A DNA stretch of 64,000 bases from positions 3,547,501 through 3,611,500 of the forward strand of contig NZ_CP102263.1 in NCBI RefSeq assembly GCF_025147485.1. Direction: 5' to 3'. This DNA comes from Bacteroides uniformis. Its GTDB lineage: Bacteria; Bacteroidota; Bacteroidia; Bacteroidales; Bacteroidaceae. The translations under genes and the position numbers were made by a program. Below the pieces are notes generated by a model that had not been told where the DNA came from, did no database searches, and was given only the letters and a program-made list of their open reading frames with translations. Below are positions 1 through 64,000 of the stretch, piece by piece (positions within the stretch are counted from its first letter, which is position 1; every line of letters starts with the position of its first letter).

Positions 1-442
1 ATGGTAGGACAATATATTCGTTGTCCTTCAAATAGAGCATTGCTACGAAAGTGTCCAGTGAGGCATCCTTGCCGTCACGGACATATCGGTTGAAAGCAGT
101 GTCCACGTGCATGAAGTGTTCGAAACACATCCCCTTCAGGCGGTCACCCGGCGCTTTCAGCCCGGAGACGGCAGGAAGGATAAAGCGGTCCATCCGGACA
201 CGGCAGTCGCTGATGAACTCCACCAGTTCGCTCAGCTTATAACTGTAATAGGTGTCGGAACCGACCCCGTACGGCAGGGAATAGAACTCCTTCAGGAAGG
301 ATGGTTCGTCTATTTCCTGAAGATAAAGCCGCGACACGAGCAGGAACTGTGCCGGTGTCAGCTCCTCCCATTTCTGAGGTACCCGGCGGATTATCTCATG
401 GCGGATTCCGAATCTACGGTATGCAATGCGAAGCTCCCTCAT
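1..442 (-). CDS. Prophage A protein, 3' end beyond the window
   Basis: Reading the complement gives an open frame from an ATG at 442 through position 1 with no stop, 147 codons so far, beginning MRELRIAYRRFG. The start overlaps the stop of the preceding gene by 4 bp (ATGA), the usual spacing in this operon. I recognise no domain; the visible part is soluble, rich in Arg, Tyr and Glu. It is the last visible gene of the portal-containing cluster and probably a virion or connector protein, by position only. Confidence 0.6.
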   Translation of the reverse strand, partial: MRELRIAYRRFGIRHEIIRRVPQKWEELTPAQFLLVSRLYLQEIDEPSFLKEFYSLPYGVGSDTYYSYKLSELVEFISDCRVRMDRFILPAVSGLKAPGDRLKGMCFEHFMHVDTAFNRYVRDGKDASLDTFVAMLYLKDNEYIVLP

Positions 443-1473
443 GTCCAGAATGTGCGTTTATGGTCATTGTCCCGGTCGTATATCTGCCTGGGATCACCCT
501 CATAGAAATTCTCAAAACAGCTCCGTACCGTACGCAGCAGCACGGTCATGTACATGTCCGCATCCGTTTTCAGATTCTGGATCTGTACGGCTATGCGCTC
601 CGTATCGACGGGTCTCTTCTCCTCATTGCCCTTCTCACCCGGCTGTACAGCGGTGAAGTACAGCCCCCGGTCCGTGACGCTACCCGTCTCCATCAGCAGC
701 CGTCTGACCGCCATTGCCACAATGTAGCGGGAGCAGGCAAGGCGCAACCGCTCCATGCTCTTCCGGGCTTCTTCGTCTTCTGGGGGATTTACCAGTCCGT
801 CAATCAGATGCTCATACAGCTTGTCACCGATGGCCGGCTGAAGGAGCATCTCCTCGGCAAACTTCAGGTGCGGCTGCAGACGGAGGAAAACAATCCGGCT
901 GCCATTGATAAAACAGACGTCATTGACATCCGCGGTACTGCGGACAATGGCTGATTTACGGTCCTGATAGGCCTGGGAGGACGCGAACTCCGGATATTCG
1001 GCTATATGGGCATACAGAAACTCAAGCAGCTCGTCGAGCGCATTGAACCCCTTGTTGCGTAACGATGCCCGCAGGTTATCTTCCTGGTACTTGTACACCT
1101 GCTGGAATGATTCGCCGTTGTCGGATTTCTGACGTTGGAAGCCCGCATCGGTGATACGCATGCTGATTTCATCGAAATCGTTCCAGAACGCCAGGTTCGC
1201 GTTCGCGCGTTTGCAGATCTCCAGCAGGCGGCTGTCCAGTTTCTCCCGTTCGGTTGCCCCTTCGGTATTCTGTTCCAATACATCCGGATTTGGACCGAAT
1301 TCATATATCTCGACCACTTCTCCCACCATCGCATCGCCCAATAACGGTACGAGGTATTGCCGGAAAGCATTCCGGAGCGGTGCCTCCATCATGTCAAAGG
1401 AGATGGCGGTGTTCACCTTCATCACCGCTTTCAGCTCCTTGCCGTTGTTCCATTTTTTTGCACTGAATATCAT
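439..1473 (-). CDS. Phage protein following portal (DUF6712-like, tentative)
   Basis: 344 aa if started at the ATG at 1473, which overlaps the portal-like gene's stop by one base (TAATG). An upstream in-frame ATG at 1548 lies inside the portal gene and is rejected. The protein starts MIFSAKKWNNGKE and has no signal peptide or membrane segment. Genes of this size after the portal in Bacteroides prophages are often annotated DUF6712; I remember this only loosely. Probable role: head-neck or virion protein, inferred from its neighbours. Confidence 0.6.
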   Translation of the reverse strand: MIFSAKKWNNGKELKAVMKVNTAISFDMMEAPLRNAFRQYLVPLLGDAMVGEVVEIYEFGPNPDVLEQNTEGATEREKLDSRLLEICKRANANLAFWNDFDEISMRITDAGFQRQKSDNGESFQQVYKYQEDNLRASLRNKGFNALDELLEFLYAHIAEYPEFASSQAYQDRKSAIVRSTADVNDVCFINGSRIVFLRLQPHLKFAEEMLLQPAIGDKLYEHLIDGLVNPPEDEEARKSMERLRLACSRYIVAMAVRRLLMETGSVTDRGLYFTAVQPGEKGNEEKRPVDTERIAVQIQNLKTDADMYMTVLLRTVRSCFENFYEGDPRQIYDRDNDHKRTFWT

Positions 1474-2828
1474 TAGCTCAATGTTTTTTTGGTACCGCTG
1501 CCGGTATCGAGGGTTACTAATACGGTATTGCGGAAACGCAGCTCGCATTCCGGCATGCCGTTCATTTTGATATAGAGTTCTATAGGGTCCAGGATATTCT
1601 GCCGGTCAATCCACGCGTTGGCAATGTTCACAAGGAAAGCCTCACGGATATTGGAACCGCCCTGGTTGCCGGCATAGGTGCCACCGGGCATACCTGCACC
1701 GAGCACATTCGGATTCACCATCAATGCAAACAGAATTTCCGAGTTGGCGGCTGCCGACACCGGAAGATTGTCACTACCCTGGTATTTGTTCTCCAGCGGC
1801 TTGATTTTCCACTCCTCCTCAATCCTGCCGTTCATCTCGTTCACGGCATAATGAGAGAAGATGGGCTTCTCCGCATTGTCCGGTCCGCAAAGGTTCTGCT
1901 CCACAGAATCCATATACTTCTGTATGGCCGCCTCACGCTCCTTGGCAGAATAGTCCTTGGACGGGTATTTCTTCTCCCAGTAGGAATACGGTATCTGTAC
2001 ATGCCACTTCCAGGTTATCTGGTTCTTGTAGGCTTTCTTGAGGAAATGGGGGATAAGATGGGCTATCTCCACCCATCCACAAACGTAGGCGGGCCACCAG
2101 ATGGGCATGCCGTAAAGGTCGTCGTTGCTCCAGCTGTCGCGTACCGGCATGATGAAACCGTCCCTCACCTTTCCGGCAAACTTCAACACCTCGGCGTGCA
2201 TCTGCGGGTCGTATTCGGAGAGCACATCCAGCCTGGTGTATTGTCCCTTGTCCGGACGTTGCGGCCAATATCCGGAAATGATGCACTTGCAGGCGCCGTA
2301 TTCGTCCACTTCGGAATAACGGCGGTAAAGCGCATTGACCGGATTGACCCCTGCAAAAGAATTGCCGGCAGCCGACGGCACAAACTGGACGGCACCGTTG
2401 CCGAATTTCAAGTAATCCCGAAGCACCTTCTCCATGTAGCGCCTCACATTCCGGGAAGCAATAAAAGCTTGTACTCGGCTATCGGTAACGGGCTTCAGTA
2501 TCTCGTTGCCATCATTGTCGTAACCTTTCACCGTACAAGGATATATGCCTTGCCCAAGTGTCAGGTTACGAAGAAACTTCAGGCCCGTATTGAGCACGCT
2601 GGTGTTTCCTATCTCTTCAGCCGCCTTCTGGGGGAAATCATTCTCATCTCCCCATGGACGCACCTTCACTCCGTCGATGTCTATATAGGAAACATTCGAC
2701 AAGTCATATGGCGCCAGGATTCGGGTACGCTCCTTCATTTCGTTCTGGGGTGTCCCCGTCGTTTCGCCGAATATGTACGTGGACTGCATCAGCAGGGGAA
2801 TGCCGCTTGAATTAAACAATATGTTCAT
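1473..2828 (-). CDS. Portal-like protein of prophage A
   Basis: 451 aa. The N-terminal part has the WGDENDFPQ, VLNTGLKFLRN and GQGIYP segments and the C-terminal part has NPNVLGAGMPGGTYAGN followed by NIREAF, a pattern I associate with phage portal proteins. The portal is the dodecameric ring through which DNA enters and leaves the capsid. The start overlaps the preceding stop by one base. It lies about 7 kb downstream of the terminase, separated by accessory and lysis genes, which is unusual. Portal is the best guess; another connector protein is possible. Confidence 0.65.
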   Translation of the reverse strand: MNILFNSSGIPLLMQSTYIFGETTGTPQNEMKERTRILAPYDLSNVSYIDIDGVKVRPWGDENDFPQKAAEEIGNTSVLNTGLKFLRNLTLGQGIYPCTVKGYDNDGNEILKPVTDSRVQAFIASRNVRRYMEKVLRDYLKFGNGAVQFVPSAAGNSFAGVNPVNALYRRYSEVDEYGACKCIISGYWPQRPDKGQYTRLDVLSEYDPQMHAEVLKFAGKVRDGFIMPVRDSWSNDDLYGMPIWWPAYVCGWVEIAHLIPHFLKKAYKNQITWKWHVQIPYSYWEKKYPSKDYSAKEREAAIQKYMDSVEQNLCGPDNAEKPIFSHYAVNEMNGRIEEEWKIKPLENKYQGSDNLPVSAAANSEILFALMVNPNVLGAGMPGGTYAGNQGGSNIREAFLVNIANAWIDRQNILDPIELYIKMNGMPECELRFRNTVLVTLDTGSGTKKTLS

Positions 2829-3106
2829 CAGAATATTATTTTCTTTTTGTTATACTCCAGTATCAGGTCAATATCCACAGGGTAGGGGTGTCCTTCCGGA
2901 TTTCCCTTGCAGTCGCAGGGCTGCACGCCCCGGAGCTGGTATTCCTTCATGTTCATGCGTCCTGCACCGCAGGCGTAGGCCTGGGGCATGAAATAGACCT
3001 TGCCTTCCTTGCTGACGAACTTTATCGAAAAGATGCGCCGGCGTCCGCGTTCGTCCGTGCGGATGTCCATGTCGGCCAGAGCCAGGTTTCTGCGTATTGT
3101 CTCCAT
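2828..3106 (-). CDS. Small phage protein upstream of portal
   Basis: 92 aa, basic and soluble. Two Cys (CDC near residue 66) and an earlier Cys near residue 46 do not form a recognisable zinc ribbon. It lies between the 366-aa gene and the portal-like gene, with 9 bp before and a one-base overlap after, so it is translationally linked to the portal. No family recognised. Confidence 0.6.
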   Translation of the reverse strand: METIRRNLALADMDIRTDERGRRRIFSIKFVSKEGKVYFMPQAYACGAGRMNMKEYQLRGVQPCDCKGNPEGHPYPVDIDLILEYNKKKIIF

Positions 3107-3115
3107 ATCGTTATA

Positions 3116-4216
3116 TCATTCAAATGTATTGTCAAATGTTCTGTCGAATATCCGCCCATAAATACCATTGTCACCGGTACGCTCGAAAGCCAGATGCAGG
3201 CGTGATGCCTGACGGAATGTAAGTGAGACATTGATTTTCTCGTTGCCGGTACGCTTGTGAGAGAAATCAATGTCAGTGGTCACCACTTCCGTCGATGTTT
3301 CCGTATTATACAGCTGCAAAGAATCAGTTGTTATCAGATCCAGTACCTTTCCGTATTGTCTGGTGTCCAGATAGCCGCTGTTTACCGTACGGCTGTCAAT
3401 GTATTTGGATGAAGTGCGGACGGTTCTCTGTAACAGTTCTACCGGATCACCCTCAAGTTCGGGGGAATATTCCACCAGTCCGGTGAATGCCATTGTCTCC
3501 GGCATACCGAATGCGTTTCGGTAAATGAAATTGGTGACATTCCTATACTGTCGGTCATCATTGACAAATCTCACCTTATCCTTTACAGTGCCATCTTTTT
3601 TCAATAGGACATCATAATATGTGATGGATGATACGGCAATACCGGACCGACGTACAATCTTATCAAGTGAAAAAGAAACAGCGAGCATACCGGCAGTGGC
3701 ATCCACTTGCTCACTGACTGTCTTGTACTTTTCCTTTCCCGCATCCATGTAGGCTATGCTCATGTCCACCGACATGCCTTTATGGGCAGTAAAGGTTAGA
3801 TATTCCATTCTATCATGGGCTGTACGGATTGTGCTCTCGTGTGTCAGAAAAAGTACGTCTGACGGGGATACCGATGTGCGACAACGGCTGTAATAAGCAT
3901 TGAAACTCCTCCGGACTGTGTCCTGCTTGCCTGAAAACACAGCGGTTATGGACAATGGAGCCTGATAATAAGAGACTACATTGTTTGACATCCCTTTCGG
4001 GTCATGCAGGGAGAAGTGACTGCGGAGCATTTCCCCTATCTCATGGATTACCACGTTGCCTTTCAAAGCGTAATAGCTCTCATTGAAAATCTCCGTACCT
4101 CCGGTTTCAATACGGACATTCAACTGTTCATCTGTGATTCCTGAGATTTTTATTTCCCCGATTTCCGAGATGAAGCAGTCCACTCCATCATGTATGCCGT
4201 CCACTACCATTGCCAA
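3116..4216 (-). CDS. Phage virion-type protein, unknown
   Basis: 366 aa, rich in beta-strand-type segments (alternating Val, Ile, Thr, Tyr), no signal peptide. The start overlaps the DUF6808-like gene by 13 bp. The composition would suit a baseplate or distal tail subunit, but no motif proves it. It is the first gene of the cluster that ends in the portal-like protein. Confidence 0.6.
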   Translation of the reverse strand: MAMVVDGIHDGVDCFISEIGEIKISGITDEQLNVRIETGGTEIFNESYYALKGNVVIHEIGEMLRSHFSLHDPKGMSNNVVSYYQAPLSITAVFSGKQDTVRRSFNAYYSRCRTSVSPSDVLFLTHESTIRTAHDRMEYLTFTAHKGMSVDMSIAYMDAGKEKYKTVSEQVDATAGMLAVSFSLDKIVRRSGIAVSSITYYDVLLKKDGTVKDKVRFVNDDRQYRNVTNFIYRNAFGMPETMAFTGLVEYSPELEGDPVELLQRTVRTSSKYIDSRTVNSGYLDTRQYGKVLDLITTDSLQLYNTETSTEVVTTDIDFSHKRTGNEKINVSLTFRQASRLHLAFERTGDNGIYGRIFDRTFDNTFE

Positions 4217-4704
4217 AGGGTTTTAGAAATGCCCAACACCAGTGACCTGTTGTACAAGTCATATCCTGCTCTGAACTCCCATTGCTTATGGCGATATTCT
4301 GCCGACAAGACTTGCCAGGAACGTCCAATTTCCAGACCTAAGGCAAGAGCATTGTTGCAGACGACCGGTTGCCGGTAGTCCACCACTACCGTGCGGTCAA
4401 GCAATGAATTGCGGGATATGACGTCGGTCAGCTCCACTTTCAGGTAAGGGCGTTCAATAATTGTATCAAGATAATGCTTCTCCGAGAAATAGTCGGCCAG
4501 TATAGCCGCCGTATCCACTTCTGTGGGTACCTCACGGACAATCACCTCCGGTTCCGGAATGGCAGAGCGTATCGTATCATGCCTGACCACCGTTTCCGGT
4601 ACATGGACAATGCTCCGTTTCCGGGAACCCAGCCAGTGGCCGGCCCAGCCGGAAAGAAATGCGATAACCGCACAAAGCAACATATGGCTAACCTTCCGTC
4701 TCAT
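4204..4704 (-). CDS. DUF6808-like membrane-anchored lysis-region protein
   Basis: 166 aa. One N-terminal membrane segment (MLLCAVIAFLSGWAGHWLG, residues 8-26), then a polar stretch with repeated Val-Arg-His, and a C-terminal domain ending in LWQW. Prophage B has a counterpart at 38802-39260 with the same plan and the same last four residues, also in the lysis region. The layout (inner-membrane anchor, periplasmic body, aromatic C-terminus) suits a spanin-like role linking the two membranes; that is inference. It overlaps the holin gene by 17 bp. Confidence 0.6.
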   Translation of the reverse strand: MRRKVSHMLLCAVIAFLSGWAGHWLGSRKRSIVHVPETVVRHDTIRSAIPEPEVIVREVPTEVDTAAILADYFSEKHYLDTIIERPYLKVELTDVISRNSLLDRTVVVDYRQPVVCNNALALGLEIGRSWQVLSAEYRHKQWEFRAGYDLYNRSLVLGISKTLWQW

Positions 4705-5248
4705 CGGCCTTTCTTCTGAATTTATCCGTGACTGTCACCCACAATATTCCCACCTGCTTGATCAGCGCATCTTTCGGCTTGCCGTCGATGACTGCCAGGT
4801 TCTCCAGTATGCTTGTCACGTGCTCGACGCAGAACCAGGTCATGACGAACACCTTGACAATGGAAAAGAACAGGGTGGCCAGCAGCATGACAAAGCTTTC
4901 TTCCGCTCCGGCCTTGCTCTCCAGATAGAACGAGTGGGTGATATAGATGATGGTCAGCCAGATACACAGCTTGATGATGCAGCGTGAGAAACGGAAGCTT
5001 TCAAATCCTATTCCCTGGACCTTGCTTGCCCGGATGCCCGTCCACATCTCTGAGACAATGGCGACGAGCATGGCCATGGCCAGGAACGGTGTAATGCCTA
5101 TCCATTCGCTGACTACGGCAGTGACGGCGCTGAAGGAGATGGCCGGAAATTGCAGGTTGTACTTGAAGCTCGGAGCCACCGAAAGAAAGAACTCCTTCGG
5201 TGAATCATACCCATAGGTGGCGACGAATCTTGTGAAAAAACGTATCAT
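4688..5248 (-). CDS. Phage holin (Phage_holin_4-like)
   Basis: 186 aa from the ATG at 5248; an in-frame ATG at 5284 lies next to the upstream terminator and is less likely. Three or four hydrophobic segments (around AISFSAVTAVVSEWIGITPF, AMAMLVAIVSEMWTGI, IIKLCIWLTIIYITH, MLLATLFFSIVKVFVMTWF) and the EMWTGIRASK turn match the Phage_holin_4 family found in Bacteroides phages. Holins open the inner membrane at lysis. No endolysin gene is recognised beside it in this prophage. Confidence 0.75.
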   Translation of the reverse strand: MIRFFTRFVATYGYDSPKEFFLSVAPSFKYNLQFPAISFSAVTAVVSEWIGITPFLAMAMLVAIVSEMWTGIRASKVQGIGFESFRFSRCIIKLCIWLTIIYITHSFYLESKAGAEESFVMLLATLFFSIVKVFVMTWFCVEHVTSILENLAVIDGKPKDALIKQVGILWVTVTDKFRRKADETEG

Positions 5249-5305
5249 ATCTCTTTTTTTGTCACAAAGATAGAGCCCAACCATCCGCTCTCATAGGACA
5301 AAAAA

Positions 5306-5331
5306 AGCCCTTACTCTCACGAGCAAGGACT
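5306..5331 (-). terminator. Rho-independent terminator before holin
   Basis: On the minus strand an 11-bp stem (two G-U pairs) with a 4-nt loop is followed directly by seven T. It sits between the 99-aa gene and the holin, so it ends or attenuates the accessory operon upstream of the lysis genes. Confidence 0.65.
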
Positions 5332-5362
5332 TCAAAAATAAAAAAATCTCCGGTTAGTATTT

Positions 5363-5662
5363 TTATGGCTTCTCGTACATCACCCAGTAGGGTTGTCCTG
5401 CCAAATATTCTACATGGTACCCGGCATCAGCCAGTTGTTTGGCCAGCGCCATCGGAGCGACATCGACAATGTTCGACAGCTCATATACCAGTTCAGCGGT
5501 GGTCTTGTAACATTTCTGTGAAGTGGTACCGATGGGTGAATAGTTCTGGCCGATGAAGTTTGCTATGGCTTTCTGCCGCTCGGCTTGTTGCTTCTCCAAT
5601 TCGTCTTGTTTGTCCGGTTCTTCGTCGTTTTGATAAGAACGGAATCCTATCTTCTTGCTCAT
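5363..5662 (-). CDS. Small phage protein, unknown
   Basis: 99 aa; the first third is very polar and helical (residues 10-35 rich in Asp, Glu, Gln, Lys), the last 60 residues look like a compact alpha/beta fold (ELVYELSNIVDVAPMALAKQ, then EYLAGQPYWVMYEK). This could be a small winged-helix DNA-binding unit, unproven. Start overlaps the previous stop by 4 bp (ATGA). Confidence 0.55.
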   Translation of the reverse strand: MSKKIGFRSYQNDEEPDKQDELEKQQAERQKAIANFIGQNYSPIGTTSQKCYKTTAELVYELSNIVDVAPMALAKQLADAGYHVEYLAGQPYWVMYEKP

Positions 5663-5904
5663 TGTGCGCCTCCTTTCTCTTCTTCCGGAGTCAAGCTTCT
5701 TATCATGGATGACACAATGCGTAAATCACTTATTACGGATATAATGTCATCAGCACTAACTTCATTGTCGACTTTCAAGTCCAGGATTAATCCGGTAGCT
5801 CTATCTATGGTATTGCAACAAGCACTGGCAACGCCATTTTGTAAAATCGAGATGGTTTCGCTGATGGAGGAGGTCAATACGATGTTATTGATTTCGGTAT
5901 TCAT
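5659..5904 (-). CDS. Small phage protein, unknown
   Basis: 81 aa, soluble, mostly helical by composition, starting MNTEINNIVLTSS. It is linked by 4-bp ATGA overlaps to genes on both sides, which argues it is a real member of the operon. No family recognised. Confidence 0.55.
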   Translation of the reverse strand: MNTEINNIVLTSSISETISILQNGVASACCNTIDRATGLILDLKVDNEVSADDIISVISDLRIVSSMIRSLTPEEEKGGAQ

Positions 5905-6107
5905 TTCTCACCTCCTTCCCCATTAGCCTTTAGGGCATTTTGCATGCAGGAAATGATTTCACGTAACTCATCGGCAGACATATCGCAAGCTATATAATTA
6001 CCACCATACGACAACATATAACTATATTCATCGGTGTTGGTAGCTGAATGACTGCGTTGGCTCGTTACAAATATGCCATCTTCGCTGATTTTTTTATGTT
6101 TGCTCAT
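5901..6107 (-). CDS. Small phage protein, unknown
   Basis: 68 aa, starting MSKHKKISEDGIFVTS, acidic C-terminal half (MSADELREIISCMQNALK). Joined by ATGA overlaps to its neighbours. No recognisable domain. Confidence 0.55.
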   Translation of the reverse strand: MSKHKKISEDGIFVTSQRSHSATNTDEYSYMLSYGGNYIACDMSADELREIISCMQNALKANGEGGEK

Positions 6108-6379
6108 GCCTCACCCCCTTTCCGGCACTTCTTTGCCTTATAAACACACAACGCGGCTGCCGCCAGTAGGGGAGGGAACACCATCGCGGCACATGCCCAG
6201 ACAATGGCACGGAAGTACCAGCAATCGGCTTCGGTCTTTATTTCGCAATCGGGAGCCAGGACGCGGTAGTAGCGGCATTGGATGTTGGATACTTGCTCAT
6301 TCAGAGCTTTCAAGTTCTCGGATACACGAATCCCTGCGGGTTCTGGTGCGATAAGCGCACCGGATGTTTGATTTTTCAT
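6104..6379 (-). CDS. Small membrane protein, phage A
   Basis: 91 aa from the ATG at 6379; the longer frame reaching 6433 would start inside an inverted repeat that looks regulatory. One strong hydrophobic segment (IVWACAAMVFPPLLAAAALCVY) near the C-terminus ends in a basic tail. First gene of a four-gene chain with ATGA overlaps. Function unknown. Confidence 0.5.
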   Translation of the reverse strand: MKNQTSGALIAPEPAGIRVSENLKALNEQVSNIQCRYYRVLAPDCEIKTEADCWYFRAIVWACAAMVFPPLLAAAALCVYKAKKCRKGGEA

Positions 6380-6380
6380 A

Positions 6381-6626
6381 CTGTAACTGTTTAGCATTTT
6401 AGGCAATTTTCTTAAAAGAAGAACGGCTGCCATTTCCCGTGTCGCTAAACAGTTACAGATTCCGCTCGTAGAGCAAAAGTGTAATGGGAAAGGCAGCCGC
6501 CTATTTCGTATGTATCATTTTACTGACGTCAGTAAAATGGTTAATGTATGGGCATAAAAAAAGCCCACTGAAATTCATTGAGCATTGACCGCGCTCTGCG
6601 ATACGGTGTGACCGTAACTGTTTAGC
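6381..6626. repeat. Three copies of a 13-bp element around an operon start
   Basis: GTAACTGTTTAGC occurs at 6383-6395 and 6614-6626 and inverted at 6444-6456. The first two copies to the left extend to 15-bp perfect inverted arms (6381-6395 and 6444-6458). They sit directly upstream of the small-protein operon starting at 6379. The placement suggests operator or promoter elements for a phage regulator; no experiment or family match supports a specific protein. Confidence 0.6.
6516..6539. promoter_or_regulatory. 24-bp perfect palindrome, operator-like
   Basis: CATTTTACTGAC followed by its exact reverse complement, with no spacer. It lies between two of the 13-bp elements in the gap between the TA-like operon and the small-protein operon. 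A symmetric site with no T tract is more like a dimer-binding operator than a terminator. Confidence 0.55.
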
Positions 6627-6665
6627 ACTGCAAAGATGAGAGTTTCTTTTGAAACAACAAAAGAA

Positions 6666-6688
6666 AAGCGGAGTTTTTTGCTCCGCTT
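6666..6688 (-). terminator. Terminator of the DUF4160/DUF2442 operon, copy A
   Basis: An 8-bp stem AAGCGGAG/CTCCGCTT with a 7-nt loop lies 7 bp after the DUF2442-HTH stop. Read on the minus strand it is followed by TTCTTTTGTTG, weak but T-rich. Confidence 0.65.
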
Positions 6689-6694
6689 CTCTTT

Positions 6695-7102
6695 TTAAAT
6701 TGAAATACCGCTCAATTCCTTTCCGATTTCACGCACCGTATTCAATATCGCCTGCTCCCGTTCTTTTGAGGGACGTTTAATTCCCCGTATATACTGTGCC
6801 AACAAACTCTGCTGCATCCCCATCCGTCGGGCAACAGCCGAAGCGTTTATCTCCGGGTGTGTAAGGAACAAGCGGGAGATACCTGCCGGTTCTGGATCAT
6901 CATATTCAAAGCTCTCGTAAGAAACATCCTCGTCAATCTCTTCCCAGTGAATGCCGAAAGCTCCCAGCTCATAATCCTCGCGCTGCTCTTTGGTGGCATT
7001 CCTCAATCTTTGATAATACAAGATTGACTGCCACAACGTACGACCGTCATCAGTTTCGATGTAGATTCGTTCACCTTCGAACCAAACTTTTTTCGCTACC
7101 AT
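6695..7102 (-). CDS. DUF2442 plus HTH protein, antitoxin-like (copy A)
   Basis: 135 aa from the ATG at 7102, which has a good Shine-Dalgarno (AAAGGAGT) 6 bases upstream; a GTG two codons earlier is less likely. Residues 1-65 are a DUF2442-type domain (KKVWFEGERIYIETDDGRTL, then LRNATKEQREDYE). Residues 75-130 are an XRE-like helix-turn-helix (HPEINASAVARRMGMQQSLLAQYIRGIKRPS). DUF2442 proteins are commonly paired with DUF4160 proteins in a proposed toxin-antitoxin arrangement; here the DUF4160 gene is 33 bp upstream. The HTH protein probably binds the GGTAAT dyads at 7407-7454. A second pair lies at 32207-32866. Confidence 0.8.
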   Translation of the reverse strand: MVAKKVWFEGERIYIETDDGRTLWQSILYYQRLRNATKEQREDYELGAFGIHWEEIDEDVSYESFEYDDPEPAGISRLFLTHPEINASAVARRMGMQQSLLAQYIRGIKRPSKEREQAILNTVREIGKELSGISI

Positions 7103-7135
7103 AATCACTCCTTTCTATGTATAGAGATATACGGC

Positions 7136-7372
7136 TTATTTGCCGTATATCTTAACCCATTCTGTAATAATCAACTCTTTGTTCTCTTCAATAATAGACT
7201 CAGCCAGTTTTATGTCTTTGGGCTTCATTCCTTTATTGACCATCAACCGGATTTCATCACCTACCTGGAACTTGGCTTCACCGTCTTGACTGAGTACATG
7301 TACATGCACCGGTTCGTGGTCACGTACATAAATTCTAAACTTCAAACCGAATAAAATTAAAATTGTTGGCAT
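7136..7372 (-). CDS. DUF4160 protein, putative toxin partner (copy A)
   Basis: 78 aa beginning MPTILILFGLKFRIYVRDHE, with the DUF4160 signature DHEPVHVHV and the C-terminal IIEENKELIITEW helix. The family is short and His-rich and normally precedes a DUF2442 gene, as here. Biochemical activity is not established to my knowledge. It is closely similar along its length to the DUF4160 protein at 32207-32446 in prophage B. Confidence 0.8.
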   Translation of the reverse strand: MPTILILFGLKFRIYVRDHEPVHVHVLSQDGEAKFQVGDEIRLMVNKGMKPKDIKLAESIIEENKELIITEWVKIYGK

Positions 7373-7398
7373 ATCGTTATCTGTTTTTGATTACTCTG

Positions 7399-7454
7399 CA
7401 AAGATAGGTAATTATTTTATTACCCACAAAGAATAGGGTAATTATTTTATTACC
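7399..7454 (-). promoter_or_regulatory. Promoter with two GGTAAT dyads, DUF4160 operon copy A
   Basis: The -7 box TATCTTTG occupies 7399-7406 on the minus strand, 27 bp before the DUF4160 start. Immediately upstream lie two identical 18-bp sites (GGTAATTATTTTATTACC on the plus strand) at 7407-7424 and 7437-7454, 30 bp apart, each with 6-bp GGTAAT/ATTACC arms. They occupy the -7 to -33 spacer and the zone just upstream, a classic repressor position. The same layout recurs at 32158-32192. Confidence 0.75.
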
Positions 7455-7576
7455 ATAAGTAAAAATCCCCTCCGTGGTTGAAGGAACGGTAACACGACCA
7501 GTCATTCCGCTTTTCGGGCCCCATTTCGTTTGCGAGCATGCGAGCAAACGGAATGGGTGCGCCCTGCACCCCTCCG

Positions 7577-8167
7577 TCAAATCAGCCCCTCATCGCCAAA
7601 ACTGTAATATCCACCATTCGTTATAATCACATGGTCTATCATCCTAATATTGAATAACCCTGCCGCCTTTTTAAGTTGCTCCGTCAGCCTCTTGTCCTCA
7701 TTGCTCGGTCGGCTGTTGCCACTCGGATGGTTGTGCACCGCTGCGAACTGCACCGCCCCCGTATCAATCAGCACGCGCATAATCAGTCTTATATCCGCTG
7801 AAGTCTGGTCAATACCGCCTACCGATATGCGTACTTTCTTGATAATCCGTCCGGCTTGGTTTATCGACACTACCCAAAATTCCTCATTCGGCAAATCTCC
7901 TATCAACGGCTCCATCAGTTCGTATACGTCTTTGCTCATCCTTATTTGCCTACGTTCCACCTGCTGCGACAGTTGTCTCTTGTACATCTCCACGGCTGCC
8001 ACGGCTACCCTCCTGCGTCCAGGAGTCAAAGAGGAAAACAATTTTTCAAGGTCTATCACTTCGTTGCTGCGTTCGATGTCCGAAACAATCTGTCTGTTGT
8101 TGCTGATTTCGTAAATCAGTTCGCTGTCGCTCATGTAGCGGCAATCGTTATCAAAAAGAGTATTCAT
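7577..8167 (-). CDS. RadC-family JAMM-domain protein
   Basis: 196 aa. The C-terminal two-thirds is the RadC/JAB (MPN+) fold with the metal motif HNHPSG at about residue 148, followed by the S-x-x-D type segment PSNEDKRL, and an upstream Glu in NEEFWVVSIN. RadC was named for DNA repair but is now regarded as a metal-dependent protein of mobile elements with uncertain function. The N-terminal helical region is short compared with chromosomal RadC, as usual for mobile-element copies. It lies 19 bp downstream of the phosphoribosyltransferase-like gene. Confidence 0.85.
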   Translation of the reverse strand: MNTLFDNDCRYMSDSELIYEISNNRQIVSDIERSNEVIDLEKLFSSLTPGRRRVAVAAVEMYKRQLSQQVERRQIRMSKDVYELMEPLIGDLPNEEFWVVSINQAGRIIKKVRISVGGIDQTSADIRLIMRVLIDTGAVQFAAVHNHPSGNSRPSNEDKRLTEQLKKAAGLFNIRMIDHVIITNGGYYSFGDEGLI

Positions 8168-8186
8168 AATTGTATGGATTAAATTG

Positions 8187-8747
8187 TTATAAAAGAATTG
8201 TCTTGCCTAAGAAATAGCCTCCCAAAACCTCTGCCCCAAGCGTTTCAAGTGCACACGCAAACCGTGCGTAACTATGCCCCTGCGTCAGTATATCATCGAA
8301 TACAAGGCATTTCTTACCCTTGAAAAAACGCTTGTCAAACTTGATGACCTCCACCGTCTGCACCGTCTTGGCCGCTTTCGTCTCATGGATGGCAAGCCGT
8401 CCACCCTCAATGGTAATTGCTTTGTACGCATTCCTGCACCCCGTCAGCCGTGCCACCTCTTCGGCAAAAGCCTTGTATCTGATTTCGTTCTTCTCTCCGC
8501 TACTGGCTGGTATGCAGACCAACGTCACGTTGCAAACCTCCGCACCGAACTGCTCGCGCATCTTCTTCGCTACAAGTTCTGCCACAGACGCACTGCGCTT
8601 CCCGTCCTTAAAATCCCATATCATCCTGCGGATAGACCACTCCCGTTTGTTAGCCTCGTACTTGGTAGGCAAGTAATCAAAGAAGTTAAACATGAATTTA
8701 GACCATTGATTTTTCCATGCTTCGGGGATGTTTCTTTTTGCTGCCAT
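8187..8747 (-). CDS. Phosphoribosyltransferase-fold protein
   Basis: 186 aa. The PRPP-binding loop is seen as CLVFDDILTQGHSYARFA (residues 146-163), preceded by a strand with VTLVCIPASSGEKNEIRYK like the ComF/type I PRTase core. PRTases bind 5-phosphoribosyl-pyrophosphate, but the acceptor cannot be told from sequence. PRTase-fold and RadC genes often sit together on Bacteroides mobile elements; the two here are probably co-transcribed. Start ATG at 8747. Confidence 0.75.
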   Translation of the reverse strand: MAAKRNIPEAWKNQWSKFMFNFFDYLPTKYEANKREWSIRRMIWDFKDGKRSASVAELVAKKMREQFGAEVCNVTLVCIPASSGEKNEIRYKAFAEEVARLTGCRNAYKAITIEGGRLAIHETKAAKTVQTVEVIKFDKRFFKGKKCLVFDDILTQGHSYARFACALETLGAEVLGGYFLGKTILL

Positions 8748-9215
8748 AACTGTAAGTTTTTAATTTATTCTGGATTTCTGGAGTCGTCGGGTGGAGCCTT
8801 TTTTAATTTTCTCCGTTTCCCAGAACGACTTTTTTTTTATTCCGGCGTGTCTGTATGACGTGCGGTATGGTTGCCTTTTGATGCCGCAATAATTGAGGTG
8901 CCGAGGATGACATTCCGCAAGGTTCCGACTAAAACCGAAGGCTTGAATACTACCCGTAGGGCTGGAGATTTTTTAGCGGACAACGCCCGACCTTGTTTGT
9001 CAGACCGGTGCCCTACATTTGCGGACTCAAAAGACTACCTGACCGCATACAGAGATGCAGGAAATGAAAAGGAGTTGCGGAAAAGAAACGGAGGCACGCC
9101 AAGCGGAACGCTTACCGCTCTACGGTCTCTACCTTAGCTATTGAAACGGAAAAGACCGGGTCTACCTGCATGGATGCGGACAAACGCAAGTAGCTGCCGC
9201 TACTTACCGCTGAGA

Positions 9216-9280
9216 CGCGCAAAATCCGTACTGGAGGAAATAGATTTGCCTGCCTGTTCCTTCAGTACGGATTTTGCGCG
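9216..9280. repeat. 24-bp-arm inverted repeat (long hairpin)
   Basis: Arms 9216-9239 and 9257-9280 pair over 24 positions with one G-U; the outer 18 bp (CGCGCAAAATCCGTACTG) are perfect. The loop is 17 nt. No T tract follows on either strand, so it is not an ordinary terminator. It could fold in RNA or extrude as a cruciform. Confidence 0.75.
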
Positions 9281-9329
9281 CGCCGTGCTCTTTGTTAATG
9301 AATGTTATAATAAATATACTTCTTTGATA

Positions 9330-9572
9330 ATGAATACAGAATACCCCGCTTTCCATCCGAATGGAAACAGAAACGGAAGTTTCTGCCGACCGCGCCCTAT
9401 CCAAAAACGCAACCAAAAGCGCAAGAAACAAGGAAATATGACAAGGAGGATGCCCCTCGGCCAGTCCTGCACACGGCGTTCTGTCCTAAAGTGCAGCGAT
9501 TCCCATTGCGGACGTTGCGAGTCCTGCCATAAGCATTGCGATTGTGATTGCGGATGTATGTGTATGAGGTGA
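9330..9572 (+). CDS. Possible Cys-rich small protein (doubtful)
   Basis: 80 aa from an ATG at 9330. The first 55 residues are basic and Pro-rich; the last 25 contain nine Cys (CESCHKHCDCDCGCMCMR at the end), like a metal-binding tail. It opposes the surrounding operon, has no clear ribosome site, and ends two bases from the terminase stop. It may be chance; the Cys clustering is the only reason to list it. Confidence 0.2.
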   Translation: MNTEYPAFHPNGNRNGSFCRPRPIQKRNQKRKKQGNMTRRMPLGQSCTRRSVLKCSDSHCGRCESCHKHCDCDCGCMCMR

Positions 9573-9573
9573 A

Positions 9574-11301
9574 TCAGATACGTGCGTCCACGAATCCGTA
9601 TGCCTGCCTGAGTAGGTGCCCGTACTTCGTCCATACACGCTTATCCACCGCATCACCGAAGTGGGTGGCTTCTTCCGGAAGGATGGACTGGTTACGCTCG
9701 CTGCGCTTATCCTTGGCAAAACGCCCCTCGCGGTCCTCGATGACACGCGTATTGTTCATGGAGATGAGTGTATATTTGCATTTCGAGCCGTTGAAACGCT
9801 TCTTCGGGAACCGTTCGTCTTTCTCTGCCAGGATGGAAGCCCAGAGCAGGTACTTGTCATGCTGCGGCGGCTCCATGCCCGCATGGGTGTGTTGTTCCAC
9901 CGTCCACCCGTGTTTCTCCAGACGCTCGATGGCAAGCTCGTTGTAGGACTTCTTGTTGTTGGCACGGCGTGCATCCCCGTAACGGTCACGGTAATAATGC
10001 AGGTGTTTGTTGATATGGTTACGGTAGTAGTGGCAGAACTTGTCCATCAGCGCGTTCACCATGGTGTCATCCTCTTCATCACGCTTGACGAAGAACTCGT
10101 TGATGTTGTTGTCCACCGGCTCACGTGTCAGCATCTTCGTCACGAAGTCATAGTTGCGCTCCTGCGCCACTTCCAGGAATGAAGCGGCACTACCCCAGTC
10201 GGGTGTCAGCTCTATCGGCTGGTTGGGATTGCAGTCCAGGTCACGCCGGCTGTCATCGTTATTGGCAAGCTGCTGCCAGTTGTAGTTATGATCTTCGGCA
10301 AAGTCACGGATATAGTCGTCATTGGTCGCATTGTAATAGATATGGCGTTCATCCAACTGGTAGTAGCAGCTGTCAATCTTATCCACCATGAAGTTTAGGA
10401 TCTCTATCATGAAGGAAAGTTTATCCATCACCTTGTACTGGTTTAGGATATAGTTCATGCCCACATTGGCGATGTTGTCGAAGATGGAGCCAAGGATAAA
10501 GAGCGTGCCGTCACGTGAAACGAACGGCGTGATACTTTGCCTGAGACGGACGGTCTCGTTCCAGATCTCCTTGAACAGTCCGGCGTCATTCGCAATCCTT
10601 GCATCAATGAGCTGCATCTGTAACCGCACAATCCTGTTCCAGACATCAAACAGCCGGATGCCGCGTTCTTCTTCATAATACTTGGCCGGTTCAAGCAACC
10701 ATTTCTGTTCAGGCGTGTACGGCATGGAGGAGAGGAAGGTGTTGCCGTGGTGCTTCAGCACCGGATGCTCCGACTTGCGCCCGAAGATATGCTCATTGCC
10801 ACGGTTGGTCGGCGCCGCCTCCTGGTCGAACTTCTCCTTGTCGAGTGTCAGCGCTTCATCGGTGATGTTGTAGTCCGCATTCGGACCGCGGCTGTTGCCG
10901 CCCTGGGTAAGTATGTAGAGCATATGCCCGTTACTGAAGCTGATACCATACTCAAACGACATGATGTGCTCGTAAGGTTTATACCATCCCTCAATAGGTT
11001 TGCGACAAACCACATAGTCACCGGTCTTGCTGACCGGATCCCACTGCTTATAACCGAGCATCTCCAGCATCTTGAACGCTGAAGGCAGGGTTTTAGTCAA
11101 CGCCTGCCCAATGGTGGCCTGGGTGAGCGTAGTAATCCCTCGCGGCATGAGCCGGATGTTGTCATCTATCACGGCACCGGTAATGAATGATTTACCCGTG
11201 GCACGCGAGTAGATGACATATCCGTTCTTGTACGGCATCACGAGAAATGCCGCCTGCGCCGGATTGACCTGTATGACCTCTTCCCAGACATTTTCGTCCA
11301 T
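9574..11301 (-). CDS. terL: Terminase large subunit, prophage A
   Basis: 575 aa. A Walker A-like SRATGKSF lies near residue 32, an acidic Walker B-like ITDEALTL near residue 145, the nuclease-domain opening LTPDWGSAASF near residue 370, and THFGDAVDKRVWT near the C-terminus, together the large-terminase plan. It cuts concatemeric DNA and drives it through the portal. The Walker A lacks the full GxxGxGK form, as in several Bacteroides phage terminases. It follows a 70-aa gene and the probable small subunit. Confidence 0.75.
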   Translation of the reverse strand: MDENVWEEVIQVNPAQAAFLVMPYKNGYVIYSRATGKSFITGAVIDDNIRLMPRGITTLTQATIGQALTKTLPSAFKMLEMLGYKQWDPVSKTGDYVVCRKPIEGWYKPYEHIMSFEYGISFSNGHMLYILTQGGNSRGPNADYNITDEALTLDKEKFDQEAAPTNRGNEHIFGRKSEHPVLKHHGNTFLSSMPYTPEQKWLLEPAKYYEEERGIRLFDVWNRIVRLQMQLIDARIANDAGLFKEIWNETVRLRQSITPFVSRDGTLFILGSIFDNIANVGMNYILNQYKVMDKLSFMIEILNFMVDKIDSCYYQLDERHIYYNATNDDYIRDFAEDHNYNWQQLANNDDSRRDLDCNPNQPIELTPDWGSAASFLEVAQERNYDFVTKMLTREPVDNNINEFFVKRDEEDDTMVNALMDKFCHYYRNHINKHLHYYRDRYGDARRANNKKSYNELAIERLEKHGWTVEQHTHAGMEPPQHDKYLLWASILAEKDERFPKKRFNGSKCKYTLISMNNTRVIEDREGRFAKDKRSERNQSILPEEATHFGDAVDKRVWTKYGHLLRQAYGFVDARI

Positions 11302-11313
11302 TGTCCTGCCGTA

Positions 11314-11526
11314 TCAATATCGTGGGAAAACAATGTAGTTCACACCTTCGGAGGAAGTCATGCGGGGCATGTCCTGCCCGGTGTCAGCCAGCAGCTGCGG
11401 CACCTCTTCCGGCCTGAACCTGGCGGATACGGTACAGACAATCTGTGTCTTGCTGACCGATACCATATCAATGTGCTTATGGTCAACCAGGTAAGAGATG
11501 AGTCGTTTGTTTGTCAATTTTTTCAT
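11314..11526 (-). CDS. Small protein between terminase subunits
   Basis: 70 aa, basic start (MKKLTNKRLISYLVDHK), then strands KTQIVCTVSARF. No family recognised. Gaps of 12 and 10 bp to the terminase genes place it in the packaging operon. Confidence 0.55.
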   Translation of the reverse strand: MKKLTNKRLISYLVDHKHIDMVSVSKTQIVCTVSARFRPEEVPQLLADTGQDMPRMTSSEGVNYIVFPRY

Positions 11527-11536
11527 GGGTAATCTG

Positions 11537-12139
11537 TTATGAGTTCATTATTTCTTCAGCTTGTGCGTCGTCGATAGGCGTGTACATCGAATCCACCAGA
11601 ACCTTCTGCTCTTCCTGGGAAAGGTTGCGGACGGCATTTAGGGGAATATCCACCTTTTGCCCCATACTGTTGATCTGGATGTAGAATACGTTCTTCTCCA
11701 TGCGTCGCGGGTCCTCGACGGAAGCCGGCTTCTCACCAATCATCTGATGCAGCACTTTCTTGGCGTTGTTCCATTGCTTGAGATCACCTTTGAGCTTGCA
11801 ATCCCGGATAAGCTGAATCTGGTCCTTGATCATCCAGGCATACCAGAAGTCCCAGTCGAACTGGTGCTGTGTCTTGAACAGCTCTTTTGCCAGGGCGATG
11901 TCCTTCCTTATCTGGGTACGCGAGATACGGTATTTTGCCAGCATGATGTTGATGATGTGGCTCTCGTTCGGATAGTCATCCAAAAGACGTGCTATCTGCA
12001 GCACCCGGTTGCACTGCACACGCAGATGCTCCGGCAGCGGACTGTTCTCCGGGTCGATGATGTGCTGCTGTATAAGGTCGTAGGATTGCTCCTCCAGTGC
12101 GGCCTTGCTTTTGGATGCCGTCAGACGGTTGTTATTCAT
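11537..12139 (-). CDS. terS: Probable terminase small subunit
   Basis: 200 aa from the ATG at 12139; its first 8 bases overlap the stop of the upstream gene (ATGAATAA), and the longer frame to 12331 has low-complexity Ser/Arg sequence typical of a shadow frame. The N-terminal half is helical with a possible HTH (MLAKYRISRTQIRKDIALA, about residues 62-80). The position just upstream of the large terminase and the DNA-binding look support a small-subunit role; the family match is inferred. Confidence 0.6.
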   Translation of the reverse strand: MNNNRLTASKSKAALEEQSYDLIQQHIIDPENSPLPEHLRVQCNRVLQIARLLDDYPNESHIINIMLAKYRISRTQIRKDIALAKELFKTQHQFDWDFWYAWMIKDQIQLIRDCKLKGDLKQWNNAKKVLHQMIGEKPASVEDPRRMEKNVFYIQINSMGQKVDIPLNAVRNLSQEEQKVLVDSMYTPIDDAQAEEIMNS

Positions 12140-12419
12140 ACTCAAGATACTGCTGTTGCGATTTGATGAACTTGATAAGCTCCTGCTGTGCCGGGTTGCT
12201 GCCATTGACGGCCGACTTGATGAGTGACTCCCGGAGTTCAACCGTCTGGCGAAGATGCCCCCGGTAGAAGGCGGTCCGGACTTCGGTGCCCGGTGTGCGG
12301 AGTTCCGCGAGAAAGTCCGTCTCATCGGCACCTATATTGATGGCTATCAGCCCCGGAGGGATCAAACGATAGGCCATCTTCTCTATCTCCTCACGTTGTT
12401 CCTGAGTCAAATTCATCAT
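12132..12419 (-). CDS. Small phage protein upstream of terS
   Basis: 95 aa. Begins MMNLTQEQREEIEKMAYRL, a helical start, then a compact domain and an acidic, Gln-rich end. Overlaps the PLD-like gene by 29 bp and terS by 8 bp. No family recognised. Confidence 0.55.
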   Translation of the reverse strand: MMNLTQEQREEIEKMAYRLIPPGLIAINIGADETDFLAELRTPGTEVRTAFYRGHLRQTVELRESLIKSAVNGSNPAQQELIKFIKSQQQYLEYE

Positions 12420-13008
12420 TCAGCATTTTAAAGTCAAAATCAAAAATATCTCTGCCGGTATGGATGATTCCACGTTCCAGCTTCGGGTTGTGCGTGGCGT
12501 TCTGGCTGCCCACTACGGTAATCTTCCAGTCCTCGTTATACAGCAGCGCCACCTTCGCATGAAGCGCGAGGCAACGGTAGCAGTCCGGGAACGTGGTCAC
12601 CAGATAATCGAACGGTTTGGGTGATATGCTGCGCACCCGGTTGTCTATCAGGAACCGCACTGACAACAGCTCGCCCGTTTCCACCTTCCGATGAATCGCC
12701 GCAATGCTGTCCATGGAGATGGAATAGGTGGTAAGCAGCAGGTGTGCCGGTCCCGTCTGTCTGAGAATATAGAAAATCAACTGGATCAGGTTGAACGCCC
12801 CTGAAGAGTAGAAATGCTTGTCCCTGCCGGGTACCAGCACCCCCATGGCGTCCGGATGCAGCAGCTTCTCCGCAGCCAGGTCGTGGCCGGAGGCTGCCGC
12901 ATCCGTTCGGCGGATGTAGCCTGTCGGGTATCGGTCTCCCTGCATAGGACTTACTGCATCATCCGCCGGCATCATCTTATTCTCAATCTCGCTGCAACAG
13001 ACCAACAT
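12391..13008 (-). CDS. PLD-like (HKD-type) protein with variant motif
   Basis: 205 aa. Residues about 147-171 read HAKVALLYNED then VVGSQNATHNP: the HxK and GSxN elements of a phospholipase D-type active site, with the usual Asp replaced (Tyr at the HxKx4D position). One such motif means a dimer would be needed for a full site. Non-specific nucleases of this fold exist, so a DNA-end or nuclease role is possible; loss of the Asp lowers certainty. It sits upstream of the terminase genes. Confidence 0.6.
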   Translation of the reverse strand: MLVCCSEIENKMMPADDAVSPMQGDRYPTGYIRRTDAAASGHDLAAEKLLHPDAMGVLVPGRDKHFYSSGAFNLIQLIFYILRQTGPAHLLLTTYSISMDSIAAIHRKVETGELLSVRFLIDNRVRSISPKPFDYLVTTFPDCYRCLALHAKVALLYNEDWKITVVGSQNATHNPKLERGIIHTGRDIFDFDFKMLNDEFDSGTT

Positions 13009-13016
13009 AACCTAAC

Positions 13017-13907
13017 CTATTGCAGTTCTGCCAAACGATATTCTATCCTTTCCACCAGTGCTTCCTGGGCAGCCACCTTCTTCTCGTATTTCACGCGTTT
13101 GGGGCAGTCGGGAAGGGGATTCTCCTTGCCGTCCTTGGGCTTGCTTTCCGAAGAGTACAGCAGCATGTTCCTTGCCTTGGTAATCTTGCTCTTGGCATTG
13201 GATTTCGCTTTCCTCAGCTCTTCCACGGATAGGGAACTGATGTCGGTCTCGTCCTCTTCCTTTTCCGGATTTTCTTCGGGGGTATCCGCTTTTTTGTAGA
13301 GTTCGTCCAGCTGCTCTTCAGTCGGCAGTTCCCTGTCCTGCTCGAACTGCCTTTTGATGGCAGCCAGCAGTGTCATGCGGTTGGAGAGAAAGGCTATACG
13401 GGCGACAATATCCTTGCGCTGCGTGCATACAGCCTGCGTGTTTGTCTCACCCAGTCCGGCAAGCATCCGGTGCTGGCGTGAACGTTCGTTGTAGCATTCC
13501 CGGAAGTCATAGATGATTTTGGCCATCACCGGAGGATAGGCGGGCTGTTCGTCCGCCTCACGCGCCAGTTCCCTCTCCGCAACGGCGACAATGGCGGCAG
13601 CCGTCTCTTCGGGAACCGTCTCGGAACGCCCGTCATTGCCCGGCATTGCATCATCTGCCAGGTCCACATCCTCAAAGCGCGGGTCATCCGGATGGTACCA
13701 CACCTTGATCATCTGCCGGATTTCATACTCCAGCTTCTCGCGGGTATGCGGCTTTTCGCCCTGGCGTGCCAGACGTGCGGCGACAAACCCCTTATATCCA
13801 GAACGGGTCAGGATATTCACACCGGTGCTGTAGTCACGTTTCTGCGAGTTCAGCCACTTGATGCCGTCCCTGCGCGCCTCGATATAGTTCTGTGTAATCT
13901 TTGACAT
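13017..13907 (-). CDS. Phage protein, helical, unknown
   Basis: 296 aa. N-terminal MSKITQNYIEARRDGIKWLN, central charged region, and long helical C-terminal segments (LSVEELRKAKSNAKSKITKARN and KKVAAQEALVERIEYRLAEL) likely to form coiled coil. No enzymatic motif. Possibly an assembly or terminase-associated protein, by position only. Confidence 0.55.
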   Translation of the reverse strand: MSKITQNYIEARRDGIKWLNSQKRDYSTGVNILTRSGYKGFVAARLARQGEKPHTREKLEYEIRQMIKVWYHPDDPRFEDVDLADDAMPGNDGRSETVPEETAAAIVAVAERELAREADEQPAYPPVMAKIIYDFRECYNERSRQHRMLAGLGETNTQAVCTQRKDIVARIAFLSNRMTLLAAIKRQFEQDRELPTEEQLDELYKKADTPEENPEKEEDETDISSLSVEELRKAKSNAKSKITKARNMLLYSSESKPKDGKENPLPDCPKRVKYEKKVAAQEALVERIEYRLAELQ

Positions 13908-14039
13908 TGTATGTACGTTGTTTTTTGATGATACGCAAAGCTATTGCGGTTTTTGTTGCCGGAATAGGACAAAACAAAATGTCCGCCCCTGCCTGAGAGC
14001 GAGAGACGGACATGAACAACCAATCATGAACAAAAAGGC

Positions 14040-14642
14040 TTATGGCTCTTCTGATGCGGCTTTTACAGTCAGGATGTCCTCCGTATCTCCCTCATACACA
14101 CATTTGCGCGGTGCGGTAAAGGTGTAGTGGAGGGTGTTCTGGTTGCGGGCGGTGGAGCTTGCTCCGGTAGTGGCACCGTCACCCGACGCACGGAGCGCGC
14201 CGCGCCGCTTGTCACCCATCAGGTAGTTCGTGCCGTTGTTGTCGGTCACGATAAAGAACATCTTGCGCCCTTTGGTCGCATTCTCAAAACCGAATATCTT
14301 CTTCCGCATCTTGGCCGAAATGATATTCAGGTCCATTAGGAACGATTCCCCGCCGCTTTCTCCCTGGTCGGTAATCTTGAACTCGGCCAGTTCGTCGGTG
14401 AAATCCATCTTGTATGCTCTGCAACTTTCCTTCATGACCAGGTCACCGACCAATGTACCGGCTTCTTCAAGAGAAAGAGGGGATTCCGTCTTTTTCGGGT
14501 AGTCCGGCCATGTGGCCACATCCGCATGATAACCGAAGATGACGGACGGTATGATACCGCCCATGTTGTCCTGGTTCTCGCAGTCCATTGCCTCGTTGAT
14601 GTCATCAAGGGCAATACATAATTTAGGGTCTACTTCTGCCAT
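14040..14642 (-). CDS. Virion protein downstream of capsid
   Basis: 200 aa, starting MAEVDPKLCIALDDINEAMD. Beta-rich, with a Gly/Ala/Ser-rich loop (ASGDGATTGASSTARNQN) before the C-terminal strands. Position right after the capsid and the composition suit a tail-tube or head-completion protein; not proven. It follows the capsid by 11 bp; the 132 bp after it holds only a weak hairpin. Confidence 0.55.
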   Translation of the reverse strand: MAEVDPKLCIALDDINEAMDCENQDNMGGIIPSVIFGYHADVATWPDYPKKTESPLSLEEAGTLVGDLVMKESCRAYKMDFTDELAEFKITDQGESGGESFLMDLNIISAKMRKKIFGFENATKGRKMFFIVTDNNGTNYLMGDKRRGALRASGDGATTGASSTARNQNTLHYTFTAPRKCVYEGDTEDILTVKAASEEP

Positions 14643-14653
14643 AGTCGTAGGGT

Positions 14654-15889
14654 TTATTCGGATTTAACAACATAGGTGCCCGTCACCTTCTCCACTTTGC
14701 CTGCAGCGGGCGTCTTCTTCTGCACGGCAGGAGTGGTGTATCCGGCAGCCTCCAGGAACTCGACGGTGTATTCCTTGCCACCGGGAACTGCCGCATATGT
14801 ACCGGACTCACGCCAGGCTTCCTCGCCCTGGATGCGCCATTTACCGCCGTTGTTGACCGCTTCATCCGGCGTAATGGTCACTTCAATGTATCCGAACGGA
14901 TTGGTCCCTTCCGGGTCCACCGGACGGTCGTTGACGCAGAACTCGGACTTGTGCACAGACACGAACTGGAAACCGATCACATACTTGCCCGCAGCATCGA
15001 ACGTATAGGGATTGCCGGACATGAACGGCTTGATGGACTTGAAGTCGCTCTCCTTGTCAAAGCCGTAGCATACGTTCTCCTTGGTGGTCAGCATGACGAA
15101 CTGGCTGCCGTCGGGAAGGTTCGGAACGCGCACCAGCTCACAACGGTTGTTGGAACCAAGCAGGTGCTGCGTGTCGGAAGTGTCCTCCTTGAGTCCGATG
15201 ACAATGGTGCCTTCGTCCTTGCGCCAGTCATCGTACATGTCGCCCAGATCGTCGGAAATGAACATCTTGATGTTCTTCTTGCGCTTGAAAGTGCGCGGCA
15301 TGTGGCGCCACATTTCCAGCAGCTTCTCCCCGATATTGGCGCGGGACAGTTCACCGGTCGCATAAACGTTTCCCTCGGCACTGGAGATGTCCCCGACAGC
15401 TTCGCCTTCAGTGATAATGGTACCGATACCGTCGAAAGAGTCTTGAATGTCCGTCTTTTCTTCATCCGCACTGTATTTTGCCGTGAAAATGGCAAACAGC
15501 AGGTCATTGGATGCCAGTTCGTGCCCGTGGTTGATCAGCCACAGCTCGAACGGGTGTTCCTTGCGGAGTGTACCGGGAACCTCGGCAATGTAGGTGCGTC
15601 GGTAGCGCTCAGGCTCGTCGGACATCTCCATTACAACGGGACGCACTACCAGACGTCGGGGAACAATCTTGCCCAGATACTTTCCGGCAGTGAACTTTCC
15701 GGTGTACTTGCCGGAGATGCTTCCGCCCTCCACCTTGCCCAGTTCAAGGGAGTCGGTTATGCCCGGTACCGGAGTGAAATGTCTCAACACCTCTGAGGCG
15801 TCGAGCTTGTCGACCGCCTTCAGGATGTCCTTGTGCTTTTTTACCGCGGTCAGAACGGCGGTAATGTCAATAGGTGCTTTAAAATCCAT
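14654..15889 (-). CDS. Probable major capsid protein with C-terminal Ig-like domain
   Basis: 411 aa. It directly follows the protease-scaffold gene (17 bp), the standard place for a capsid gene. The body contains segments such as IFTAKYSADEEKTD, KMFISDDLGDMYDDWRKDEG and FVMLTTKENVCYGFD. Residues about 340-411 look like a separate beta-sandwich decoration (WRIQGEEAWRESGTYAAVPG then YTVEFLEAAGYTTPAVQKKT). Surface Ig-like domains on capsids are thought to help phages stick to mucus; that role is inferred. Confidence 0.7.
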   Translation of the reverse strand: MDFKAPIDITAVLTAVKKHKDILKAVDKLDASEVLRHFTPVPGITDSLELGKVEGGSISGKYTGKFTAGKYLGKIVPRRLVVRPVVMEMSDEPERYRRTYIAEVPGTLRKEHPFELWLINHGHELASNDLLFAIFTAKYSADEEKTDIQDSFDGIGTIITEGEAVGDISSAEGNVYATGELSRANIGEKLLEMWRHMPRTFKRKKNIKMFISDDLGDMYDDWRKDEGTIVIGLKEDTSDTQHLLGSNNRCELVRVPNLPDGSQFVMLTTKENVCYGFDKESDFKSIKPFMSGNPYTFDAAGKYVIGFQFVSVHKSEFCVNDRPVDPEGTNPFGYIEVTITPDEAVNNGGKWRIQGEEAWRESGTYAAVPGGKEYTVEFLEAAGYTTPAVQKKTPAAGKVEKVTGTYVVKSE

Positions 15890-15906
15890 AATAGAATAGT
15901 TTAGTG

Positions 15907-16302
15907 TTACTCATTCTCAAAACTGTTGATCGGGTCTGTGGCGATGTCCGCAAACTTGTTGTCTTCGTTCGCTTCCCGGTGGCTGTCGGTACCCGTTCCG
16001 GGTATCTTGGCGACAATGTCACGGATAACTTGTACCTTGGCCTTGTTGTCGGCGGCATTCTTGATGCTGTCACTCAGGCTGTCAAGGTCATTCACGACTG
16101 CCGTCAGACTGTTTTCGGCGGTCTCCTTGGCAGTGTTGGCGACAGCCAGGTCATTCTCCGCTTTGGCTTTCGCTTCGTTGGCGGTCTTGACGGCGTCATT
16201 GATGGCCTGCAGATTCTCTACGGTAAGCAACATCTTGCCGTCTTTTTCCTCAATGCCTTCGCTGTTGAGGATCTGGTTGATGAAAGTAAATTCTTTACGC
16301 AT
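15907..16302 (-). other. Possible nested scaffold start inside the protease gene
   Basis: An in-frame ATG at 16302 (MRKEFTFINQILNSEG) begins exactly where the protease linker ends and would give a 131-aa scaffold-only protein. Nested scaffold genes of this kind are known in lambda-like phages. No clear ribosome site precedes it, so independent translation is uncertain. Confidence 0.35.
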
Positions 16303-17025
16303 AACTGTATTTGAAGAATTAGAAATGTCAGTCTTGTTGCCGGTAGGGAACAGCCCTTTGATACCGTCGATAATCTGGGAGACCAAGTTTTTGTCACGGC
16401 CTTCCGGTTCCGGCTTCCCCTCCGAATCGATAGCCGGCAACGGTAGACCAAGCGCGGTGAAGCAGTCGGTCATTTCATTGGTCACCTGCGGCTTTTTATG
16501 GGTACCGGGAATGATCTTGTCTATGAATCCCCATTCCTTGGCTTCGGCGGCAGGCATCCAGCGTTCCTCTTCCATCAAGGTGATAATGTCCTTCAGGCTT
16601 TTGCCGCTACGGTTGATGTACTTCTGTGCAATCATCAGGTCAATGGCTTCCGCGCTCTTCTTCTTGTTCTGCAGTTCCTTGATGGTGTCCTCCAACTGGT
16701 CCGCATTGAGCTGGCCCCAGATGTCCACTCCCAGGCTGCATTTATGCGCCAGCCACATGCCGTCCTCGTGCATCTCGATGGACTTGGCACCGAATGCCAG
16801 TACAGTGGCTGCCGAAGCGTTGAAGCTGATGAACTCCACCGTCACATTGCCGTGCTCGGCCATCAGGGCGGACATGGCAACCGCTTCGGCCACATCACCG
16901 CCATAACTGGAAACCTTCAGGCGTACGGGCTGGCCTTTGGCCTTGTCAAGAAAGTATTTCAGATAATTTTTATTGTACCAATACCGATCAATCGTTCCGA
17001 ATAATGTGATAACTGTCTCGTTCAT
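15907..17025 (-). CDS. ClpP-type prohead protease fused to scaffold
   Basis: 372 aa from the ATG at 17025; an upstream extension to 17343 covers a terminator and another gene and is rejected. Residues 1-175 are an S14 (ClpP-like) protease: SSYGGDVAEAVAMSALM, the Ser in FNASAATVLAFG, the His in GMWLAHKC, and WMPAAEAKEWGFIDKI. After a linker the last ~130 residues are Ala/Glu/Lys-rich coiled coil (TANEAKAKAENDLAVANTAK), typical of scaffold. The protein would organise capsid assembly and cleave itself out. Confidence 0.85.
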   Translation of the reverse strand: MNETVITLFGTIDRYWYNKNYLKYFLDKAKGQPVRLKVSSYGGDVAEAVAMSALMAEHGNVTVEFISFNASAATVLAFGAKSIEMHEDGMWLAHKCSLGVDIWGQLNADQLEDTIKELQNKKKSAEAIDLMIAQKYINRSGKSLKDIITLMEEERWMPAAEAKEWGFIDKIIPGTHKKPQVTNEMTDCFTALGLPLPAIDSEGKPEPEGRDKNLVSQIIDGIKGLFPTGNKTDISNSSNTVMRKEFTFINQILNSEGIEEKDGKMLLTVENLQAINDAVKTANEAKAKAENDLAVANTAKETAENSLTAVVNDLDSLSDSIKNAADNKAKVQVIRDIVAKIPGTGTDSHREANEDNKFADIATDPINSFENE

Positions 17026-17062
17026 AAAACTTATTTTTGCGCAAAGAAAAACGCAAAAAAAA

Positions 17063-17087
17063 CGGTACCCAAGGACATCGGGTACCG
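17063..17087 (-). terminator. Terminator upstream of protease-capsid genes
   Basis: Stem CGGTACCC/GGGTACCG with a 9-nt loop, followed on the minus strand by eight T. It separates the 160-aa gene from the protease start, so structural genes may have their own promoter in the 125-bp gap or depend on antitermination. Confidence 0.8.
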
Positions 17088-17149
17088 ACGGTAAGCAGAT
17101 AAACGTTTGAACGAAAGCGTGTTGTGTGTCGGCAGAGGAAGCCGTACGG

Positions 17150-17632
17150 CTATATTTCCTCCATGTTTTCAATATAGGAGGTCGGTTCATCCTGGATGCA
17201 GGTGAACGTGAATGAGGTACCGTTCCGTTCCGACACGGAACGTCCGCTTGTCTTGTTCGTGTTGAACAGCATGAGTGCGTCCTCCTGCCCGCACCAATGG
17301 ACCACCCCGTTGCCGTCCACTGCCAGTACATACCACAAGCCACGCTCCAGCGTCTCCATTAAATGATGATTCACTGAGGAAAGTTTTGGAATCACCCCTT
17401 CGACCGACACATTCCAGCAATCCCCCGCATCATTCACCTCCTTGTCCTCATTATAGGAATAGGTGTCATTGGCATATACCGGTATGGAAACAATATCCTC
17501 CCGGTTGCGGAGTTCCAGATAGTTCAGACCGGCGGCATAGTCCTTACGGATTTGCACGAACGAGGCCGGAGGCACGGCAATCACCTGCAACAATCCTCCG
17601 ACGTTTTCAAAATCATAATGCATTGCTTTCAT
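17150..17632 (-). CDS. Phage protein, unknown
   Basis: 160 aa, beta-rich, with FVQIRKDYAAGLNYLELRNRED and a C-terminal SFTFTCIQDEPTSYIENMEE. Overlaps the upstream gene by 20 bp. No family recognised; may be a structural or regulatory late protein. Confidence 0.55.
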   Translation of the reverse strand: MKAMHYDFENVGGLLQVIAVPPASFVQIRKDYAAGLNYLELRNREDIVSIPVYANDTYSYNEDKEVNDAGDCWNVSVEGVIPKLSSVNHHLMETLERGLWYVLAVDGNGVVHWCGQEDALMLFNTNKTSGRSVSERNGTSFTFTCIQDEPTSYIENMEEI

Positions 17633-18197
17633 AAGTCATTTTTCCCTGCTGGGAAATTGTCCCGAATTCGGACAACTTCCCCAAAATTATACGGTTAATA
17701 AAGTCTAAAATCGTGGTATTCTCCACCGTTTTCCTATATCCATGCCGGTTATACTCCCTGCGGATAGTCTCATAAGACCAGGTGTCGTCATCAAAGCCGA
17801 AGCTGTTCTGAAAGTTGCGGATGGCGGTCGAGAGTGGGATTCCGATACTGACATGGGTGTCGAGATAGAGGAAAAGCATCTGCTTGATCCGTCTTTCCAC
17901 CTTGCTGCCGAACGCCACCACTTCGGTATTCGACATCGCCCATCCGTATCGGTAGAAGTCATCACGGCGTATCTCCACCGCCACGTTGGCGGTATATCGT
18001 GCCAGGTTCCGGTATCTGTTCTCGTATCGTCCGGGTTTTGCAAGCCTGGAAAGGAAGTCGTTCTGTAGCTCCTTGTCCGGGGACAGATTGACTATTTCGG
18101 TCCAGGTGTCGTCCGGGGCATTGAAATTGTACAGCAGGAATTGCTTGACATAAGGCTTGCAAGGGAGCCAACACACAAATCGGTCTTTCTTTGTCAT
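17613..18197 (-). CDS. Phage protein, first gene after control region
   Basis: 194 aa, basic, mostly helical, starting MTKKDRFVCWLPCKPYVKQF. The C-terminal half has ETIRREYNRHGYRKTVENTTI, which could bind nucleic acid. It is the first gene after the repeat-rich region at 18290-18510 and its promoter, so a regulator binding those repeats is conceivable; inference only. Confidence 0.55.
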   Translation of the reverse strand: MTKKDRFVCWLPCKPYVKQFLLYNFNAPDDTWTEIVNLSPDKELQNDFLSRLAKPGRYENRYRNLARYTANVAVEIRRDDFYRYGWAMSNTEVVAFGSKVERRIKQMLFLYLDTHVSIGIPLSTAIRNFQNSFGFDDDTWSYETIRREYNRHGYRKTVENTTILDFINRIILGKLSEFGTISQQGKMTYESNAL

Positions 18198-18217
18198 TTA
18201 AAGCATTGATTTTTATA

Positions 18218-18225
18218 CAAATATA
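18218..18225 (-). promoter_or_regulatory. -7 box for the late operon
   Basis: TATATTTG on the minus strand, 21 bp before the start of the 194-aa gene, matches the Bacteroidetes -7 consensus TAnnTTTG. The repeat cluster lies just upstream. Confidence 0.5.
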
Positions 18226-18289
18226 CAAAATACCGATAATATAGCCAAGGCCTTATACGGATATAGTATAAAAATCGTGCGACAGTGCT

Positions 18290-18510
18290 TTTGTACATGG
18301 TTTATCTTTTATATTGTTGAATGTCAGGCTGTTATAAGTGTACAAAAAGCGTACAAAACCGTACTAATTCTTTCGTTTGCGTACTTTTTGCCGTTTTTTG
18401 AAGAAAAGTACAATTCGTGCGCTATTCGTGCACGATTCGTGCGGAATTTGTACGCTTATAAATATTTGTATATCAGAATAATATGTACTTAATTCCGCAC
18501 ATCCGTACGA
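18290..18510. repeat. GTAC-rich and 11-bp-phased repeat cluster
   Basis: GTAC occurs nine times (18293, 18340, 18351, 18361, 18381, 18408, 18450, 18485, 18505). ATTCGTGC occurs three times at 18413, 18424 and 18435, steps of exactly 11 bp, putting the sites on one face of the helix. The cluster lies between the early and late operons. It may be a regulator-binding array or an origin-type iteron set. Confidence 0.65.
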
Positions 18511-18647
18511 ATGCACGATTTTTTCTCTGTTTTTTAAGGTAGTCCAATTTTAAAAAGAAGAATAAAAAAAGAATAATATACCCCCTCCGGGAATTCTCAT
18601 GTCTGTTGCCACTTCCATGCACGTTTGTCCGAATCGTTATTATGACG

Positions 18648-18676
18648 GGTTGGGGGGAGGGGGGAAGGGGCAGAAG
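18648..18676 (+). repeat. G-rich tract, possible G-quadruplex
   Basis: Runs of 6, 6 and 4 G separated by one or two A follow GGTT on the plus strand just left of a terminator. Such a tract could form a quadruplex or cause polymerase stalling; no function is shown. Confidence 0.45.
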
Positions 18677-18682
18677 AAAAAA

Positions 18683-18718
18683 CTGCATCCGGCTGTACTC
18701 ACGCACAGCCGGATGCAG
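18683..18718 (-). terminator. Terminator of the early operon
   Basis: 14-bp perfect arms (CTGCATCCGGCTGT and its complement) with an 8-nt loop, followed on the minus strand by TTTTTTCTTCT. It lies 58 bp after the stop of the 109-aa gene and closes the replication operon. Confidence 0.9.
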
Positions 18719-18776
18719 ACAAATACCTAATATGCACTTTCAAGAATACTCCGCATTGTGTTTTCCGGGAATGTCA

Positions 18777-19106
18777 TCACGGAAAATCTTCCGGATAGAA
18801 CACCTTGCAGATGAATTCATATTCACGGGGAATGGAACGGACTCCTACAGCCACACACAAGCCTCGCGCCGCCATTTCATACAAGCGCTGGTTGGTGAGT
18901 ACGGCTCCACGGAAATTGTAGCTGCTGCAGAAAACGAAATAGGCCGTCGCCAGGTCTATGCCGTAGATGTCGTTCGATATGATTTTCGCTGCATCCGAAG
19001 GGATGAGTGCGAAACCGAGCCGTACTGCCAGGCGGCTCAACAGTCTCTTGCGTTCAGCCGGTTCCGGAGAAACGACCACCAATATTTTGTGCTCTTTTTT
19101 CAGCAT
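18777..19106 (-). CDS. Early phage protein, unknown
   Basis: 109 aa, alpha/beta by composition (KILVVVSPEPAERKRLLSRL at the start). Last gene of the early operon, before the terminator at 18683. No family recognised. Confidence 0.5.
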   Translation of the reverse strand: MLKKEHKILVVVSPEPAERKRLLSRLAVRLGFALIPSDAAKIISNDIYGIDLATAYFVFCSSYNFRGAVLTNQRLYEMAARGLCVAVGVRSIPREYEFICKVFYPEDFP

Positions 19107-19165
19107 GATTGTTTGCGTAATTCGTTGAAAATATGTATCTTTACATCATAATAAATTGACATATT

Positions 19166-19486
19166 CTATCCCTTTCTCCATTTCGGGATGAAGCGGTTCC
19201 CGGAAGGTTTAAAGCCGGTTGTCCGCCGCACATACTCCATATCATCCGACAGTTCCAATTGTCCTGCATACTTGTCGTAAGGCTGTTCCGCAATGAGAGT
19301 CTTCACGATGTCCCGGAACAGTTCCAGGTCTTTTTCCCGGCAACGGTCTGAGATACGGAACCGGCAGCCTTCCGGCAGATCGACACACATCAGATACACC
19401 GCATCATAGAACGCCATGAAACGTTCGGGCGCCATCTCGTAGAGCGGCATAAGTCTGGCCATGATACTGGAATGTGTCTCGCTCAT
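19166..19486 (-). CDS. Early phage protein downstream of primase-helicase
   Basis: 106 aa, acidic helical N-terminus (MSETHSSIMARLMPLYEMAP) and a basic C-terminal tail. Its ATG shares its first base with the end of the primase gene, so it is translationally coupled. Unknown function. Confidence 0.55.
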   Translation of the reverse strand: MSETHSSIMARLMPLYEMAPERFMAFYDAVYLMCVDLPEGCRFRISDRCREKDLELFRDIVKTLIAEQPYDKYAGQLELSDDMEYVRRTTGFKPSGNRFIPKWRKG

Positions 19487-22400
19487 CAGAATGCAAGTTT
19501 GTTGTCCGGATTGCCAACCGGTAGTTCATGCGGGTCACTCTGGGGTGTCTGCTCTCCGGCTGTCTTGCCTATGGTGAAATACTCCACTCCTCCGGACTTG
19601 TCATCTATAACCGGTTTCCCGTCCTTGTCCAGGAAGAGAGGCAGACCGCTTTTGGCGTCATACTTGTGTGGGTTGAACACCCAGCCCTTCCATTCGCAGT
19701 ATTTTTTTATCTTGTCCTTGAAGGCGGTGGAAGTGATGTACTTGCGTTGCTGCGGATCATAGTTGCAGAAATTGTCATAAATCTCCTTGCGTGGGGTACG
19801 GCGACAGTGCTCCTCGCTGCTGAAGTATTCGTCCGCCCAGGATATGATGGTCTCGCCAATCTCCTGCCTTAGCTTACGCTGCTGCAGGCGTTCGCCCGGT
19901 GCCTGCACGACCCCGAATTTAAGATAGAGCTGTATGCAGTTGGCCAGCATGTTCCAGGTCAGGTTCCACTGGGTGAAGTCCCATTCGGAAAAGAACAGTA
20001 CCCCGAAATCATCCATGGGCTTGTGCTTGTCATTATAAAAATCGGAGAAGGCTATCAGCCATTGCCTGTCGGTATAGCTGGAACCGGTACCGCGGATGGC
20101 ATGATTGGTGGGGATATATACTTTGGGTGATTTGGCGAACGGATAAGTGATACGTGCGCCCCCCTTTTTGTTCACAGTCCAGTCTCCGGTGAGATTGGGG
20201 AACAGAAACTCGAAGTTGAAGTTCAGCATGACATCGTCGATGAATACCAGGCGTGTCCGTTCGTCGATGTCATTCCAGATAAAGCTGTCGTTGAAGATGT
20301 CCGTCCGTTTCCCGGATATATAGACTGTATCGACAACCTGGCGCATCAGCTCACCGACAAGTGACTTGCCGCTGCGTCCGTTGCTGTCACCGACTTCCGA
20401 CTGCTTGCCGTCCATGCCGATAACGGCACGTGTCACGTTCGCGTCCTTGCATTCCATCAGCATGTAGCCGATGGCGCACATCTTAGAAAGCAGATGAAGA
20501 TTGTTTTCAAAGATTTCACTCTCCTCAATCTCTTCCGGCCTCTTTCTCCAGGTGAAATTGCTGGTATTGATAAGGAACTGGAGATAGTGGCATTTCCTGC
20601 CTTCCGGAGAGAGTTCGTAGTCATACCTGCCGTCCTTCTCCCTGAATATAATGAGGGGGTGGCCGAGGTACCTGGCATCGGTGTTCTTCCGTTGTTCATC
20701 CCATATCTGGTGGGTGATGCTTTCATATCCCACTTCCTTGACCTCATGCTGGGTGATGTGCCAGCAACGGTCACGGAAATAGAAATATTGCTCGTCACGG
20801 GACGGGGAGATGAAGTTCGGTTGGATGAAGGCGAGCCTTGACATCTGGAACGGTCCGACGTATTGCGAGCCTCCCTTGAGTAGCTGGTTGTTGACGAAAC
20901 GGCTGCAGTTCTGTTCGGCAAAGGCGAACATGAAATCGCGTGCGTCTTCCACGTCAATGGTGCGGACTACCGGCGGCTCCAGATGGATATATGTCCAGAG
21001 TTTGGTATCGAGCAGGCGGTAACGGCCGATACCCCGGTTCTGGAAAAAGGTCTTGGCGGCCACATAATCATATTCAAACACCGGCACCCTGTTACCGTTC
21101 GTTTCCTTGTAGTCCTCATTCCAGAACTTCTCATCCTCATCATAGGGTAGGGCAGATACCAATTTGCCGTTCTCGTCAAACTTCCAGGCATAGCGACCAA
21201 AGATAAATTCCGGAAGCTCCTGCAGGACCTCGCGGTGCTGCTCGGCAAATTTTTCATGGCTGTGCAGGTTCCATAATTCCCGTAGTTTCTGGTCATTCCA
21301 TGTGGTGATTTTGAACACTTCCACATACTTTCCCATTCCGGACTTCTCGTTGCAGGCAAATTCCAGGTCTTCGGCCAGTTCCTCTTCATGACCGGCCAGC
21401 TTATCGGCCAAGAGGTCGTCCACTCCCTTGTCGCCTTCATCGTTCTTGTTGATGTGGCCAATGAATATTTCCACCATGATACCGCGGTTCTTCAGCATAC
21501 GCATATATTCCTTGAAGTTTCGGGCAGCGGAGAAGAAACTGCGTGGTCGAAAATCAACTGGAGCATTGAACTTAATGTTACGGGAGAGGTCATTCCAGTC
21601 CGCATCAAAAATGAAAGCCACTTCCTTGACTCCGCAGACAGTGATTATCTTGACAAGATCCTCCGGCAACGCCCCTTTCTGTCCCAGGTTCTGGATGCCG
21701 CTGACCGCTATGGAGGGGATACCGTGCTTGCATGCCTTTTCCGCTTTCTTTTCTCCTTCCTGGATGTAGAGTCTTGGGAACTGCTCTTTCCTCTTGTACA
21801 TCTGCCTCATGCGTTCCGGGATGTATATGGGCGTACCGCTGCCGGCAGGAGACTTGTACTTGAACGGTTTCCCTTCCTTGTCCCGGTGTTCTTCCGGGAA
21901 TTGCCAGCGGACGCGGTAATACACTTTGAGTTCCTGCTTGCCACGCCCCGGCAGCTTACGGGTATAAGTGACCGGCATGCCGTCCAGGTCGTAATATTCG
22001 ATGATGACATCATCCCCGTCAACGATATTGCCGTATTCGTCAACGGTTCCCGGACGGAAAGTCTTCGCCTCGAAAATGCTCTGTGTATCTCCCTTCTTGA
22101 AGATATGTGCCGTCACGTCCTGATAGGTCAGACCGCTGTCAGCAAGCATACGGGCGCAGAATGTATCGACACTTTCTCCCTTGGCCTCCTTGCTCCGTTT
22201 CTTCATTTTTGTGGGTTTGGAAGGTTTCTTCTCCGGTTTGGGGTCCAGCAATACATTGAATTTGCGCGCCAGGTAATCGCATGCCTCCAGGAATTGCATG
22301 TCTTCTGCCCTCTGCAGATAGTCCAGCGGTTCTTTGCCTTTTATATCCGGGCAACTGAAGCATTTGAAAATCTGTTTGGCCGGAGAGATATGTAACTTCT

Positions 22401-22539
22401 CTTGTCCATGGCATTTAGGGCATTCGCATTTATATTCGGCCCCCCGTTTGCGTAGTTCGTGGAAGTCACCGATAACATCAAGGAGCCTGCCTTTGGAAGC
22501 CTCCTTGATTCGTTTTATATCGTCTTGAGTAAAGTACAT
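19486..22539 (-). CDS. Primase-helicase fusion, phage replication
   Basis: 1017 aa. An N-terminal CHC2-type zinc finger (CECPKC near residue 38 and CFSC near residue 60) is followed by a toprim domain with YIQEGEKKAEKA and VAFIFDADWND. A C-terminal helicase-type ATPase has Walker A GDSNGRSGKSL, Walker B RLVFIDDV and the sensor VYIPTNHAI. It would lay primers and unwind DNA for phage replication, like fused primase-helicases of phages and plasmids. A strong sign that prophage A replicates as an ordinary tailed phage rather than by Mu-type transposition. Confidence 0.85.
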   Translation of the reverse strand: MYFTQDDIKRIKEASKGRLLDVIGDFHELRKRGAEYKCECPKCHGQEKLHISPAKQIFKCFSCPDIKGKEPLDYLQRAEDMQFLEACDYLARKFNVLLDPKPEKKPSKPTKMKKRSKEAKGESVDTFCARMLADSGLTYQDVTAHIFKKGDTQSIFEAKTFRPGTVDEYGNIVDGDDVIIEYYDLDGMPVTYTRKLPGRGKQELKVYYRVRWQFPEEHRDKEGKPFKYKSPAGSGTPIYIPERMRQMYKRKEQFPRLYIQEGEKKAEKACKHGIPSIAVSGIQNLGQKGALPEDLVKIITVCGVKEVAFIFDADWNDLSRNIKFNAPVDFRPRSFFSAARNFKEYMRMLKNRGIMVEIFIGHINKNDEGDKGVDDLLADKLAGHEEELAEDLEFACNEKSGMGKYVEVFKITTWNDQKLRELWNLHSHEKFAEQHREVLQELPEFIFGRYAWKFDENGKLVSALPYDEDEKFWNEDYKETNGNRVPVFEYDYVAAKTFFQNRGIGRYRLLDTKLWTYIHLEPPVVRTIDVEDARDFMFAFAEQNCSRFVNNQLLKGGSQYVGPFQMSRLAFIQPNFISPSRDEQYFYFRDRCWHITQHEVKEVGYESITHQIWDEQRKNTDARYLGHPLIIFREKDGRYDYELSPEGRKCHYLQFLINTSNFTWRKRPEEIEESEIFENNLHLLSKMCAIGYMLMECKDANVTRAVIGMDGKQSEVGDSNGRSGKSLVGELMRQVVDTVYISGKRTDIFNDSFIWNDIDERTRLVFIDDVMLNFNFEFLFPNLTGDWTVNKKGGARITYPFAKSPKVYIPTNHAIRGTGSSYTDRQWLIAFSDFYNDKHKPMDDFGVLFFSEWDFTQWNLTWNMLANCIQLYLKFGVVQAPGERLQQRKLRQEIGETIISWADEYFSSEEHCRRTPRKEIYDNFCNYDPQQRKYITSTAFKDKIKKYCEWKGWVFNPHKYDAKSGLPLFLDKDGKPVIDDKSGGVEYFTIGKTAGEQTPQSDPHELPVGNPDNKLAF

Positions 22540-22594
22540 AGTTCTGTATATTGCCGCTACGAATTACACTGTTTCCGGGTTCGGATGGTAGGAC

Positions 22595-22936
22595 TTAAAT
22601 CTTGCCGAGAAACAGCAAATACGTATCGAGTTCATTTTTCAGTCGGGCATTCTCATTCCTGAGCTGCTCTATCGTGTTGTTCCGGCAGGAAACAGCCTGG
22701 TGCAGCCGGCTGATTTCCTGCGAGTAATCAATCTGTTTCTCACTCTTTTCCACCTTCTTCAGCAGTCTTTGCTTTACTTTGCCTATTTCCTGCTCAAGAT
22801 AGGCGTTCCGCTTTAACAGACTTCTGACTTGGGCCTCCATATGAATAGTGCGCTGCCGCTCCCTACGGTAATCCTTGAGCAGGTATTTGAATAAAGTTCC
22901 GATAGGGATATATGGTGTAAGATTTTCTTCCGTCAT
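22595..22936 (-). CDS. Coiled-coil early protein
   Basis: 113 aa. After MTEENLTPYIPIGTLFKYLL, nearly the whole length is predicted coiled coil by heptad-like Leu/Ile spacing (RSLLKRNAYLEQEIGKVKQR, then RLHQAVSCRNNTIEQLRNEN). Probably an oligomeric adaptor; nothing more can be said. Confidence 0.55.
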   Translation of the reverse strand: MTEENLTPYIPIGTLFKYLLKDYRRERQRTIHMEAQVRSLLKRNAYLEQEIGKVKQRLLKKVEKSEKQIDYSQEISRLHQAVSCRNNTIEQLRNENARLKNELDTYLLFLGKI

Positions 22937-22951
22937 ATGTTGTGGTGATTA

Positions 22952-23338
22952 TCAAGAATGAGATTGGTGTGCCTTAAAACCATCGAGGAACATTTCGGCC
23001 ATCACTATATTGATTCCGTGATGCTCCTTGAGGTTTTCTGGACGTCCGGTCAATGTCATGCTCAAATTCTCCTTATCATAATCACGCTCCACATCGAAGT
23101 ATAATTCCTGCCCTCTGTCATCATGGAAAGTAATCCGGCACCTTTCCACCAATCCCCCCAGTTCTGAAGAGTCTAACCACAAGTCCGGCTTTTTATCTAC
23201 CTTCAGATGACAGTAGCGGTGTACCTTGCCACTTTTTCTGATTAACTCCACTTCGACGATTGTCGCTACCTGATTGGTACGCAGAATGCGTACTTTCTGA
23301 CCTTTCTTCATTGATATTTCTTTTTTATTGGTATTCAT
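22952..23338 (-). CDS. Early phage protein, KOW-like strand pattern
   Basis: 128 aa from the ATG at 23338, which overlaps the LuxR-type gene's stop by 4 bp. Residues 10-30 (MKKGQKVRILRTNQVATIVE) resemble a small SH3/KOW-like barrel often seen in nucleic-acid-binding proteins. Weak assignment. Confidence 0.5.
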   Translation of the reverse strand: MNTNKKEISMKKGQKVRILRTNQVATIVEVELIRKSGKVHRYCHLKVDKKPDLWLDSSELGGLVERCRITFHDDRGQELYFDVERDYDKENLSMTLTGRPENLKEHHGINIVMAEMFLDGFKAHQSHS

Positions 23339-23892
23339 TTCATCTGGTTCTGATGCCAGTAAGAAATCATCTCACTCACATTATGAACCTTGATTTTCGC
23401 TTTGATATTCTCCCGATGGCGGTTCACCGTATAAGGTGATATGTGCAGTTCCGCTGCAATATCATCCGTCTGGCAATTGGAAGCGATGAGTCTGAAAACA
23501 TTCATCTCACGGGCGGTTAGTGCCGTGTCAAGTTCCGGGCGACAAATCACTCCCTCATGTTCGCACTCACCTCGTAGTGGGCACTTTACCTCCTCGAATA
23601 CGAATTGTCCATCCTTATTGATGTCAAGGTTGTATTGGTCATACTCGCCGAAGTTGCAGCGGATGAAGCGGTGAACTACCCGGAATTCATAATGCCACCT
23701 ATTCATTGTACTACTGGAGTAAAGTTGCATTAACCTGGCATGTGCTTTCGGGTATCTGTCCCTGATGACAGCAAGCATGTACTCGATGGTCGGGCGGTTG
23801 TCCTCACAAAGCACAACTGCCGCATGCCCAAGTTCTTTAATCATCACATCACCTTCGGGGGTGTTGTAGAACTCGATGTTAGTTATCGGCAT
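23335..23892 (-). CDS. LuxR-type HTH regulator of prophage A
   Basis: 185 aa from the ATG at 23892 (MPITNIEFYNTPEGD); an upstream GTG at 23901 is less likely. The last ~60 residues are a LuxR/GerE helix-turn-helix (ALTAREMNVFRLIASN, then DDIAAELHISPYTVNRHREN). The N-terminal domain has a Cys pair region (CPLRGECEHEGVICRPE) and is not a response-regulator receiver. It lies early in the operon and may switch on later genes. Confidence 0.75.
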   Translation of the reverse strand: MPITNIEFYNTPEGDVMIKELGHAAVVLCEDNRPTIEYMLAVIRDRYPKAHARLMQLYSSSTMNRWHYEFRVVHRFIRCNFGEYDQYNLDINKDGQFVFEEVKCPLRGECEHEGVICRPELDTALTAREMNVFRLIASNCQTDDIAAELHISPYTVNRHRENIKAKIKVHNVSEMISYWHQNQMK

Positions 23893-24139
23893 GAATTTCA
23901 CAACGTGATGAGTTTGTAATATGTGCTTGCTCCATTTCGCGAACTTGAACTATAGCTTTGCGAATTAGTGAGGGATAAAATGTACCTTGTACATCTACTT
24001 TGTACCCACTTGTGAATTCAAAGTGTGCATAAATCTGCTCTGGAGTGTATTTCACATCGCAGACTTTTAATTCTACCTTGAAAAACTCAAAATCCGCATA
24101 GGGATTACCACCGAAGGGTATTCTTTTAAATTCCTCCAT
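23879..24139 (-). CDS. Small early phage protein
   Basis: 86 aa, beta-rich start (FEFFKVELKVCDVKYTPEQIYAH is spread over residues 13-36). Overlaps the regulator start by 14 bp. No family recognised. Confidence 0.5.
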   Translation of the reverse strand: MEEFKRIPFGGNPYADFEFFKVELKVCDVKYTPEQIYAHFEFTSGYKVDVQGTFYPSLIRKAIVQVREMEQAHITNSSRCEIHADN

Positions 24140-24153
24140 AATTTGATTGGTTC

Positions 24154-24354
24154 TTAATTTTGTTGAATTATGAAAATGTTCTCATATAGTTCTCTTTCCA
24201 AAGGTTTGAAGGAGTCTTTTCTTAACTTGTCGTAGAATGTAATCAATGACATACCGCTTCTTCTTAGGAACTCATCACGGAGCCTCAGTCTCGTGCTTTT
24301 CTCCATCTGGTCGTAATGGTACTTGGGTACCATTTTTTGCTTTTTCTCTTCCAT
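24154..24354 (-). CDS. First gene of early operon, small basic protein
   Basis: 66 aa, strongly charged, with LRLRDEFLRRSGMSLITFYD resembling an HTH recognition region. The position immediately after the divergent control region is typical of a Cro-like or early activator protein. Tentative. Confidence 0.5.
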   Translation of the reverse strand: MEEKKQKMVPKYHYDQMEKSTRLRLRDEFLRRSGMSLITFYDKLRKDSFKPLERELYENIFIIQQN

Positions 24355-24485
24355 AATCTTAAATATTACGATTGTTATTATTATATTTATAACGCAAAGG
24401 TTTAAAATAATAGTCTAATATCAAAATATTAATCCTATTATTTTAATCTTATATTATTATTTAAATCTAGTATAAATAGTATAAC
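24355..24485. promoter_or_regulatory. Divergent early/lysogeny control region, prophage A
   Basis: 131 bp of very AT-rich DNA separate the leftward early operon from the rightward XRE gene. It contains an inverted repeat AAAATAATAG (24404-24413) / CTATTATTTT (24435-24444), a likely operator for the XRE protein. Confidence 0.55.
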
Positions 24486-24866
24486 ATGTTTAATCCTGAT
24501 AAAATAAGAAGATTATTTGAAGATAGAAAGATCAGTCAAGCACAGTTTTTGAAAGACACAAGTATATCTAAATCAAACTTATATGTTTGGCTTAATAACA
24601 CTTCGATTCCTGGTGCCGACAACCTGGAAATTATAGCAGATTATTTTAATGTACCAATAGATTATTTTTTTGATAGAGATATAAACTCTTCTGGAATTAA
24701 TATAGGTCATCAAGTTAAGGGCAATGGTAATAAAATCTCTGGAGATATAACTTTAAGCGAGTGTCGCAAAGAGATAGAGCATCTCAACGCTCTATTGGAG
24801 GAAAAAGAAAGAGTGATAACTGAGAAAGAAAGAACAATTCAAATATTAATCCAAAAGCAGAAGTAA
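24486..24866 (+). CDS. XRE-family repressor-like protein
   Basis: 126 aa. Residues 1-65 are an XRE helix-turn-helix (KISQAQFLKDTSISKSNLYV, then NLEIIADYFNVPIDYFF). The C-terminal 45 residues are a coiled coil (CRKEIEHLNALLEEKERVI), probably for dimerisation. It has no peptidase domain. Divergent from the early operon, it is the likely lysogeny repressor of prophage A. Confidence 0.75.
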   Translation: MFNPDKIRRLFEDRKISQAQFLKDTSISKSNLYVWLNNTSIPGADNLEIIADYFNVPIDYFFDRDINSSGINIGHQVKGNGNKISGDITLSECRKEIEHLNALLEEKERVITEKERTIQILIQKQK

Positions 24867-24867
24867 T

Positions 24868-25065
24868 ATGGATAAAAAAGCGTATCTCTATATTGTTGAA
24901 GCTGGGCAGTTCAGTTTTGAGGTGGAAATAAAAGAATTATTAGGGAAAGTAGGAGATACTATTTGCATCAGCACAGACGGAATTGACCCTGATGGATTTG
25001 ACGTTAAAATAACTTGTATTGAGGAAGATTACTATGTGTATTGTTCAATGCCAGGTGTTGATTAA
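24868..25065 (+). CDS. Small protein co-transcribed with XRE repressor
   Basis: 65 aa, acidic, beta-rich (YLYIVEAGQFSFEVEIKELL). It starts one base after the repressor stop. Could be an anti-repressor or partner; no family recognised. It is the last gene of the first prophage before the 19-bp repeat. Confidence 0.5.
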   Translation: MDKKAYLYIVEAGQFSFEVEIKELLGKVGDTICISTDGIDPDGFDVKITCIEEDYYVYCSMPGVD

Positions 25066-25138
25066 AACCTCCTTTCCTAAAAGTAATTTAGGTAACAAAA
25101 GATATATAATTGACTATCAGCCAGTATGAAAAGTAGTG

Positions 25139-25228
25139 GCAACGGAATCACAAGGAAGAATGCTAATAGGTTCATTGATAACTTGTTAGCATTTTCTTTT
25201 TATACAATCTGCACAACATTTGCACAAC
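25139..25228 (+). promoter_or_regulatory. attL of prophage B: core plus arm sites
   Basis: The 19-bp core GCAACGGAATCACAAGGAA (25139-25157) recurs exactly and in the same orientation at 44104-44122. Just inside lie two direct TGCACAAC sites at 25210-25217 and 25221-25228; three more flank the core at the other end. A terminator-like hairpin (25159-25166/25186-25193, then TTCTTTTT) follows the core. Core plus arm-type repeats is the standard layout for a tyrosine-integrase attachment site. Confidence 0.8.
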
Positions 25229-25266
25229 TTGCGAATAGGGAAAGAAAAAGCCGGGAATAATTCCGG

Positions 25267-25464
25267 CTATATTGTTGTTTTAACCCCACCGCTGATTTTG
25301 GGAGTTGGGTCGTATTCTGCTTTTTGTCTTCGTTTCTCATCCTCGTCTTTAAGGTACTTGTTCCTTATCTCTTTGATGTCATTCGTCATTCCCCATACCT
25401 TGAAGAAGAGGATGATTTGCAGTACTCCGAATATTAGGAGTATGATGGTTAGAAAGTCAACCAT
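25267..25464 (-). CDS. Small membrane protein of lysogeny operon
   Basis: 65 aa: one N-terminal membrane helix (FLTIILLIFGVLQIILFFKV) then a charged tail. Last gene in the operon that begins with the CI-like repressor, 12 bp after the YbjQ-like gene. Unknown role; could be a membrane partner of the preceding proteins. Confidence 0.6.
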   Translation of the reverse strand: MVDFLTIILLIFGVLQIILFFKVWGMTNDIKEIRNKYLKDEDEKRRQKAEYDPTPKISGGVKTTI

Positions 25465-25476
25465 AATCAGTCTATT

Positions 25477-26442
25477 TTATAAATCATTAATAAATGTTTC
25501 TGCCGCATTTTTTTCTGATAGGGTAAATTTTTGATATTCATTAATTGCTTGCTCAATAAACCCTTTATTTTTTAATACCCTCAATTTATTAAGAAGCCTC
25601 TCAAAAGCATCTTTGTCTATCTGGTCTATTTTCTTATAAGTATCAACTACAAACTCAATAGCATCTGTATCGTTCAATCCGGTTTCATCCATGTAATATT
25701 TGCAAGCTTCAGGTATTCTGTTTAACCGAATAAACTTTGCGATTATACTTTCCATAGAATCGTCAGTATTATATGGAATATTATTGTAGTCTGATGCTTG
25801 TATTTGAAGATGTGTAGTTTCTTTTATGGTATCTTCAGAACATGGGCATCTGTTTTCTAATTCCTTCTTTGCTATGATTAGCTTTTCTTCAAGAACTTTC
25901 TTAGTATAAGCTTCTTGTTCTTCTTGCTCTCTTAACTTTTTTGCTTCGTATTCTTTAGTTTCTTTGACTACTGTAACCTCTGCCGAAATTGCGCTATTAT
26001 ACTTTTCTATAATCCTTGCTTTTTCATAATTGTATTCTTCTTCTGATAGAAATCCTTTTTTCCAATAGTCATGAATGTCACTGAGAGCTTTGTACATGAA
26101 GTATCTATCTTCAAAGTTATTTTCTATCATAACAGCAGTTCCAGATGCAGATACCATAAACATGGATTTTCCTCCACCGGAAACTTCGTCAAAGTCTATA
26201 TGTAATCCAACAATAGCATCAGCCTGAAAAGATTTGGCTTTTGCTTTTAATTCAGCCATTACTTCCTTGTATATGGTGTTTAGCTTGTTTTGATAGGTAT
26301 TAGAGCGTCCGCCAAAAACATCTGTTAGTGATGCTGCAAAATCAGAGAAAAAATTTGCTCCAATAACTATATTCGCATTTACTACACCTAAGTATCGTTT
26401 TATTGAATAATTTTCTATATTATTAGTAGTTGTGATTATCAT
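25477..26442 (-). CDS. YbjQ-domain protein with coiled-coil extension
   Basis: 321 aa. Residues 1-110 match the YbjQ/UPF0145 fold: YSIKRYLGVVNANIVIGANFF, FGGRSNTYQNKLNTIYKEVM, and ADAIVGLHIDFDEV. The middle is a charged coiled coil (about 140-200), and the end is helical with a CPC pair near residue 199. YbjQ proteins form pentamer rings of unknown function. This long form sits 4 bp downstream of a predicted nuclease within a phage lysogeny operon, so a defence role is possible but unproven. Confidence 0.7.
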   Translation of the reverse strand: MIITTTNNIENYSIKRYLGVVNANIVIGANFFSDFAASLTDVFGGRSNTYQNKLNTIYKEVMAELKAKAKSFQADAIVGLHIDFDEVSGGGKSMFMVSASGTAVMIENNFEDRYFMYKALSDIHDYWKKGFLSEEEYNYEKARIIEKYNSAISAEVTVVKETKEYEAKKLREQEEQEAYTKKVLEEKLIIAKKELENRCPCSEDTIKETTHLQIQASDYNNIPYNTDDSMESIIAKFIRLNRIPEACKYYMDETGLNDTDAIEFVVDTYKKIDQIDKDAFERLLNKLRVLKNKGFIEQAINEYQKFTLSEKNAAETFINDL

Positions 26443-26446
26443 AATC

Positions 26447-27925
26447 TTAGATATTTAGTTTGTTCTTTAATTCGTTGAACACATCGGGATTTTCAAGTTC
26501 TCCCCAGTAGTATTTCTTATAACTGTCTCGGTCGAAGTTATCTTTCTTCTCATATACAAGTAAATAGTCCTTGTCACATAAGACAATAGCAGAAGAACCT
26601 AATAGCCGAGCGTATGAACGTGCTTGCAAGAAGGCTGCTTCTATGTCTTGGTTGTTCTTCATGTGAAGTTTGGCTTCAATCAGAACTTTCGCTTTTTCTT
26701 CGTCCGGTTTGTTGTCATAGTGCAAGGCGTAATCCGGGAACACCCGATGTCCTCTCCCTGCTTGAATAGGTAACTGCCGGATGAAGTCTTTCTTTTCATA
26801 CCATCCCATAGAGTTTAATAACGGCTCTAATAACAGTTGCTCCACATCATGTTCATACTCTATAACTATTCCTTTAGGTAATGTCGGAACGTATAGTTTG
26901 GGCAGAACATCAGTGTCAAATCCTTTTGCCTTTATCATTCGCAGGAGTTCCGAATAATCCGCGCCACTCATTGACCATCCGCTTACCCCTTGAAAGTTCT
27001 TGCGAACAAGCGGATGATTGGAGAAGTATTTATCTTCTCGGAGTTCTTTCAGGCTGATATGTGGAATATCAATTTTATTCCCTATGTAGGTGTTTCCATA
27101 GTAATGAAAGAATGGGTCTATCACTCCATCTGTTTGAGCTATCCATACTCGGGTAATTGCACTAATTGGAGCGGTTTCGTAATGAATGAGAATATCGCCT
27201 TTCTTTGTTTCTGGATTCGCTTGCCAAAAAGTAGTTCTAAATAATTCATTTTTATCAATCAATCCACCGATACACCATGCTTGTGTTGGCTGTGGAACGT
27301 CTGCTTCTTTTTGGGGCATGAAGTTGGGTGCAAAGTCATATAGGAAAGCGCATAATTCTGCTGGAGAAAGCTCATTCTCTGCCCTAAATCGATAAAACAC
27401 TTCGCATAAACTCCAGTAGTACATACATCTCGCCTTATAGTTTGATTTCTTTGGGATAGACGGTAAATCTATCTCAAACATATCTGCTATCTTATGTAAA
27501 TCAAAGAAACGGTAAATAAATATATTAGGGAAGAAAAACTCTGGTGCAAAATAATATAATAAGAATGATGTCCATGTTATGCTATTCAACATCATTTCAT
27601 AGTCGTTGACTGGTATTAGTACTTCATCATTGTCTGTTAACCCACGAAAAAGAACATCTTCATACTTTTCTTTCGCTTCTTCCAGTGTATTAGGTCTTTC
27701 CTCATCTGGAAATTCGCAGATATTGTAACACCATAAGCTTTCACTGATGTTTGATATGGATAGTCTGGATTTGTCATCATTAAACCATAACTTCATTCTT
27801 GGATTGTATTTGAAAACCAAATCCATCATCGTATCATTGTTGGATGGTTCCTCAAACTCCTTAATAGCTTTTTGTCCGTCAGAAGATTGCTTATATAGGT
27901 TCCATGTGTATTGATTGAATTTCAT
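26447..27925 (-). CDS. EVE-like plus PD-(D/E)XK nuclease, predicted restriction enzyme
   Basis: 492 aa. Residues ~215-330 resemble an EVE/PUA-like modified-base reader (AWCIGGLIDKNELFRTTFW, KKGDILIHYETAPISAIT, ITRVWIAQTDGVIDPFF). Residues ~385-475 are a type I R-subunit-like nuclease: RVFPDYALHY (Asp), KVLIEAKL (Glu-x-Lys), AAFLQARSYARLLGSSAIVL (Gln motif). The combination predicts an enzyme that recognises modified or foreign DNA and cuts it. No helicase or methyltransferase is adjacent, so self-protection must rest on the reader domain. It is 38 bp downstream of the repressor and would be expressed in the lysogen. Confidence 0.75.
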   Translation of the reverse strand: MKFNQYTWNLYKQSSDGQKAIKEFEEPSNNDTMMDLVFKYNPRMKLWFNDDKSRLSISNISESLWCYNICEFPDEERPNTLEEAKEKYEDVLFRGLTDNDEVLIPVNDYEMMLNSITWTSFLLYYFAPEFFFPNIFIYRFFDLHKIADMFEIDLPSIPKKSNYKARCMYYWSLCEVFYRFRAENELSPAELCAFLYDFAPNFMPQKEADVPQPTQAWCIGGLIDKNELFRTTFWQANPETKKGDILIHYETAPISAITRVWIAQTDGVIDPFFHYYGNTYIGNKIDIPHISLKELREDKYFSNHPLVRKNFQGVSGWSMSGADYSELLRMIKAKGFDTDVLPKLYVPTLPKGIVIEYEHDVEQLLLEPLLNSMGWYEKKDFIRQLPIQAGRGHRVFPDYALHYDNKPDEEKAKVLIEAKLHMKNNQDIEAAFLQARSYARLLGSSAIVLCDKDYLLVYEKKDNFDRDSYKKYYWGELENPDVFNELKNKLNI

Positions 27926-27963
27926 AGTATTAGTTTTAATAGTTTGTATATTAAACTTTTAAA

Positions 27964-28665
27964 CTATCTTCTTCTTGGCCTTTGCAATTCTATCACATTG
28001 AAGATTTGCCTAACTTCTGCCAAATCAATAACTCTGTCAGGATACATATCGTTCAAAGAGTGTATTGTAATAGTATGATTTTCTACATTATGGTCTATTA
28101 TTCGTTTTACCAAAATTCCGTCTTCATGTACAATAACGAAATCCCATTTCCGGATATGCAATTTAGACTCTGCCCACAGATATGGAGCTATTTCTCTACA
28201 AAGAAGTCTGTCTCCTTCAAGGTAACTCTCTTCAGTTCCATCATTCATACTGTCACCTCTTACTTCAAATGCTACATAGTTTCCTTTAGCTTCATGGTCT
28301 ATTATAAAAGGTATAGTAGGTAGTGTAGCTATATATGCAGCATCTTGAAATCCGCATAAATAACCTGCTTGTGCGTATTGATTTACTAATGGTACGTTTA
28401 TAATATAGTTTTGGTTTAATGGTATGGCTTCTAGAATTTCTATATTTTCTTTAGATATATTGGAAATAGGCTCTCCTTTTTCATAAAGAATCCAGTCCAT
28501 ATTCCAATGCGGGAAGCTTTTTTTTATCTTTTCTATCGTTGGCTTTCTGAAACTTTCACCTACATTATTTAAGTACCCATTTCCTAATCCAGAGATGGTA
28601 TAAAATTGATTTGGATTAAGTCCTTCTTTTTCAATTAGATAGAACATTCTTTCTTTTAAAGTCAT
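27964..28665 (-). CDS. CI-like repressor with S24 peptidase domain
   Basis: 233 aa. An N-terminal DNA-binding region (residues 1-60; SGLGNGYLNNVGESFRKPTI) precedes a LexA/CI-type self-cleaving domain with the Ser in EVRGDSMNDG and the Lys in GILVKRIID. It should hold the lytic promoters off and be inactivated by RecA-dependent self-cleavage. First gene of a four-gene leftward operon whose other members are cargo. Confidence 0.85.
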   Translation of the reverse strand: MTLKERMFYLIEKEGLNPNQFYTISGLGNGYLNNVGESFRKPTIEKIKKSFPHWNMDWILYEKGEPISNISKENIEILEAIPLNQNYIINVPLVNQYAQAGYLCGFQDAAYIATLPTIPFIIDHEAKGNYVAFEVRGDSMNDGTEESYLEGDRLLCREIAPYLWAESKLHIRKWDFVIVHEDGILVKRIIDHNVENHTITIHSLNDMYPDRVIDLAEVRQIFNVIELQRPRRR

Positions 28666-28800
28666 ATAGATATTCTAGGTTTGATTATAGAAAATCTAGC
28701 ATATTTACAATAATTAACTAGAAATTCTATGCTAGATATAGAACTTCTAGTATATTTGCATCATCATTCAATCACGTAGCAAAGATAAACTAAATGATTG
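28666..28800. promoter_or_regulatory. Repressor control region of prophage B
   Basis: CTAG lies in five places between 28670 and 28750, within variants of ATCTAGCATA, including the inverted pair ATCTAGCATA (28694-28703) / TATGCTAGAT (28729-28738). A rightward -7 box TATATTTG (28751-28758) and a leftward one TATCTTTG (28780-28787) face each other. A rightward reading frame starts at 28794 (MIDDTN) but is cut after 18 bases by the IS21 copy, so the first lytic gene is lost. Confidence 0.65.
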
Positions 28801-28922
28801 ATGATACAAATTGGAAAATCCAGTGTAAGCTGCCCCCTAAAACCAAGCGATTCTGCCCCCTTAAAACATTCAACAATGCCCCCTTAAAAAGTCTTGACCG
28901 ATGGGGTTATTATTATTTTAGT

Positions 28923-29705
28923 TTATTTCCCTCTGTATGCAGCCATTTTACGGACACTTTCTCCTGTCAGCTCAATCCGGTGCGCCGTATGTATAATACG
29001 ATCCATAATGGCATCTGCTACTGTAGGGTCTCCGATTGCATCATACCAATTGTCCGTTGGCAGTTGCGAGGTGATGATGATGGACTTGCGCCCATGTCGG
29101 TCCTCTATTATATCGAGCAGGATGGGTCGTTCCTTGGCATCAAGGTTCACAAGGAAGAGGTCATCCAATATGAGCAGCGTGCTCCGTTCGATTCTCTTGA
29201 GTTCCGATTCCAGTGTGCCTTTTACTTTTGCCACCTTAAGCGTACCCATAAGTTTCGGAGCATTCGCATAATATGTCCGTATGCCCTTCTTGCAGGCTTC
29301 ATACCCCATTGCTGTGGCAAGGAAGCTCTTCCCGGTACCGGATGACCCTGTGATGAAGAGGTTCTGTCCCTTGCGGATGAACTCCAGCGATGCAAGCCGC
29401 TCCATCTGATTGCGGTCAAGGCCACGCGGGATTGCATAGTCTATCTGCTCGAGGCAGGCCTTGTAGCGGAACGCCGCCCCGCGTATAAGGCGTTGGATGG
29501 CTGCATTGGCACGGTAGTCCCATTCCCTGGCAAGTAACATGTGCAGGAAAGAGTCGATTGTCATTGTTTCTGCCATAGTGGAGGTTAGGCTTTCAGTGAA
29601 GGCGGCGGCCATGCCGTGCAGCTTCATACGGTTCATCAGTTCGATTGTCAACGTGTTGCGGTCTTTTTCGACAGCTATCGGTGCGGTAAGATTATTTGTT
29701 TCCAT
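28923..29705 (-). CDS. istB: IstB helper ATPase, copy 1
   Basis: 260 aa, DnaC/DnaA-like AAA+ protein: Walker A TGSSGTGKSFLAT and Walker B TLLILDDLF. It activates the IstA transposase and influences target choice. The start overlaps the end of istA by 14 bp, as is usual in this family. Confidence 0.92.
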   Translation of the reverse strand: METNNLTAPIAVEKDRNTLTIELMNRMKLHGMAAAFTESLTSTMAETMTIDSFLHMLLAREWDYRANAAIQRLIRGAAFRYKACLEQIDYAIPRGLDRNQMERLASLEFIRKGQNLFITGSSGTGKSFLATAMGYEACKKGIRTYYANAPKLMGTLKVAKVKGTLESELKRIERSTLLILDDLFLVNLDAKERPILLDIIEDRHGRKSIIITSQLPTDNWYDAIGDPTVADAIMDRIIHTAHRIELTGESVRKMAAYRGK

Positions 29706-31272
29706 TGTTGTCTCTATTTAAATGTTTTAATTGTGCGAAGTAGGCTGCTCCGCGGATGTTTTTGTGGATAGATGTTACGGGGACCTCATCGTCAATGTCG
29801 TCTTTTGACAGGAAGTCTGCATCATCCCCGCGTTCAAGGATCCGCCTTATCTCCTGATATCCGTATAGGCGCAGTTGCGTGGCGCATGCGCTTGCCGCCA
29901 CCAACCGTTCCAGCCCGAAGGTCTTCTCCAACGCCATGATGCCTCTGCATGAACGGAACGCCGCGGGAGGATACTTCTTGAGTTCCGCCACCTTGCGCAG
30001 ATACAGCAGCAGGACGTTATCTGTCTGGCCGGCCCGTTCGTAAATCTGTTCCAGATCCTTTTCATAACTTCCATGACGTCCGGGCAGTCCGTGGGCATCC
30101 TTGGTCGTATAGGAGTATGGCGTGTCATCGCGCTGGTGTGTGGTCACCAGACGCAGGCCATGATATATTTCCAGCGTGTCCGCATCATAGACAATCTCGA
30201 CACGTTTGCCTATATACTCTTTCGGTACGCTGTAATGGTGAAGCCTGAAGGTGACATAGCCGTTACGCATTACTGTTGCGGAGCGTCGCTCTTTCATCTG
30301 ATGGCGTATGGCGGGAAGCGGGCGGAGGCAGTCGGACTCAATCTGCTCGAACTGTTCCCGTCTGGACTGGGGACGCCCGCTCATCCTGCGTCCGTTGAAG
30401 GCCGAGAGCGATTCGGATATGGCCGCATTCAGAGACTCCAGCGAGTGGAATACAAGACCCTCGATGTCAGCGTAGACGGATCGGTAAAGTAGCTTCACGG
30501 CATTCTCCACCAAGGCCTTGTCCTTTGGATGACGTACCCGTGTGGGGTATACGGTACATCCGTAGTGTTCGGCAAATGCCGCAAACTCCTCGTTGATTAC
30601 CGGCTCGTTACGGTCGCTGCGGGTTACCGCCGATTTGAGGTTGTCTGGTACGATCGCCATCGGAACCCCGCCGTAAAAATGAAGCGCGTTCTCACACGCC
30701 TTAATCAAGTCCTGTCTTGACTGGGACCAGACCGCCTCACAATAGGTATAGTGGCTGCACGGAAGTATGGCCACGAACACTTCAACGCTGCGACATTCAC
30801 CGCTTTCACTGTCAACGACTTCCAGTTTGTCACCGGCGAAGTCGATATACATCTGGTCTCCGGCATAATGCTCGACATGGCCTACGACATGTGTCACCAT
30901 ACGGTAACGCATGAGATAGTTGCCGAAACTGGCATGTCTGTATCCGTCAGGATGGGTCTCGCGGTACTCTTCGTACAGGGTTTTCACTGTTACGCCTCGG
31001 CGGCTAAGCCGGGCAGCATACTCAGGAAGGAGTGCCTCAAGCTCAAGCTGGCGTTGTGACGGTTCCCTGTTACGGCCAACACCTTCAGAGAACATTTCCT
31101 GGATGCGAGCGGAAGGCATGGCGGCCAACTCCTTTATCGGTATACCACACTCTTGAAACAGGCGCACATATCTGCGCACCGTGTTGCGGGAAAGCTCAAA
31201 GCTCCTGCTTATCTGCTTTATCCCCATCCCCAATGCGTAACATTGGAGGATGTTTGCTATCTTTGTTGTCAT
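29692..31272 (-). CDS. istA: IstA transposase, copy 1 (intact)
   Basis: 526 aa. An N-terminal HTH (GMGIKQISRSFELSRNTVRR) and a DDE integrase-type catalytic core: Asp in YIDFAGDKLEV, Asp in IVPDNLKSAV, Glu in DKALVENAVKLL. Catalyses transposition of the element. Intact, so it could mobilise both copies. Confidence 0.92.
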   Translation of the reverse strand: MTTKIANILQCYALGMGIKQISRSFELSRNTVRRYVRLFQECGIPIKELAAMPSARIQEMFSEGVGRNREPSQRQLELEALLPEYAARLSRRGVTVKTLYEEYRETHPDGYRHASFGNYLMRYRMVTHVVGHVEHYAGDQMYIDFAGDKLEVVDSESGECRSVEVFVAILPCSHYTYCEAVWSQSRQDLIKACENALHFYGGVPMAIVPDNLKSAVTRSDRNEPVINEEFAAFAEHYGCTVYPTRVRHPKDKALVENAVKLLYRSVYADIEGLVFHSLESLNAAISESLSAFNGRRMSGRPQSRREQFEQIESDCLRPLPAIRHQMKERRSATVMRNGYVTFRLHHYSVPKEYIGKRVEIVYDADTLEIYHGLRLVTTHQRDDTPYSYTTKDAHGLPGRHGSYEKDLEQIYERAGQTDNVLLLYLRKVAELKKYPPAAFRSCRGIMALEKTFGLERLVAASACATQLRLYGYQEIRRILERGDDADFLSKDDIDDEVPVTSIHKNIRGAAYFAQLKHLNRDNNGNK

Positions 31273-31446
31273 AGTAGAAATGATTTTATCCCACCGGTCA
31301 AGACGGGAATCAAATCTACGAAAAATCCCCTGCCGGGCATTGCCAAGCAGGGGTATTTTTATATTGGAATCAAGGGGGTAGGATTATTTTAGCACAAGGG
31401 GGCAGAATCGCTTGGTTTTAGGGGGCAGCTTACACTGGATTTTCCA

Positions 31447-32057
31447 ACTATCATTTTTTCCCGTTACTGAAGCTAATTGGAGATGTAGAGGGTTTCATGG
31501 GTAAGGTTAAGGACAGAATGGTCAAACTTACGGGTGAAGGTGCGGATGCTCAATATCTGACGTGGAATCAGGTGCCAGATACCGTAAAATTTGAAGCAGA
31601 AACACTCACTAATATGGCTTATGATATGTCAAACACTCCAAGAATATCCTTTGAGACGTTGAAGGGGGTAGGCAAAGCATCAGGAACCGCTTTCCGCTTT
31701 ATGTTCATGGGTGCACATATGGCGGTAGAAAATCACGGTGAGGTTATCGGTGAGTTCTTGCAGCGGAGAGTAAATTTCATTGTTTCCGCTTTAGGCTCTA
31801 TCAATCCAACCGAGTTTAGCAAGGCATCGCAGACCATTGACATAGAAACAGAACTGGTTCCATATATGATTGATGATTTGAATGACAAAGTGACTACTGC
31901 CGTTTCCGCTGTCAGTGGTGGCATTTGGTCCACACGTGAGGGGATTATGTTTGCCGGGAATGCTGATAGGGTAGAAGAGGAGCTTGTAGAAATCAAGGAG
32001 GAGCAAGCGGCAAAGAATGAGCAAATCGGAAATAAGGGACAGAAAAATGCCTCTTAG
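31447..32057 (+). pseudogene. Portal protein C-terminal fragment, prophage B
   Basis: The frame is open from the IS boundary (FFPLLKLIGDVEGFMGKV) to the stop at 32057, about 202 aa, and lacks its N-terminal half. Segments such as NMAYDMSNTPRISFETLKGV, GTAFRFMFMGAHMAVE and YMIDDLNDKVTTAVSAVSGG match SPP1-type portal proteins. The first 15-20 codons have no start, so the gene is dead. It differs completely from the portal-like protein of prophage A. Confidence 0.8.
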
Positions 32058-32157
32058 TCAGAAAAATTATGGGGATTATAATTTTAGTACAAGAAAAATA
32101 GAATATTTTGCGGCAACATCAAAGAATTGCCGCTAATTTTTTGCTTGAATAGTTGTA

Positions 32158-32192
32158 GGTAATTAAATAATTACCTATATTTGTAGGGTAAT
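32158..32192 (+). promoter_or_regulatory. Promoter with GGTAAT dyad, DUF4160 operon copy B
   Basis: A near-perfect palindrome GGTAATTAAATAATTACC (32158-32175; 8-bp arms) abuts the -7 box TATATTTG (32176-32183). A further half site GGTAAT follows at 32187, 29 bp from the first, close to the 30-bp step in copy A. The DUF4160 start is at 32207. The position would let the HTH partner block the promoter. Confidence 0.75.
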
Positions 32193-32206
32193 CAATAGAG
32201 AAAGGT

Positions 32207-32446
32207 ATGCCAACGATATTTATTTTATTTGGTTTTCGTTTTATGTTTTACGCTAATGACCATGAGCCTATACATGTTCATGTAATCAAAGGGGATGTAA
32301 GTGCTAAATTCACTTTATTTCCAGTTACATTAATCAAAAATAATGGCTTGAAGTCATCTGAACTGAAACTTGTAGAATCAGTTATAGAAGAAAATCAAGA
32401 AGTAATAGCAGAGCATTGGAATAAATTTTTTAATAAATCAAAATAA
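32207..32446 (+). CDS. DUF4160 protein, putative toxin partner (copy B)
   Basis: 79 aa, MPTIFILFGFRF at the start, DHEPIHVHV signature, and the same VESVIEENQEVIAEHW C-terminal helix as the copy at 7136-7372. It carries the same gene order and promoter layout. It lies between the portal fragment and a head gene and has escaped the IS-driven loss. Confidence 0.8.
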   Translation: MPTIFILFGFRFMFYANDHEPIHVHVIKGDVSAKFTLFPVTLIKNNGLKSSELKLVESVIEENQEVIAEHWNKFFNKSK

Positions 32447-32452
32447 GTGGTT

Positions 32453-32866
32453 ATGGAAAATATCATAGTTGAAAAGGTATGGTTGACTGATACGGAGGTA
32501 TGGATACGTACCACTGACGGGAAGGAGGCATGTGAGAAGTTTTCAGATTTCCAAAGGCTGAAATGGGCTACTCCTGCGCAGCGCGCAAATTTCACAACGA
32601 GCCATGACGGAATACATTGGAGAGAGCTTGATGAAGATTTGAGTTTTGAGGGATTCTTTCGGGAAAGGAAATCCAATCCTCTTTATGATTTATTTATAGC
32701 TCATCCTGAATTGAATGCTGCTGCCATAGCACGACGTTTAGGTATTTCTCAGAGTTTGTTTGCTCAATATGTAAGTGGAACAAAGAAGCCGTCTAAGAAA
32801 CGTTTTGAAGATATTATAGAAACAATACGTTCAGTAGGGCGTGAATTAATGGCTGTACCGGCATAA
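32453..32866 (+). CDS. DUF2442 plus HTH protein, antitoxin-like (copy B)
   Basis: 137 aa from the ATG at 32453; a GTG at 32447 is an alternative. DUF2442-type N-terminus (EKVWLTDTEVWIRTTDGKEA) and XRE-like C-terminus (NAAAIARRLGISQSLFAQYV, SGTKKPSKKR). Begins 6 bp after its DUF4160 partner. Confidence 0.8.
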   Translation: MENIIVEKVWLTDTEVWIRTTDGKEACEKFSDFQRLKWATPAQRANFTTSHDGIHWRELDEDLSFEGFFRERKSNPLYDLFIAHPELNAAAIARRLGISQSLFAQYVSGTKKPSKKRFEDIIETIRSVGRELMAVPA

Positions 32867-32884
32867 GTTACAATACTTTATTTA

Positions 32885-32910
32885 GGCGTGATTCCATTCG
32901 GTTTCACGCC
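32885..32910 (+). terminator. Terminator of DUF4160/DUF2442 copy B
   Basis: 7-bp stem GGCGTGA/TCACGCC with a 12-nt loop, followed by six T. An inverted repeat ACGACAAT/ATTGTCGT (32927-32934/32941-32948) lies just beyond, possibly an operator for the next gene. Confidence 0.8.
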
Positions 32911-33030
32911 TTTTTTATACCATTTTACGACAATCGTTTTATTGTCGTGTATCACCTATCTGATAATTTTTCACCTTCTTTATAAATAACGAAATTTACC
33001 GTAGAAATTTATAAATCAAATTCATACGGT

Positions 33031-33397
33031 ATGACAATCTTAGAACAAATCTTGGCAGGGCTGCAACAGAAATTCGCTGGGGTGGACACTGCTATCTTAA
33101 CCCGAATTGCCACTAAGAAGGCAGAGGGTGTAACGGACGAGACAAAGGTAAACTCCATTATTGAGGGTATCAGCTTTTCGGACGTGCTTAATTCCTATGG
33201 TGATTTCCGTGCCGGGGATGCTTCCAAGACCGCAGTTTCCAACTACGAGAAGAAACATAACCTTAAAGACGGTAAGTCAATTGAGAATCCTAATCCCAAT
33301 CCTAACCCTAATCCGAAGCTGGAAGATAAGACGGACGACATGGCGGCTATTATTGCTAACGCAGTGAGTGCAGCCGTTAAACCTCTTTCTGATAAGC
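33031..33397 (+). pseudogene. Head-region gene truncated by IS21 copy 2
   Basis: The first 122 aa are present (MTILEQILAGLQQKFAGVDT), ending at the IS boundary. It has a helical start, a low-complexity linker of Asn-Pro repeats (about residues 88-98), and a helical segment typical of phage scaffold or capsid-associated proteins. It follows the portal and the TA pair, consistent with a head gene. The rest is lost. Confidence 0.6.
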
Positions 33398-33571
33398 TGG
33401 AAAATCCAGTGTAAGCTGCCCCCTAAAACCAAGCGATTCTGCCCCCTTGTGCTAAAATAATCCTACCCCCTTGATTCCAATATAAAAATACCCCTGCTTG
33501 GCAATGCCCGGCAGGGGATTTTTCGTAGATTTGATTCCCGTCTTGACCGGTGGGATAAAATCATTTCTACT

Positions 33572-35154
33572 ATGACAACAAAGATAGCAAACATCCTCCA
33601 ATGTTACGCATTGGGGATGGGGATAAAGCAGATAAGCAGGAGCTTTGAGCTTTCCCGCAACACGGTGCGCAGATATGTGCGCCTGTTTCAAGAGTGTGGT
33701 ATACCGATAAAGGAGTTGGCCGCCATGCCTTCCGCTCGCATCCAGGAAATGTTCTCTGAAGGTGTTGGCCGTAACAGGGAACCGTCACAACGCCAGCTTG
33801 AGCTTGAGGCACTCCTTCCTGAGTATGCTGCCCGGCTTAGCCGCCGAGGCGTAACAGTGAAAACCCTGTACGAAGAGTACCGCGAGACCCATCCTGACGG
33901 ATACAGACACATGCCAGTTTCGGCAACTATCTCATGCGTTACCGTATGGTGACACATGTCGTAGGCCATGTCGAGCATTATGCCGGAGACCAGATGTATA
34001 TCGACTTCGCCGGTGACAAACTGGAAGTCGTTGACAGTGAAAGCGGTGAATGTCGCAGCGTTGAAGTGTTCGTGGCCATACTTCCGTGCAGCCACTATAC
34101 CTATTGTGAGGCGGTCTGGTCCCAGTCAAGACAGGACTTGATTAAGGCGTGTGAGAACGCGCTTCATTTTTACGGCGGGGTTCCGATGGCGATCGTACCA
34201 GACAACCTCAAATCGGCGGTAACCCGCAGCGACCGTAACGAGCCGGTAATCAACGAGGAGTTTGCGGCATTTGCCGAACACTACGGATGTACCGTATACC
34301 CCACACGGGTACGTCATCCAAAGGACAAGGCCTTGGTGGAGAATGCCGTGAAGCTACTTTACCGATCCGTCTACGCTGACATCGAGGGTCTTGTATTCCA
34401 CTCGCTGGAGTCTCTGAATGCGGCCATATCCGAATCGCTCTCGGCCTTCAACGGACGCAGGATGAGCGGGCGTCCCCAGTCCAGACGGGAACAGTTCGAG
34501 CAGATTGAGTCCGACTGCCTCCGCCCGCTTCCCGCCATACGCCATCAGATGAAAGAGCGACGCTCCGCAACAGTAATGCGTAACGGCTATGTCACCTTCA
34601 GGCTTCACCATTACAGCGTACCGAAAGAGTATATAGGCAAACGTGTCGAGATTGTCTATGATGCGGACACGCTGGAAATATATCATGGCCTGCGTCTGGT
34701 GACCACACACCAGCGCGATGACACGCCATACTCCTATACGACCAAGGATGCCCACGGACTGCCCGGACGTCATGGAAGTTATGAAAAGGATCTGGAACAG
34801 ATTTACGAACGGGCCGGCCAGACAGATAACGTCCTGCTGCTGTATCTGCGCAAGGTGGCGGAACTCAAGAAGTATCCTCCCGCGGCGTTCCGTTCATGCA
34901 GAGGCATCATGGCGTTGGAGAAGACCTTCGGGCTGGAACGGTTGGTGGCGGCAAGCGCATGCGCCACGCAACTGCGCCTATACGGATATCAGGAGATAAG
35001 GCGGATCCTTGAACGCGGGGATGATGCAGACTTCCTGTCAAAAGACGACATTGACGATGAGGTCCCCGTAACATCTATCCACAAAAACATCCGCGGAGCA
35101 GCCTACTTCGCACAATTAAAACATTTAAATAGAGACAACAATGGAAACAAATAA
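33572..35154 (+). pseudogene. istA: istA of copy 2, frameshifted
   Basis: The N-terminal 126 aa are in one frame (33572-33952), the remaining 406 aa in another (33934-35154). The only visible cause is a 2-bp CA duplication near 33909. The HTH and the catalytic core are thus on separate peptides. Copy 1 may supply the enzyme in trans. Confidence 0.9.
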
Positions 35155-35923
35155 TCTTACCGCACCGATAGCTGTCGAAAAAGACCGCAACACGTTGACA
35201 ATCGAACTGATGAACCGTATGAAGCTGCACGGCATGGCCGCCGCCTTCACTGAAAGCCTAACCTCCACTATGGCAGAAACAATGACAATCGACTCTTTCC
35301 TGCACATGTTACTTGCCAGGGAATGGGACTACCGTGCCAATGCAGCCATCCAACGCCTTATACGCGGGGCGGCGTTCCGCTACAAGGCCTGCCTCGAGCA
35401 GATAGACTATGCAATCCCGCGTGGCCTTGACCGCAATCAGATGGAGCGGCTTGCATCGCTGGAGTTCATCCGCAAGGGACAGAACCTCTTCATCACAGGG
35501 TCATCCGGTACCGGGAAGAGCTTCCTTGCCACAGCAATGGGGTATGAAGCCTGCAAGAAGGGCATACGGACATATTATGCGAATGCTCCGAAACTTATGG
35601 GTACGCTTAAGGTGGCAAAAGTAAAAGGCACACTGGAATCGGAACTCAAGAGAATCGAACGGAGCACGCTGCTCATATTGGATGACCTCTTCCTTGTGAA
35701 CCTTGATGCCAAGGAACGACCCATCCTGCTCGATATAATAGAGGACCGACATGGGCGCAAGTCCATCATCATCACCTCGCAACTGCCAACGGACAATTGG
35801 TATGATGCAATCGGAGACCCTACAGTAGCAGATGCCATTATGGATCGTATTATACATACGGCGCACCGGATTGAGCTGACAGGAGAAAGTGTCCGTAAAA
35901 TGGCTGCATACAGAGGGAAATAA
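35141..35923 (+). CDS. istB: IstB helper ATPase, copy 2
   Basis: 260 aa, translated the same as copy 1 as far as I can see, with intact Walker A (TGSSGTGKSFLAT) and Walker B (TLLILDDLF). Active transposition of this copy would need IstA from elsewhere. Confidence 0.92.
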   Translation: METNNLTAPIAVEKDRNTLTIELMNRMKLHGMAAAFTESLTSTMAETMTIDSFLHMLLAREWDYRANAAIQRLIRGAAFRYKACLEQIDYAIPRGLDRNQMERLASLEFIRKGQNLFITGSSGTGKSFLATAMGYEACKKGIRTYYANAPKLMGTLKVAKVKGTLESELKRIERSTLLILDDLFLVNLDAKERPILLDIIEDRHGRKSIIITSQLPTDNWYDAIGDPTVADAIMDRIIHTAHRIELTGESVRKMAAYRGK

Positions 35924-36034
35924 ACTAAAATAATAATAACCCCATCGGTCAAGACTTTTTAAGGGGGCATTGTTGAATGTTTTAAGGGGGCAGAATCGCT
36001 TGGTTTTAGGGGGCAGCTTACACTGGATTTTCCA

Positions 36035-36934
36035 CTTACTAATGTAAACGAATACTTTTTCAGCAACGATAAAACGAGGATAGCCATGTCCGGAGACGGT
36101 AGACATATCTATTGCTCATGCTATATGGCAAATGTGGGATTATTGCGTTCTACGGATTTTCTGGAGACGGCAGAACCTTTCAAGCCTGATAATTGCTATT
36201 CCGTGTACTCGATAGCCTGCAACGGCAGGGGGAATCTGGTCGCTATTGTATGCAAGAATAACAATAACAAATATGATTTGATGCTTTCCGGGGATTATGG
36301 GAAGACATGGTGGGTCTCCAATGGATTAAAAGACAGTACTGTGCCTCTCATGGGTGTAGAAATGTCTCATTCTGGTAGATACATAGTGGCATATGCATCA
36401 TCCCCTAATTATACTGTCCATGAACTATATGTATCTTCCGATTATGGAGAAACTTTTAGCAGTGAAATATTCAGGGGACCTATCACAAAGATTGCCATTT
36501 CCGGTGACGGCAAATACATGTTGTGTTGCTGCAATAGGGAGAGTTCATCAAAGTTATACTATGCCTATTATTCCGGGGATTATGGGAAGACATGGACTAA
36601 AATTACCGATTCGAGTTTCTCCGCCCGTACATTGGCCATATCCTATGACGGGAAATATATGGTTATAGAGGGGGGGTACTCTTATTCCGGTGCACGTATA
36701 TCCGCTGATTACGGAAAAACCTGGGCATTGAAACATTCCGTTATTGGAAATAGCTTTGCTTTGGGGCTTTCGTCTGACGGAAAGTATGCGATAGCACAGG
36801 AAAGTTCTTCTCCGTATCGTATGTTCAAATCTTCGGATTATCTGGGCTCATTTACTGAAATAAATACGGCACCGCTTACATCAGGTATTAGAGCGAATTA
36901 CCGATTTATCATAATGAATAAAAATAGGCTTTAA
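36035..36934 (+). pseudogene. Asp-box beta-propeller tail protein, 5' end lost
   Basis: The frame is open from the IS edge (LTNVNEYFFSNDKTRIA) through 36934, about 299 aa, with an internal ATG at 36086. Four or more Asp-box repeats are seen (SGDYGKTWW, SSDYGETF, SGDYGKTW, SADYGKTW), each followed by strand-rich SGDGKYM-type segments: a sialidase-like propeller. Such domains are used by phage tail proteins to bind glycans. The missing N-terminus would have attached it to the tail. Translation from 36086 is possible. Confidence 0.75.
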
Positions 36935-36939
36935 CAATA

Positions 36940-37524
36940 ATGCAATATATACATATTTATTCAGAGGAGAAAGTTGTCCGTCTTGATTTTGAACTGGACG
37001 GAAACTATGAAGTGGGTACAACCTATGAGGATTACCTGAATGGAGCCTGGGTACCGTTGAATGCGGAACAAAAAGCATTTTATGAAACCCATCCGGCAGC
37101 GTCTGCAAAGGAAATTCTTGAATGTGAATTAATCCCTCCCTATGAGCCGACTTTGGAGGGTGTGAAGAGCGCGAAGGTCAATGAAATTGCTGTTTACGAC
37201 GGGTCCGATGCCGTGAATTCCTTTACGCTTGGTGGTAAGCGGATGTGGCTTGACAAGGATACGCGGGTAGGACTGGTGAACTCAATTACTATCGAGCAGG
37301 CTGTGGGTAAGGAGACAACCGTGCTGTGGTATGATACCGTGAAGTATGTAATCCCCATTCCTCTTGCCTTGCAGATGCTGGCCGCACTGGAACTGTATGC
37401 CTTGGAATGCTATAATGTCACGCAGGAACATCTGGCCGTGGTTATGGGACTTGCTACGAAAGAGGAGGTCGGAGCATATGATTACACTTCTGGTTATCCT
37501 GAAAAATTAGTGTTCAACCTTTAA
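36940..37524 (+). CDS. DUF4376-type tail protein
   Basis: 194 aa. The C-terminal part (VNSFTLGGKRMWLDKDTRVG, then LALQMLAALELYALECYNVT) fits DUF4376, a domain of phage tail and tail-assembly proteins. Follows the propeller gene by 5 bp. Probably a tail-fibre accessory protein. Confidence 0.7.
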   Translation: MQYIHIYSEEKVVRLDFELDGNYEVGTTYEDYLNGAWVPLNAEQKAFYETHPAASAKEILECELIPPYEPTLEGVKSAKVNEIAVYDGSDAVNSFTLGGKRMWLDKDTRVGLVNSITIEQAVGKETTVLWYDTVKYVIPIPLALQMLAALELYALECYNVTQEHLAVVMGLATKEEVGAYDYTSGYPEKLVFNL

Positions 37525-37535
37525 ATTGATGGCTT

Positions 37536-38024
37536 ATGATTTACTTATATTTTATGTCGCTGTTTTTGCTCACTATGTACATAATGTATGCGGTGAGAGT
37601 GTGCGGAGTGCCTTGGAGCTTGTCTGATACCTACTATCAGTTGAAGAAGCGGAATCGTCCGGCATGGCTGTTCCAGATAGCTATGATTGTTCCTGCCATG
37701 CTGCTTATGCCGGTGTGGATTGAATGCTCATCGGAGAACCTGCAATGTTTGGCATTTCTTGCTTGCGGTGGGCTGATGTTCGTCGGGACAGCCCCGCTGT
37801 TCAAGGAGGAATTTCAGAGCAAAGTACATTATGCAGGGACAGTAATAGCCGGATTAGCTACAATTCTTTGGGTTTGTCTCTCCGGTATGTGGTACTTGCC
37901 TGCGGTTGCTTTCCCGATAGCCGTTGTTATCATGTTGAGATACCGGAAATGGCTGTTCTGGGCAGAGATGGCAGCGTTTGCTTGTGCTTATGTGGGGGTG
38001 CTTATAATTTGTATCGATTGTTAA
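37536..38024 (+). CDS. Multi-spanning membrane protein
   Basis: 162 aa with five hydrophobic segments (for example MIYLYFMSLFLLTMYIMYAV, AMIVPAMLLMPVWI, AGTVIAGLATILWVCLSGMW, FACAYVGVLIICI). Lies at the start of the lysis cassette; a holin or superinfection-exclusion role are both possible. Confidence 0.6.
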   Translation: MIYLYFMSLFLLTMYIMYAVRVCGVPWSLSDTYYQLKKRNRPAWLFQIAMIVPAMLLMPVWIECSSENLQCLAFLACGGLMFVGTAPLFKEEFQSKVHYAGTVIAGLATILWVCLSGMWYLPAVAFPIAVVIMLRYRKWLFWAEMAAFACAYVGVLIICIDC

Positions 38025-38034
38025 ACCGGGAGAA

Positions 38035-38376
38035 ATGGAAATGAATGATTGGATTATGTTGGTGACCGCACTCGGTGGCATTGAGGGCATCAAGCAGCTT
38101 GTTAAGTGGTGGATGTCGCGCAAGACCAATGCGCGTATTGAGGATGCCCATGCGGATGTTGAGGAGTTCAAGGCATTACGGGAGTACAACGAGTTCCTGC
38201 AGAAGCAGCTTTCGGAGAAGGAACAGCGGTTTGTGGAACAGACTGACCGGCTCCGTAAGGCACAGGATGAGCTGTTTACACTGAAGGAGACTAATTCTGA
38301 CTTGAAACTGGAATTGGCACTGAAACGGTGTGAGAGAAAGAAGTGCGGTGACAGAGAACCGCAAAACGGATATTAA
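38035..38376 (+). CDS. Membrane-tethered coiled-coil, lysis cassette
   Basis: 113 aa. A moderately hydrophobic start (DWIMLVTALGGIEGIKQLV) and a long coiled coil (EFLQKQLSEKEQRFVEQTDR onwards). Resembles small holin/Rz-type partner proteins next to phage lysozymes. Assignment by layout. Confidence 0.5.
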   Translation: MEMNDWIMLVTALGGIEGIKQLVKWWMSRKTNARIEDAHADVEEFKALREYNEFLQKQLSEKEQRFVEQTDRLRKAQDELFTLKETNSDLKLELALKRCERKKCGDREPQNGY

Positions 38377-38403
38377 TTAAAGATTAGAAGAGGAGGAAAA
38401 GAA

Positions 38404-38805
38404 ATGAGTGTACCAAGAGGATTGAGAAACAACAATCCCGGCAACATCCGTCTGAGCAAGGACAAATGGCAGGGATTGAGAGAGAGACAGGAAGATAAAG
38501 AATTCTTCCAGTTCGTCAGCATTGAATGGGGCTACCGTGCGTTGATGCGCACGTTGCAGAACTACCGGTGGAAACACGGGATGAAAACCATTAGTGATTT
38601 TATAACCCGATGGGCACCGCATAAGGAAAACGATACCGGAGCTTATATCCGCAAAGTATGCCGTGAAATGGAGGTGCCAAACACCTATATCCCGGACATT
38701 GAGGACAAGGCAACGGTGTGCGCTTTTGCCGCTGCCATCTCGTTGGTAGAAAACGGCATCCCGGCTGTGATGGAGGACGTAGAGAAAGGATGGAAACTGT
38801 TATGA
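38404..38805 (+). CDS. Peptidoglycan hydrolase-like protein (structural protein P5 type)
   Basis: 133 aa. RGLRNNNPGNIRLSKDKWQG at the start, then YRALMRTLQNY and ISDFITRWAPHKENDTGAYI. This NNPGNIR plus RWAP..EN pattern belongs to phage proteins often called P5, thought to be lysozyme-like. Endolysin is the probable role. A Shine-Dalgarno (GGAGGA) precedes the ATG. Its stop overlaps the next start (ATGA). Confidence 0.7.
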   Translation: MSVPRGLRNNNPGNIRLSKDKWQGLRERQEDKEFFQFVSIEWGYRALMRTLQNYRWKHGMKTISDFITRWAPHKENDTGAYIRKVCREMEVPNTYIPDIEDKATVCAFAAAISLVENGIPAVMEDVEKGWKLL

Positions 38806-39260
38806 AACGGTTGCCTTGGATATTGGTTGCGCTGCTGGCGGTTGCTTGTGTGGCGGCTTGGCTTCGCCCGCATGAGCAGCCTCCGGCTGAAGTTCGTGTA
38901 GAAACGAAGATAAAGACGGTTGTCAGGGTAGATACGATGCTTATCTCTGCGCCGATGGCTGTGTTCTGGCGTTTCGTGCCGGATGATACGACACGGATAG
39001 GTGATACCTTGCTTCATCGCCGACAAGTAGTGTATTCAGACAGCTCGTATCGGGCTGTGGTGAGCGGATATGTAGACCCTCGGCTGGATAGTTTACAGGT
39101 ATTTCCTAAGACGGTGTATCAGACGGTGACGAATGATATATACCATCCAGTCGCCATCAAGTCGAAGAAGAAGCGGTGGGGATTTGGCTTGCAGGCTGGG
39201 TATGGCCCGGGTGGATGGTATGTCGGTGCCGGAGTGAGTTATAATTTGTGGCAATGGTAA
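38802..39260 (+). CDS. DUF6808-like spanin candidate, prophage B
   Basis: 152 aa from the ATG overlapping the hydrolase stop. One N-terminal membrane segment (WILVALLAVACVAAWL), a periplasmic polar region and a C-terminal glycine/aromatic strand pattern ending NLWQW. Same plan and ending as 4204-4704 in prophage A, and directly after the endolysin, which supports a role in the last step of lysis. Confidence 0.65.
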   Translation: MKRLPWILVALLAVACVAAWLRPHEQPPAEVRVETKIKTVVRVDTMLISAPMAVFWRFVPDDTTRIGDTLLHRRQVVYSDSSYRAVVSGYVDPRLDSLQVFPKTVYQTVTNDIYHPVAIKSKKKRWGFGLQAGYGPGGWYVGAGVSYNLWQW

Positions 39261-39358
39261 GATGATATAAAAAAGACTATTTTATTCATTTCTTTTTGTT
39301 TGTGTATTCAATTAATTTTGTATTACTTTGTAGTTGTTTCATTATAAATAGATATCAC

Positions 39359-40849
39359 ATGGCTTTTTTACAAGATGTATTTAAGGATTCTGGAGTTCCA
39401 ACATATACTTTTGTCGAACCCAATGAATATATTAAAATTGTTGTGACTTTGAGTACTAAAGGTAGATGTTTAGTTGTAGAAGGTCCTTCTGGTATCGGTA
39501 AGACTACTTGTGTTTTAAAAGCGCTTGAATACTTAGGTATGGGAGATTCAATCCAATTGTTAACTCCTCGGAAAAAGAAAGATATATTATCAATAGAAAA
39601 AATATTGGATAATAATGAGAATATTGGAACTGTCATAATTGATGATTTTCATTTGTTATCCATAGAAAATAAGAATAGATTATCAGACTTAATGAAAACT
39701 ATTGCAGATGAAGATAGAGAAGATGTAAAACTTGTCTTAATTGGAATCAATAGAGCAGGCGATAGTTTGGTTAGTTTGGCTCCCGATTTAAATAATAGAA
39801 TTACAACTGTTAAGTTTGAAGTGAATCCAGATTCTAAAATATTAGAACTAATTGAAAAGGGAGAAGTGGCTCTTAATGCTAGAATAAAATATAGAGAACA
39901 AATTGTAAGAAGGTCGAATGGAAGTTTTCATATAGCTCAACTTATCTGTAAGGAACTTTGTATTATCGAAAGAGTTATAATGACGCAGGATAATAAAAAG
40001 GAGCTAAATACTGATATAAATTATGTTGTTGATAAGATAATGACTGATTTATCTCGAGTTTTTGAAGTAAAGGCTAGAGAGTTTGCAATTGGTTCTAGAT
40101 TACGAAGTAGTGGTCGGGCACCTTATTTTCATCTCCTTTATTGGCTTTCTGAGTCTAAAGATTGGACAATTAGAATGGCTGATATTTATTTAAAATATCC
40201 TACTCATAAAGCTAGTATTTCTCAAGTAGCAGATAAGGGCTTTTTGTATAAGCTAATCAATAACAGTGAGAACATAAAGTCCGTTATTCATTATGATGAA
40301 TATTCAAAAGTATTAACTGTTGAAGACCCTAAATTCATGTTTTATTTGCAAAATCTGGACTGGACAGATTTTGTTAAACGAATAGGCTTTAGTAAAATCA
40401 ATTTTGATAAAAAATACGATTTTGCTTTATCTTTTGCTGGAGAAGTACGAAGTATTGTAGCTGAATTGGCTATATTATTATTTGAGGAACATGAGTGTTC
40501 TGTTTTTTATGATTTTAATGAGCAGCACAAAATTATTGGAGAAGATTTAACTGATTATTTTGAACCAATATATAAGTCTGATGCTGAGTTTATTATTGTT
40601 TTTCTAGATAGGAATTATCCTCGGAAACTATGGACTAATTTTGAATCGGACAAGTTCAAGGAAAGGTTCGGTGAGCATGCTGTGATTCCTATAATTTTTA
40701 AAGGATGTGAGCCTACTCAGTTCGACAAGTTGGCTAACATTGGCTATCTTTCATTTGATCCAGAAAAAGAGCAGAGTGAGCAAATAAAAAGTATTGCAGA
40801 TATAATTGTTAAAAAATTAGATGAAAAAAGAAGAAATGAACCATCCTGA
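39359..40849 (+). CDS. AAA/STAND-like ATPase fused to TIR domain
   Basis: 496 aa from the ATG at 39359; a frame start at 39296 lies in the promoter region. The N-terminal ATPase has Walker A EGPSGIGKTTCVL (residue ~42) and Walker B VIIDDFHLL. A helical and winged region follows (about 200-345). The C-terminal TIR domain (~365-490) opens KKYDFALSFAGEVR and carries FYDFNEQH, IIVFLDRNY and the catalytic-Glu segment KLWTNFESDKF. TIR domains of bacterial defence proteins cleave NAD+ or make signal nucleotides. Base composition is more AT-rich than the neighbouring lysis genes, which suggests separate acquisition. Confidence 0.8.
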   Translation: MAFLQDVFKDSGVPTYTFVEPNEYIKIVVTLSTKGRCLVVEGPSGIGKTTCVLKALEYLGMGDSIQLLTPRKKKDILSIEKILDNNENIGTVIIDDFHLLSIENKNRLSDLMKTIADEDREDVKLVLIGINRAGDSLVSLAPDLNNRITTVKFEVNPDSKILELIEKGEVALNARIKYREQIVRRSNGSFHIAQLICKELCIIERVIMTQDNKKELNTDINYVVDKIMTDLSRVFEVKAREFAIGSRLRSSGRAPYFHLLYWLSESKDWTIRMADIYLKYPTHKASISQVADKGFLYKLINNSENIKSVIHYDEYSKVLTVEDPKFMFYLQNLDWTDFVKRIGFSKINFDKKYDFALSFAGEVRSIVAELAILLFEEHECSVFYDFNEQHKIIGEDLTDYFEPIYKSDAEFIIVFLDRNYPRKLWTNFESDKFKERFGEHAVIPIIFKGCEPTQFDKLANIGYLSFDPEKEQSEQIKSIADIIVKKLDEKRRNEPS

Positions 40850-40919
40850 TTCTTTTTACAACCCGGCCATTGATAGATTGTATCGGTTGAAGGAAGTAAT
40901 AGAAGGGGCGGCTGAATAA
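40836..40919 (+). pseudogene. 3' remnant of a DUF6965-like gene
   Basis: A 27-codon frame overlapping the end of the AAA-TIR gene reads MNHPDSFYNPAIDRLYRLKE. It matches the C-terminus of the intact 76-aa protein at 50470-50700 (DDFYNPAITRLYRLKEYMEE). The 5' two-thirds are missing, so the AAA-TIR gene seems to have replaced them. Confidence 0.65.
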
Positions 40920-40968
40920 GCTGCCTTTATATTCATAAGCAACAATTCATATCTATTGTGTGTGACAT

Positions 40969-40995
40969 ATCCCGGCTTTCGTCGGGATTTTTTTC
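40969..40995 (+). terminator. Terminator after AAA-TIR gene
   Basis: Stem ATCCCG/CGGGAT with an 8-nt loop followed by seven T. Confidence 0.7.
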
Positions 40996-41287
40996 ATTTG
41001 GGCCCTTCCTTTTATAAAAATTCCCTCAAGTCACGTAGGGAATTTCAGAAAAGCAGTTGTCTTTATTGTAGAATCCGGTATATAGTGTTAGTATAGTCCT
41101 TCTTTCAGCCATTGCAGTTTCTTTATACTGGATTTACAGAATGTTCCAACATTGTGTGCTCTAATTGATTGTATATATTGAAAGGAACATGCTGGACCTC
41201 AGCTTTTATGCGGCTGAGGTTTTGTCGGAGACAAGAGTGCGTTGTTGAACGTGCGATGGAAATATGTGTTTAACCAAATTATTAGTT

Positions 41288-41371
41288 ATGAAAAAAGAGT
41301 TTTGTATGGTAATTGCATTTGCTATGGCTTTAGCCGGGTTATTTATGCTTATGTTTATGTCATTTGATTAG
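41288..41371 (+). CDS. 27-aa hydrophobic peptide
   Basis: ATG at 41288 gives MKKEFCMVIAFAMALAGLFM and seven more residues, a lone membrane helix. A perfect hairpin GGCAGCT/AGCTGCC at 41405-41423 follows. Size and placement fit a small membrane peptide; translation is not shown. The rest of 40996-41634 has no other gene, only small repeats (TGCTGATGTA twice near 41535-41560) and an ATGTGTGG/CCACACAT inverted pair near 41472-41507. Confidence 0.35.
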   Translation: MKKEFCMVIAFAMALAGLFMLMFMSFD

Positions 41372-41404
41372 TGAATGTCTGTTTGTTGACTGTTTTATAG
41401 AAGG

Positions 41405-41423
41405 GGCAGCTTATTCAGCTGCC
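41405..41423 (+). terminator. Hairpin after 27-aa peptide
   Basis: 7-bp perfect stem GGCAGCT/AGCTGCC with a TATTC loop, followed by TTGTT. Related GGGGCGGCTGAATA-type hairpins lie near 40905 and 42040, so a repeated terminator type is used in this stretch. Confidence 0.5.
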
Positions 41424-41634
41424 TTGTTCCATTTCCCAGGAATTAAGTAATCCATATTGTGTAATTATTCCCCATGTGTGGTACTCAGTTCCACATATTT
41501 CCACACATAATTATTCCTTCTTGTTTTTATAATATGCTGATGTATAATGTATTATGTGCTGATGTACATCATGGCATATCGTTTGTCCTATAGTTAATAC
41601 AAAAACTATATTTATTTACTTAAAACTTACGATT

Positions 41635-41961
41635 ATGAAAAAAGTATTGGTAGCATTAGCAATGGTTATGGGATTAGGCAGTTCAGTAGCATTTGCTTAC
41701 GTGGTTTCTGGAACACAGTCTGTAGAGCAAACTCAGCAAAATCCTCAGGATGAGTTCACAAAAGTGGAAGTAAAAGACTTGCCTCAGGCAGTTATGAATG
41801 TCTTGGCTAAGGACTATGAGGGGGCTGTAATAAAGGAGGCTTTCATTTCCGAGAAAGAAACCGGTAAGATTTATAAGGTTGTGTTGACCATCACCGAGGA
41901 AAATCAATCCACTGAAGAAGTAACGGTACTTCTGAATGAAAAAGGAGAAACTGTAGAATGA
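41635..41961 (+). CDS. Secreted PepSY-like small protein
   Basis: 108 aa. A clear signal peptide (MKKVLVALAMVMGLGSSVAF, cleavage near AFA-Y), then a domain with KVEVKDLPQAVMNVLAKDYE and KIYKVVLTITEENQ, like the PepSY-like periplasmic proteins common in Bacteroides. Role unknown. Lies inside the prophage near the integrase. Confidence 0.65.
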   Translation: MKKVLVALAMVMGLGSSVAFAYVVSGTQSVEQTQQNPQDEFTKVEVKDLPQAVMNVLAKDYEGAVIKEAFISEKETGKIYKVVLTITEENQSTEEVTVLLNEKGETVE

Positions 41962-42145
41962 ATGGAAACCCTGTAGTGGTTCGGCATCCATCTACAGAGA
42001 TGATTCGAGATGCTTTTATGTCTATCTCGTTAATGCGAAAGGGGCGGCTGAATAGTCGCTCTTTTTGTTTATATTGTAATAATAGTTCGTTTCTTTTTCG
42101 TCAGAAATTCCTATTATAGAGGGTTGTTTTATACAAAATAATGTT

Positions 42146-42153
42146 TATATTTG
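42146..42153 (+). promoter_or_regulatory. -7 box for 42175 gene
   Basis: TATATTTG, 21 bp before the ATG at 42175. It excludes the upstream in-frame ATG at 42151. Confidence 0.55.
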
Positions 42154-42174
42154 TATTCTAATCCCTATTGTATT

Positions 42175-42456
42175 ATGAATGACAAACAACAACTTCTAAT
42201 TGATTGTATTTCCCTTCTTCCCGTTATAGGCATTCTGGTTTTGATAACTGTTGCCAATGACCAGCTTGTTACTATGGTTGCTGCCTATGTGCTTTGCGGA
42301 GAACTCTTATGCGTATTGGTTAGCAGGATATTAAATTTGTACTATATTGATGTGGCTTTTGTTTGGTTGGGTGGGATTATGCTTTGGTTGTGGTATTGGC
42401 TCTGGTTGGAGTCAAGCCATGTAGTGATGGAGATTGTGGAAAAGGCAGTTGAATGA
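42175..42456 (+). CDS. Small three-helix membrane protein
   Basis: 93 aa starting MNDKQQLLIDC, with three hydrophobic segments (ISLLPVIGILVLITVAN, VTMVAAYVLCGELLCVLVS, AFVWLGGIMLWLWYWLWL). The promoter position sets the start. Unknown function. Confidence 0.55.
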   Translation: MNDKQQLLIDCISLLPVIGILVLITVANDQLVTMVAAYVLCGELLCVLVSRILNLYYIDVAFVWLGGIMLWLWYWLWLESSHVVMEIVEKAVE

Positions 42457-42477
42457 ATCGCTCCTCTTTCAGTAAAA

Positions 42478-42505
42478 ATCCCCGTAGCGGCTCAACTACG
42501 GGGAT
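42478..42505 (-). terminator. Integrase terminator (bidirectional hairpin)
   Basis: 10-bp perfect stem ATCCCCGTAG/CTACGGGGAT with an 8-nt loop; on the minus strand TTTTACTG follows, 43 bp past the integrase stop. It also closes the plus-strand gene ending at 42456. Confidence 0.8.
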
Positions 42506-42547
42506 GGTGTCAAATAACAGAGTATCAATATGAGATACTAAGTGAGC

Positions 42548-43939
42548 CTATTCCATTACAGATAAATCATCGTCAACTTCATACTGATTACAGCCAAAAG
42601 CCGCACACATTAAAATAAAACGTTCTTTTATACCTAATCCGGTATATCTGTCTACAGCTCCGCTGCCTTTTGCATGAAGTCCTGCTGCGTATTTATCTAT
42701 CTGAACTTTATTCATTAAATCTACATGAGTTTTACGGGCAAGTTTACTGCTTGCAATCTCATATATGGATTTGTACTCATTTGTTCCCAATGCCGCACTA
42801 AACATTGCCACTTTCCGGCTAATCTCACAGTATTCAAGTAGTTTTTTTATTTGATAATTGTACCCGGTTTCACCATTGCCATCAGGATAATAGGGTAACA
42901 AAGCATTGCTTGGTAGCCTACCTTTATACTTCATAATAATATTATAAGCAATACGAATGATGGGAGTTTTTATCTCAGTGCGTATAAGTCCATCCTTGTG
43001 CGTTTTTTGAGGTAAATAATGAATGTAAGGTATTCCTTCTTCAATGCTGATATTATCAAAAGTGAATCGTCTGAAATCACCTATACGGCAACCGAAACAA
43101 CATTGAACAACGAATACATCTTTTACTCGCTGCAATGTTTCGGGACATTCTTTGTGGACTACTTCATTGAATTCTGTTTTGGTGAGAAAGAAAGGCTCGT
43201 CATATTGTTGCTTCATAATGGACTCTTTTTCTTTTCCTATCTTCCGGAAAGGAGATACGGGAATAACATCATTACTTTCAAGCTCCACCATAAATGCTTG
43301 TAATAATAATAGTTTCTCAGCAATTGTATTCTGGCTTCTTTCCTTTGATGGTATATTCCGCTTATTCATTTCTGCGTACAGTTCTGGAAATTTTTCAACC
43401 AGAGTGTATTCTTTGCGTAGAAAATCACGAAAATTTAGAATATGTTCCTTATTGAATTCATTGACCGGCAACCCGTCAATGCCATTGATAATGAGGAATC
43501 GAGTCAGTTCCCTTATCACTACATCGTAATGTTTCTTTCTGCCAGGACCTATTACACCTGCATTTAGCCATCCGTCAACATAGCGTTGGAACATACTACA
43601 CATGGATTCCTCTTCACTGCTGATGTTATATTTTTCAGGATGTAAGTGCTGGTCTATTAAGATTTCCAGTTTTTCACTGGTTAATTCTTTGTTGCTCCCA
43701 TAAATGGATAAAATTAGATTCTTCCGTTCTTCAATAGATGTATTAAATGATGTTCTTATGTCTAACTTTATAATACTTTTAGCCTTATATTTTTCAGTCT
43801 TGGCATCCCAAAGAGTAGGAGAGACCATAATATCTGATTTGTGGAATAACTGTACATTGCGTCCATCAGATAATCGAAATCTGATATTTACCTCTTTATC
43901 TTTCTTCCCAGTTCTTATAAATGCTTTTACTGTAGTCAT
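42548..43939 (-). CDS. int: Tyrosine integrase of prophage B
   Basis: 463 aa from the ATG at 43939 (MTTVKAFIRTGKKDKEVN); the longer frame to 44026 runs through the arm-type sites. An N-terminal arm-binding domain and SAM-like region are followed by the catalytic domain: Arg in CCFGCRIGDFRR, Lys in LPQKTHKDG, the H/R box KLARKTHVDLMN, His in GLHAKGSG and Tyr in VDRYTGLG. It inserts and excises the prophage at the 19-bp core, which lies 165 bp upstream of its start. Confidence 0.9.
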   Translation of the reverse strand: MTTVKAFIRTGKKDKEVNIRFRLSDGRNVQLFHKSDIMVSPTLWDAKTEKYKAKSIIKLDIRTSFNTSIEERKNLILSIYGSNKELTSEKLEILIDQHLHPEKYNISSEEESMCSMFQRYVDGWLNAGVIGPGRKKHYDVVIRELTRFLIINGIDGLPVNEFNKEHILNFRDFLRKEYTLVEKFPELYAEMNKRNIPSKERSQNTIAEKLLLLQAFMVELESNDVIPVSPFRKIGKEKESIMKQQYDEPFFLTKTEFNEVVHKECPETLQRVKDVFVVQCCFGCRIGDFRRFTFDNISIEEGIPYIHYLPQKTHKDGLIRTEIKTPIIRIAYNIIMKYKGRLPSNALLPYYPDGNGETGYNYQIKKLLEYCEISRKVAMFSAALGTNEYKSIYEIASSKLARKTHVDLMNKVQIDKYAAGLHAKGSGAVDRYTGLGIKERFILMCAAFGCNQYEVDDDLSVME

Positions 43940-43957
43940 ATATTCTCTGTTATATCG

Positions 43958-44122
43958 GTTGTGCAAATATACATAAATTGCACAACTCAGTTCAAATATT
44001 GCACAACATAATGCAATGGCATGCAATATAATATTTTTATATTACTCTGATTTTTAATATAATGTTATATGTATTGGTTTTATAGTATTTTACATTCCGA
44101 ATCGCAACGGAATCACAAGGAA
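43958..44122 (+). promoter_or_regulatory. attR of prophage B: arm sites plus core
   Basis: Three TGCACAAC sites (43958-43965 inverted, 43979-43986 and 44000-44007 direct) precede the core copy at 44104-44122. With the two sites at 25210-25228 they make a five-site attP on circularisation. They also overlap the probable integrase promoter, so the integrase may control its own expression. Confidence 0.8.
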
Positions 44123-44160
44123 AAAACCGCAAATGGCTAATAAAAAGCTTTTGCGGTTTT
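44123..44160 (+). terminator. Terminator touching the att core
   Basis: 11-bp stem AAAACCGCAAA/TTTGCGGTTTT starting one base after the core, followed by CTTGTTTT. Both att cores are followed by a terminator hairpin, so the chromosomal target may be the 3' end of a transcription unit. Confidence 0.7.
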
Positions 44161-44252
44161 CTTGTTTTAGAATTAGAAAATGTCCGCATTTTGTCAGCAT
44201 AGGTTGTAATGGGAAACAAATTGGAGTATTTGGTTTACATTGCAGGCAAGAT

Positions 44253-44348
44253 TTATTTGCGATACCTGGAGAAAAAATTATCAATCCAACGGACTAGATA
44301 TACTATAATAACTCCGGCTATGACCATACTGATAATACGTACCAACAT
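44253..44348 (-). CDS. 31-aa single-helix membrane peptide
   Basis: Reading the complement from an ATG at 44348 gives MLVRIISMVIAGVIIVYLVR then WIDNFFSRYRK and a stop. One membrane helix with a basic C-terminus, the shape of small type I toxins and of many harmless micro-peptides. It lies on the chromosomal side just outside attR. Nothing else is seen in 44161-44448. Confidence 0.35.
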   Translation of the reverse strand: MLVRIISMVIAGVIIVYLVRWIDNFFSRYRK

Positions 44349-44448
44349 AATTTATAGAATTAAAGATTTGTTTTTATAGAATAATAATGTGCAAAGATAA
44401 TTGATTGGTGGAGAAACAAAAACTCTGGAAAGGATATAAAGATAGGAA

Positions 44449-45408
44449 TTAACGCATATTTTCACGGATATAATCTTCTATTGTAAAATCACTCTTATAT
44501 CTAGATATTTCCGGATTCTTCTCTACAGTCGTAATGCAACGTTTTTCTTTACCAAGTACCAACCGGTTTAGGAAGCTCAGGATGTCATGACGATTATCCT
44601 TCATAGGAGAATAGGATAGGGAATGTCCTATACCTTCCGCTATATAGAAATAGTATGCTGTCTCTTTTTCTTTCAGTTGCATACAGATAAAGTTTGAGCC
44701 CCATAGCCCCATTTCCTCTACTACTGCCTTAGTAAAAGGAACCGTGCTGTCGGCATCACCATGGAACAACATAAGAGGACAAGGGGACATTATCCATTTT
44801 GGAATACCATTGGCACAGATTACTCCAGAAAAGGAAATGACCCCTGCATAATTGAAATTGGCAGGTAATCTGTCCGCAAAAGCCGTTTGATTGCAAATCT
44901 CATACTCTGCTTGAAGGGCAGTTATCGCACCTGCACTCGAACCGCAAGCTATAATTTGTGCAGGATTTATTTGCCATTCTACACTATGCTCAATTATATA
45001 ATTTGTAGCATCACCAAAATCTTCTACAGCACAAGTGATTGCTTGTTGCAGGGCAGAAGAGAATCCTTGCAAGTCCGAATACTCCGATTTATCTATATCC
45101 TTTAATTGGGTACGGTAATCTGTTGATACTACCACATAGCCGGCTCGTGCCCAAAAATGAAAATAAGAAATGTAATCGGGATTATCTCTTCTCCCGCCTT
45201 TGAAACCTCCCCCAAATGCAAAAAGAATGACGGGCTTTGATTGTGTCCCTTGTATTTGATCAATCATTACATACTTGTCCAGTTTCAGAGTATCAGCCTT
45301 TTTGATGGCAAAAGTATATGTTTGCTTGTCAATATGCTGTGCATGCACAACAGTAGCTATACTCAATAATGAGCATGCCATCAAGATAAAAATAAAGCGT
45401 TTTCCCAT
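44449..45408 (-). CDS. Secreted alpha/beta-hydrolase (esterase-like)
   Basis: 319 aa. Signal peptide (MGKRFIFILMACSLLSIATV, cleavage after VHA). Oxyanion loop FAFGGGFKGG, nucleophile elbow CGSSAGAIT, catalytic Asp in LFHGDADSTVPF and His in EGIGHSLSYSP: a complete alpha/beta-hydrolase triad. Carboxylesterase or acetyl esterase is likely; substrate unknown. A -7 box TATCTTTG lies at 45451-45458. Confidence 0.85.
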   Translation of the reverse strand: MGKRFIFILMACSLLSIATVVHAQHIDKQTYTFAIKKADTLKLDKYVMIDQIQGTQSKPVILFAFGGGFKGGRRDNPDYISYFHFWARAGYVVVSTDYRTQLKDIDKSEYSDLQGFSSALQQAITCAVEDFGDATNYIIEHSVEWQINPAQIIACGSSAGAITALQAEYEICNQTAFADRLPANFNYAGVISFSGVICANGIPKWIMSPCPLMLFHGDADSTVPFTKAVVEEMGLWGSNFICMQLKEKETAYYFYIAEGIGHSLSYSPMKDNRHDILSFLNRLVLGKEKRCITTVEKNPEISRYKSDFTIEDYIRENMR

Positions 45409-45450
45409 ATTCAGTTTATTCTATTAATGCTGCGTGGATTATCTGACCTA

Positions 45451-45458
45451 CAAAGATA
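45451..45458 (-). promoter_or_regulatory. -7 box of hydrolase gene
   Basis: TATCTTTG on the minus strand, 42 bp before the hydrolase ATG. Confidence 0.55.
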
Positions 45459-45501
45459 GAATAAAACTATAACTAAAAAGGGGAAAGATGACATTTAGAC
45501 A

Positions 45502-45570
45502 TAAAAAAAGGCTATCTATCCCAGACAGCCAATCTTTTTTATTAACCTTAAATCTAATACTATGAAAAAC
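45502..45570 (-). ncRNA. Putative ~70-nt small RNA
   Basis: On the minus strand a TATCTTTG -7 box (45577-45584) is followed by a conserved block (complement of ATCTAATACTATGAAAAACA, 45552-45571), then a hairpin GGCTGTCT/AGATAGCC (45510-45530) and seven T. Promoter, short body and terminator make a small-RNA unit. The conserved block recurs at 50321-50342. On the plus strand the same DNA could encode a 24-aa peptide starting MKNTVQRYVLAG, which is the alternative. Confidence 0.4.
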
Positions 45571-45719
45571 ACAGTACAAAGATACGTACTTGCAGGAGAT
45601 ATCCAAATTTTAGCGGGTAATCAGCGGATATTATAACATGGTTTAGTAGAATATTATTTCCGTTAACTATTAACATAAATAATATTCAATTTAACAGAAG
45701 AAGGAATTAATATTCCTCA

Positions 45720-45953
45720 TCAGTGATTGCAAACTTTAGTCATGTCCACTGTAAATCCACCATTGGCGGGTATAAATTTTCCTTTTCTTTTAAGAAATTC
45801 TATCAGGGTATCTACATCCATATTGTTGGCAGAGCAGGTGAAAAAACGCTGCTGCTCGCCGAATTTTTGGATAATGGCTTCTCTCAATGATAACTCAGTA
45901 TAACTATTACCTTCCATCATGTGAAGGACTTCATGTGCATGTAATTGTTCCAT
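45720..45953 (-). CDS. YecH-like (DUF2492) protein
   Basis: 77 aa from the ATG at 45953, because the -7 box TATCTTTG (45969-45976) covers the upstream in-frame codon. QLHAHEVLHMM, SLREAIIQKFG, FFTCSANNMDVDTLIEFL and FTVDMTKVCNH at the end match the DUF2492 family, small putative metal-binding proteins. Function unknown. The 150 bp to its left and 190 bp to its right hold no gene. Confidence 0.75.
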   Translation of the reverse strand: MEQLHAHEVLHMMEGNSYTELSLREAIIQKFGEQQRFFTCSANNMDVDTLIEFLKRKGKFIPANGGFTVDMTKVCNH

Positions 45954-46125
45954 AATCTTTTTTTGTGGCAAAGATAATATGATATTCTAAGTATAAGTGT
46001 AACATATGTGACAAAGTCCAACACACATATCCGGATATTTGCTTTTACGTAAAATAACACTTGTTACGACTATGCTAAAAACCTCAAAAAAAGTAAAAAG
46101 GTTTTGCTTCTATACCATTGTAAAC

Positions 46126-46133
46126 TAACTTTG
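46126..46133 (+). promoter_or_regulatory. Promoter of TPR protein gene
   Basis: -7 box TAACTTTG (46126-46133) with a TTTG -33 element at 46103-46106, 19 bp apart: a textbook Bacteroides promoter. Confidence 0.7.
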
Positions 46134-46162
46134 GGAATCAACTTTTAAATGAATTAAAGCAT

Positions 46163-46876
46163 ATGAAAAAATTAATCTTATCTATTGCACTATGTTGTGC
46201 AGCTACGAATTTCTTTGCGCAGAATGCTGACCCTGCCCAGTTGGTCAACGATGGTAAGGCTGCTCTTGAAGCTAAAAATTACCAGGAAGCTTACACAAAA
46301 TTTAGTACTTATCTGACACAAACAAACAACCAAGATTCCGTAATTGCATATAACTGTGGCGTTTGTGCCGATAAGATAAAGAAACCTGCCGAAGCTTTGA
46401 AGTATTTTGATATTGCTGTACAGAAAAAGTATAACCTGGCAAATGCTTATATAGGTAAAGCCGGTGCTTTGAAAGATTTGAAGAAAAATGATGAGTATGT
46501 TGCCACTTTAAAGGAAGGGCTGGAAGCAAATCCCGGTAATAAGACATTGACTAAATTGTATGCCACTTATTACGTAAATCAAGGTATCATGGCGCAGAAA
46601 GCCAAAAAGATGGATGCAGCCGAAGAAGCATTTAAACAAGCCATAGCTATCCAAGCAGATAATGTAAATGCACTTAACAGTCTGGGTTCTTTGTATTATA
46701 GTAAGGGTGCCAATACCATGAAAACAGATGTAGAAAAAGCAAAAGTTGAATTCAAGGAAGCCAAAGAATATTTGGATAAACTTATTCCATTGCTCTCTGC
46801 GGACAAACCAGCTCAAAAGAAGATGATGGATAATGCAAAAACGATGTTGAACTTCATCGACAGTCAAGTGAAATAA
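46163..46876 (+). CDS. Secreted TPR-repeat protein
   Basis: 237 aa. Signal peptide (MKKLILSIALCCAATNFFAQ). At least three or four TPR units: AALEAKNYQEAYTKFSTYLT, KKPAEALKYFDIAVQKKYNL, KKMDAAEEAFKQAIAIQADN. A periplasmic protein-interaction scaffold; partner unknown. Confidence 0.85.
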   Translation: MKKLILSIALCCAATNFFAQNADPAQLVNDGKAALEAKNYQEAYTKFSTYLTQTNNQDSVIAYNCGVCADKIKKPAEALKYFDIAVQKKYNLANAYIGKAGALKDLKKNDEYVATLKEGLEANPGNKTLTKLYATYYVNQGIMAQKAKKMDAAEEAFKQAIAIQADNVNALNSLGSLYYSKGANTMKTDVEKAKVEFKEAKEYLDKLIPLLSADKPAQKKMMDNAKTMLNFIDSQVK

Positions 46877-46892
46877 AAGACTCATATATAAA

Positions 46893-46928
46893 AAAGAGGC
46901 AGATATCAATTCAGATATTTGCCTCTTT
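46893..46928. terminator. Bidirectional terminator between TPR gene and glgB
   Basis: 15-bp stem (46893-46907 with 46914-46928) with one G-U pair and a 6-nt loop, flanked by A and T tracts, serving both convergent genes. Confidence 0.9.
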
Positions 46929-46946
46929 TTTTGTGTTATGAAATGA

Positions 46947-48956
46947 CTATTTAGTTCTTCTCAGTACAACAGCTGTACGTGCCGGTATGTAAAGCTTCAG
47001 CCACTCCTTCTTGTCTTTTTTGTAAAGCGGGTCGTGAATGGTAAAATGTTTGATGGTATCATCCGTCAAACCATTACCGCCATAATCTGGATTATCTGTA
47101 TTCAAAATAACTTCATAAGTTCCGGCAGGAACCAAGAAACCGTAATCAGTAAAAGACTGCTTAGGGTTGAAGTTGAATACAAAAATCAAGTCCTTGCGCA
47201 TATAGGCCAATACCTGGTCACCGTCATTATGCCATATTTCTTGGACCGGAGTAGCCTGGAAGTTCTTTATGCTTTTTACAACTCCCAACATGGCAGCATC
47301 AAAGTCACCCATATAATGATATGCCAGATTCTTGTTGTCCACCAAATTCCATTGGCGGCGGGCATATTTACAAGACCAACCGTTACCTTCACGGGGGAAG
47401 TCAATCCATTCCGGATGTCCGAATTCATTGCCCATAAAGTTAAGATAACCGCCATTGATAGTAGTCGCAGTCAGTAAACGTATCATTTTATGGAGAGAAA
47501 TGCCTCGATTTACGGTATAGTTCTCGTCTCCTTTCTGCATGTGCCAGTACATATCCGCATCAATCAAGCGGAAAATGATGGTTTTATCGCCCACCAAAGC
47601 TTGGTCATGGCTTTCCGCATAGGAGATGGTCTTTTCATCTTTGCGGCGGTTGGTCACTTCCCAGAACATGCTGGATGGCTTCCAGTCTTCATCTATTTTC
47701 TCCTTGATTGTCTTAATCCAATAATCGGGAATATTCATGGCCATACGGTAATCAAATCCGTAGCCGCCATCTTCATATTTTGCCGCCAGTCCGGGCATTC
47801 CCGATACTTCTTCGGCAATGGTGATGGCTTTGGCATTGACCTGATGGATAAGCCGGTTGGCAAGTGTCAGATAACAAATGGCATTGTCGTCTTGATGTCC
47901 GTTGAAGTAATCTCCATAATTACAGAATGCTTCTCCCAAACCATGACTATAATATAACATGGAGGTTACTCCGTCAAAGCGGAAGCCGTCGAAATGATAT
48001 TCTTCCAGCCAGAATTTACAGTTAGACAGCAGGAAGTGAATAACTTCGTTCTTGCCGTAATCAAAGCAAAGCGAATCCCAAGCCGGATGTTCCCGACGTC
48101 CACCGGGATAGAAATATTGATTAGGATCACCGGCAAAGTTACCCAAGCCTTCGACTTCATTCTTCACAGCGTGTGAATGGACAATATCCATGATAACGGC
48201 AATCCCCATGCTATGGGCTGTATCAATCAGTTCTTTCAGTTCTTCCGGAGTACCAAAACGGGAAGAAGCGGCAAAGAAACTGGAAACATGGTATCCGAAG
48301 CTACCATAATAGGGATGTTCCTGGATAGCCATAATCTGTATGCAGTTGTAGCCTTCTTTGGCGATACGTGGAAGAATCTTTTCCTGAAATTCCTTATAGC
48401 TACCGACCTTTTCCTCCTGCTGAGACATACCGATATGGCATTCATATATCAATAAAGGATCTGTAGATGGCTTGAAAACCCGCTTTTTCATTTTATAGGG
48501 TTTCTCCGGAGCCCAAACCTGGGCACTGAATATTTTAGTCTGTTCGTCTTGTACGACACGTGTAGCCCATGCAGGAATGCGTTCACCGCAACCACCGTCC
48601 CAATGTACCATCAGCTTGTACAAGTCACCGTGTTTCACGGCATCAGCAGGAAGCTTGATTTCCCAATTACCGTTTGCTTTACGCTTCAAGCTATATTTTT
48701 TTTCTTCTTTCCAATCGTTAAAAGTTCCGACCATAAAGATTTGGGTTGCGTTAGGCGCCCATTCACGGAAAACCCAACCATCGTCAGTACGATGCAGGCC
48801 GAAATAGAGGTATCCGGATGCAAAATCAGACAAGGTTAGTTTTCCTTTGTTGGTCAATTCCGATTCTTTGTCTATGGCATGTTGATGACGTCCGTTGATG
48901 GCATCGGCAAAAGGTTCCAGCCATGGGTCATTCTTGATTAAATTCAATGTTTCCAT
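46947..48956 (-). CDS. glgB: 1,4-alpha-glucan branching enzyme
   Basis: 669 aa. An N-terminal CBM48 domain (FVFREWAPNATQIF region) and a GH13 barrel with nucleophile Asp in FDGFRFDGVTSM, acid/base Glu in AITIAEEVSGMP and transition-state Asp in SYAESHDQALVG; a C-terminal beta domain follows. It cuts alpha-1,4 chains and re-joins them as alpha-1,6 branches in glycogen. Length is normal for the eukaryote-like branching enzymes of Bacteroides. It stands as a single gene. Confidence 0.93.
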   Translation of the reverse strand: METLNLIKNDPWLEPFADAINGRHQHAIDKESELTNKGKLTLSDFASGYLYFGLHRTDDGWVFREWAPNATQIFMVGTFNDWKEEKKYSLKRKANGNWEIKLPADAVKHGDLYKLMVHWDGGCGERIPAWATRVVQDEQTKIFSAQVWAPEKPYKMKKRVFKPSTDPLLIYECHIGMSQQEEKVGSYKEFQEKILPRIAKEGYNCIQIMAIQEHPYYGSFGYHVSSFFAASSRFGTPEELKELIDTAHSMGIAVIMDIVHSHAVKNEVEGLGNFAGDPNQYFYPGGRREHPAWDSLCFDYGKNEVIHFLLSNCKFWLEEYHFDGFRFDGVTSMLYYSHGLGEAFCNYGDYFNGHQDDNAICYLTLANRLIHQVNAKAITIAEEVSGMPGLAAKYEDGGYGFDYRMAMNIPDYWIKTIKEKIDEDWKPSSMFWEVTNRRKDEKTISYAESHDQALVGDKTIIFRLIDADMYWHMQKGDENYTVNRGISLHKMIRLLTATTINGGYLNFMGNEFGHPEWIDFPREGNGWSCKYARRQWNLVDNKNLAYHYMGDFDAAMLGVVKSIKNFQATPVQEIWHNDGDQVLAYMRKDLIFVFNFNPKQSFTDYGFLVPAGTYEVILNTDNPDYGGNGLTDDTIKHFTIHDPLYKKDKKEWLKLYIPARTAVVLRRTK

Positions 48957-48987
48957 AAAGAGGATGAGTTTTGGATATTTGATAAAT

Positions 48988-49434
48988 TTACGCTTTAACT
49001 TTCACAATTATTTTTTTTACACCGTCAGGGGTAATACCCGGAGCATGCCCGTCCTGAGGGAAAAAGATAGCAAACATTCCGGGCTTCACTGCAATATAGT
49101 CCTCCGCCAGTCCTTCAAAAAAAGTGATGTCTTTTTCCGCATTGTAAGGAGCATCAACCGGAAGGCAGTCTTGGGCGGCGGTATAACCCATTATCTCCGT
49201 ACCGGACAAGGGTATTTGAATGTCAATATAGTCTTTATGGGTTTCCAGTTTGGCATTTTCTTTTTCTTTTGGGTTTGTCTGCGCCACGTTGACCAGCAAG
49301 TCCTTTCCTTTCAGTTCGGTCTTGCCGATTTCCAAAGAGTGCAAGTCATGTGATTTTAAAAAATCAATGGCCTGCTCAAATAGAGGATGCAGCAAAGTAT
49401 ATTTTTCTATGTTTTCAAGTCTGTCTATAACCAT
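48988..49434 (-). CDS. YhcH/YjgK/YiaL family protein
   Basis: 148 aa, DUF386 cupin-like fold: DIQIPLSGTEIMGYTAAQDC, FAIFFPQDGHAPGIT with conserved His. Related proteins are linked to sialic-acid and N-acetylmannosamine metabolism, with weak evidence for anomerase activity. Located 31 bp upstream of glgB, possibly co-transcribed. Confidence 0.85.
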   Translation of the reverse strand: MVIDRLENIEKYTLLHPLFEQAIDFLKSHDLHSLEIGKTELKGKDLLVNVAQTNPKEKENAKLETHKDYIDIQIPLSGTEIMGYTAAQDCLPVDAPYNAEKDITFFEGLAEDYIAVKPGMFAIFFPQDGHAPGITPDGVKKIIVKVKA

Positions 49435-49468
49435 AATTCAAATGTTTTAAGTTAGTTATATAGGTAAA

Positions 49469-50134
49469 TTATTCAAAGTCGTCTATGGTGTAATTCACAA
49501 AATCAGAAAAACGCTTCATCTGCTTGAAGATGTCGTCCGTACGATCCAAAAAGTCTGGAGCAAGAAAGAAGCTGTCCGGCTGGCAGCAGGCAACCGTATA
49601 CTCTTTACACTGAAGGTATTTCAGATAGGGATAGTCCTTTGGAAATCCTTTTGGAGCTGTTTTTAGAAAATTCTCTCCGATGACGGGAAAGTATTGCTTG
49701 AAAGCAGGATCTTCCACTATACTGCGAAATTCATCTATATTGTCGTATACCGCTTGTCGCAGAGCTCTTAACAAGGGCGGGGGAGGACAATAACTTCCAC
49801 CGGCCAACAAGCAGTTTCCCGGTTCCAGATGCACGTAATAGCCACAATGGTCGGATTTCTTTCCTTTCGCATTGATATATCCTCCCAGATGTGTCTTGTA
49901 GGGAGTTTTATCTTCGGAAAAGCGTGTATCACGATAAATACGGTATGTACAGTCCTTTGCTTCTATACCACGGATGCTTTCATCAAATAAAGAGATACGG
50001 GAGATAATTACTGTAAGCAAGTTTTCAAACTCGCTGCGGGCGACTTCATACTGTTCCCGGTGAGAATTGAACCATTCACGATTGTTGTTTGCAGACAGTT
50101 CTTTCAAAAATTGAAATATAACAGGGATATTCAT
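49469..50134 (-). CDS. DUF2461 family protein
   Basis: 221 aa. FLKELSANNNREWFNSHREQ, DTRFSEDKTPYKTHLGGYIN and GGSYCPPPPLLRALRQAVYD are hallmarks of DUF2461 (TIGR02453). Function unknown, widespread in Bacteroidetes. -7 box TAAATTTG at 50160-50167. Confidence 0.88.
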   Translation of the reverse strand: MNIPVIFQFLKELSANNNREWFNSHREQYEVARSEFENLLTVIISRISLFDESIRGIEAKDCTYRIYRDTRFSEDKTPYKTHLGGYINAKGKKSDHCGYYVHLEPGNCLLAGGSYCPPPPLLRALRQAVYDNIDEFRSIVEDPAFKQYFPVIGENFLKTAPKGFPKDYPYLKYLQCKEYTVACCQPDSFFLAPDFLDRTDDIFKQMKRFSDFVNYTIDDFE

Positions 50135-50208
50135 ATCATATTCTTTCCTTATTATCTGCCAAATTTACGGATAATATTTCTAACATGCTACAAAGAAGGG
50201 TAAAAAAA

Positions 50209-50234
50209 AGCATCGGCTCTGGTAAACCGATGCT
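50209..50234 (-). terminator. Terminator hairpin near repeated motif
   Basis: 8-bp stem AGCATCGG/CCGATGCT with a 10-nt loop and, on the minus strand, eight T. It ends any minus-strand transcript from the 50321-50342 motif. Confidence 0.7.
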
Positions 50235-50320
50235 CCTTACACATTTATCAATCAAACAGACGCTTCTGTTTTTGATGTACTTACTTATCACAAGCGGGTA
50301 CGTCTCTTTTAATTAATCTT

Positions 50321-50342
50321 ATATCTAATACTATGAAAAACA
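50321..50342. repeat. Second copy of the 22-bp ATCTAATACT motif
   Basis: Identical over 22 bp to 45552-45573, with a similar TTAAYCTTA block upstream. It lies on the same side of a terminator hairpin as the first copy, though 90 bp further away, and without an evident -7 box. Suggests a dispersed small-RNA or leader element. Confidence 0.5.
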
Positions 50343-50443
50343 CATTTATATAACACAACAAATTGGAATTTTGTTCATGCAGATGAGGATAACTTTAGCA
50401 TAAAAAAATGGGTGGGTCATTTTATTCTGCATCCGGTTTGCAC

Positions 50444-50451
50444 TATCTTTG
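50444..50451 (+). promoter_or_regulatory. -7 box for 50470 gene
   Basis: TATCTTTG, 18 bp before the ATG at 50470. Confidence 0.6.
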
Positions 50452-50469
50452 CAAGAAAATATGTAGAAT

Positions 50470-50700
50470 ATGGCCGAATATAAATTTGATGAAGATAGCG
50501 TTAAAGCGCTGATAGATTGGGCAAAGAGCACATCTTTCCCTCAAAGTGTAACATTGTCTGATGCTGAGAACATAGTGGATGTGAAACGTTTTGTGCAAGC
50601 TAACCTGAGTGACATAGATGCACATTATCCTGATGATTTTTATAATCCTGCCATCACGCGGCTATATCGGCTGAAGGAATATATGGAAGAGAACAAATAA
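50470..50700 (+). CDS. DUF6965-like small protein
   Basis: 76 aa: a helical KFDEDSVKALIDWAKSTSFP, a middle segment, and HYPDDFYNPAITRLYRLKEY at the end. Small acidic Bacteroides proteins of this type are annotated DUF6965, which I recall only loosely. The C-terminus recurs as a fragment at 40836-40919. Confidence 0.65.
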   Translation: MAEYKFDEDSVKALIDWAKSTSFPQSVTLSDAENIVDVKRFVQANLSDIDAHYPDDFYNPAITRLYRLKEYMEENK

Positions 50701-50704
50701 AGAC

Positions 50705-50774
50705 TTGGCACTGATTATGCGGAAAACCACGAAGCGATTAAGAAATCCGTGTTGTTCTGCATAATCAGTGCCAA
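50705..50774. repeat. 16-bp inverted repeat between convergent genes
   Basis: TTGGCACTGATTATGC (50705-50720) pairs perfectly with 50759-50774 across a 38-nt loop that can partly pair. No T tract. It may stabilise the 3' ends of both transcripts. Confidence 0.6.
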
Positions 50775-50804
50775 ATCTAATAAATCACCAGAGTTGTGAC
50801 TCCG

Positions 50805-52502
50805 TTATAGCTTTATCTTAAGTATCTTTCCTCCATATCCTTCGACGGCCACATTAGTAGCCTTGTAGGGAAGCAGACTTATGTTTTCTTCTTTTCCGCT
50901 GAGCAGCTCCGTAGCTTTGTACTGGTCCATCTGCGGTATTTGCAGGAAGTCAAAAGCATGAGAAGGAATATTTATGGCAAGGTCTGCCGAGATATGGTCG
51001 AAGTTCACGACGAACAGCAGCAGGTCTCTCTCAAATTTGCGCAGGAATGTATATTGCTTATGTTCATTAAAGCGCCATCCGTTGACATTGGCATACATCA
51101 AATCGAAGAAAGCCCCCTGAGAGATGGCCTTTTCTTCATTGCAAAGAGTCAGTAGCCGTTTATAAATGCTGTATAGGTGTTTCTGGTCCTCCGTCAGCAT
51201 CTTGCCGTCGAACTTGCCGCCATTGCGCCAACGACGGATGGTATCTACACTCCAATAGTCAAAGATGGTTGTACGTCCGTCCCGGCCGCTGAAACCTTCA
51301 CTATCCATGCCCAGCTCACCAAACTCCTGACCGAAATAAATCATCATCGGATTGGTGTTCATGCAGGCTGACACAATGAGTGCCGGAATCGCCTTGCGTG
51401 GGTTACTGGCAAAAAAGTCGGAAGCGATACGTTGCTCGTCATGGTTTTCCAGAAAGTTCAGCATGCGTTTTTCTATACCTCCCAGACTTTGCCAAGAGCG
51501 GGTGATGGCAGTTGCCGATTCATACCCGCAAGTAACAGCCCGCAAGGTATCATAAAGTCCTACTTTGTCGTATAAATAATCAAACTTGCCACGGAACAAG
51601 TAATTCTTGTATTCTCCCGGGTTATAGACTTCGGCTATAAACAGCAGGGAGGGATATTGCTCCTTTACCTGCGGGATTGCCCATTCCCAGAACTCTACGG
51701 GAACCATTTCGGCCATATCGCAACGGAAACCGTCTATATTCTTTCCCGCCCAGAACAGCATGATATCCAGCATCTTGGTCCATGTGTCGGGAATGGGGTC
51801 GAAATGGCAAGTCCCGCCGTTCTGATAATCCACTCCATAATTCAACTTTATAGTTTCGTACCAATCGGTGATGTTTGGATAAGCGTCAAAACGGTTGTTT
51901 CCGGTAGCTTTTGCCGGAAACTCCCTATAAGGTTCGGCGGCTGCACCTTTCATGTCAAATTGGCCATGCAGTTCCGATTTCGGGATATAATAGAAGTTAT
52001 TATATGGGCTGAACGCATAATTGGTATCATCGTTTGAACCCAGTTGTGAAGTGCCATCCGGCTGGGCATCCGAGTGATATTGACGGGCTACGTGGTTGGG
52101 AACAAAATCTATGATAACCTTCAGACCGCTACGGTGAGTGCGCTGCACCAGATTCTCAAACTCTCTCATACGCTCCGGTACGTCCTTGGCGAGATCCGGA
52201 TCGACATCATAGTAGTCCTTGATGGCATAGGGAGATCCGGCTTTACCTTTCACAATGGCCGGATGGTCGGGTTGGATATTGTGACGGCGGTAGTCAGTTT
52301 GCGTAGCATGCTCGATGATGCCCGTGTACCATATATGTGTAGCGCCAAGCTTCTTGATTTCTCCCAACGCCTTGGCTGTAAAGTCAGCCATCTTGCCGCA
52401 TCCATTTTCGGTGATGCTGCCATTATTGATGCAGTGGTTATTGTTGTTTCCGAATAGTCGGGTGAACACTTGATAAATAATCAATTTGTTTTCGTCGTTC
52501 AT
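50805..52502 (-). CDS. Cytoplasmic GH13 alpha-amylase
   Basis: 565 aa, no signal peptide. GH13 motifs: VIIDFVPNHVA, nucleophile Asp in DGFRCDMAEMVP, acid/base Glu in LFIAEVYNPG, and FLENHDEQRIA. An intracellular amylase or maltodextrin-acting enzyme, sensibly located near glgB for glycogen turnover. The C-terminal beta domain is complete. Confidence 0.88.
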   Translation of the reverse strand: MNDENKLIIYQVFTRLFGNNNNHCINNGSITENGCGKMADFTAKALGEIKKLGATHIWYTGIIEHATQTDYRRHNIQPDHPAIVKGKAGSPYAIKDYYDVDPDLAKDVPERMREFENLVQRTHRSGLKVIIDFVPNHVARQYHSDAQPDGTSQLGSNDDTNYAFSPYNNFYYIPKSELHGQFDMKGAAAEPYREFPAKATGNNRFDAYPNITDWYETIKLNYGVDYQNGGTCHFDPIPDTWTKMLDIMLFWAGKNIDGFRCDMAEMVPVEFWEWAIPQVKEQYPSLLFIAEVYNPGEYKNYLFRGKFDYLYDKVGLYDTLRAVTCGYESATAITRSWQSLGGIEKRMLNFLENHDEQRIASDFFASNPRKAIPALIVSACMNTNPMMIYFGQEFGELGMDSEGFSGRDGRTTIFDYWSVDTIRRWRNGGKFDGKMLTEDQKHLYSIYKRLLTLCNEEKAISQGAFFDLMYANVNGWRFNEHKQYTFLRKFERDLLLFVVNFDHISADLAINIPSHAFDFLQIPQMDQYKATELLSGKEENISLLPYKATNVAVEGYGGKILKIKL

Positions 52503-52534
52503 TTCTTTGTTTTCTATGTTATAGAATGGTTATT

Positions 52535-53344
52535 TTATTCTTTCCAAATGCTGCCTTTGTCAATGAGCAGGCGTTCCAATATATCATTGGTCGTATTATA
52601 TCCCTGCATGAATATCTCCTCCGCCTTTTCCAGCTCTGTATTGCTGTATCCTTCCAAGTTATAAGGTTCTATCAGCAAATCAGCCTTCTCGCGTTCAGGA
52701 AAAGAGTTGGAGCGGAACATAAAATTATAGGAACGTAAGGCAATGCTCACAATGTTCATTTTATACTTGGTTGCCATCAAAGGGCTGACATTCACGGCAA
52801 TCACTTTTTCGCATATACGGCGGAGGGTAGAGACAGGCAGGTTCATCAGCAGGCCTCCGTCCACGTAATGGGTGCCGTCTATATTGACCGGGGCAAACAA
52901 TACCGGCATGCAACACGAAGCTGCTACGCGTTCGGCGATGTCACCCTTATGGAAATGTACCAAACGTCCATGGTCCAGATCAGTAGCTGTAATAATCAGA
53001 GGAATTTGCAGTTCTTCCAGTTTTTTGGATTTCAAATTGCTTTTCAGGAAATCGATGAATTCTCCCAATTCAAACAATCCGACTTTGGGAATCACCAGTT
53101 TGGTCAGGTCCTGAAACTTGTGCCCGGCAAAGTAGTCAAGAACTTTATGCGGTTCATTGCCGTCGGCGTAGAATACCCCGGCCAAGGCTCCGGCGCTGAC
53201 TCCGGAAAGTATATTGGGCTTTATGTCATGTTCCAATAAGGATTGCATGGCACCCAAATGGGCAAAGCCTTTGATGAAACCGCCGCTTAAGGCAAAACCT
53301 ATTGGATATTTTTTAGTGAACCAGTTGTTCGTTACTACTTCCAT
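52535..53344 (-). CDS. Patatin-like phospholipase
   Basis: 269 aa from the ATG at 53344 (MEVVTNNWFTKKYPIGFALS); the frame further upstream to 53425 is less likely. Oxyanion motif SGGFIKGFAHLG, Ser of the dyad in SGVSAGALAGV, Asp in YVDGGLLMNLP: a complete Ser-Asp dyad. Acyl hydrolase of membrane lipids. Precedes the amylase by 32 bp. Confidence 0.88.
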   Translation of the reverse strand: MEVVTNNWFTKKYPIGFALSGGFIKGFAHLGAMQSLLEHDIKPNILSGVSAGALAGVFYADGNEPHKVLDYFAGHKFQDLTKLVIPKVGLFELGEFIDFLKSNLKSKKLEELQIPLIITATDLDHGRLVHFHKGDIAERVAASCCMPVLFAPVNIDGTHYVDGGLLMNLPVSTLRRICEKVIAVNVSPLMATKYKMNIVSIALRSYNFMFRSNSFPEREKADLLIEPYNLEGYSNTELEKAEEIFMQGYNTTNDILERLLIDKGSIWKE

Positions 53345-53429
53345 GTTGAAAATATGATATATTGTTCGGCACGAAATTAATGATTTTATTGTAGGGAGAA
53401 AGGAAAATAGCGGAAAAAAGTTCAAAGTA

Positions 53430-53516
53430 TTAAGAGAAAAGTCTTCTCTATTAAGGAGAAAGTTTTTCTTAGTTAGGGAAAAAGTTTTTATCAGTTAAGA
53501 AAAAACTTTGTTTATG
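53430..53516. repeat. Four imperfect 21-22-bp tandem units
   Basis: Units start at 53430, 53451, 53473 and 53495, each opening TTAAG or TTAGG followed by an A-run and AGTTTTT-type T-run. The step is two helical turns. They lie in the presumed leader/promoter of the patatin gene. Confidence 0.65.
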
Positions 53517-53561
53517 GTTTGCGGATGTCTATCCCAAGCCTTGGGATAGACATCCGCAAAC
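53517..53561. repeat. 45-bp near-perfect palindrome
   Basis: 22-bp arms (start GTTTGCGGATGTCTATCC) around a single central C. A partial third arm (GGGATATGTATCCGCA) follows at 53563-53579. No T tract. Might extrude as a cruciform or fold into a long RNA hairpin upstream of the patatin gene. Confidence 0.8.
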
Positions 53562-53629
53562 TGGGGATATGTATCCGCAGTGTGCGAACAAAGTTTTAGG
53601 ATTAAGGGATACTGTTTGAGAATATACGT

Positions 53630-53808
53630 TTATTTCTTTGCGATTGCTTTCAGCAGTGCATATCCTCCAAACCACTGAATCAGCATGCCCGGAATGCCCA
53701 TACGGAAATCTTGCACTGCCAAAAAGAAATTACCGCACAGTGCCCATTCAAAGGCCGTACCGATAATTTGATAGGAGAGGATTACACCCAGCAATGCCAA
53801 TAAAGAGA
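53630..53808 (-). pseudogene. ECF transporter S component, C-terminal half
   Basis: From the target duplication the frame reads SLLALLGVILSYQIIGTAFE onward to GGYALLKAIAKK and a stop at 53630, two membrane helices. It has no start codon of its own; the visible GTG lies in transposon DNA. It continues exactly the frame broken at 58548, so this is the severed end of that gene. Confidence 0.85.
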
Positions 53809-53849
53809 CCCAATTATATACTTTAATGCACCAATCACACAAAAATAAA

Positions 53850-53881
53850 AGCCGCACCCAAATTCAAACTTAGGTGCGGCT
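53850..53881 (-). terminator. Terminator of the 138-aa passenger gene
   Basis: 9-bp stem AGCCGCACC/GGTGCGGCT with a 14-nt loop; on the minus strand TTTTATTTTT follows. 40 bp past the stop at 53922. Confidence 0.8.
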
Positions 53882-53921
53882 ATTTTAGAAAAATTTATTA
53901 TATCCATATTATTAATTCATA

Positions 53922-54338
53922 CTAACAGAAAACAATATAGTTAAAATAACAAGTTATATTAGCATTTTCTTTTTGCAATCTTATATCACCTGTTGTACCA
54001 TTAAAACTAACCTTAAGTGTATTTTTTAGCTCAAGTTTTTTTAACGTAAACTCAACATCATAAATCTTTATATCAAATGTCATAACAGCACCATTATCAG
54101 CTTTAGGAATTAATAAACATGACGGTATTGGTATATATGGAGTTCTATTATTCCATTCTGAAATTGTATTTTCTATCCATATAAACAAATAATTCCAAGG
54201 TGCTCCACCAGGGTTTACGGTATAATCAGAATTATCAAAAGTAATACTACGTGATTGCCAATTCAAGTATTCTTTAAATCTTGCATTTATATCCGCTTTT
54301 GTAGGACACTCATTTGATGCCAAATCATTCCAAGCCAT
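53922..54338 (-). CDS. Passenger protein 4, unknown
   Basis: 138 aa starting MAWNDLASNECPTKADINARF in two parts, beta-rich, without signal peptide or membrane segment. A strong Shine-Dalgarno (AGGAAGGAGG) precedes the ATG. It stands as its own unit with terminators before and after. No family recognised. Confidence 0.6.
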   Translation of the reverse strand: MAWNDLASNECPTKADINARFKEYLNWQSRSITFDNSDYTVNPGGAPWNYLFIWIENTISEWNNRTPYIPIPSCLLIPKADNGAVMTFDIKIYDVEFTLKKLELKNTLKVSFNGTTGDIRLQKENANITCYFNYIVFC

Positions 54339-54443
54339 AATGTGCCTCCTTCCTGCTCAGGATTTTACAATTTCCTTTAAGATGTTTAACACATTTACGA
54401 GGTGGTACACCAATGGTGGATTTCGTCACTTGATTACCTAAAT

Positions 54444-54453
54444 GGGGGGGGGG
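54444..54453. repeat. 10-G homopolymer upstream of passenger 4
   Basis: Ten G in a row (plus strand), 106 bp upstream of the 138-aa gene start. Such tracts slip in length during replication and can switch promoter spacing; whether this one does is unknown. It is also a place for assembly error. Confidence 0.5.
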
Positions 54454-54517
54454 ATATTAGGAATCTTTCTTTACACATAAATCTGTATTTCAATTTATGA
54501 TTTATATATGTATAAAA

Positions 54518-54557
54518 CAAGACCGTATCTCAATACTTATACTTTGATACGGTCTTG
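54518..54557 (-). terminator. Terminator of the three-gene passenger operon
   Basis: 12-bp stem CAAGACCGTATC/GATACGGTCTTG with a 16-nt loop, followed on the minus strand by TTTTATAC, 22 bp after the 253-aa gene's stop. Confidence 0.85.
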
Positions 54558-54578
54558 CCAAAATTCTCTATATTCAAA

Positions 54579-55340
54579 TCATTTCTTCAACACTTTAGCT
54601 ATTTTTCCAAATAGTCCAGCTTTTTTATAATCCCATTCTTCTGCTTTCTTTTCAAAATACGGTATCATCTTATTGTGCTCATCCAGACATTTCAATCTCA
54701 TCAATTTAGTATCAAATTCAGTCCGACACCTACGATAATCTTCTTCATCCATTGACTTCAACAATGGGCCTAATATAGGTATAGGAGGAGCAGGTGCAAA
54801 ATATTCTGCTACATCTTCTACCAAATGGGAAAGTCTGTCTATCAGTTTTTTTACTTGTACATCGGTTGTTTTATTTTCATCTTTATTTGTATTCTCTATC
54901 TTTTCCACCTTCTTCACAACTTCTACCTTCTTTTGGGAAAAAGCTTCAAACGGGAACATATAAACTACTGAACATTGTTCAATGGCAGAATTAGACTTCA
55001 AATAAGCAGAAACATAAGGCTCATTACCCAAAATGTCCTTATTATCTCTTTTGTTTTCATTTCTCGCCTTAGCATTCCAACGGAAATCGCTATCAACCAT
55101 TGAATTAGCCCAAGTACACCAAGCAATAGTACCCCCTACCATCCAAACTTTAAAATACTTATCGCCTTCTTCTCCCGCATATTCAAATGCTTTCTGCGGA
55201 CTCAAAATGATAATATCACTTTGATTAATATCCGTAAAATTAACTTGCTTTCCTTTACGCAAAGCATTCACGATTTTATCAAACAATACTTCATTGTTTG
55301 CTTTCAAATACTCTAAAACTGAATTTTCATTATTGCTCAT
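54579..55340 (-). CDS. Passenger protein 3, unknown
   Basis: 253 aa. Residues 1-130 look like one alpha/beta domain with Trp-rich VWMVGGTIAWCTWANSMVDS and a FRWNAKARNENK loop. A Lys/Glu coiled-coil linker (~135-160) leads to a helical domain with DRLSHLVEDVAEYFAPAPPI. No catalytic motif. 20 bp downstream of the membrane-protein gene, so part of the same operon. Confidence 0.65.
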   Translation of the reverse strand: MSNNENSVLEYLKANNEVLFDKIVNALRKGKQVNFTDINQSDIIILSPQKAFEYAGEEGDKYFKVWMVGGTIAWCTWANSMVDSDFRWNAKARNENKRDNKDILGNEPYVSAYLKSNSAIEQCSVVYMFPFEAFSQKKVEVVKKVEKIENTNKDENKTTDVQVKKLIDRLSHLVEDVAEYFAPAPPIPILGPLLKSMDEEDYRRCRTEFDTKLMRLKCLDEHNKMIPYFEKKAEEWDYKKAGLFGKIAKVLKK

Positions 55341-55360
55341 ATCTTCTCATTTTAATGTTT

Positions 55361-55633
55361 CTACCCAATTATCAAATTTCCGATAAACCACACTGCAAAA
55401 GCTGTCATATTGGCTACACCAAGTTTCTTTATAAAGATACCGAATGCAGAATTTACCCAAAAATCTCTTGGGGCAATCGTTACTTCCACACTCAAAGCAT
55501 ATCCTATAAAGAATGCTATAATACCAAATACTCCAGCAAGTCCCGAAGCTGCACTTTCAGCCCAAAACATAATATCTATTGCAACTAATGCAATGATATT
55601 CAATACTAACAATACGAATGTTATACAACCCAT
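55361..55633 (-). CDS. Passenger protein 2, small membrane protein
   Basis: 90 aa with three membrane helices (FVLLVLNIIALVAIDIMFW, GLAGVFGIIAFFIGYALS, MTAFAVWFIGNLIIG). 7 bp downstream of the UDG-like gene. May be an effector or anchor of the cassette; unknown. Confidence 0.65.
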   Translation of the reverse strand: MGCITFVLLVLNIIALVAIDIMFWAESAASGLAGVFGIIAFFIGYALSVEVTIAPRDFWVNSAFGIFIKKLGVANMTAFAVWFIGNLIIG

Positions 55634-55640
55634 AATTCTA

Positions 55641-56459
55641 CTATTTTAATGATTCAACAATTTCATCTACATATACATTTGCAACATTTTCAGTTGTTGC
55701 TTTAATATCTTCTAATATTGGAAACCTTTTGACTATCGCTCCTCGTGCAGTTCCCGACAAATGCGGCAACATTATTGATTTGGCATTTACCACACATTTA
55801 TCTAAAACCTCTTTCGCTTTCTTACCTAAACAAACACAAAGATTTGGTCTCACTAAGTCTAATTCTTTTTGCAATATATCAGTATATACCTCTAATTTAC
55901 TTTCTAAACAGGTTTTAGACATTTCTCTATCATGTACAAAATACTTATTCGCATCAGTCAGGTATATTGCAAACTCTTTCTTAATCAGACTATTAATCAA
56001 CAAATCTGCCATTTTACCACCACTTCCACTTTTTCTATGGGTTGCATCATGCAGCCCAAATGGACTTGATACTATCGCATCATGGCATTCTTCATACCAT
56101 TTCGCATCACGTAACGGGTCTTGCGCAATAAGCATAATTCGGACATTATCGACTTGAACATTAAACCAAGTCGGCAAATCCAAACCTATTGCACCTTTAT
56201 CTGTAAAATCTTTTCTAAACAATGGATTCAAAATGGGAATACAAACAGAGGTAGTATCTGTATATCCATTAAAAGGCTTCAAATCATCGGAAAACTCTTT
56301 TTGCCATTCTGCATACGAGAAGTCATAGCACTTTCTCATTTGCTTATAACGAGCCTTTAACATATCTAATTGCTGAATACCCAACAATTCATCAGCAACT
56401 AACTTTGGAATATCATCCGACAAATGACAATCATTGCAGAAGACTGTTATCATACACAA
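55641..56459 (-). CDS. Passenger protein 1, UDG-superfamily-like
   Basis: 272 aa. VRIMLIAQDPLRDAKWYEEC (residues ~107-126) resembles glycosylase motif A, and IMLPHLSGTARGAI near residue 230 resembles the HPS-type motif; LDLVRPNLCVCLGKKAKEVL is the strand-helix seen between them in many UDG-like proteins. The N-terminal ~90 residues are an extra domain with a C-x-x-C-like pair (FCNDCHLSDD). Uracil removal, or base recognition without catalysis, are both possible. First gene of the operon. Confidence 0.65.
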   Translation of the reverse strand: MCMITVFCNDCHLSDDIPKLVADELLGIQQLDMLKARYKQMRKCYDFSYAEWQKEFSDDLKPFNGYTDTTSVCIPILNPLFRKDFTDKGAIGLDLPTWFNVQVDNVRIMLIAQDPLRDAKWYEECHDAIVSSPFGLHDATHRKSGSGGKMADLLINSLIKKEFAIYLTDANKYFVHDREMSKTCLESKLEVYTDILQKELDLVRPNLCVCLGKKAKEVLDKCVVNAKSIMLPHLSGTARGAIVKRFPILEDIKATTENVANVYVDEIVESLK

Positions 56460-56734
56460 TCACTTTGCGCTCCCCCAGTCTCAAAGAAAGCATTTTCTAA
56501 AATAGGGAAGGCGCAAGACTGTTATCAAATTCCGTCAATGGGTTCTGGACTACCTCTGCACCGAAAAATGAAAACAGCTCACGCCTTTGGCTGTATATCA
56601 ACACATCAGTGCTATATATGCAAACCAAAGGGAGCATTCTTTCATATTCCTCAGTGCAGGTGAATTGTCCAGATTCATTGACAAGGAATAAGCTAAACGC
56701 TTCCTAAACTATGTCTGTCCCTCTTGGGACAATG

Positions 56735-56742
56735 CAAATATA
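56735..56742 (-). promoter_or_regulatory. -7 box for passenger operon
   Basis: TATATTTG on the minus strand, about 275 bp before the UDG-like start, implying a long leader across 56460-56730. That leader has no gene I can support. Confidence 0.4.
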
Positions 56743-56812
56743 GGAACTATTTAGCAAAAATGCTACTTCGTGAACTGCTCTTTTTCTATTTTCAATTCAA
56801 ATTTACCTATTC

Positions 56813-57778
56813 TTATGGGGAAATCAAACTTTGATACTTTAATCTTTTATATGCTGACATCGTAAAATAAGTAAATCTTTCAACATCTGTTAGTCCTCTC
56901 GTATTATATCTAAATGCAAATTCATCACAGTATTTATCCAAATGCTTTGGACTTACTTTATGATATATTCCTAATATTCCACGTTTCAAGTGTGACCAAA
57001 ATCCTTCAATACTATTGGTATGGAATCCGTCTTTTACATATTCACCAGTACTATGTTCAACTACTTTATGAATATAATTTTTCGATATTCCAGTATAACC
57101 TTTCCATCCATCTGTTATAACGGTAGAACCTTCCTTGACTAAAGTATTGATTATCGTTTTCAAAACCTTTCCACCGGTATTTGGAACAACGGCTGTATAG
57201 GCCATTCCATTAGATAATAGACCTACTACGGGAGTCTTTACTTTAAGGCTTCTTCCTTGTGCATTCTTTACTCTACCTTTATTCTTACCACCGACATAGG
57301 TTTCATCAACTTGTGTCATATCATTAAATTGAACTACAAGCTTGTCTTTCAAATTATGTCTTATCCGTTCCAACATAAACCAAGCTGTTTTCTGTGTTAC
57401 ATCTATATCCTTAGATAATTGTATGCTACTTATTCCTTTCTTATGGGCTAAGAATATATACAATGCATAGAACCATTTCTTTAATGACACATGACTACCT
57501 TCAAACATTGTACCAATAGTAACCGTAAATCTTTTCTTACATCGTTTACATTTATATAGTCCTTTAAATTCTCCATTAGACTTTAACTTATAATGCTCTT
57601 TCGTTTGACAATTACAGTGTGGGCAAATCGGTTCTCCACGCCATTTAATATCTTCAAGAAATTCTCTGCATGATTTTTCATCATAAAAGGATTTCATCAA
57701 ATCAATAAATGACTTTACTTCTCGCATTTGTTTATTCTTCTTTATTATTTCTACAATATTGATTATTTCTGTTTCCAA
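56813..57778 (-). CDS. IS1595-family (ISXO2-like) transposase
   Basis: 321 aa. N-terminal zinc ribbon (CPHCNC near residue 52, CKRCKK near residue 77), HTH (ISSIQLSKDIDVTQKTAWFM), and the catalytic core: Asp in TQVDETYVGGKNKG, Asp in VITDGWKGYTG, and the C-terminal HTNSIEGFWSHLKRGILGIY with YCDEFAFRYN. Complete, so the element may be active. Confidence 0.93.
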   Translation of the reverse strand: METEIINIVEIIKKNKQMREVKSFIDLMKSFYDEKSCREFLEDIKWRGEPICPHCNCQTKEHYKLKSNGEFKGLYKCKRCKKRFTVTIGTMFEGSHVSLKKWFYALYIFLAHKKGISSIQLSKDIDVTQKTAWFMLERIRHNLKDKLVVQFNDMTQVDETYVGGKNKGRVKNAQGRSLKVKTPVVGLLSNGMAYTAVVPNTGGKVLKTIINTLVKEGSTVITDGWKGYTGISKNYIHKVVEHSTGEYVKDGFHTNSIEGFWSHLKRGILGIYHKVSPKHLDKYCDEFAFRYNTRGLTDVERFTYFTMSAYKRLKYQSLISP

Positions 57779-58529
57779 TTGACATGTTATTTTTATTATA
57801 TAAATATAATAAAAAATCCTAACATATAAAACATAAGTGATTAAAAATTAGATACTTAAATAAACAATTGGATATAATTATCATATACATATATCCTGTA
57901 ATTATTGCTCATTTATAATCATTAACCAAGTGCTTCCAGTACGATACTTGGAACACTTGGTTTTTACTACCATGAAAACTACTTTGGCGAATTATACCCA
58001 AATCCAATCTCAAGTGTTATCTACTTAGGATTCTTTAACAAAATTCTTTGATTCACTTGAAAACACGGTTAAAAACAGAACTTGACTGCCGTAAACAATC
58101 AAGTTCTTAATGCAAATTTACCAATCTCCCTTAATCAATTCGATTAAGGACTTAATCAGCCAAATGCGGTATAATATTTGGTAGATTTTTACTGTAAAAC
58201 ATAAAACGCTGTGAAGCGTTCTAATCAATTCTTTTAATTTTTTCATAATTATAATCTCTCCATTTGAGGAGATTACAGTATTTATTTACCGCTTTTTACC
58301 AAATTTGGCTGATTTACATAAAGGAGCATTATTTAACCTTTATAAATCGGTTTTCTGATACTGAAAACCGATTTTTTTATCGAATTTCGACTATTATCTA
58401 TGATATTAGAAACAAAGTTTAACAGAACTAACGTTTTGATTCACTTGAAAACGGGCATAAAAAATAGGGAAACCTAAAAGATTTCCCCATTGAAATAAGA
58501 TATAAATAGATAGAATTAAAATTAGTACA
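57779..58529. other. ~750 bp structured non-coding stretch of the transposon
   Basis: No reading frame of note. A hairpin of AACCAAGTG type followed by TTTTTA (about 57921-57965), a strong terminator-like hairpin ATCGGTTTTC/GAAAACCGAT plus seven T (about 58345-58378), and two direct repeats of GATTCACTTGAAAAC (about 58051 and 58438). Could hold one or two small RNAs or just transposon end sequence. Confidence 0.5.
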
Positions 58530-58547
58530 TTAAAGTATATAATTGGG

Positions 58548-58886
58548 TAAAGAGATATTCTTGGCATAGCGTGCAGCAAGAGCGGCGGTTCCGGCCAGCA
58601 GACCGGACTTTATAAGTATGGCCGGCAACACGGCTGCTGCAGGCATGGCAAAAAGCAGATGATTGATGACCGGAGACAAGAGAGCCGTCAGCAGACCTAC
58701 CTTGAAACCATATTTATAAGCAGCTATCAGTGTAAAGAAATAGATGGGAAGCAACGTCGGACCGCCTGCTGGGACCAGATGGCAGAGTTGCGGCAAGGCG
58801 ATGTTTCCTGCCACGAACAGCAGGGCGAATAGATAGGTCTTTACGTTGCCGAAAGGCAAAGAATAAAGTTTTGCAGATGTTTCCAT
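58548..58886 (-). pseudogene. ECF transporter S component, N-terminal half
   Basis: 113 codons from the ATG at 58886 (METSAKLYSLPFG; an in-frame ATG at 58904 is possible) to the insertion. Hydrophobic helices such as YLFALLFVAGNIALPQL and AAAVLPAILIKSGLLAGTAA, ending RYAKNISL. After the insertion only PNYIL and a stop follow. Joined to 53630-53808 it makes a ~169-aa S-component-like membrane protein, of the kind that binds a vitamin for an ECF importer. The natural ligand is unknown. Confidence 0.8.
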
Positions 58887-58955
58887 TTGTATAATATTAT
58901 GCATTAGTTGATAAATCTATTTTTATTATGACTGTTTAAAACTGAAAAGGTTTAA

Positions 58956-60077
58956 TCAAATCTTCACCAATTCATATTCCATGGTTCCCAATCCTATTTT
59001 CTCGGCATGGCGCAATCCGGCAAGCCAGTCCGTGTCGGGGTGCATCAAGTGGAACTTGTCGCATCCACACAAGTCGTCGTGCTCGTGTGCCGTGGCAAGG
59101 CAATTGTTACCGTGCAGTATCGGGGCTTGGATGACCATATCTGCACATGCCTTGTCCAGTGCAACCGGGTCTGCCGAAGCCAGAATGCCGAGGTCGGGCA
59201 CGATGGCGGCATCGTTGTGGTTCCAGCAGTCGCATTCGGGAGATACGTTCATGATGAAGCTGATGTGGAAATGGGGCTTGCCCATAACGACAGCGAGGGC
59301 ATATTCCGCAATCTTGTAGTTCAGGCGCTCGGAGGTATCTTCGGCTCCCATCACGGCACCGTCGTGCTGGCAGAGGGCTACGCACTGTCCGCAACCTACG
59401 CATTTGGTGTAGTCTATTTCTGCCTTGCGGCTGGTATTGAGGTGCACAGCGTCGTGTGCGCAGTGCTTCACGCAGATGTTGCAGCCTATGCAGCTTTCTA
59501 CGTCAATCTTGGGTTGCGAGGCGCAGTGCAGTTCCAGCTTTCCGCCTACACTGGCACATCCCATGCCCAGATTCTTCAAAGCACCGCCGAAGCCGGCTTG
59601 TTCGTGTCCCTTGAAGTGGTTCATACTGATTACAATATCGGCGTCGGCTATCGCTGTACCGATTTTGGGTGCCGGACAATATTCTCCGTTCAGAGGGATT
59701 TCGCGGTAGTCCGTTCCCTTCAGTCCGTCGCCGATGATGACCTGGCACTGGGCCGAAATGGGGTTGAACCCATTCTCCATCGCGCTTTGCAAGTGGTCTA
59801 CGGCATTGGCGCGACGACCGGAATACAGTGTGTTGCAGTCCGTCAGGAAAGGTTTGGCTCCCAGGCTGCGGAGCAGGGTTGCCATTCGAGCTGCATAATT
59901 GGGACGCAAGTATGCCAGATTGCCGGGTTCGCCGAAATGGATTTTGATGGCAGCAAAGCTATCCTTCAAAGGGAGTTGCTCGATGCCTGCCCGTTTCAGC
60001 AAGCGTTCCATTTTATCCAAAAGATTGGATGTAGGGGAAGTACGCAAGTCAGAGTAGTATACTTTTGCTTTTTCCAT
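58956..60077 (-). CDS. DUF362 / 4Fe-4S ferredoxin-like protein
   Basis: 373 aa from the ATG at 60077 (MEKAKVYYSDLRTSPTSNLL); a -7 box TATTTTTG lies at 60109-60116 and excludes longer frames. A DUF362 domain (KIHFGEPGNLAYLRPNYAAR, NHFKGHEQAGFGGALKN) encloses two 4Fe-4S clusters (CIGCNICVKHCAHDAVHL, CVGCGQCVALCQHDGAVM). Probably an electron-transfer protein; exact partner unknown. Confidence 0.88.
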   Translation of the reverse strand: MEKAKVYYSDLRTSPTSNLLDKMERLLKRAGIEQLPLKDSFAAIKIHFGEPGNLAYLRPNYAARMATLLRSLGAKPFLTDCNTLYSGRRANAVDHLQSAMENGFNPISAQCQVIIGDGLKGTDYREIPLNGEYCPAPKIGTAIADADIVISMNHFKGHEQAGFGGALKNLGMGCASVGGKLELHCASQPKIDVESCIGCNICVKHCAHDAVHLNTSRKAEIDYTKCVGCGQCVALCQHDGAVMGAEDTSERLNYKIAEYALAVVMGKPHFHISFIMNVSPECDCWNHNDAAIVPDLGILASADPVALDKACADMVIQAPILHGNNCLATAHEHDDLCGCDKFHLMHPDTDWLAGLRHAEKIGLGTMEYELVKI

Positions 60078-60215
60078 GTGTTTTACCTGTTTATAGTGAT
60101 AGTATCTGCAAAAATAACGGATTATTTCCATATTAATAGGTATATGGCTAAAAAAAGTAGGGAAATCCCTTTTGACAAATAGGGGGATAATAAGAGGTCT
60201 ATCCATGTTTCTGCC

Positions 60216-60223
60216 TACCTTTG
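60216..60223 (+). promoter_or_regulatory. -7 box of lipoprotein gene
   Basis: TACCTTTG, 22 bp before the ATG at 60246. Confidence 0.55.
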
Positions 60224-60245
60224 TGGCAACTAAAAACTCGATAAG

Positions 60246-60893
60246 ATGAAAACAATCAGACTAATTATTGCGGGACTGGTAATGACGATGGGATTCAGCA
60301 GTTGTTCCAGCTTGTTTTATGATGCTAAGGTAGATGTGTTGAACAGTATCCAGAAGGGGATGAGCAGGCAGGAGGTCACCAAGATATTGGGAACTCCAGA
60401 GTATCGCCGCTTCGACCGGGATATAGAAGAATGGGAATATTCCAGAGTGCTGTCCGGTAAAAGTAATATCAGCCGAACTCAGATTGTCGTGACTTTTGAA
60501 GGTGGGAGAGTCGTTGCAATGGACTCATTCTCCGGAGAGCCACGTACGTTGCCGGTTGTTCCCAGTGAAGTAGTGATAGATTCTCCAGCTCCGGTTTATG
60601 TCAGGGGGATGCACCCCGAAGACTTCCGGCATTTTTATGAAAAAGTGAAGTCCCGCCCTTTCAAGGATGATCAAATCGAAATGATGAGAACTGTTGCCCG
60701 AAACAACAGTCTGAACTGTGTGCAATGTGCCAGTTTGATGGCACTATATACTTTTGATGACGACAAGATGAAAGTCCTCAACATATTCGCTCCCAATATC
60801 GTAGATCCGGAAAACTACGAAGCGATTTTAGACGTCATTGATTCACTGTTCAAGAAAGACGATGCCAAGAAAATTCTGGGCATACGCTATTAA
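60246..60893 (+). CDS. Lipoprotein with BamE-like and DUF4476-like domains
   Basis: 215 aa. Signal peptide with lipobox (GFSSC at about residue 20). Residues ~30-95 are a BamE/SmpA-like domain (IQKGMSRQEVTKILGTPEYR). Residues ~115-215 match DUF4476 (MHPEDFRHFYEKVKSRPFKD, then MMRTVARNNSLNCVQCASLM). An outer-membrane-associated lipoprotein, role unknown. Confidence 0.8.
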   Translation: MKTIRLIIAGLVMTMGFSSCSSLFYDAKVDVLNSIQKGMSRQEVTKILGTPEYRRFDRDIEEWEYSRVLSGKSNISRTQIVVTFEGGRVVAMDSFSGEPRTLPVVPSEVVIDSPAPVYVRGMHPEDFRHFYEKVKSRPFKDDQIEMMRTVARNNSLNCVQCASLMALYTFDDDKMKVLNIFAPNIVDPENYEAILDVIDSLFKKDDAKKILGIRY

Positions 60894-60904
60894 GAAGCAG
60901 GCAT

Positions 60905-60995
60905 GTCGAAACGCATTGTCCGTTGGTGCCAAACACATGATGTATCGGAGGCTGACAGATAATGCGTTTAAGGTAAACAGATAATGCGTTTCGAC
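60905..60995. repeat. Inverted and direct repeats between convergent genes
   Basis: GTCGAAACGCATT (60905-60917) pairs with AATGCGTTTCGAC (60983-60995), and ACAGATAATGCGTTT occurs twice within (about 60955-60969 and 60976-60990). Fills the gap between the lipoprotein gene and thiD. No T tract; likely a 3'-end structure. Confidence 0.6.
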
Positions 60996-61001
60996 GAGCT
61001 C

Positions 61002-61829
61002 TTATTCCGATAAAGGAAAGTGCCATAACGGACCGTTCCCGTGCCCTATATTCATGTCTTTCCCCCGGTTTATCGCAGTACCGATATACTCTTTAGCCTT
61101 GCAGACCGCTTCATCGAGTTTGTTGCCACCGGCAAGAAATGTAGCTATGGCAGAGGAAAGGGTACACCCTGTGCCGTGCAGGTTACGGCTCTCTATTTTG
61201 GGGTTGGAATAGAGGATGCATCCGGATGGCAGGACGTCAGCCCCGGCAGAAGGTTGCCGGCAATAAAGCACGTCGCACATGTCATTACCCTCCAGATGTC
61301 CGCCTTTGACGAGAATAGCAGTGTTGTATCTGCAGGATAATTCCTGTGCCGCTTGTCGCATCTCCACAGTACCGGTAATGGTTTGCCCCCAAAGCAGGCT
61401 TGCTTCATTCAGGTTGGGAGTAATGAGGGTGCATAGCGGAAACAGTTCCGTCTTAATGACTTGTATGGTTTCTTCGGTCATCAGCCGCCGTCCGCTGGTC
61501 GATATCATGACGGGGTCATAGACTATACACTCCGGAGTATATGTCTGAAGACAATCGACAATGGCGGTCACAATACCGGCATCATATACCATACCTATCT
61601 TGACGGCATCCGGCCTTAAATCATCCATAACAGAGGCGATTTGTGCCTTAACCATATCCGCAGGTATCGGATAAACCGATTGTACTCCCAGTGTATTCTG
61701 TGCAGTAACAGCCGTGATGACGGAAGCGGCATAACCTCCCAAAGCGGAAATGGTCTTTATGTCTGCTTGTATGCCTGCACCGCCCGAACAGTCGGAACCG
61801 GCAATGGAAAGGATAATAGGGGGAAGCAT
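61002..61829 (-). CDS. thiD: Hydroxymethylpyrimidine (phosphate) kinase
   Basis: 275 aa. Ribokinase-like fold with IAGSDCSGGAGIQADIKT, VYDPVMISTSGRRL, TPNLNEASLLWG and the catalytic NLHGTGCTLSSAIA. Phosphorylates HMP to HMP-PP for thiamine synthesis. Last gene of the visible thiamine cluster. Confidence 0.93.
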   Translation of the reverse strand: MLPPIILSIAGSDCSGGAGIQADIKTISALGGYAASVITAVTAQNTLGVQSVYPIPADMVKAQIASVMDDLRPDAVKIGMVYDAGIVTAIVDCLQTYTPECIVYDPVMISTSGRRLMTEETIQVIKTELFPLCTLITPNLNEASLLWGQTITGTVEMRQAAQELSCRYNTAILVKGGHLEGNDMCDVLYCRQPSAGADVLPSGCILYSNPKIESRNLHGTGCTLSSAIATFLAGGNKLDEAVCKAKEYIGTAINRGKDMNIGHGNGPLWHFPLSE

Positions 61830-61850
61830 GAAATAATTAAAAATTAGAAA

Positions 61851-62453
61851 TTAAAAATTAAAGGGGTGAGAGGAAAGCTGTTTCAGGTGGAGGAAGTGGG
61901 GGATGAAAGCTTCCTTCGCTTGCTGCCAGACATCTCCCAGCAGTACGGCACCTCCGAAACCTAAAGCGGCTATTTCCGGAAGATGTTCCAAACTGATGCC
62001 ACCCAATGCCATGACGTTGGAATCGATGATACCTGCTTGCTGTGCTTTCTTCAAGGTATCGCAGGAGTAAGCGGAAGAGTAGCCTTCTTTGGATATACTG
62101 TCATAAATGGGACTGAGGAACACATAGCTACAATCTGATTTATGTTTCAACACTTCTTCAAGAGAGTGGCAGGAACAACTGATGTGTCCCTTATATCCGA
62201 ACGGTATCTGCGGATTGCGCCCGTTCAGATGAATTCCTTTCAGACCGAAAACGGATGCCAGCTGGAATTGCTCATGCGTGACAATGCGCGGCATATATTC
62301 CATCGGCAACTGCCGCAGGAAATACTCCATCTCTTCTGCCGAAGCTCCCGGCTTGCGCAGATGGAGTATTTCCAAACCGTTTTGGAATAAGGAGGTAACT
62401 GCCGCTGCTTCTCCTTCAAAGAATTGCGGCGTGGTAATGACTATCAGTTTCAT
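61851..62453 (-). CDS. thiE: Thiamine-phosphate synthase
   Basis: 200 aa TIM-barrel: NGLEILHLRKPGAS, GIHLNGRNPQI, FLSPIYDSISKEGY, MALGGISLEHLPE, GFGGAVLLGDVW. Couples HMP-PP with the thiazole phosphate. A divergent form, as seen for the second ThiE-like protein in Bacteroides clusters. Confidence 0.88.
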   Translation of the reverse strand: MKLIVITTPQFFEGEAAAVTSLFQNGLEILHLRKPGASAEEMEYFLRQLPMEYMPRIVTHEQFQLASVFGLKGIHLNGRNPQIPFGYKGHISCSCHSLEEVLKHKSDCSYVFLSPIYDSISKEGYSSAYSCDTLKKAQQAGIIDSNVMALGGISLEHLPEIAALGFGGAVLLGDVWQQAKEAFIPHFLHLKQLSSHPFNF

Positions 62454-62471
62454 ATCTTTATGGATGTTTGT

Positions 62472-63206
62472 CTATAATGAGAGAATATACGACTGCATGG
62501 TTCTTAAATCAATCGTCCATAGCTTTCCTGCCAAGGGTTCACCGTAGCCGCAAATCAGTTTCAACACTTCATTGGCTTCTACGCTACCCACAATGGCAGG
62601 GGTTACGCCGATAACCGATTTGTCCGGAGATGGCATGAGCAGTGTCCCTTCTTCATCCGGATAGAGGTCACGATAGTTTTTTGCACCCTCACCGTAGCAG
62701 AAGACGGACACTTGGCCTTCAAAGCCTTGAATGGCACCATAAACGTAGGGCTTGCCCCAAGCGTTGCATACGTCATTCAGCAAGTAGCGGGTAGCGAAGT
62801 TATCGCATCCGTCTACCACTATATCGTAGTTCCTTATCAGTTCTCCGGCATTCTTCTTGTCCAGACGGAAGGGGTATACTTCCACGTTTACATCGCTGTT
62901 CAAACCCTGCACTCTACGGGCGCCACATAGAGGTTTAGGCTGTCCAAGGTCAGCTTCAGCATACAGAACCTGACGTTGAAGATTACTGATGCTGACCTGG
63001 TCATCGTCCACCAATCCCAGCGTTCCGACTCCTGCTCCCGCCAGATAGAGGGCAATGGGAGAACCCAATCCTCCCACACCGACTATCAACACCTTGGCAT
63101 TACGCAGTTTCTCTTGTCCGGCTTCGCCTATTTCGGGAAGGGACGTTTGTCTGGCATATCGGTTCATTTGTTCATTGTTATTAAGGTTCTGTATTCGGTC
63201 ACTCAT
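62472..63206 (-). CDS. thiF: ThiF/MoeB/HesA-type adenylyltransferase
   Basis: 244 aa. RYARQTSLPEIGEAGQEKLR, the Gly-rich ATP loop VLIVGVGGLGSPIALYLAGA, IVVDGCDNFATRYL and TPAIVGSVEANEVLKLICGY. It would adenylate the C-terminus of ThiS for sulfur loading. No CxxC pair is seen in the C-terminal third, so it is a short form. Overlaps thiH by 4 bp. Confidence 0.9.
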   Translation of the reverse strand: MSDRIQNLNNNEQMNRYARQTSLPEIGEAGQEKLRNAKVLIVGVGGLGSPIALYLAGAGVGTLGLVDDDQVSISNLQRQVLYAEADLGQPKPLCGARRVQGLNSDVNVEVYPFRLDKKNAGELIRNYDIVVDGCDNFATRYLLNDVCNAWGKPYVYGAIQGFEGQVSVFCYGEGAKNYRDLYPDEEGTLLMPSPDKSVIGVTPAIVGSVEANEVLKLICGYGEPLAGKLWTIDLRTMQSYILSL

Positions 63207-64000
63207 CTCTTGAAAGCCTTCAAATCAAAACTCGCATCCCAATCTTTCCACACCGGTTCGCGCCCCAGGCGTTTCAACGCTTTGTCCACTTCCACAGCCT
63301 TGCGCTCGTCGCTGACATGAAACTGTTCCAGCGTTTGCGGATAGCTGTAATATCCTCCCGGCTCGGTCTTGCTTTCGGCGCTCATGGTTGTCACACCAAG
63401 TGTTGCCATATGGTCGCGTATATCGGCAGGCTCGCGGGTGGAGTAGGAGATGTCCACATCATGGTCAAAGATACGCATGGCAAAAGTGACTTGTGCCAGT
63501 TCGCAGTCGCTCATGATGACATTGGGCTGGAAGCCGCCATTCTCCGAAGGACGCATACGGGGGAAGTTGACGCTGTATTTCGTCTGCCAATAATGTTTCT
63601 GGAGATAGCGCAGGTGATAAGCCATCATGGTGATGTCTGTCCGCCATTCTTTCTCCAGACCGATGAGCACTCCCATGCCGATGGAATGGACGCCTGCCTG
63701 CCCCATACGGTCAAAACCGTTGACACGCCATTCAAACTTGGACTTCATGCCGCGGGGGTGGTAGATGTTGTAATTCGCTTTGTGATAGGTTTCCTGGAAA
63801 CAAATCACACCGTTCATGCCGTGCTCTTTCAGCTCTGCATACTCTTCCGTTTTTAAGGGCATCACTTCTATTTTCAGATTGCTGAAGTAGGGTTTTGCCA
63901 GGTCCAGTGCGCGGGCTATGTAGGGCACGCCTGCTTTGGCCGGATTTTCTCCCGTCACCAACAGCAAATTCTCGAAAGGTGCCAGCTTCTTGATGGCCTT
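63203..64000 (-). CDS. thiH: 2-iminoacetate synthase, N-terminus beyond window
   Basis: The 266 visible codons run off the right edge. They include LLVTGENPAKAG, FQETYHKANYNIYHP, NGFDRMGQAGVHSIGMGVLI, NFPRMRPSENG and EPGGYYSYPQTLEQFHVSDE, a ThiH C-terminal two-thirds. The radical-SAM CxxxCxxC is outside. Makes dehydroglycine from tyrosine for the thiazole ring. Confidence 0.92.
   Translation of the reverse strand, partial: KAIKKLAPFENLLLVTGENPAKAGVPYIARALDLAKPYFSNLKIEVMPLKTEEYAELKEHGMNGVICFQETYHKANYNIYHPRGMKSKFEWRVNGFDRMGQAGVHSIGMGVLIGLEKEWRTDITMMAYHLRYLQKHYWQTKYSVNFPRMRPSENGGFQPNVIMSDCELAQVTFAMRIFDHDVDISYSTREPADIRDHMATLGVTTMSAESKTEPGGYYSYPQTLEQFHVSDERKAVEVDKALKRLGREPVWKDWDASFDLKAFKR

Follow-up and report, generated by a model that had tools for sequence, protein, structure and literature searches.

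Within a 64,000-nt window of the Bacteroides uniformis genome (the whole stretch of DNA that was analyzed), a known kind of transposon carries a member of an undescribed Bacteroidales leader RNA family, which is probably an attenuator-type gate on cargo directed against base-modified phage DNA. The insertion of the transposon is itself ordinary. The unusual part is the RNA, whose core of ~210 nt was matched by a covariance model in 87 of the 119 sampled genomes of the genus and is yet absent from Rfam 15.

The IS1595-family element and its target gene

The feature is almost certainly a transposon of the IS1595 family with cargo, which jumped into the gene of an S-component-like membrane protein. 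The parts of the insertion are as follows.

53630–53800, minus strand: target gene, 3' part outside the duplication (ORF list and joined translation)
53801–53808, no strand: left copy of the 8-bp target duplication, TAAAGAGA (direct reading)
53809–58547, no strand: whole IS1595-family element, 4,739 bp (ends, duplication, and comparison with the copies L007 and L008)
53809–53828, plus strand: terminal inverted repeat at the cargo end, CCCAATTATATACTTTAATG (20/20 against the other end)
56813–57778, minus strand: transposase, 321 aa from TTG, open frame (NF033547 5.4e-59, PF12762 2.3e-38, PF12760 2.2e-10)
58528–58547, minus strand: terminal inverted repeat at the transposase end, CCCAATTATATACTTTAATG (20/20, 0 mismatches)
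58548–58555, no strand: right copy of the 8-bp target duplication, TAAAGAGA (direct reading)
58556–58904, minus strand: target gene, 5' part outside the duplication (ORF list and comparison with relatives)

A first-pass annotation had described a recent IS1595-type insertion with an exact 8-bp target duplication and perfect 20-bp terminal inverted repeats, and both structures were confirmed by reading the two flanks and the two ends. When up to three mismatches were allowed, CCCAATTATATACTTTAATG matched the window only at the two element ends (0.01 matches expected), and none of 100 shuffled windows contained two or more such matches. No further exact match occurred in the genome as a whole (4,629,452 bases in a single contig), which contains one copy of the element. 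Its GC content was 32.4%, versus 45.4% in the remaining window. The transposase scored above the cut-off of all three relevant models, with 199.6 bits for NF033547 (cut-off 75), 132 bits for the ISXO2-like DDE transposase domain PF12762 (cut-off 27), and 40.8 bits for the N-terminal zinc ribbon PF12760 (cut-off 25.4), which bears out the family assignment. Passenger genes are already known from IS1595 elements and had been anticipated here; four cargo ORFs were found besides the transposase.

The search for copies with the same ends yielded two close relatives in other species, at other sites and with other duplications. One, in B. stercorirosoris DSM 26884 (L007), comprises 4,465 bp with end matches of 20/20 and 19/20 and the duplication TATTTTTT; the other, in B. 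bouchesdurhonensis (L008), comprises 4,319 bp with both ends at 20/20 and the duplication TTGGTTTA, and sits, as judged by eye, within an ABC ATPase gene. These two copies and the one in the window diverge at both outer parts of the element. Among 80 fetched transposase relatives, many of those lacking an exact 8-bp repeat being cut by contig ends, 42 had such a repeat together with end matches of at least 17/20. Since the duplication is perfect, the transposase frame is intact and two other species have near-identical transposases, the jump is likely recent, in agreement with the first-pass annotation. Searches of the element by blastn gave no match in phages and five plasmid records with a coverage of at most 13%.

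The two halves of the target gene were said to rejoin in frame, and indeed a single frame (...AKNISLLALLGVIL...) results once only one TAAAGAGA is kept. Counted on the translation, it has 175 codons from the first ATG and 169 from the second. The first half had matches in 31 of 61 genomes (own genome included). The best foreign relative (L154, from genome G290) was 88% identical, has an open frame of 177 aa, and aligned without gaps over 526 bp across the insertion point, and this point was spanned by a single alignment in 16 of the 29 fetched relatives (L154–L182); uncut versions of the gene thus exist in other species, as predicted. As to the naming of the target as an ECF transporter gene, the split of a membrane gene stood, but the ECF label is weak: for the first half, the score of PF12822 (ECF transporter S component) was 20.7 bits (cut-off 30.7), and this model did not match a 118-aa stretch of relative L154 at E up to 0.01. 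We rejected the expectation that the strain should lack this importer, because a paralogue that is 66% identical over residues 7–121 lies in an open frame of 195 aa elsewhere in the same genome (G000:C1:3973119-3973466).

A structured RNA between transposase and cargo

The block between transposase and cargo is very probably a real leader RNA, with the following predicted parts.

56735–56742, minus strand: candidate −7 promoter box TATATTTG, beginning 29 nt before the match to the RNA model
56505–56713, minus strand: structured leader RNA core, ~210 nt (matched by the R1 covariance model with 171.7 bits; R1 was built in part from this copy)
56676–56682, minus strand: outer helix, 5' strand GUCAAUG, pairing with 56534–56540 (both-side changes in 7 of 8 pairs)
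56534–56540, minus strand: outer helix, 3' strand CAUUGAC, pairing with 56676–56682
56667–56673, minus strand: second helix, 5' strand UCUGGAC, pairing with 56544–56550 (100% of cells paired, both-side changes in 5 of 7 pairs)
56544–56550, minus strand: second helix, 3' strand GUCCAGA, pairing with 56667–56673
56578–56587, minus strand: pseudoknot, 5' strand AAGGCGUGAG (long-range; alignment and context analysis)
56508–56517, minus strand: pseudoknot, 3' strand CUUGCGCCUU (long-range; alignment and context analysis)

The minimum free energy of the predicted fold was −124.9 kcal/mol (z = −7.99), and none of 100 shuffles folded as well. The proposed helices and the long-range pseudoknot are backed by compensatory changes. 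In an alignment of 28 sequences, 94.2% of the cells were paired, compared with 29.0–51.1% in slid controls; 22 of the 33 pairs had changed on both sides, and 124 both-side-changed cells were counted versus 31.4 ± 4.7 in shuffles. The first RNA alignment (A2) left out L106 and L111 for an inserted arm, L098 as nearly a copy of L099, the doubtful L114, L015 (half) and L117 (script anchor); L116 is absent from that list. For 32 sequences outside the model, the model helices were 93.9% paired with 201 both-side-changed cells versus 63.4, in an alignment fitted to those same helices, and 36 of 500 shuffles reached the observed number of pairs changed on both sides. The pseudoknot, which is absent from the model, was 85.4% paired in the same sequences (81.8% shuffled, 37.2–54.7% slid) and showed 15 both-side-changed cells versus 6.9 in the control. 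The number of pseudoknot pairs changed on both sides was reached by 143 of 500 shuffles and the number of pair types by 184 of 500, and one slid version had more pairs and more types.

Neither this RNA nor the nature of the cargo was mentioned in the first-pass annotation.

A conserved protein gene in place of the RNA was considered and rejected. The open frames in the block (on the sense strand, 46 aa in the window and 73 and 76 aa in L009 and L022; on the antisense strand, 79 aa in the window and 85 aa in both L007 and L008) are not common to the relatives, the indels, inspected by eye, do not come in threes, and a start codon stands in register at one conserved site in 38 of 105 loci.

Genomic setting and possible function of the RNA

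Besides the 87 of 119 genomes of the genus, the covariance model matched 75 of 295 genomes of the same order, and single genomes contained up to 14 copies. It is not promiscuous, since only 3 of 296 genomes in a phylum sample (own included) matched at E up to 1e-5. Because R1 scored 27.8 bits on the opposite strand of the window RNA, the matches below 30 bits (L015, L026, L039) rest on strand and place. By comparison, the RNA belongs to a family with a conserved pseudoknotted fold that is spread over the Bacteroidales.

The surroundings of the RNA were compared in a set of 105 loci, which left out L114, L015, L098 and L128, never included L119, L130, L132 and L136, which duplicate loci of the set, and lacks L010, whose 3' end is cut off and which is counted among the IS1595 sources. 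An ORF on the same strand, called by a set rule and not from annotation, lay downstream of the RNA in 101 of the 105 loci at a median distance of 55 nt; four loci had none. The start codon followed the RNA by 35–80 nt in 68 loci; a start at this distance was seen for 3 of 105 on the opposite side and strand, and for 28 of 525 random points. The motif TAnnTTTG (TATATTTG in the window), which we take to be the consensus of the Bacteroides-type −7 promoter box, was present within the 70 nt preceding the RNA in 88 of 105 loci, compared with 3 of 102 for the stretch 300–370 nt upstream; we judged this count by the positional control because the shuffle control mixed poorly (mean 31 of 105). With a close same-strand gene downstream and a candidate promoter box upstream, the RNA has the placement of a cis-acting leader.

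A full promoter was considered and rejected, with support for the −7 type box only. A conserved TTTG lies 12 nt above it, which is too near for a −33 box.

The RNA was found in 18 of 84 IS1595 sources, in every case directly after the transposase. Among the 89 RNA loci that were not found through IS1595, 12 had a recombinase upstream (8 tyrosine, 4 serine), while in 76 the preceding 1,400 bases contained no match to any of four recombinase queries, and a confinement of the RNA to mobile elements was rejected on these grounds. Whether an undescribed class of large pseudoknotted leader RNAs gates envelope and accessory genes of Bacteroidales, and was adopted separately by unrelated mobile elements (IS1595, tyrosine-recombinase and serine-recombinase elements) as a common control on their cargo, including enzymes against base-modified phages, appears to us an evenly balanced question.

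In the reading that we favor, the cargo mRNA would begin with the RNA as its 5' leader, which would gate cargo expression by attenuation. The 3' strand of the pseudoknot is mostly followed by a U-rich, terminator-like tract (in the RNA set, 6.5 of 10 bases after the pseudoknot were T, versus 3.0 further down). A complement of the 5' strand was present upstream in 15 of the 31 first-set sequences, the window copy not among them; letter-shuffled controls gave 2.8 (at most 8) and partner-swapped controls 11.0 of 31, and the covariation of this complement itself is thus slight, as 15 is little above 11.0. A complement of at least 6 nt to the 3' strand lay between RNA and start codon in 43 of 105 loci (41%), compared with 11.5% in the partner-swapped control (highest of 200 swaps, 20%). 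As both pseudoknot strands have such complements, upstream and downstream, mutually exclusive folds are possible. The window copy has a weak tract behind the pseudoknot (CCCTATTTTA) and a strong downstream hairpin instead, and its upstream complement spans 5 bases, with none of 7 found, which makes a plain terminator logic doubtful for this copy. Overall, the case that the RNA works as an attenuator stands about level with the case that it does not. If it does, the transposon would bring along a promoter and a leader of its own to serve the cargo, and if the RNA senses something, many Bacteroidales genes would be under one common signal.

We consider it unlikely that the RNA is a free small RNA terminating at the U-rich tract and targeting other transcripts, with the cargo having its own promoter below. 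This would agree with the promoter box before the RNA and the U-rich tract after the pseudoknot, and a multicopy sRNA family, FopS, is reported in Bacteroides (PMC11697453). However, the start codons cluster at 35–80 nt far above random points, although only sequence or model score had served to select the loci, and the complementarity extends into the stretch before the start codon.

Quite unlikely is a leader that was brought along by a captured chromosomal gene and has no role for the transposon. Most copies not anchored in IS1595 indeed lack the recombinase queries upstream, and a hydrophobic N-terminus was found for 48 of 84 genes behind RNA copies outside IS1595; the count was 2 of 16 for genes that follow IS1595 copies and 7 of 64 for the genes of the window. 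Yet in IS1595 elements the RNA is kept while the cargo changes (UDG-superfamily proteins, PvuRts1I-SRA nucleases and others), and a 200-base RNA block starting at 56703 is identical at 200 of 200 positions in L007 and in L008, whereas the UDG-gene blocks of the three copies are 92–99% identical (one transposase block, 99–100%).

It is improbable that the structure acts as DNA, namely as a folded single-strand recombinase site for loading or exchanging cargo like attC in integrons. The position of the module between transposase and cargo in IS1595 elements, the 12 loci behind tyrosine or serine recombinases and the variable cargo of elements with a common transposase and RNA would fit such a site, but the 76 loci without the recombinase queries, the narrow start-codon distance with its promoter box, and the G-U pairs kept in the helices (e.g., in 22 of 28 sequences at one pair) argue against it, and unrelated recombinase types would have to use one common site.

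A leader peptide inside the RNA whose translation drives attenuation is very improbable. An ATG, GTG or TTG stands in register at a conserved GAAUCUGGAC site in the 38 loci noted above, but 47 of the 105 have another codon there and 20 have no site by the set rule; the starting frames are mostly short and of unlike lengths (6–76 codons, median 13), and pairing at the GAAUCUGGAC columns is kept by compensatory change. That the element is an ordinary IS1595 transposon with meaningless cargo and the RNA signal an alignment artefact, as the known passenger-bearing elements of this family might suggest, is strongly disfavored by slid and shuffled controls, which for most measures were well below the observed values in each of two separate sets of sequences, and by the selectivity of the model in the phylum sample.

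Cargo and comparison with known systems

The element encodes four cargo proteins downstream of the RNA.

55641–56459, minus strand: cargo 1, UDG-superfamily protein, 272 aa from TTG (PF03167, 29.5 bits, cut-off 24.3)
55361–55633, minus strand: cargo 2, 90 aa, membrane protein by eye (no match above cut-off in family scans)
54579–55340, minus strand: cargo 3, 253 aa (conserved ends and variable middle among the three copies)
53922–54338, minus strand: cargo 4, 138 aa (no DNA match at the same place in L007 and L008)

An alternative ATG start of cargo 1 at 56453 (270 aa) lies 51 nt after the end of the RNA model. The catalytic motif of the UDG superfamily is GQDPY-like and contains an acidic residue. 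Cargo 1 has A-Q-D-P-L, with Q113, D114, P115 and L116 invariant and a further LPHLSG motif near-invariant in 40 aligned sequences, and belongs, by this motif and the PF03167 score above cut-off, to the superfamily. The PDB profile match of the UDG family was weak, the best being 4zbx (E = 0.094, listed together with 4zby). A small protein similar to cargo 2 follows the UDG gene in L011, as seen by eye. PADLOC-DB 2023 gave no match for any of the five element proteins tested, PHROGs returned nothing informative on the cargo, and cargo 3 and cargo 4 matched nothing in PADLOC, PHROGs or family-profile scans.

The cargo survey (A6) covered 100 proteins (95 of 174 listed, four from the window and one from L007) and left out, by eye, transposases, near-duplicates and some others. 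Behind the RNA of IS1595 elements lay PvuRts1I-SRA nucleases (L023, L026 and L039 by family scan; L027, L029 and L032 by eye, on the first 45 residues), UDG-superfamily proteins and others. PvuRts1I-SRA nucleases act on modified cytosine, and the cargo of the RNA-bearing IS1595 elements suggests a mobile reservoir of enzymes directed at base-modified phages. By analogy, the cargo in the window would be an anti-phage operon, in which cargo 1, the first enzyme, would remove a non-standard base from the DNA of phages in the manner of Brig1 and Brig3. We see equal grounds for and against cargo 1 being a defence glycosylase.

In common with other IS1595-family transposons bearing passenger genes, the element has a zinc-ribbon DDE transposase, an 8-bp duplication, terminal inverted repeats and passengers; it differs by the structured leader RNA between transposase and cargo and by the outer parts that vary among its three close copies. 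The RNA resembles Rfam leader RNAs and attenuator-type riboswitches in its predicted 5' leader place, its candidate promoter box, its large pseudoknotted fold and, in the set as a whole, its U-rich tract, but no Rfam 15 family matched two sets of 20 RNA loci (E up to 1) or the element (E up to 0.5), and searches of an open-licence library and of Rfam 15 yielded no published description of it. A survey of structured RNAs in the human microbiome reported 28 candidates whose most frequent neighbors were integrase, sortase or phage domains (PMC8040213), and another study listed 104 candidate structured RNAs (PMC2864571). No matching motif was found in the passages covered, and their candidate sets may contain an earlier, unnamed prediction that overlaps the leader RNA.

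PvuRts1I-like SRA nucleases, which serve modification-dependent restriction, are the cargo of sister IS1595 elements with the same RNA, and in the window element a UDG-superfamily protein takes their place. Brig1 and Brig3 are anti-phage glycosylases of the UDG superfamily (PMC11078745, PMC13160076), and the Brig1 paper names the S. tokodaii enzyme 4ZBY as a close structural homologue. Cargo 1 is placed in the same superfamily by PF03167, and its best PDB profile match, 4zbx, is listed with this Brig1 homologue. Compared with Brig1 and Brig3, the putative glycosylase cargo 1 lies in a transposon beside a small membrane protein.

The insertion and its closest copies

In the window, 4,739 bp are bounded by two perfect 20-base ends, inverted relative to each other, and TAAAGAGA, read directly, flanks the element on each outer side. 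The inverted ends, the exact 8-bp duplication and the IS1595 type proposed in the first-pass annotation were thus all confirmed, the last by curated models applied to the transposase. The end sequence matched twice in the window, with only 0.01 matches expected by chance, so the paired matches are no accident; no further exact match occurred in the 4.63-Mb genome that the window comes from. The element's closest copies lie in Bacteroides stercorirosoris and B. bouchesdurhonensis. They share its ends (apart from one base at one B. stercorirosoris end) and differ from it in 8-bp duplication and target; the B. bouchesdurhonensis target is an ABC ATPase gene as judged by eye. The target gene, predicted to be intact elsewhere, is uncut in relatives, where one gap-free alignment spans 526 bp through the insertion point. 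Based on the ends, the duplication, the sister copies at other targets and the uncut target, the insertion is very likely recent. The earlier proposal of a recent jump into an ECF transporter gene therefore stood as to its recency and less well as to the target, which is only weakly ECF-like by profile. Because of this weak profile and because a paralogue with an open frame persists in the same genome, loss of function through the gene split is less sure, and the expectation that the strain lacks the importer was not upheld. The insertion itself is ordinary.

Features of the element and its surroundings (window positions)
53809–58547: IS1595-type element
56505–56713, minus strand: structured RNA core of about 210 nt, between transposase and cargo
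57900 to ~54904: conserved part in 200-column blocks (transposase, RNA, cargo 1, cargo 2, first part of cargo 3)
54579–55340: cargo 3, a 253-aa protein; ends nearly identical, approximately residues 146–213 different in all three close copies
58047–58463, near the transposase end: 388-bp segment flanked by two 29-base repeats (86%); contains inverted repeats and a 42-aa frame, and is missing or altered in the two other copies
54444–54453: run of ten G between the 253-aa and 138-aa cargo genes; length variation is possible
53517–53561: perfect 22-base inverted repeat, arms 1 base apart, between a patatin-like gene and the split gene

When the window element was compared in blocks of 200 columns with the B. 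stercorirosoris (L007) and B. bouchesdurhonensis (L008) copies, the blocks of the conserved part were 92–100% identical, and both outer parts were patchworks. The last gene encodes a 138-aa protein in the window compared to an 80-aa protein in L007, and no counterpart of at least 60 aa was listed on that strand in L008. The variable middle of the 253-aa protein is what would be expected of a part under rapid change. The GC content of the element is 32.4%, compared to 45.4% around it.

Fold and distribution of the RNA

Attention fell on the block between the transposase stop and the first cargo gene because, unlike the cargo, it had DNA matches in more distantly related IS1595 elements. Its predicted fold is much more stable than that of shuffled sequences (MFE −124.9 kcal/mol, z −7.99), and a DNA search found it in 33 of 301 family genomes and 16 of 30 genera (own genome included). 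From a first alignment of 28 sequences, RNAalifold predicted a two-part helix in which 12 of 15 pairs had changes on both sides. Three further parts were added by eye: a hairpin at the apex, a small one on the 5' side, and a pseudoknot in which the sequence past the apical hairpin (GUGUGAGC type) pairs with the 3' end (GCUCACAC type). In these 28 sequences 94.2% of the cells were paired, 22 of 33 pairs were changed on both sides, and 124 cells were doubly changed, compared to 31.4 in shuffles; with partners slid by 1–3 columns, pairing was 29–51%.

The covariance model R1 was built without the pseudoknot, which was thus unknown to the model when we examined a second set of 32 matches from order and phylum searches, none of them used to build R1. 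For the R1 helices, to which this alignment was fitted, 201 doubly changed cells contrasted with 63.4 in shuffles; 36 of 500 shuffles reached as many pairs with changes on both sides. The pseudoknot was 85.4% paired (shuffles 81.8%, 0 of 500 as high; slid 37–55%) and had 15 doubly changed cells versus 6.9 in shuffles. Its counts of changed pairs and pair types did not exceed those of shuffles (reached by 143 and 184 of 500, respectively), and sliding by −1 yielded one more changed pair and one more pair type than the true version. Partner forms within single sequences include GCGUGGG with CCCACGC and AGUGUGGAG with CUCCACACU.

R1 detected five copies in the window's genome. Matches were found in 87 of 119 genus genomes (E up to 1e-4), with up to 14 copies in one. 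At E up to 1e-5, the order search matched 75 of 295 genomes, spread over 50 of 183 genera, and a phylum sample gave 3 of 296 genomes. The own genome is included each time, and these counts are lower bounds owing to stricter filters and few candidates per genome above 40 genomes. The RNA had no match in Rfam 15 and was not found described in the open paper library, supplementary tables lying outside that search, and an unnamed earlier prediction may exist. At the level of sequence comparison, the fold, spread and place of the RNA are shown.

Genomic place and possible action of the RNA

Genomic context was assessed at 105 loci with one match each, counting downstream ORFs on the same strand of at least 60 aa that start −30 to +450 nt from the model end. 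Such an ORF was present in 101 loci, at a median of 55 nt past the model end, and started at 35–80 nt in 68 of the 105 (controls: 3/105 off the other side on the other strand, 28/525 at random points). In the 70 nt upstream, 88 of 105 loci have a TAnnTTTG box, compared to 3 of 102 at 300–370 nt, and the ten bases past the pseudoknot contain on average 6.5 T, versus 3.0 further down. By a crude rule, a hydrophobic N-terminus was called in 48 of 84 proteins downstream of the RNA outside IS1595 elements, compared to 7 of 64 for the genes of the window and 2 of 16 for the proteins that come first in IS1595 cargo. Of the 89 loci not found through IS1595, 13 had a match in the upstream 1,400 bases to one of the queries, which were a tyrosine recombinase, two serine recombinases and an IS1595 transposase.

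Upstream recombinase types in the 89 loci
Tyrosine: 8
Serine: 4
IS1595 transposase: 1

These observations indicate that the RNA serves mainly as a leader for other genes; mobile elements of several kinds have it between recombinase and cargo. At five loci (L091, L097, L103, L118, L137) zinc-ribbon-like genes (MALVKCxxCG type) lie behind the RNA. L091 and L118 each have three such genes in succession, and in L091, L118 and L137 a small recombinase of the tyrosine or serine type is found alongside.

We propose that transcription would start at the TAnnTTTG box and that the RNA would fold as the polymerase leaves. The pseudoknot would close just ahead of the U-rich tract, favouring release or a pause, and other segments pairing with its strands would open the way. 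An upstream complement of at least 7 bases to the pseudoknot 5' strand occurs in 15 of 31 first-set sequences. Since 2.8 were obtained with letters shuffled but 11.0 with partners swapped, this complement is real in some loci and follows changes in a few, such as L103 (AAGTCGCTCACA with UGUGAGCGACUU). A segment 12–62 nt past the model end complements the region of the pseudoknot 3' strand (12 bases around its 5' part) over at least 6 bases in 43 of 105 loci, compared to 11.5% with partners swapped. In the window's RNA copy there is no upstream complement of 7 or more bases, the U tract is poor, and the pseudoknot 3' strand is taken up by a strong hairpin; because of these features, control may act on translation instead in this copy. 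We give the RNA an even chance of acting as an attenuator, and have somewhat more confidence in the explanation as a whole, which we consider the best.

Cargo of the IS1595 elements

R1 was applied to 84 IS1595 sources: the window, three loci of its genome and 80 relatives of the transposase. In 18 of them the RNA was present, on the same strand as the transposase and just past it (E up to 1.1e-4). Three of these score below 30 bits, close to what the window reaches on its opposite strand (27.8 bits); it is strand and place that support them. By their record titles, the named RNA-bearing sources are Bacteroidales. Chryseobacterium, Flavobacterium and Streptococcus loci had no R1 match at E up to 0.01, and some Bacteroidales loci (e.g. 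L020, L045, L076) also had no R1 match.

The cargo behind the RNA varies between elements. UDG genes follow the RNA in the window, L007 and L008; L011 and L033 have them further along the operon. A scan identified PvuRts1I-like, SRA-domain nucleases behind the RNA in L023, L026 and L039, and such nucleases were recognized by eye in L027, L029 and L032. A PADLOC survey of 100 IS1595 cargo proteins yielded, among the best 25 of 134 families, type IIG restriction enzymes (4 members) and BstA (2); the type IIG restriction-modification count (4/100) refers to the whole survey and not to single loci such as those of Streptococcus. Some IS1595 elements thus carry defence genes. The cargo is of known kinds, of which the window's is a new member.

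A second gene follows the PvuRts1I-like nuclease in L023 (9245–10081, 278 aa; no Pfam match at E up to 0.01) and L039 (9346–10083, 245 aa). The streptococcal elements (among L042–L078) are mostly about 5 kb long, most with exact 8-bp duplications, and several passenger genes recur. The window's genome also contains a different IS1595-type element twice (L004 1035–3734, L005 1035–3733). Because the two are 99.93% identical over 2,700 bp and each has its own exact 8-bp duplication (AAAAAAAG and TAAAAGAA), this pair points to recent movement in this genome.

For the UDG-like protein, 232 homologues were obtained at E up to 0.001; in 40 aligned sequences Q-D-P-L is invariant and L-P-H-L-S-G nearly so. 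By analogy, base excision on phage DNA would be its likeliest job, at about even odds. Brig1 and Brig3, two UDG-superfamily proteins, reportedly protect against T-even phages through the excision of modified cytosine (PMC11078745, PMC13160076). The nearest PDB profile match of the window's protein is the 4zbx enzyme (E 0.094, no proof alone). It is listed together with 4ZBY, which the Brig1 paper names as a close structural homologue (PMC11078745).
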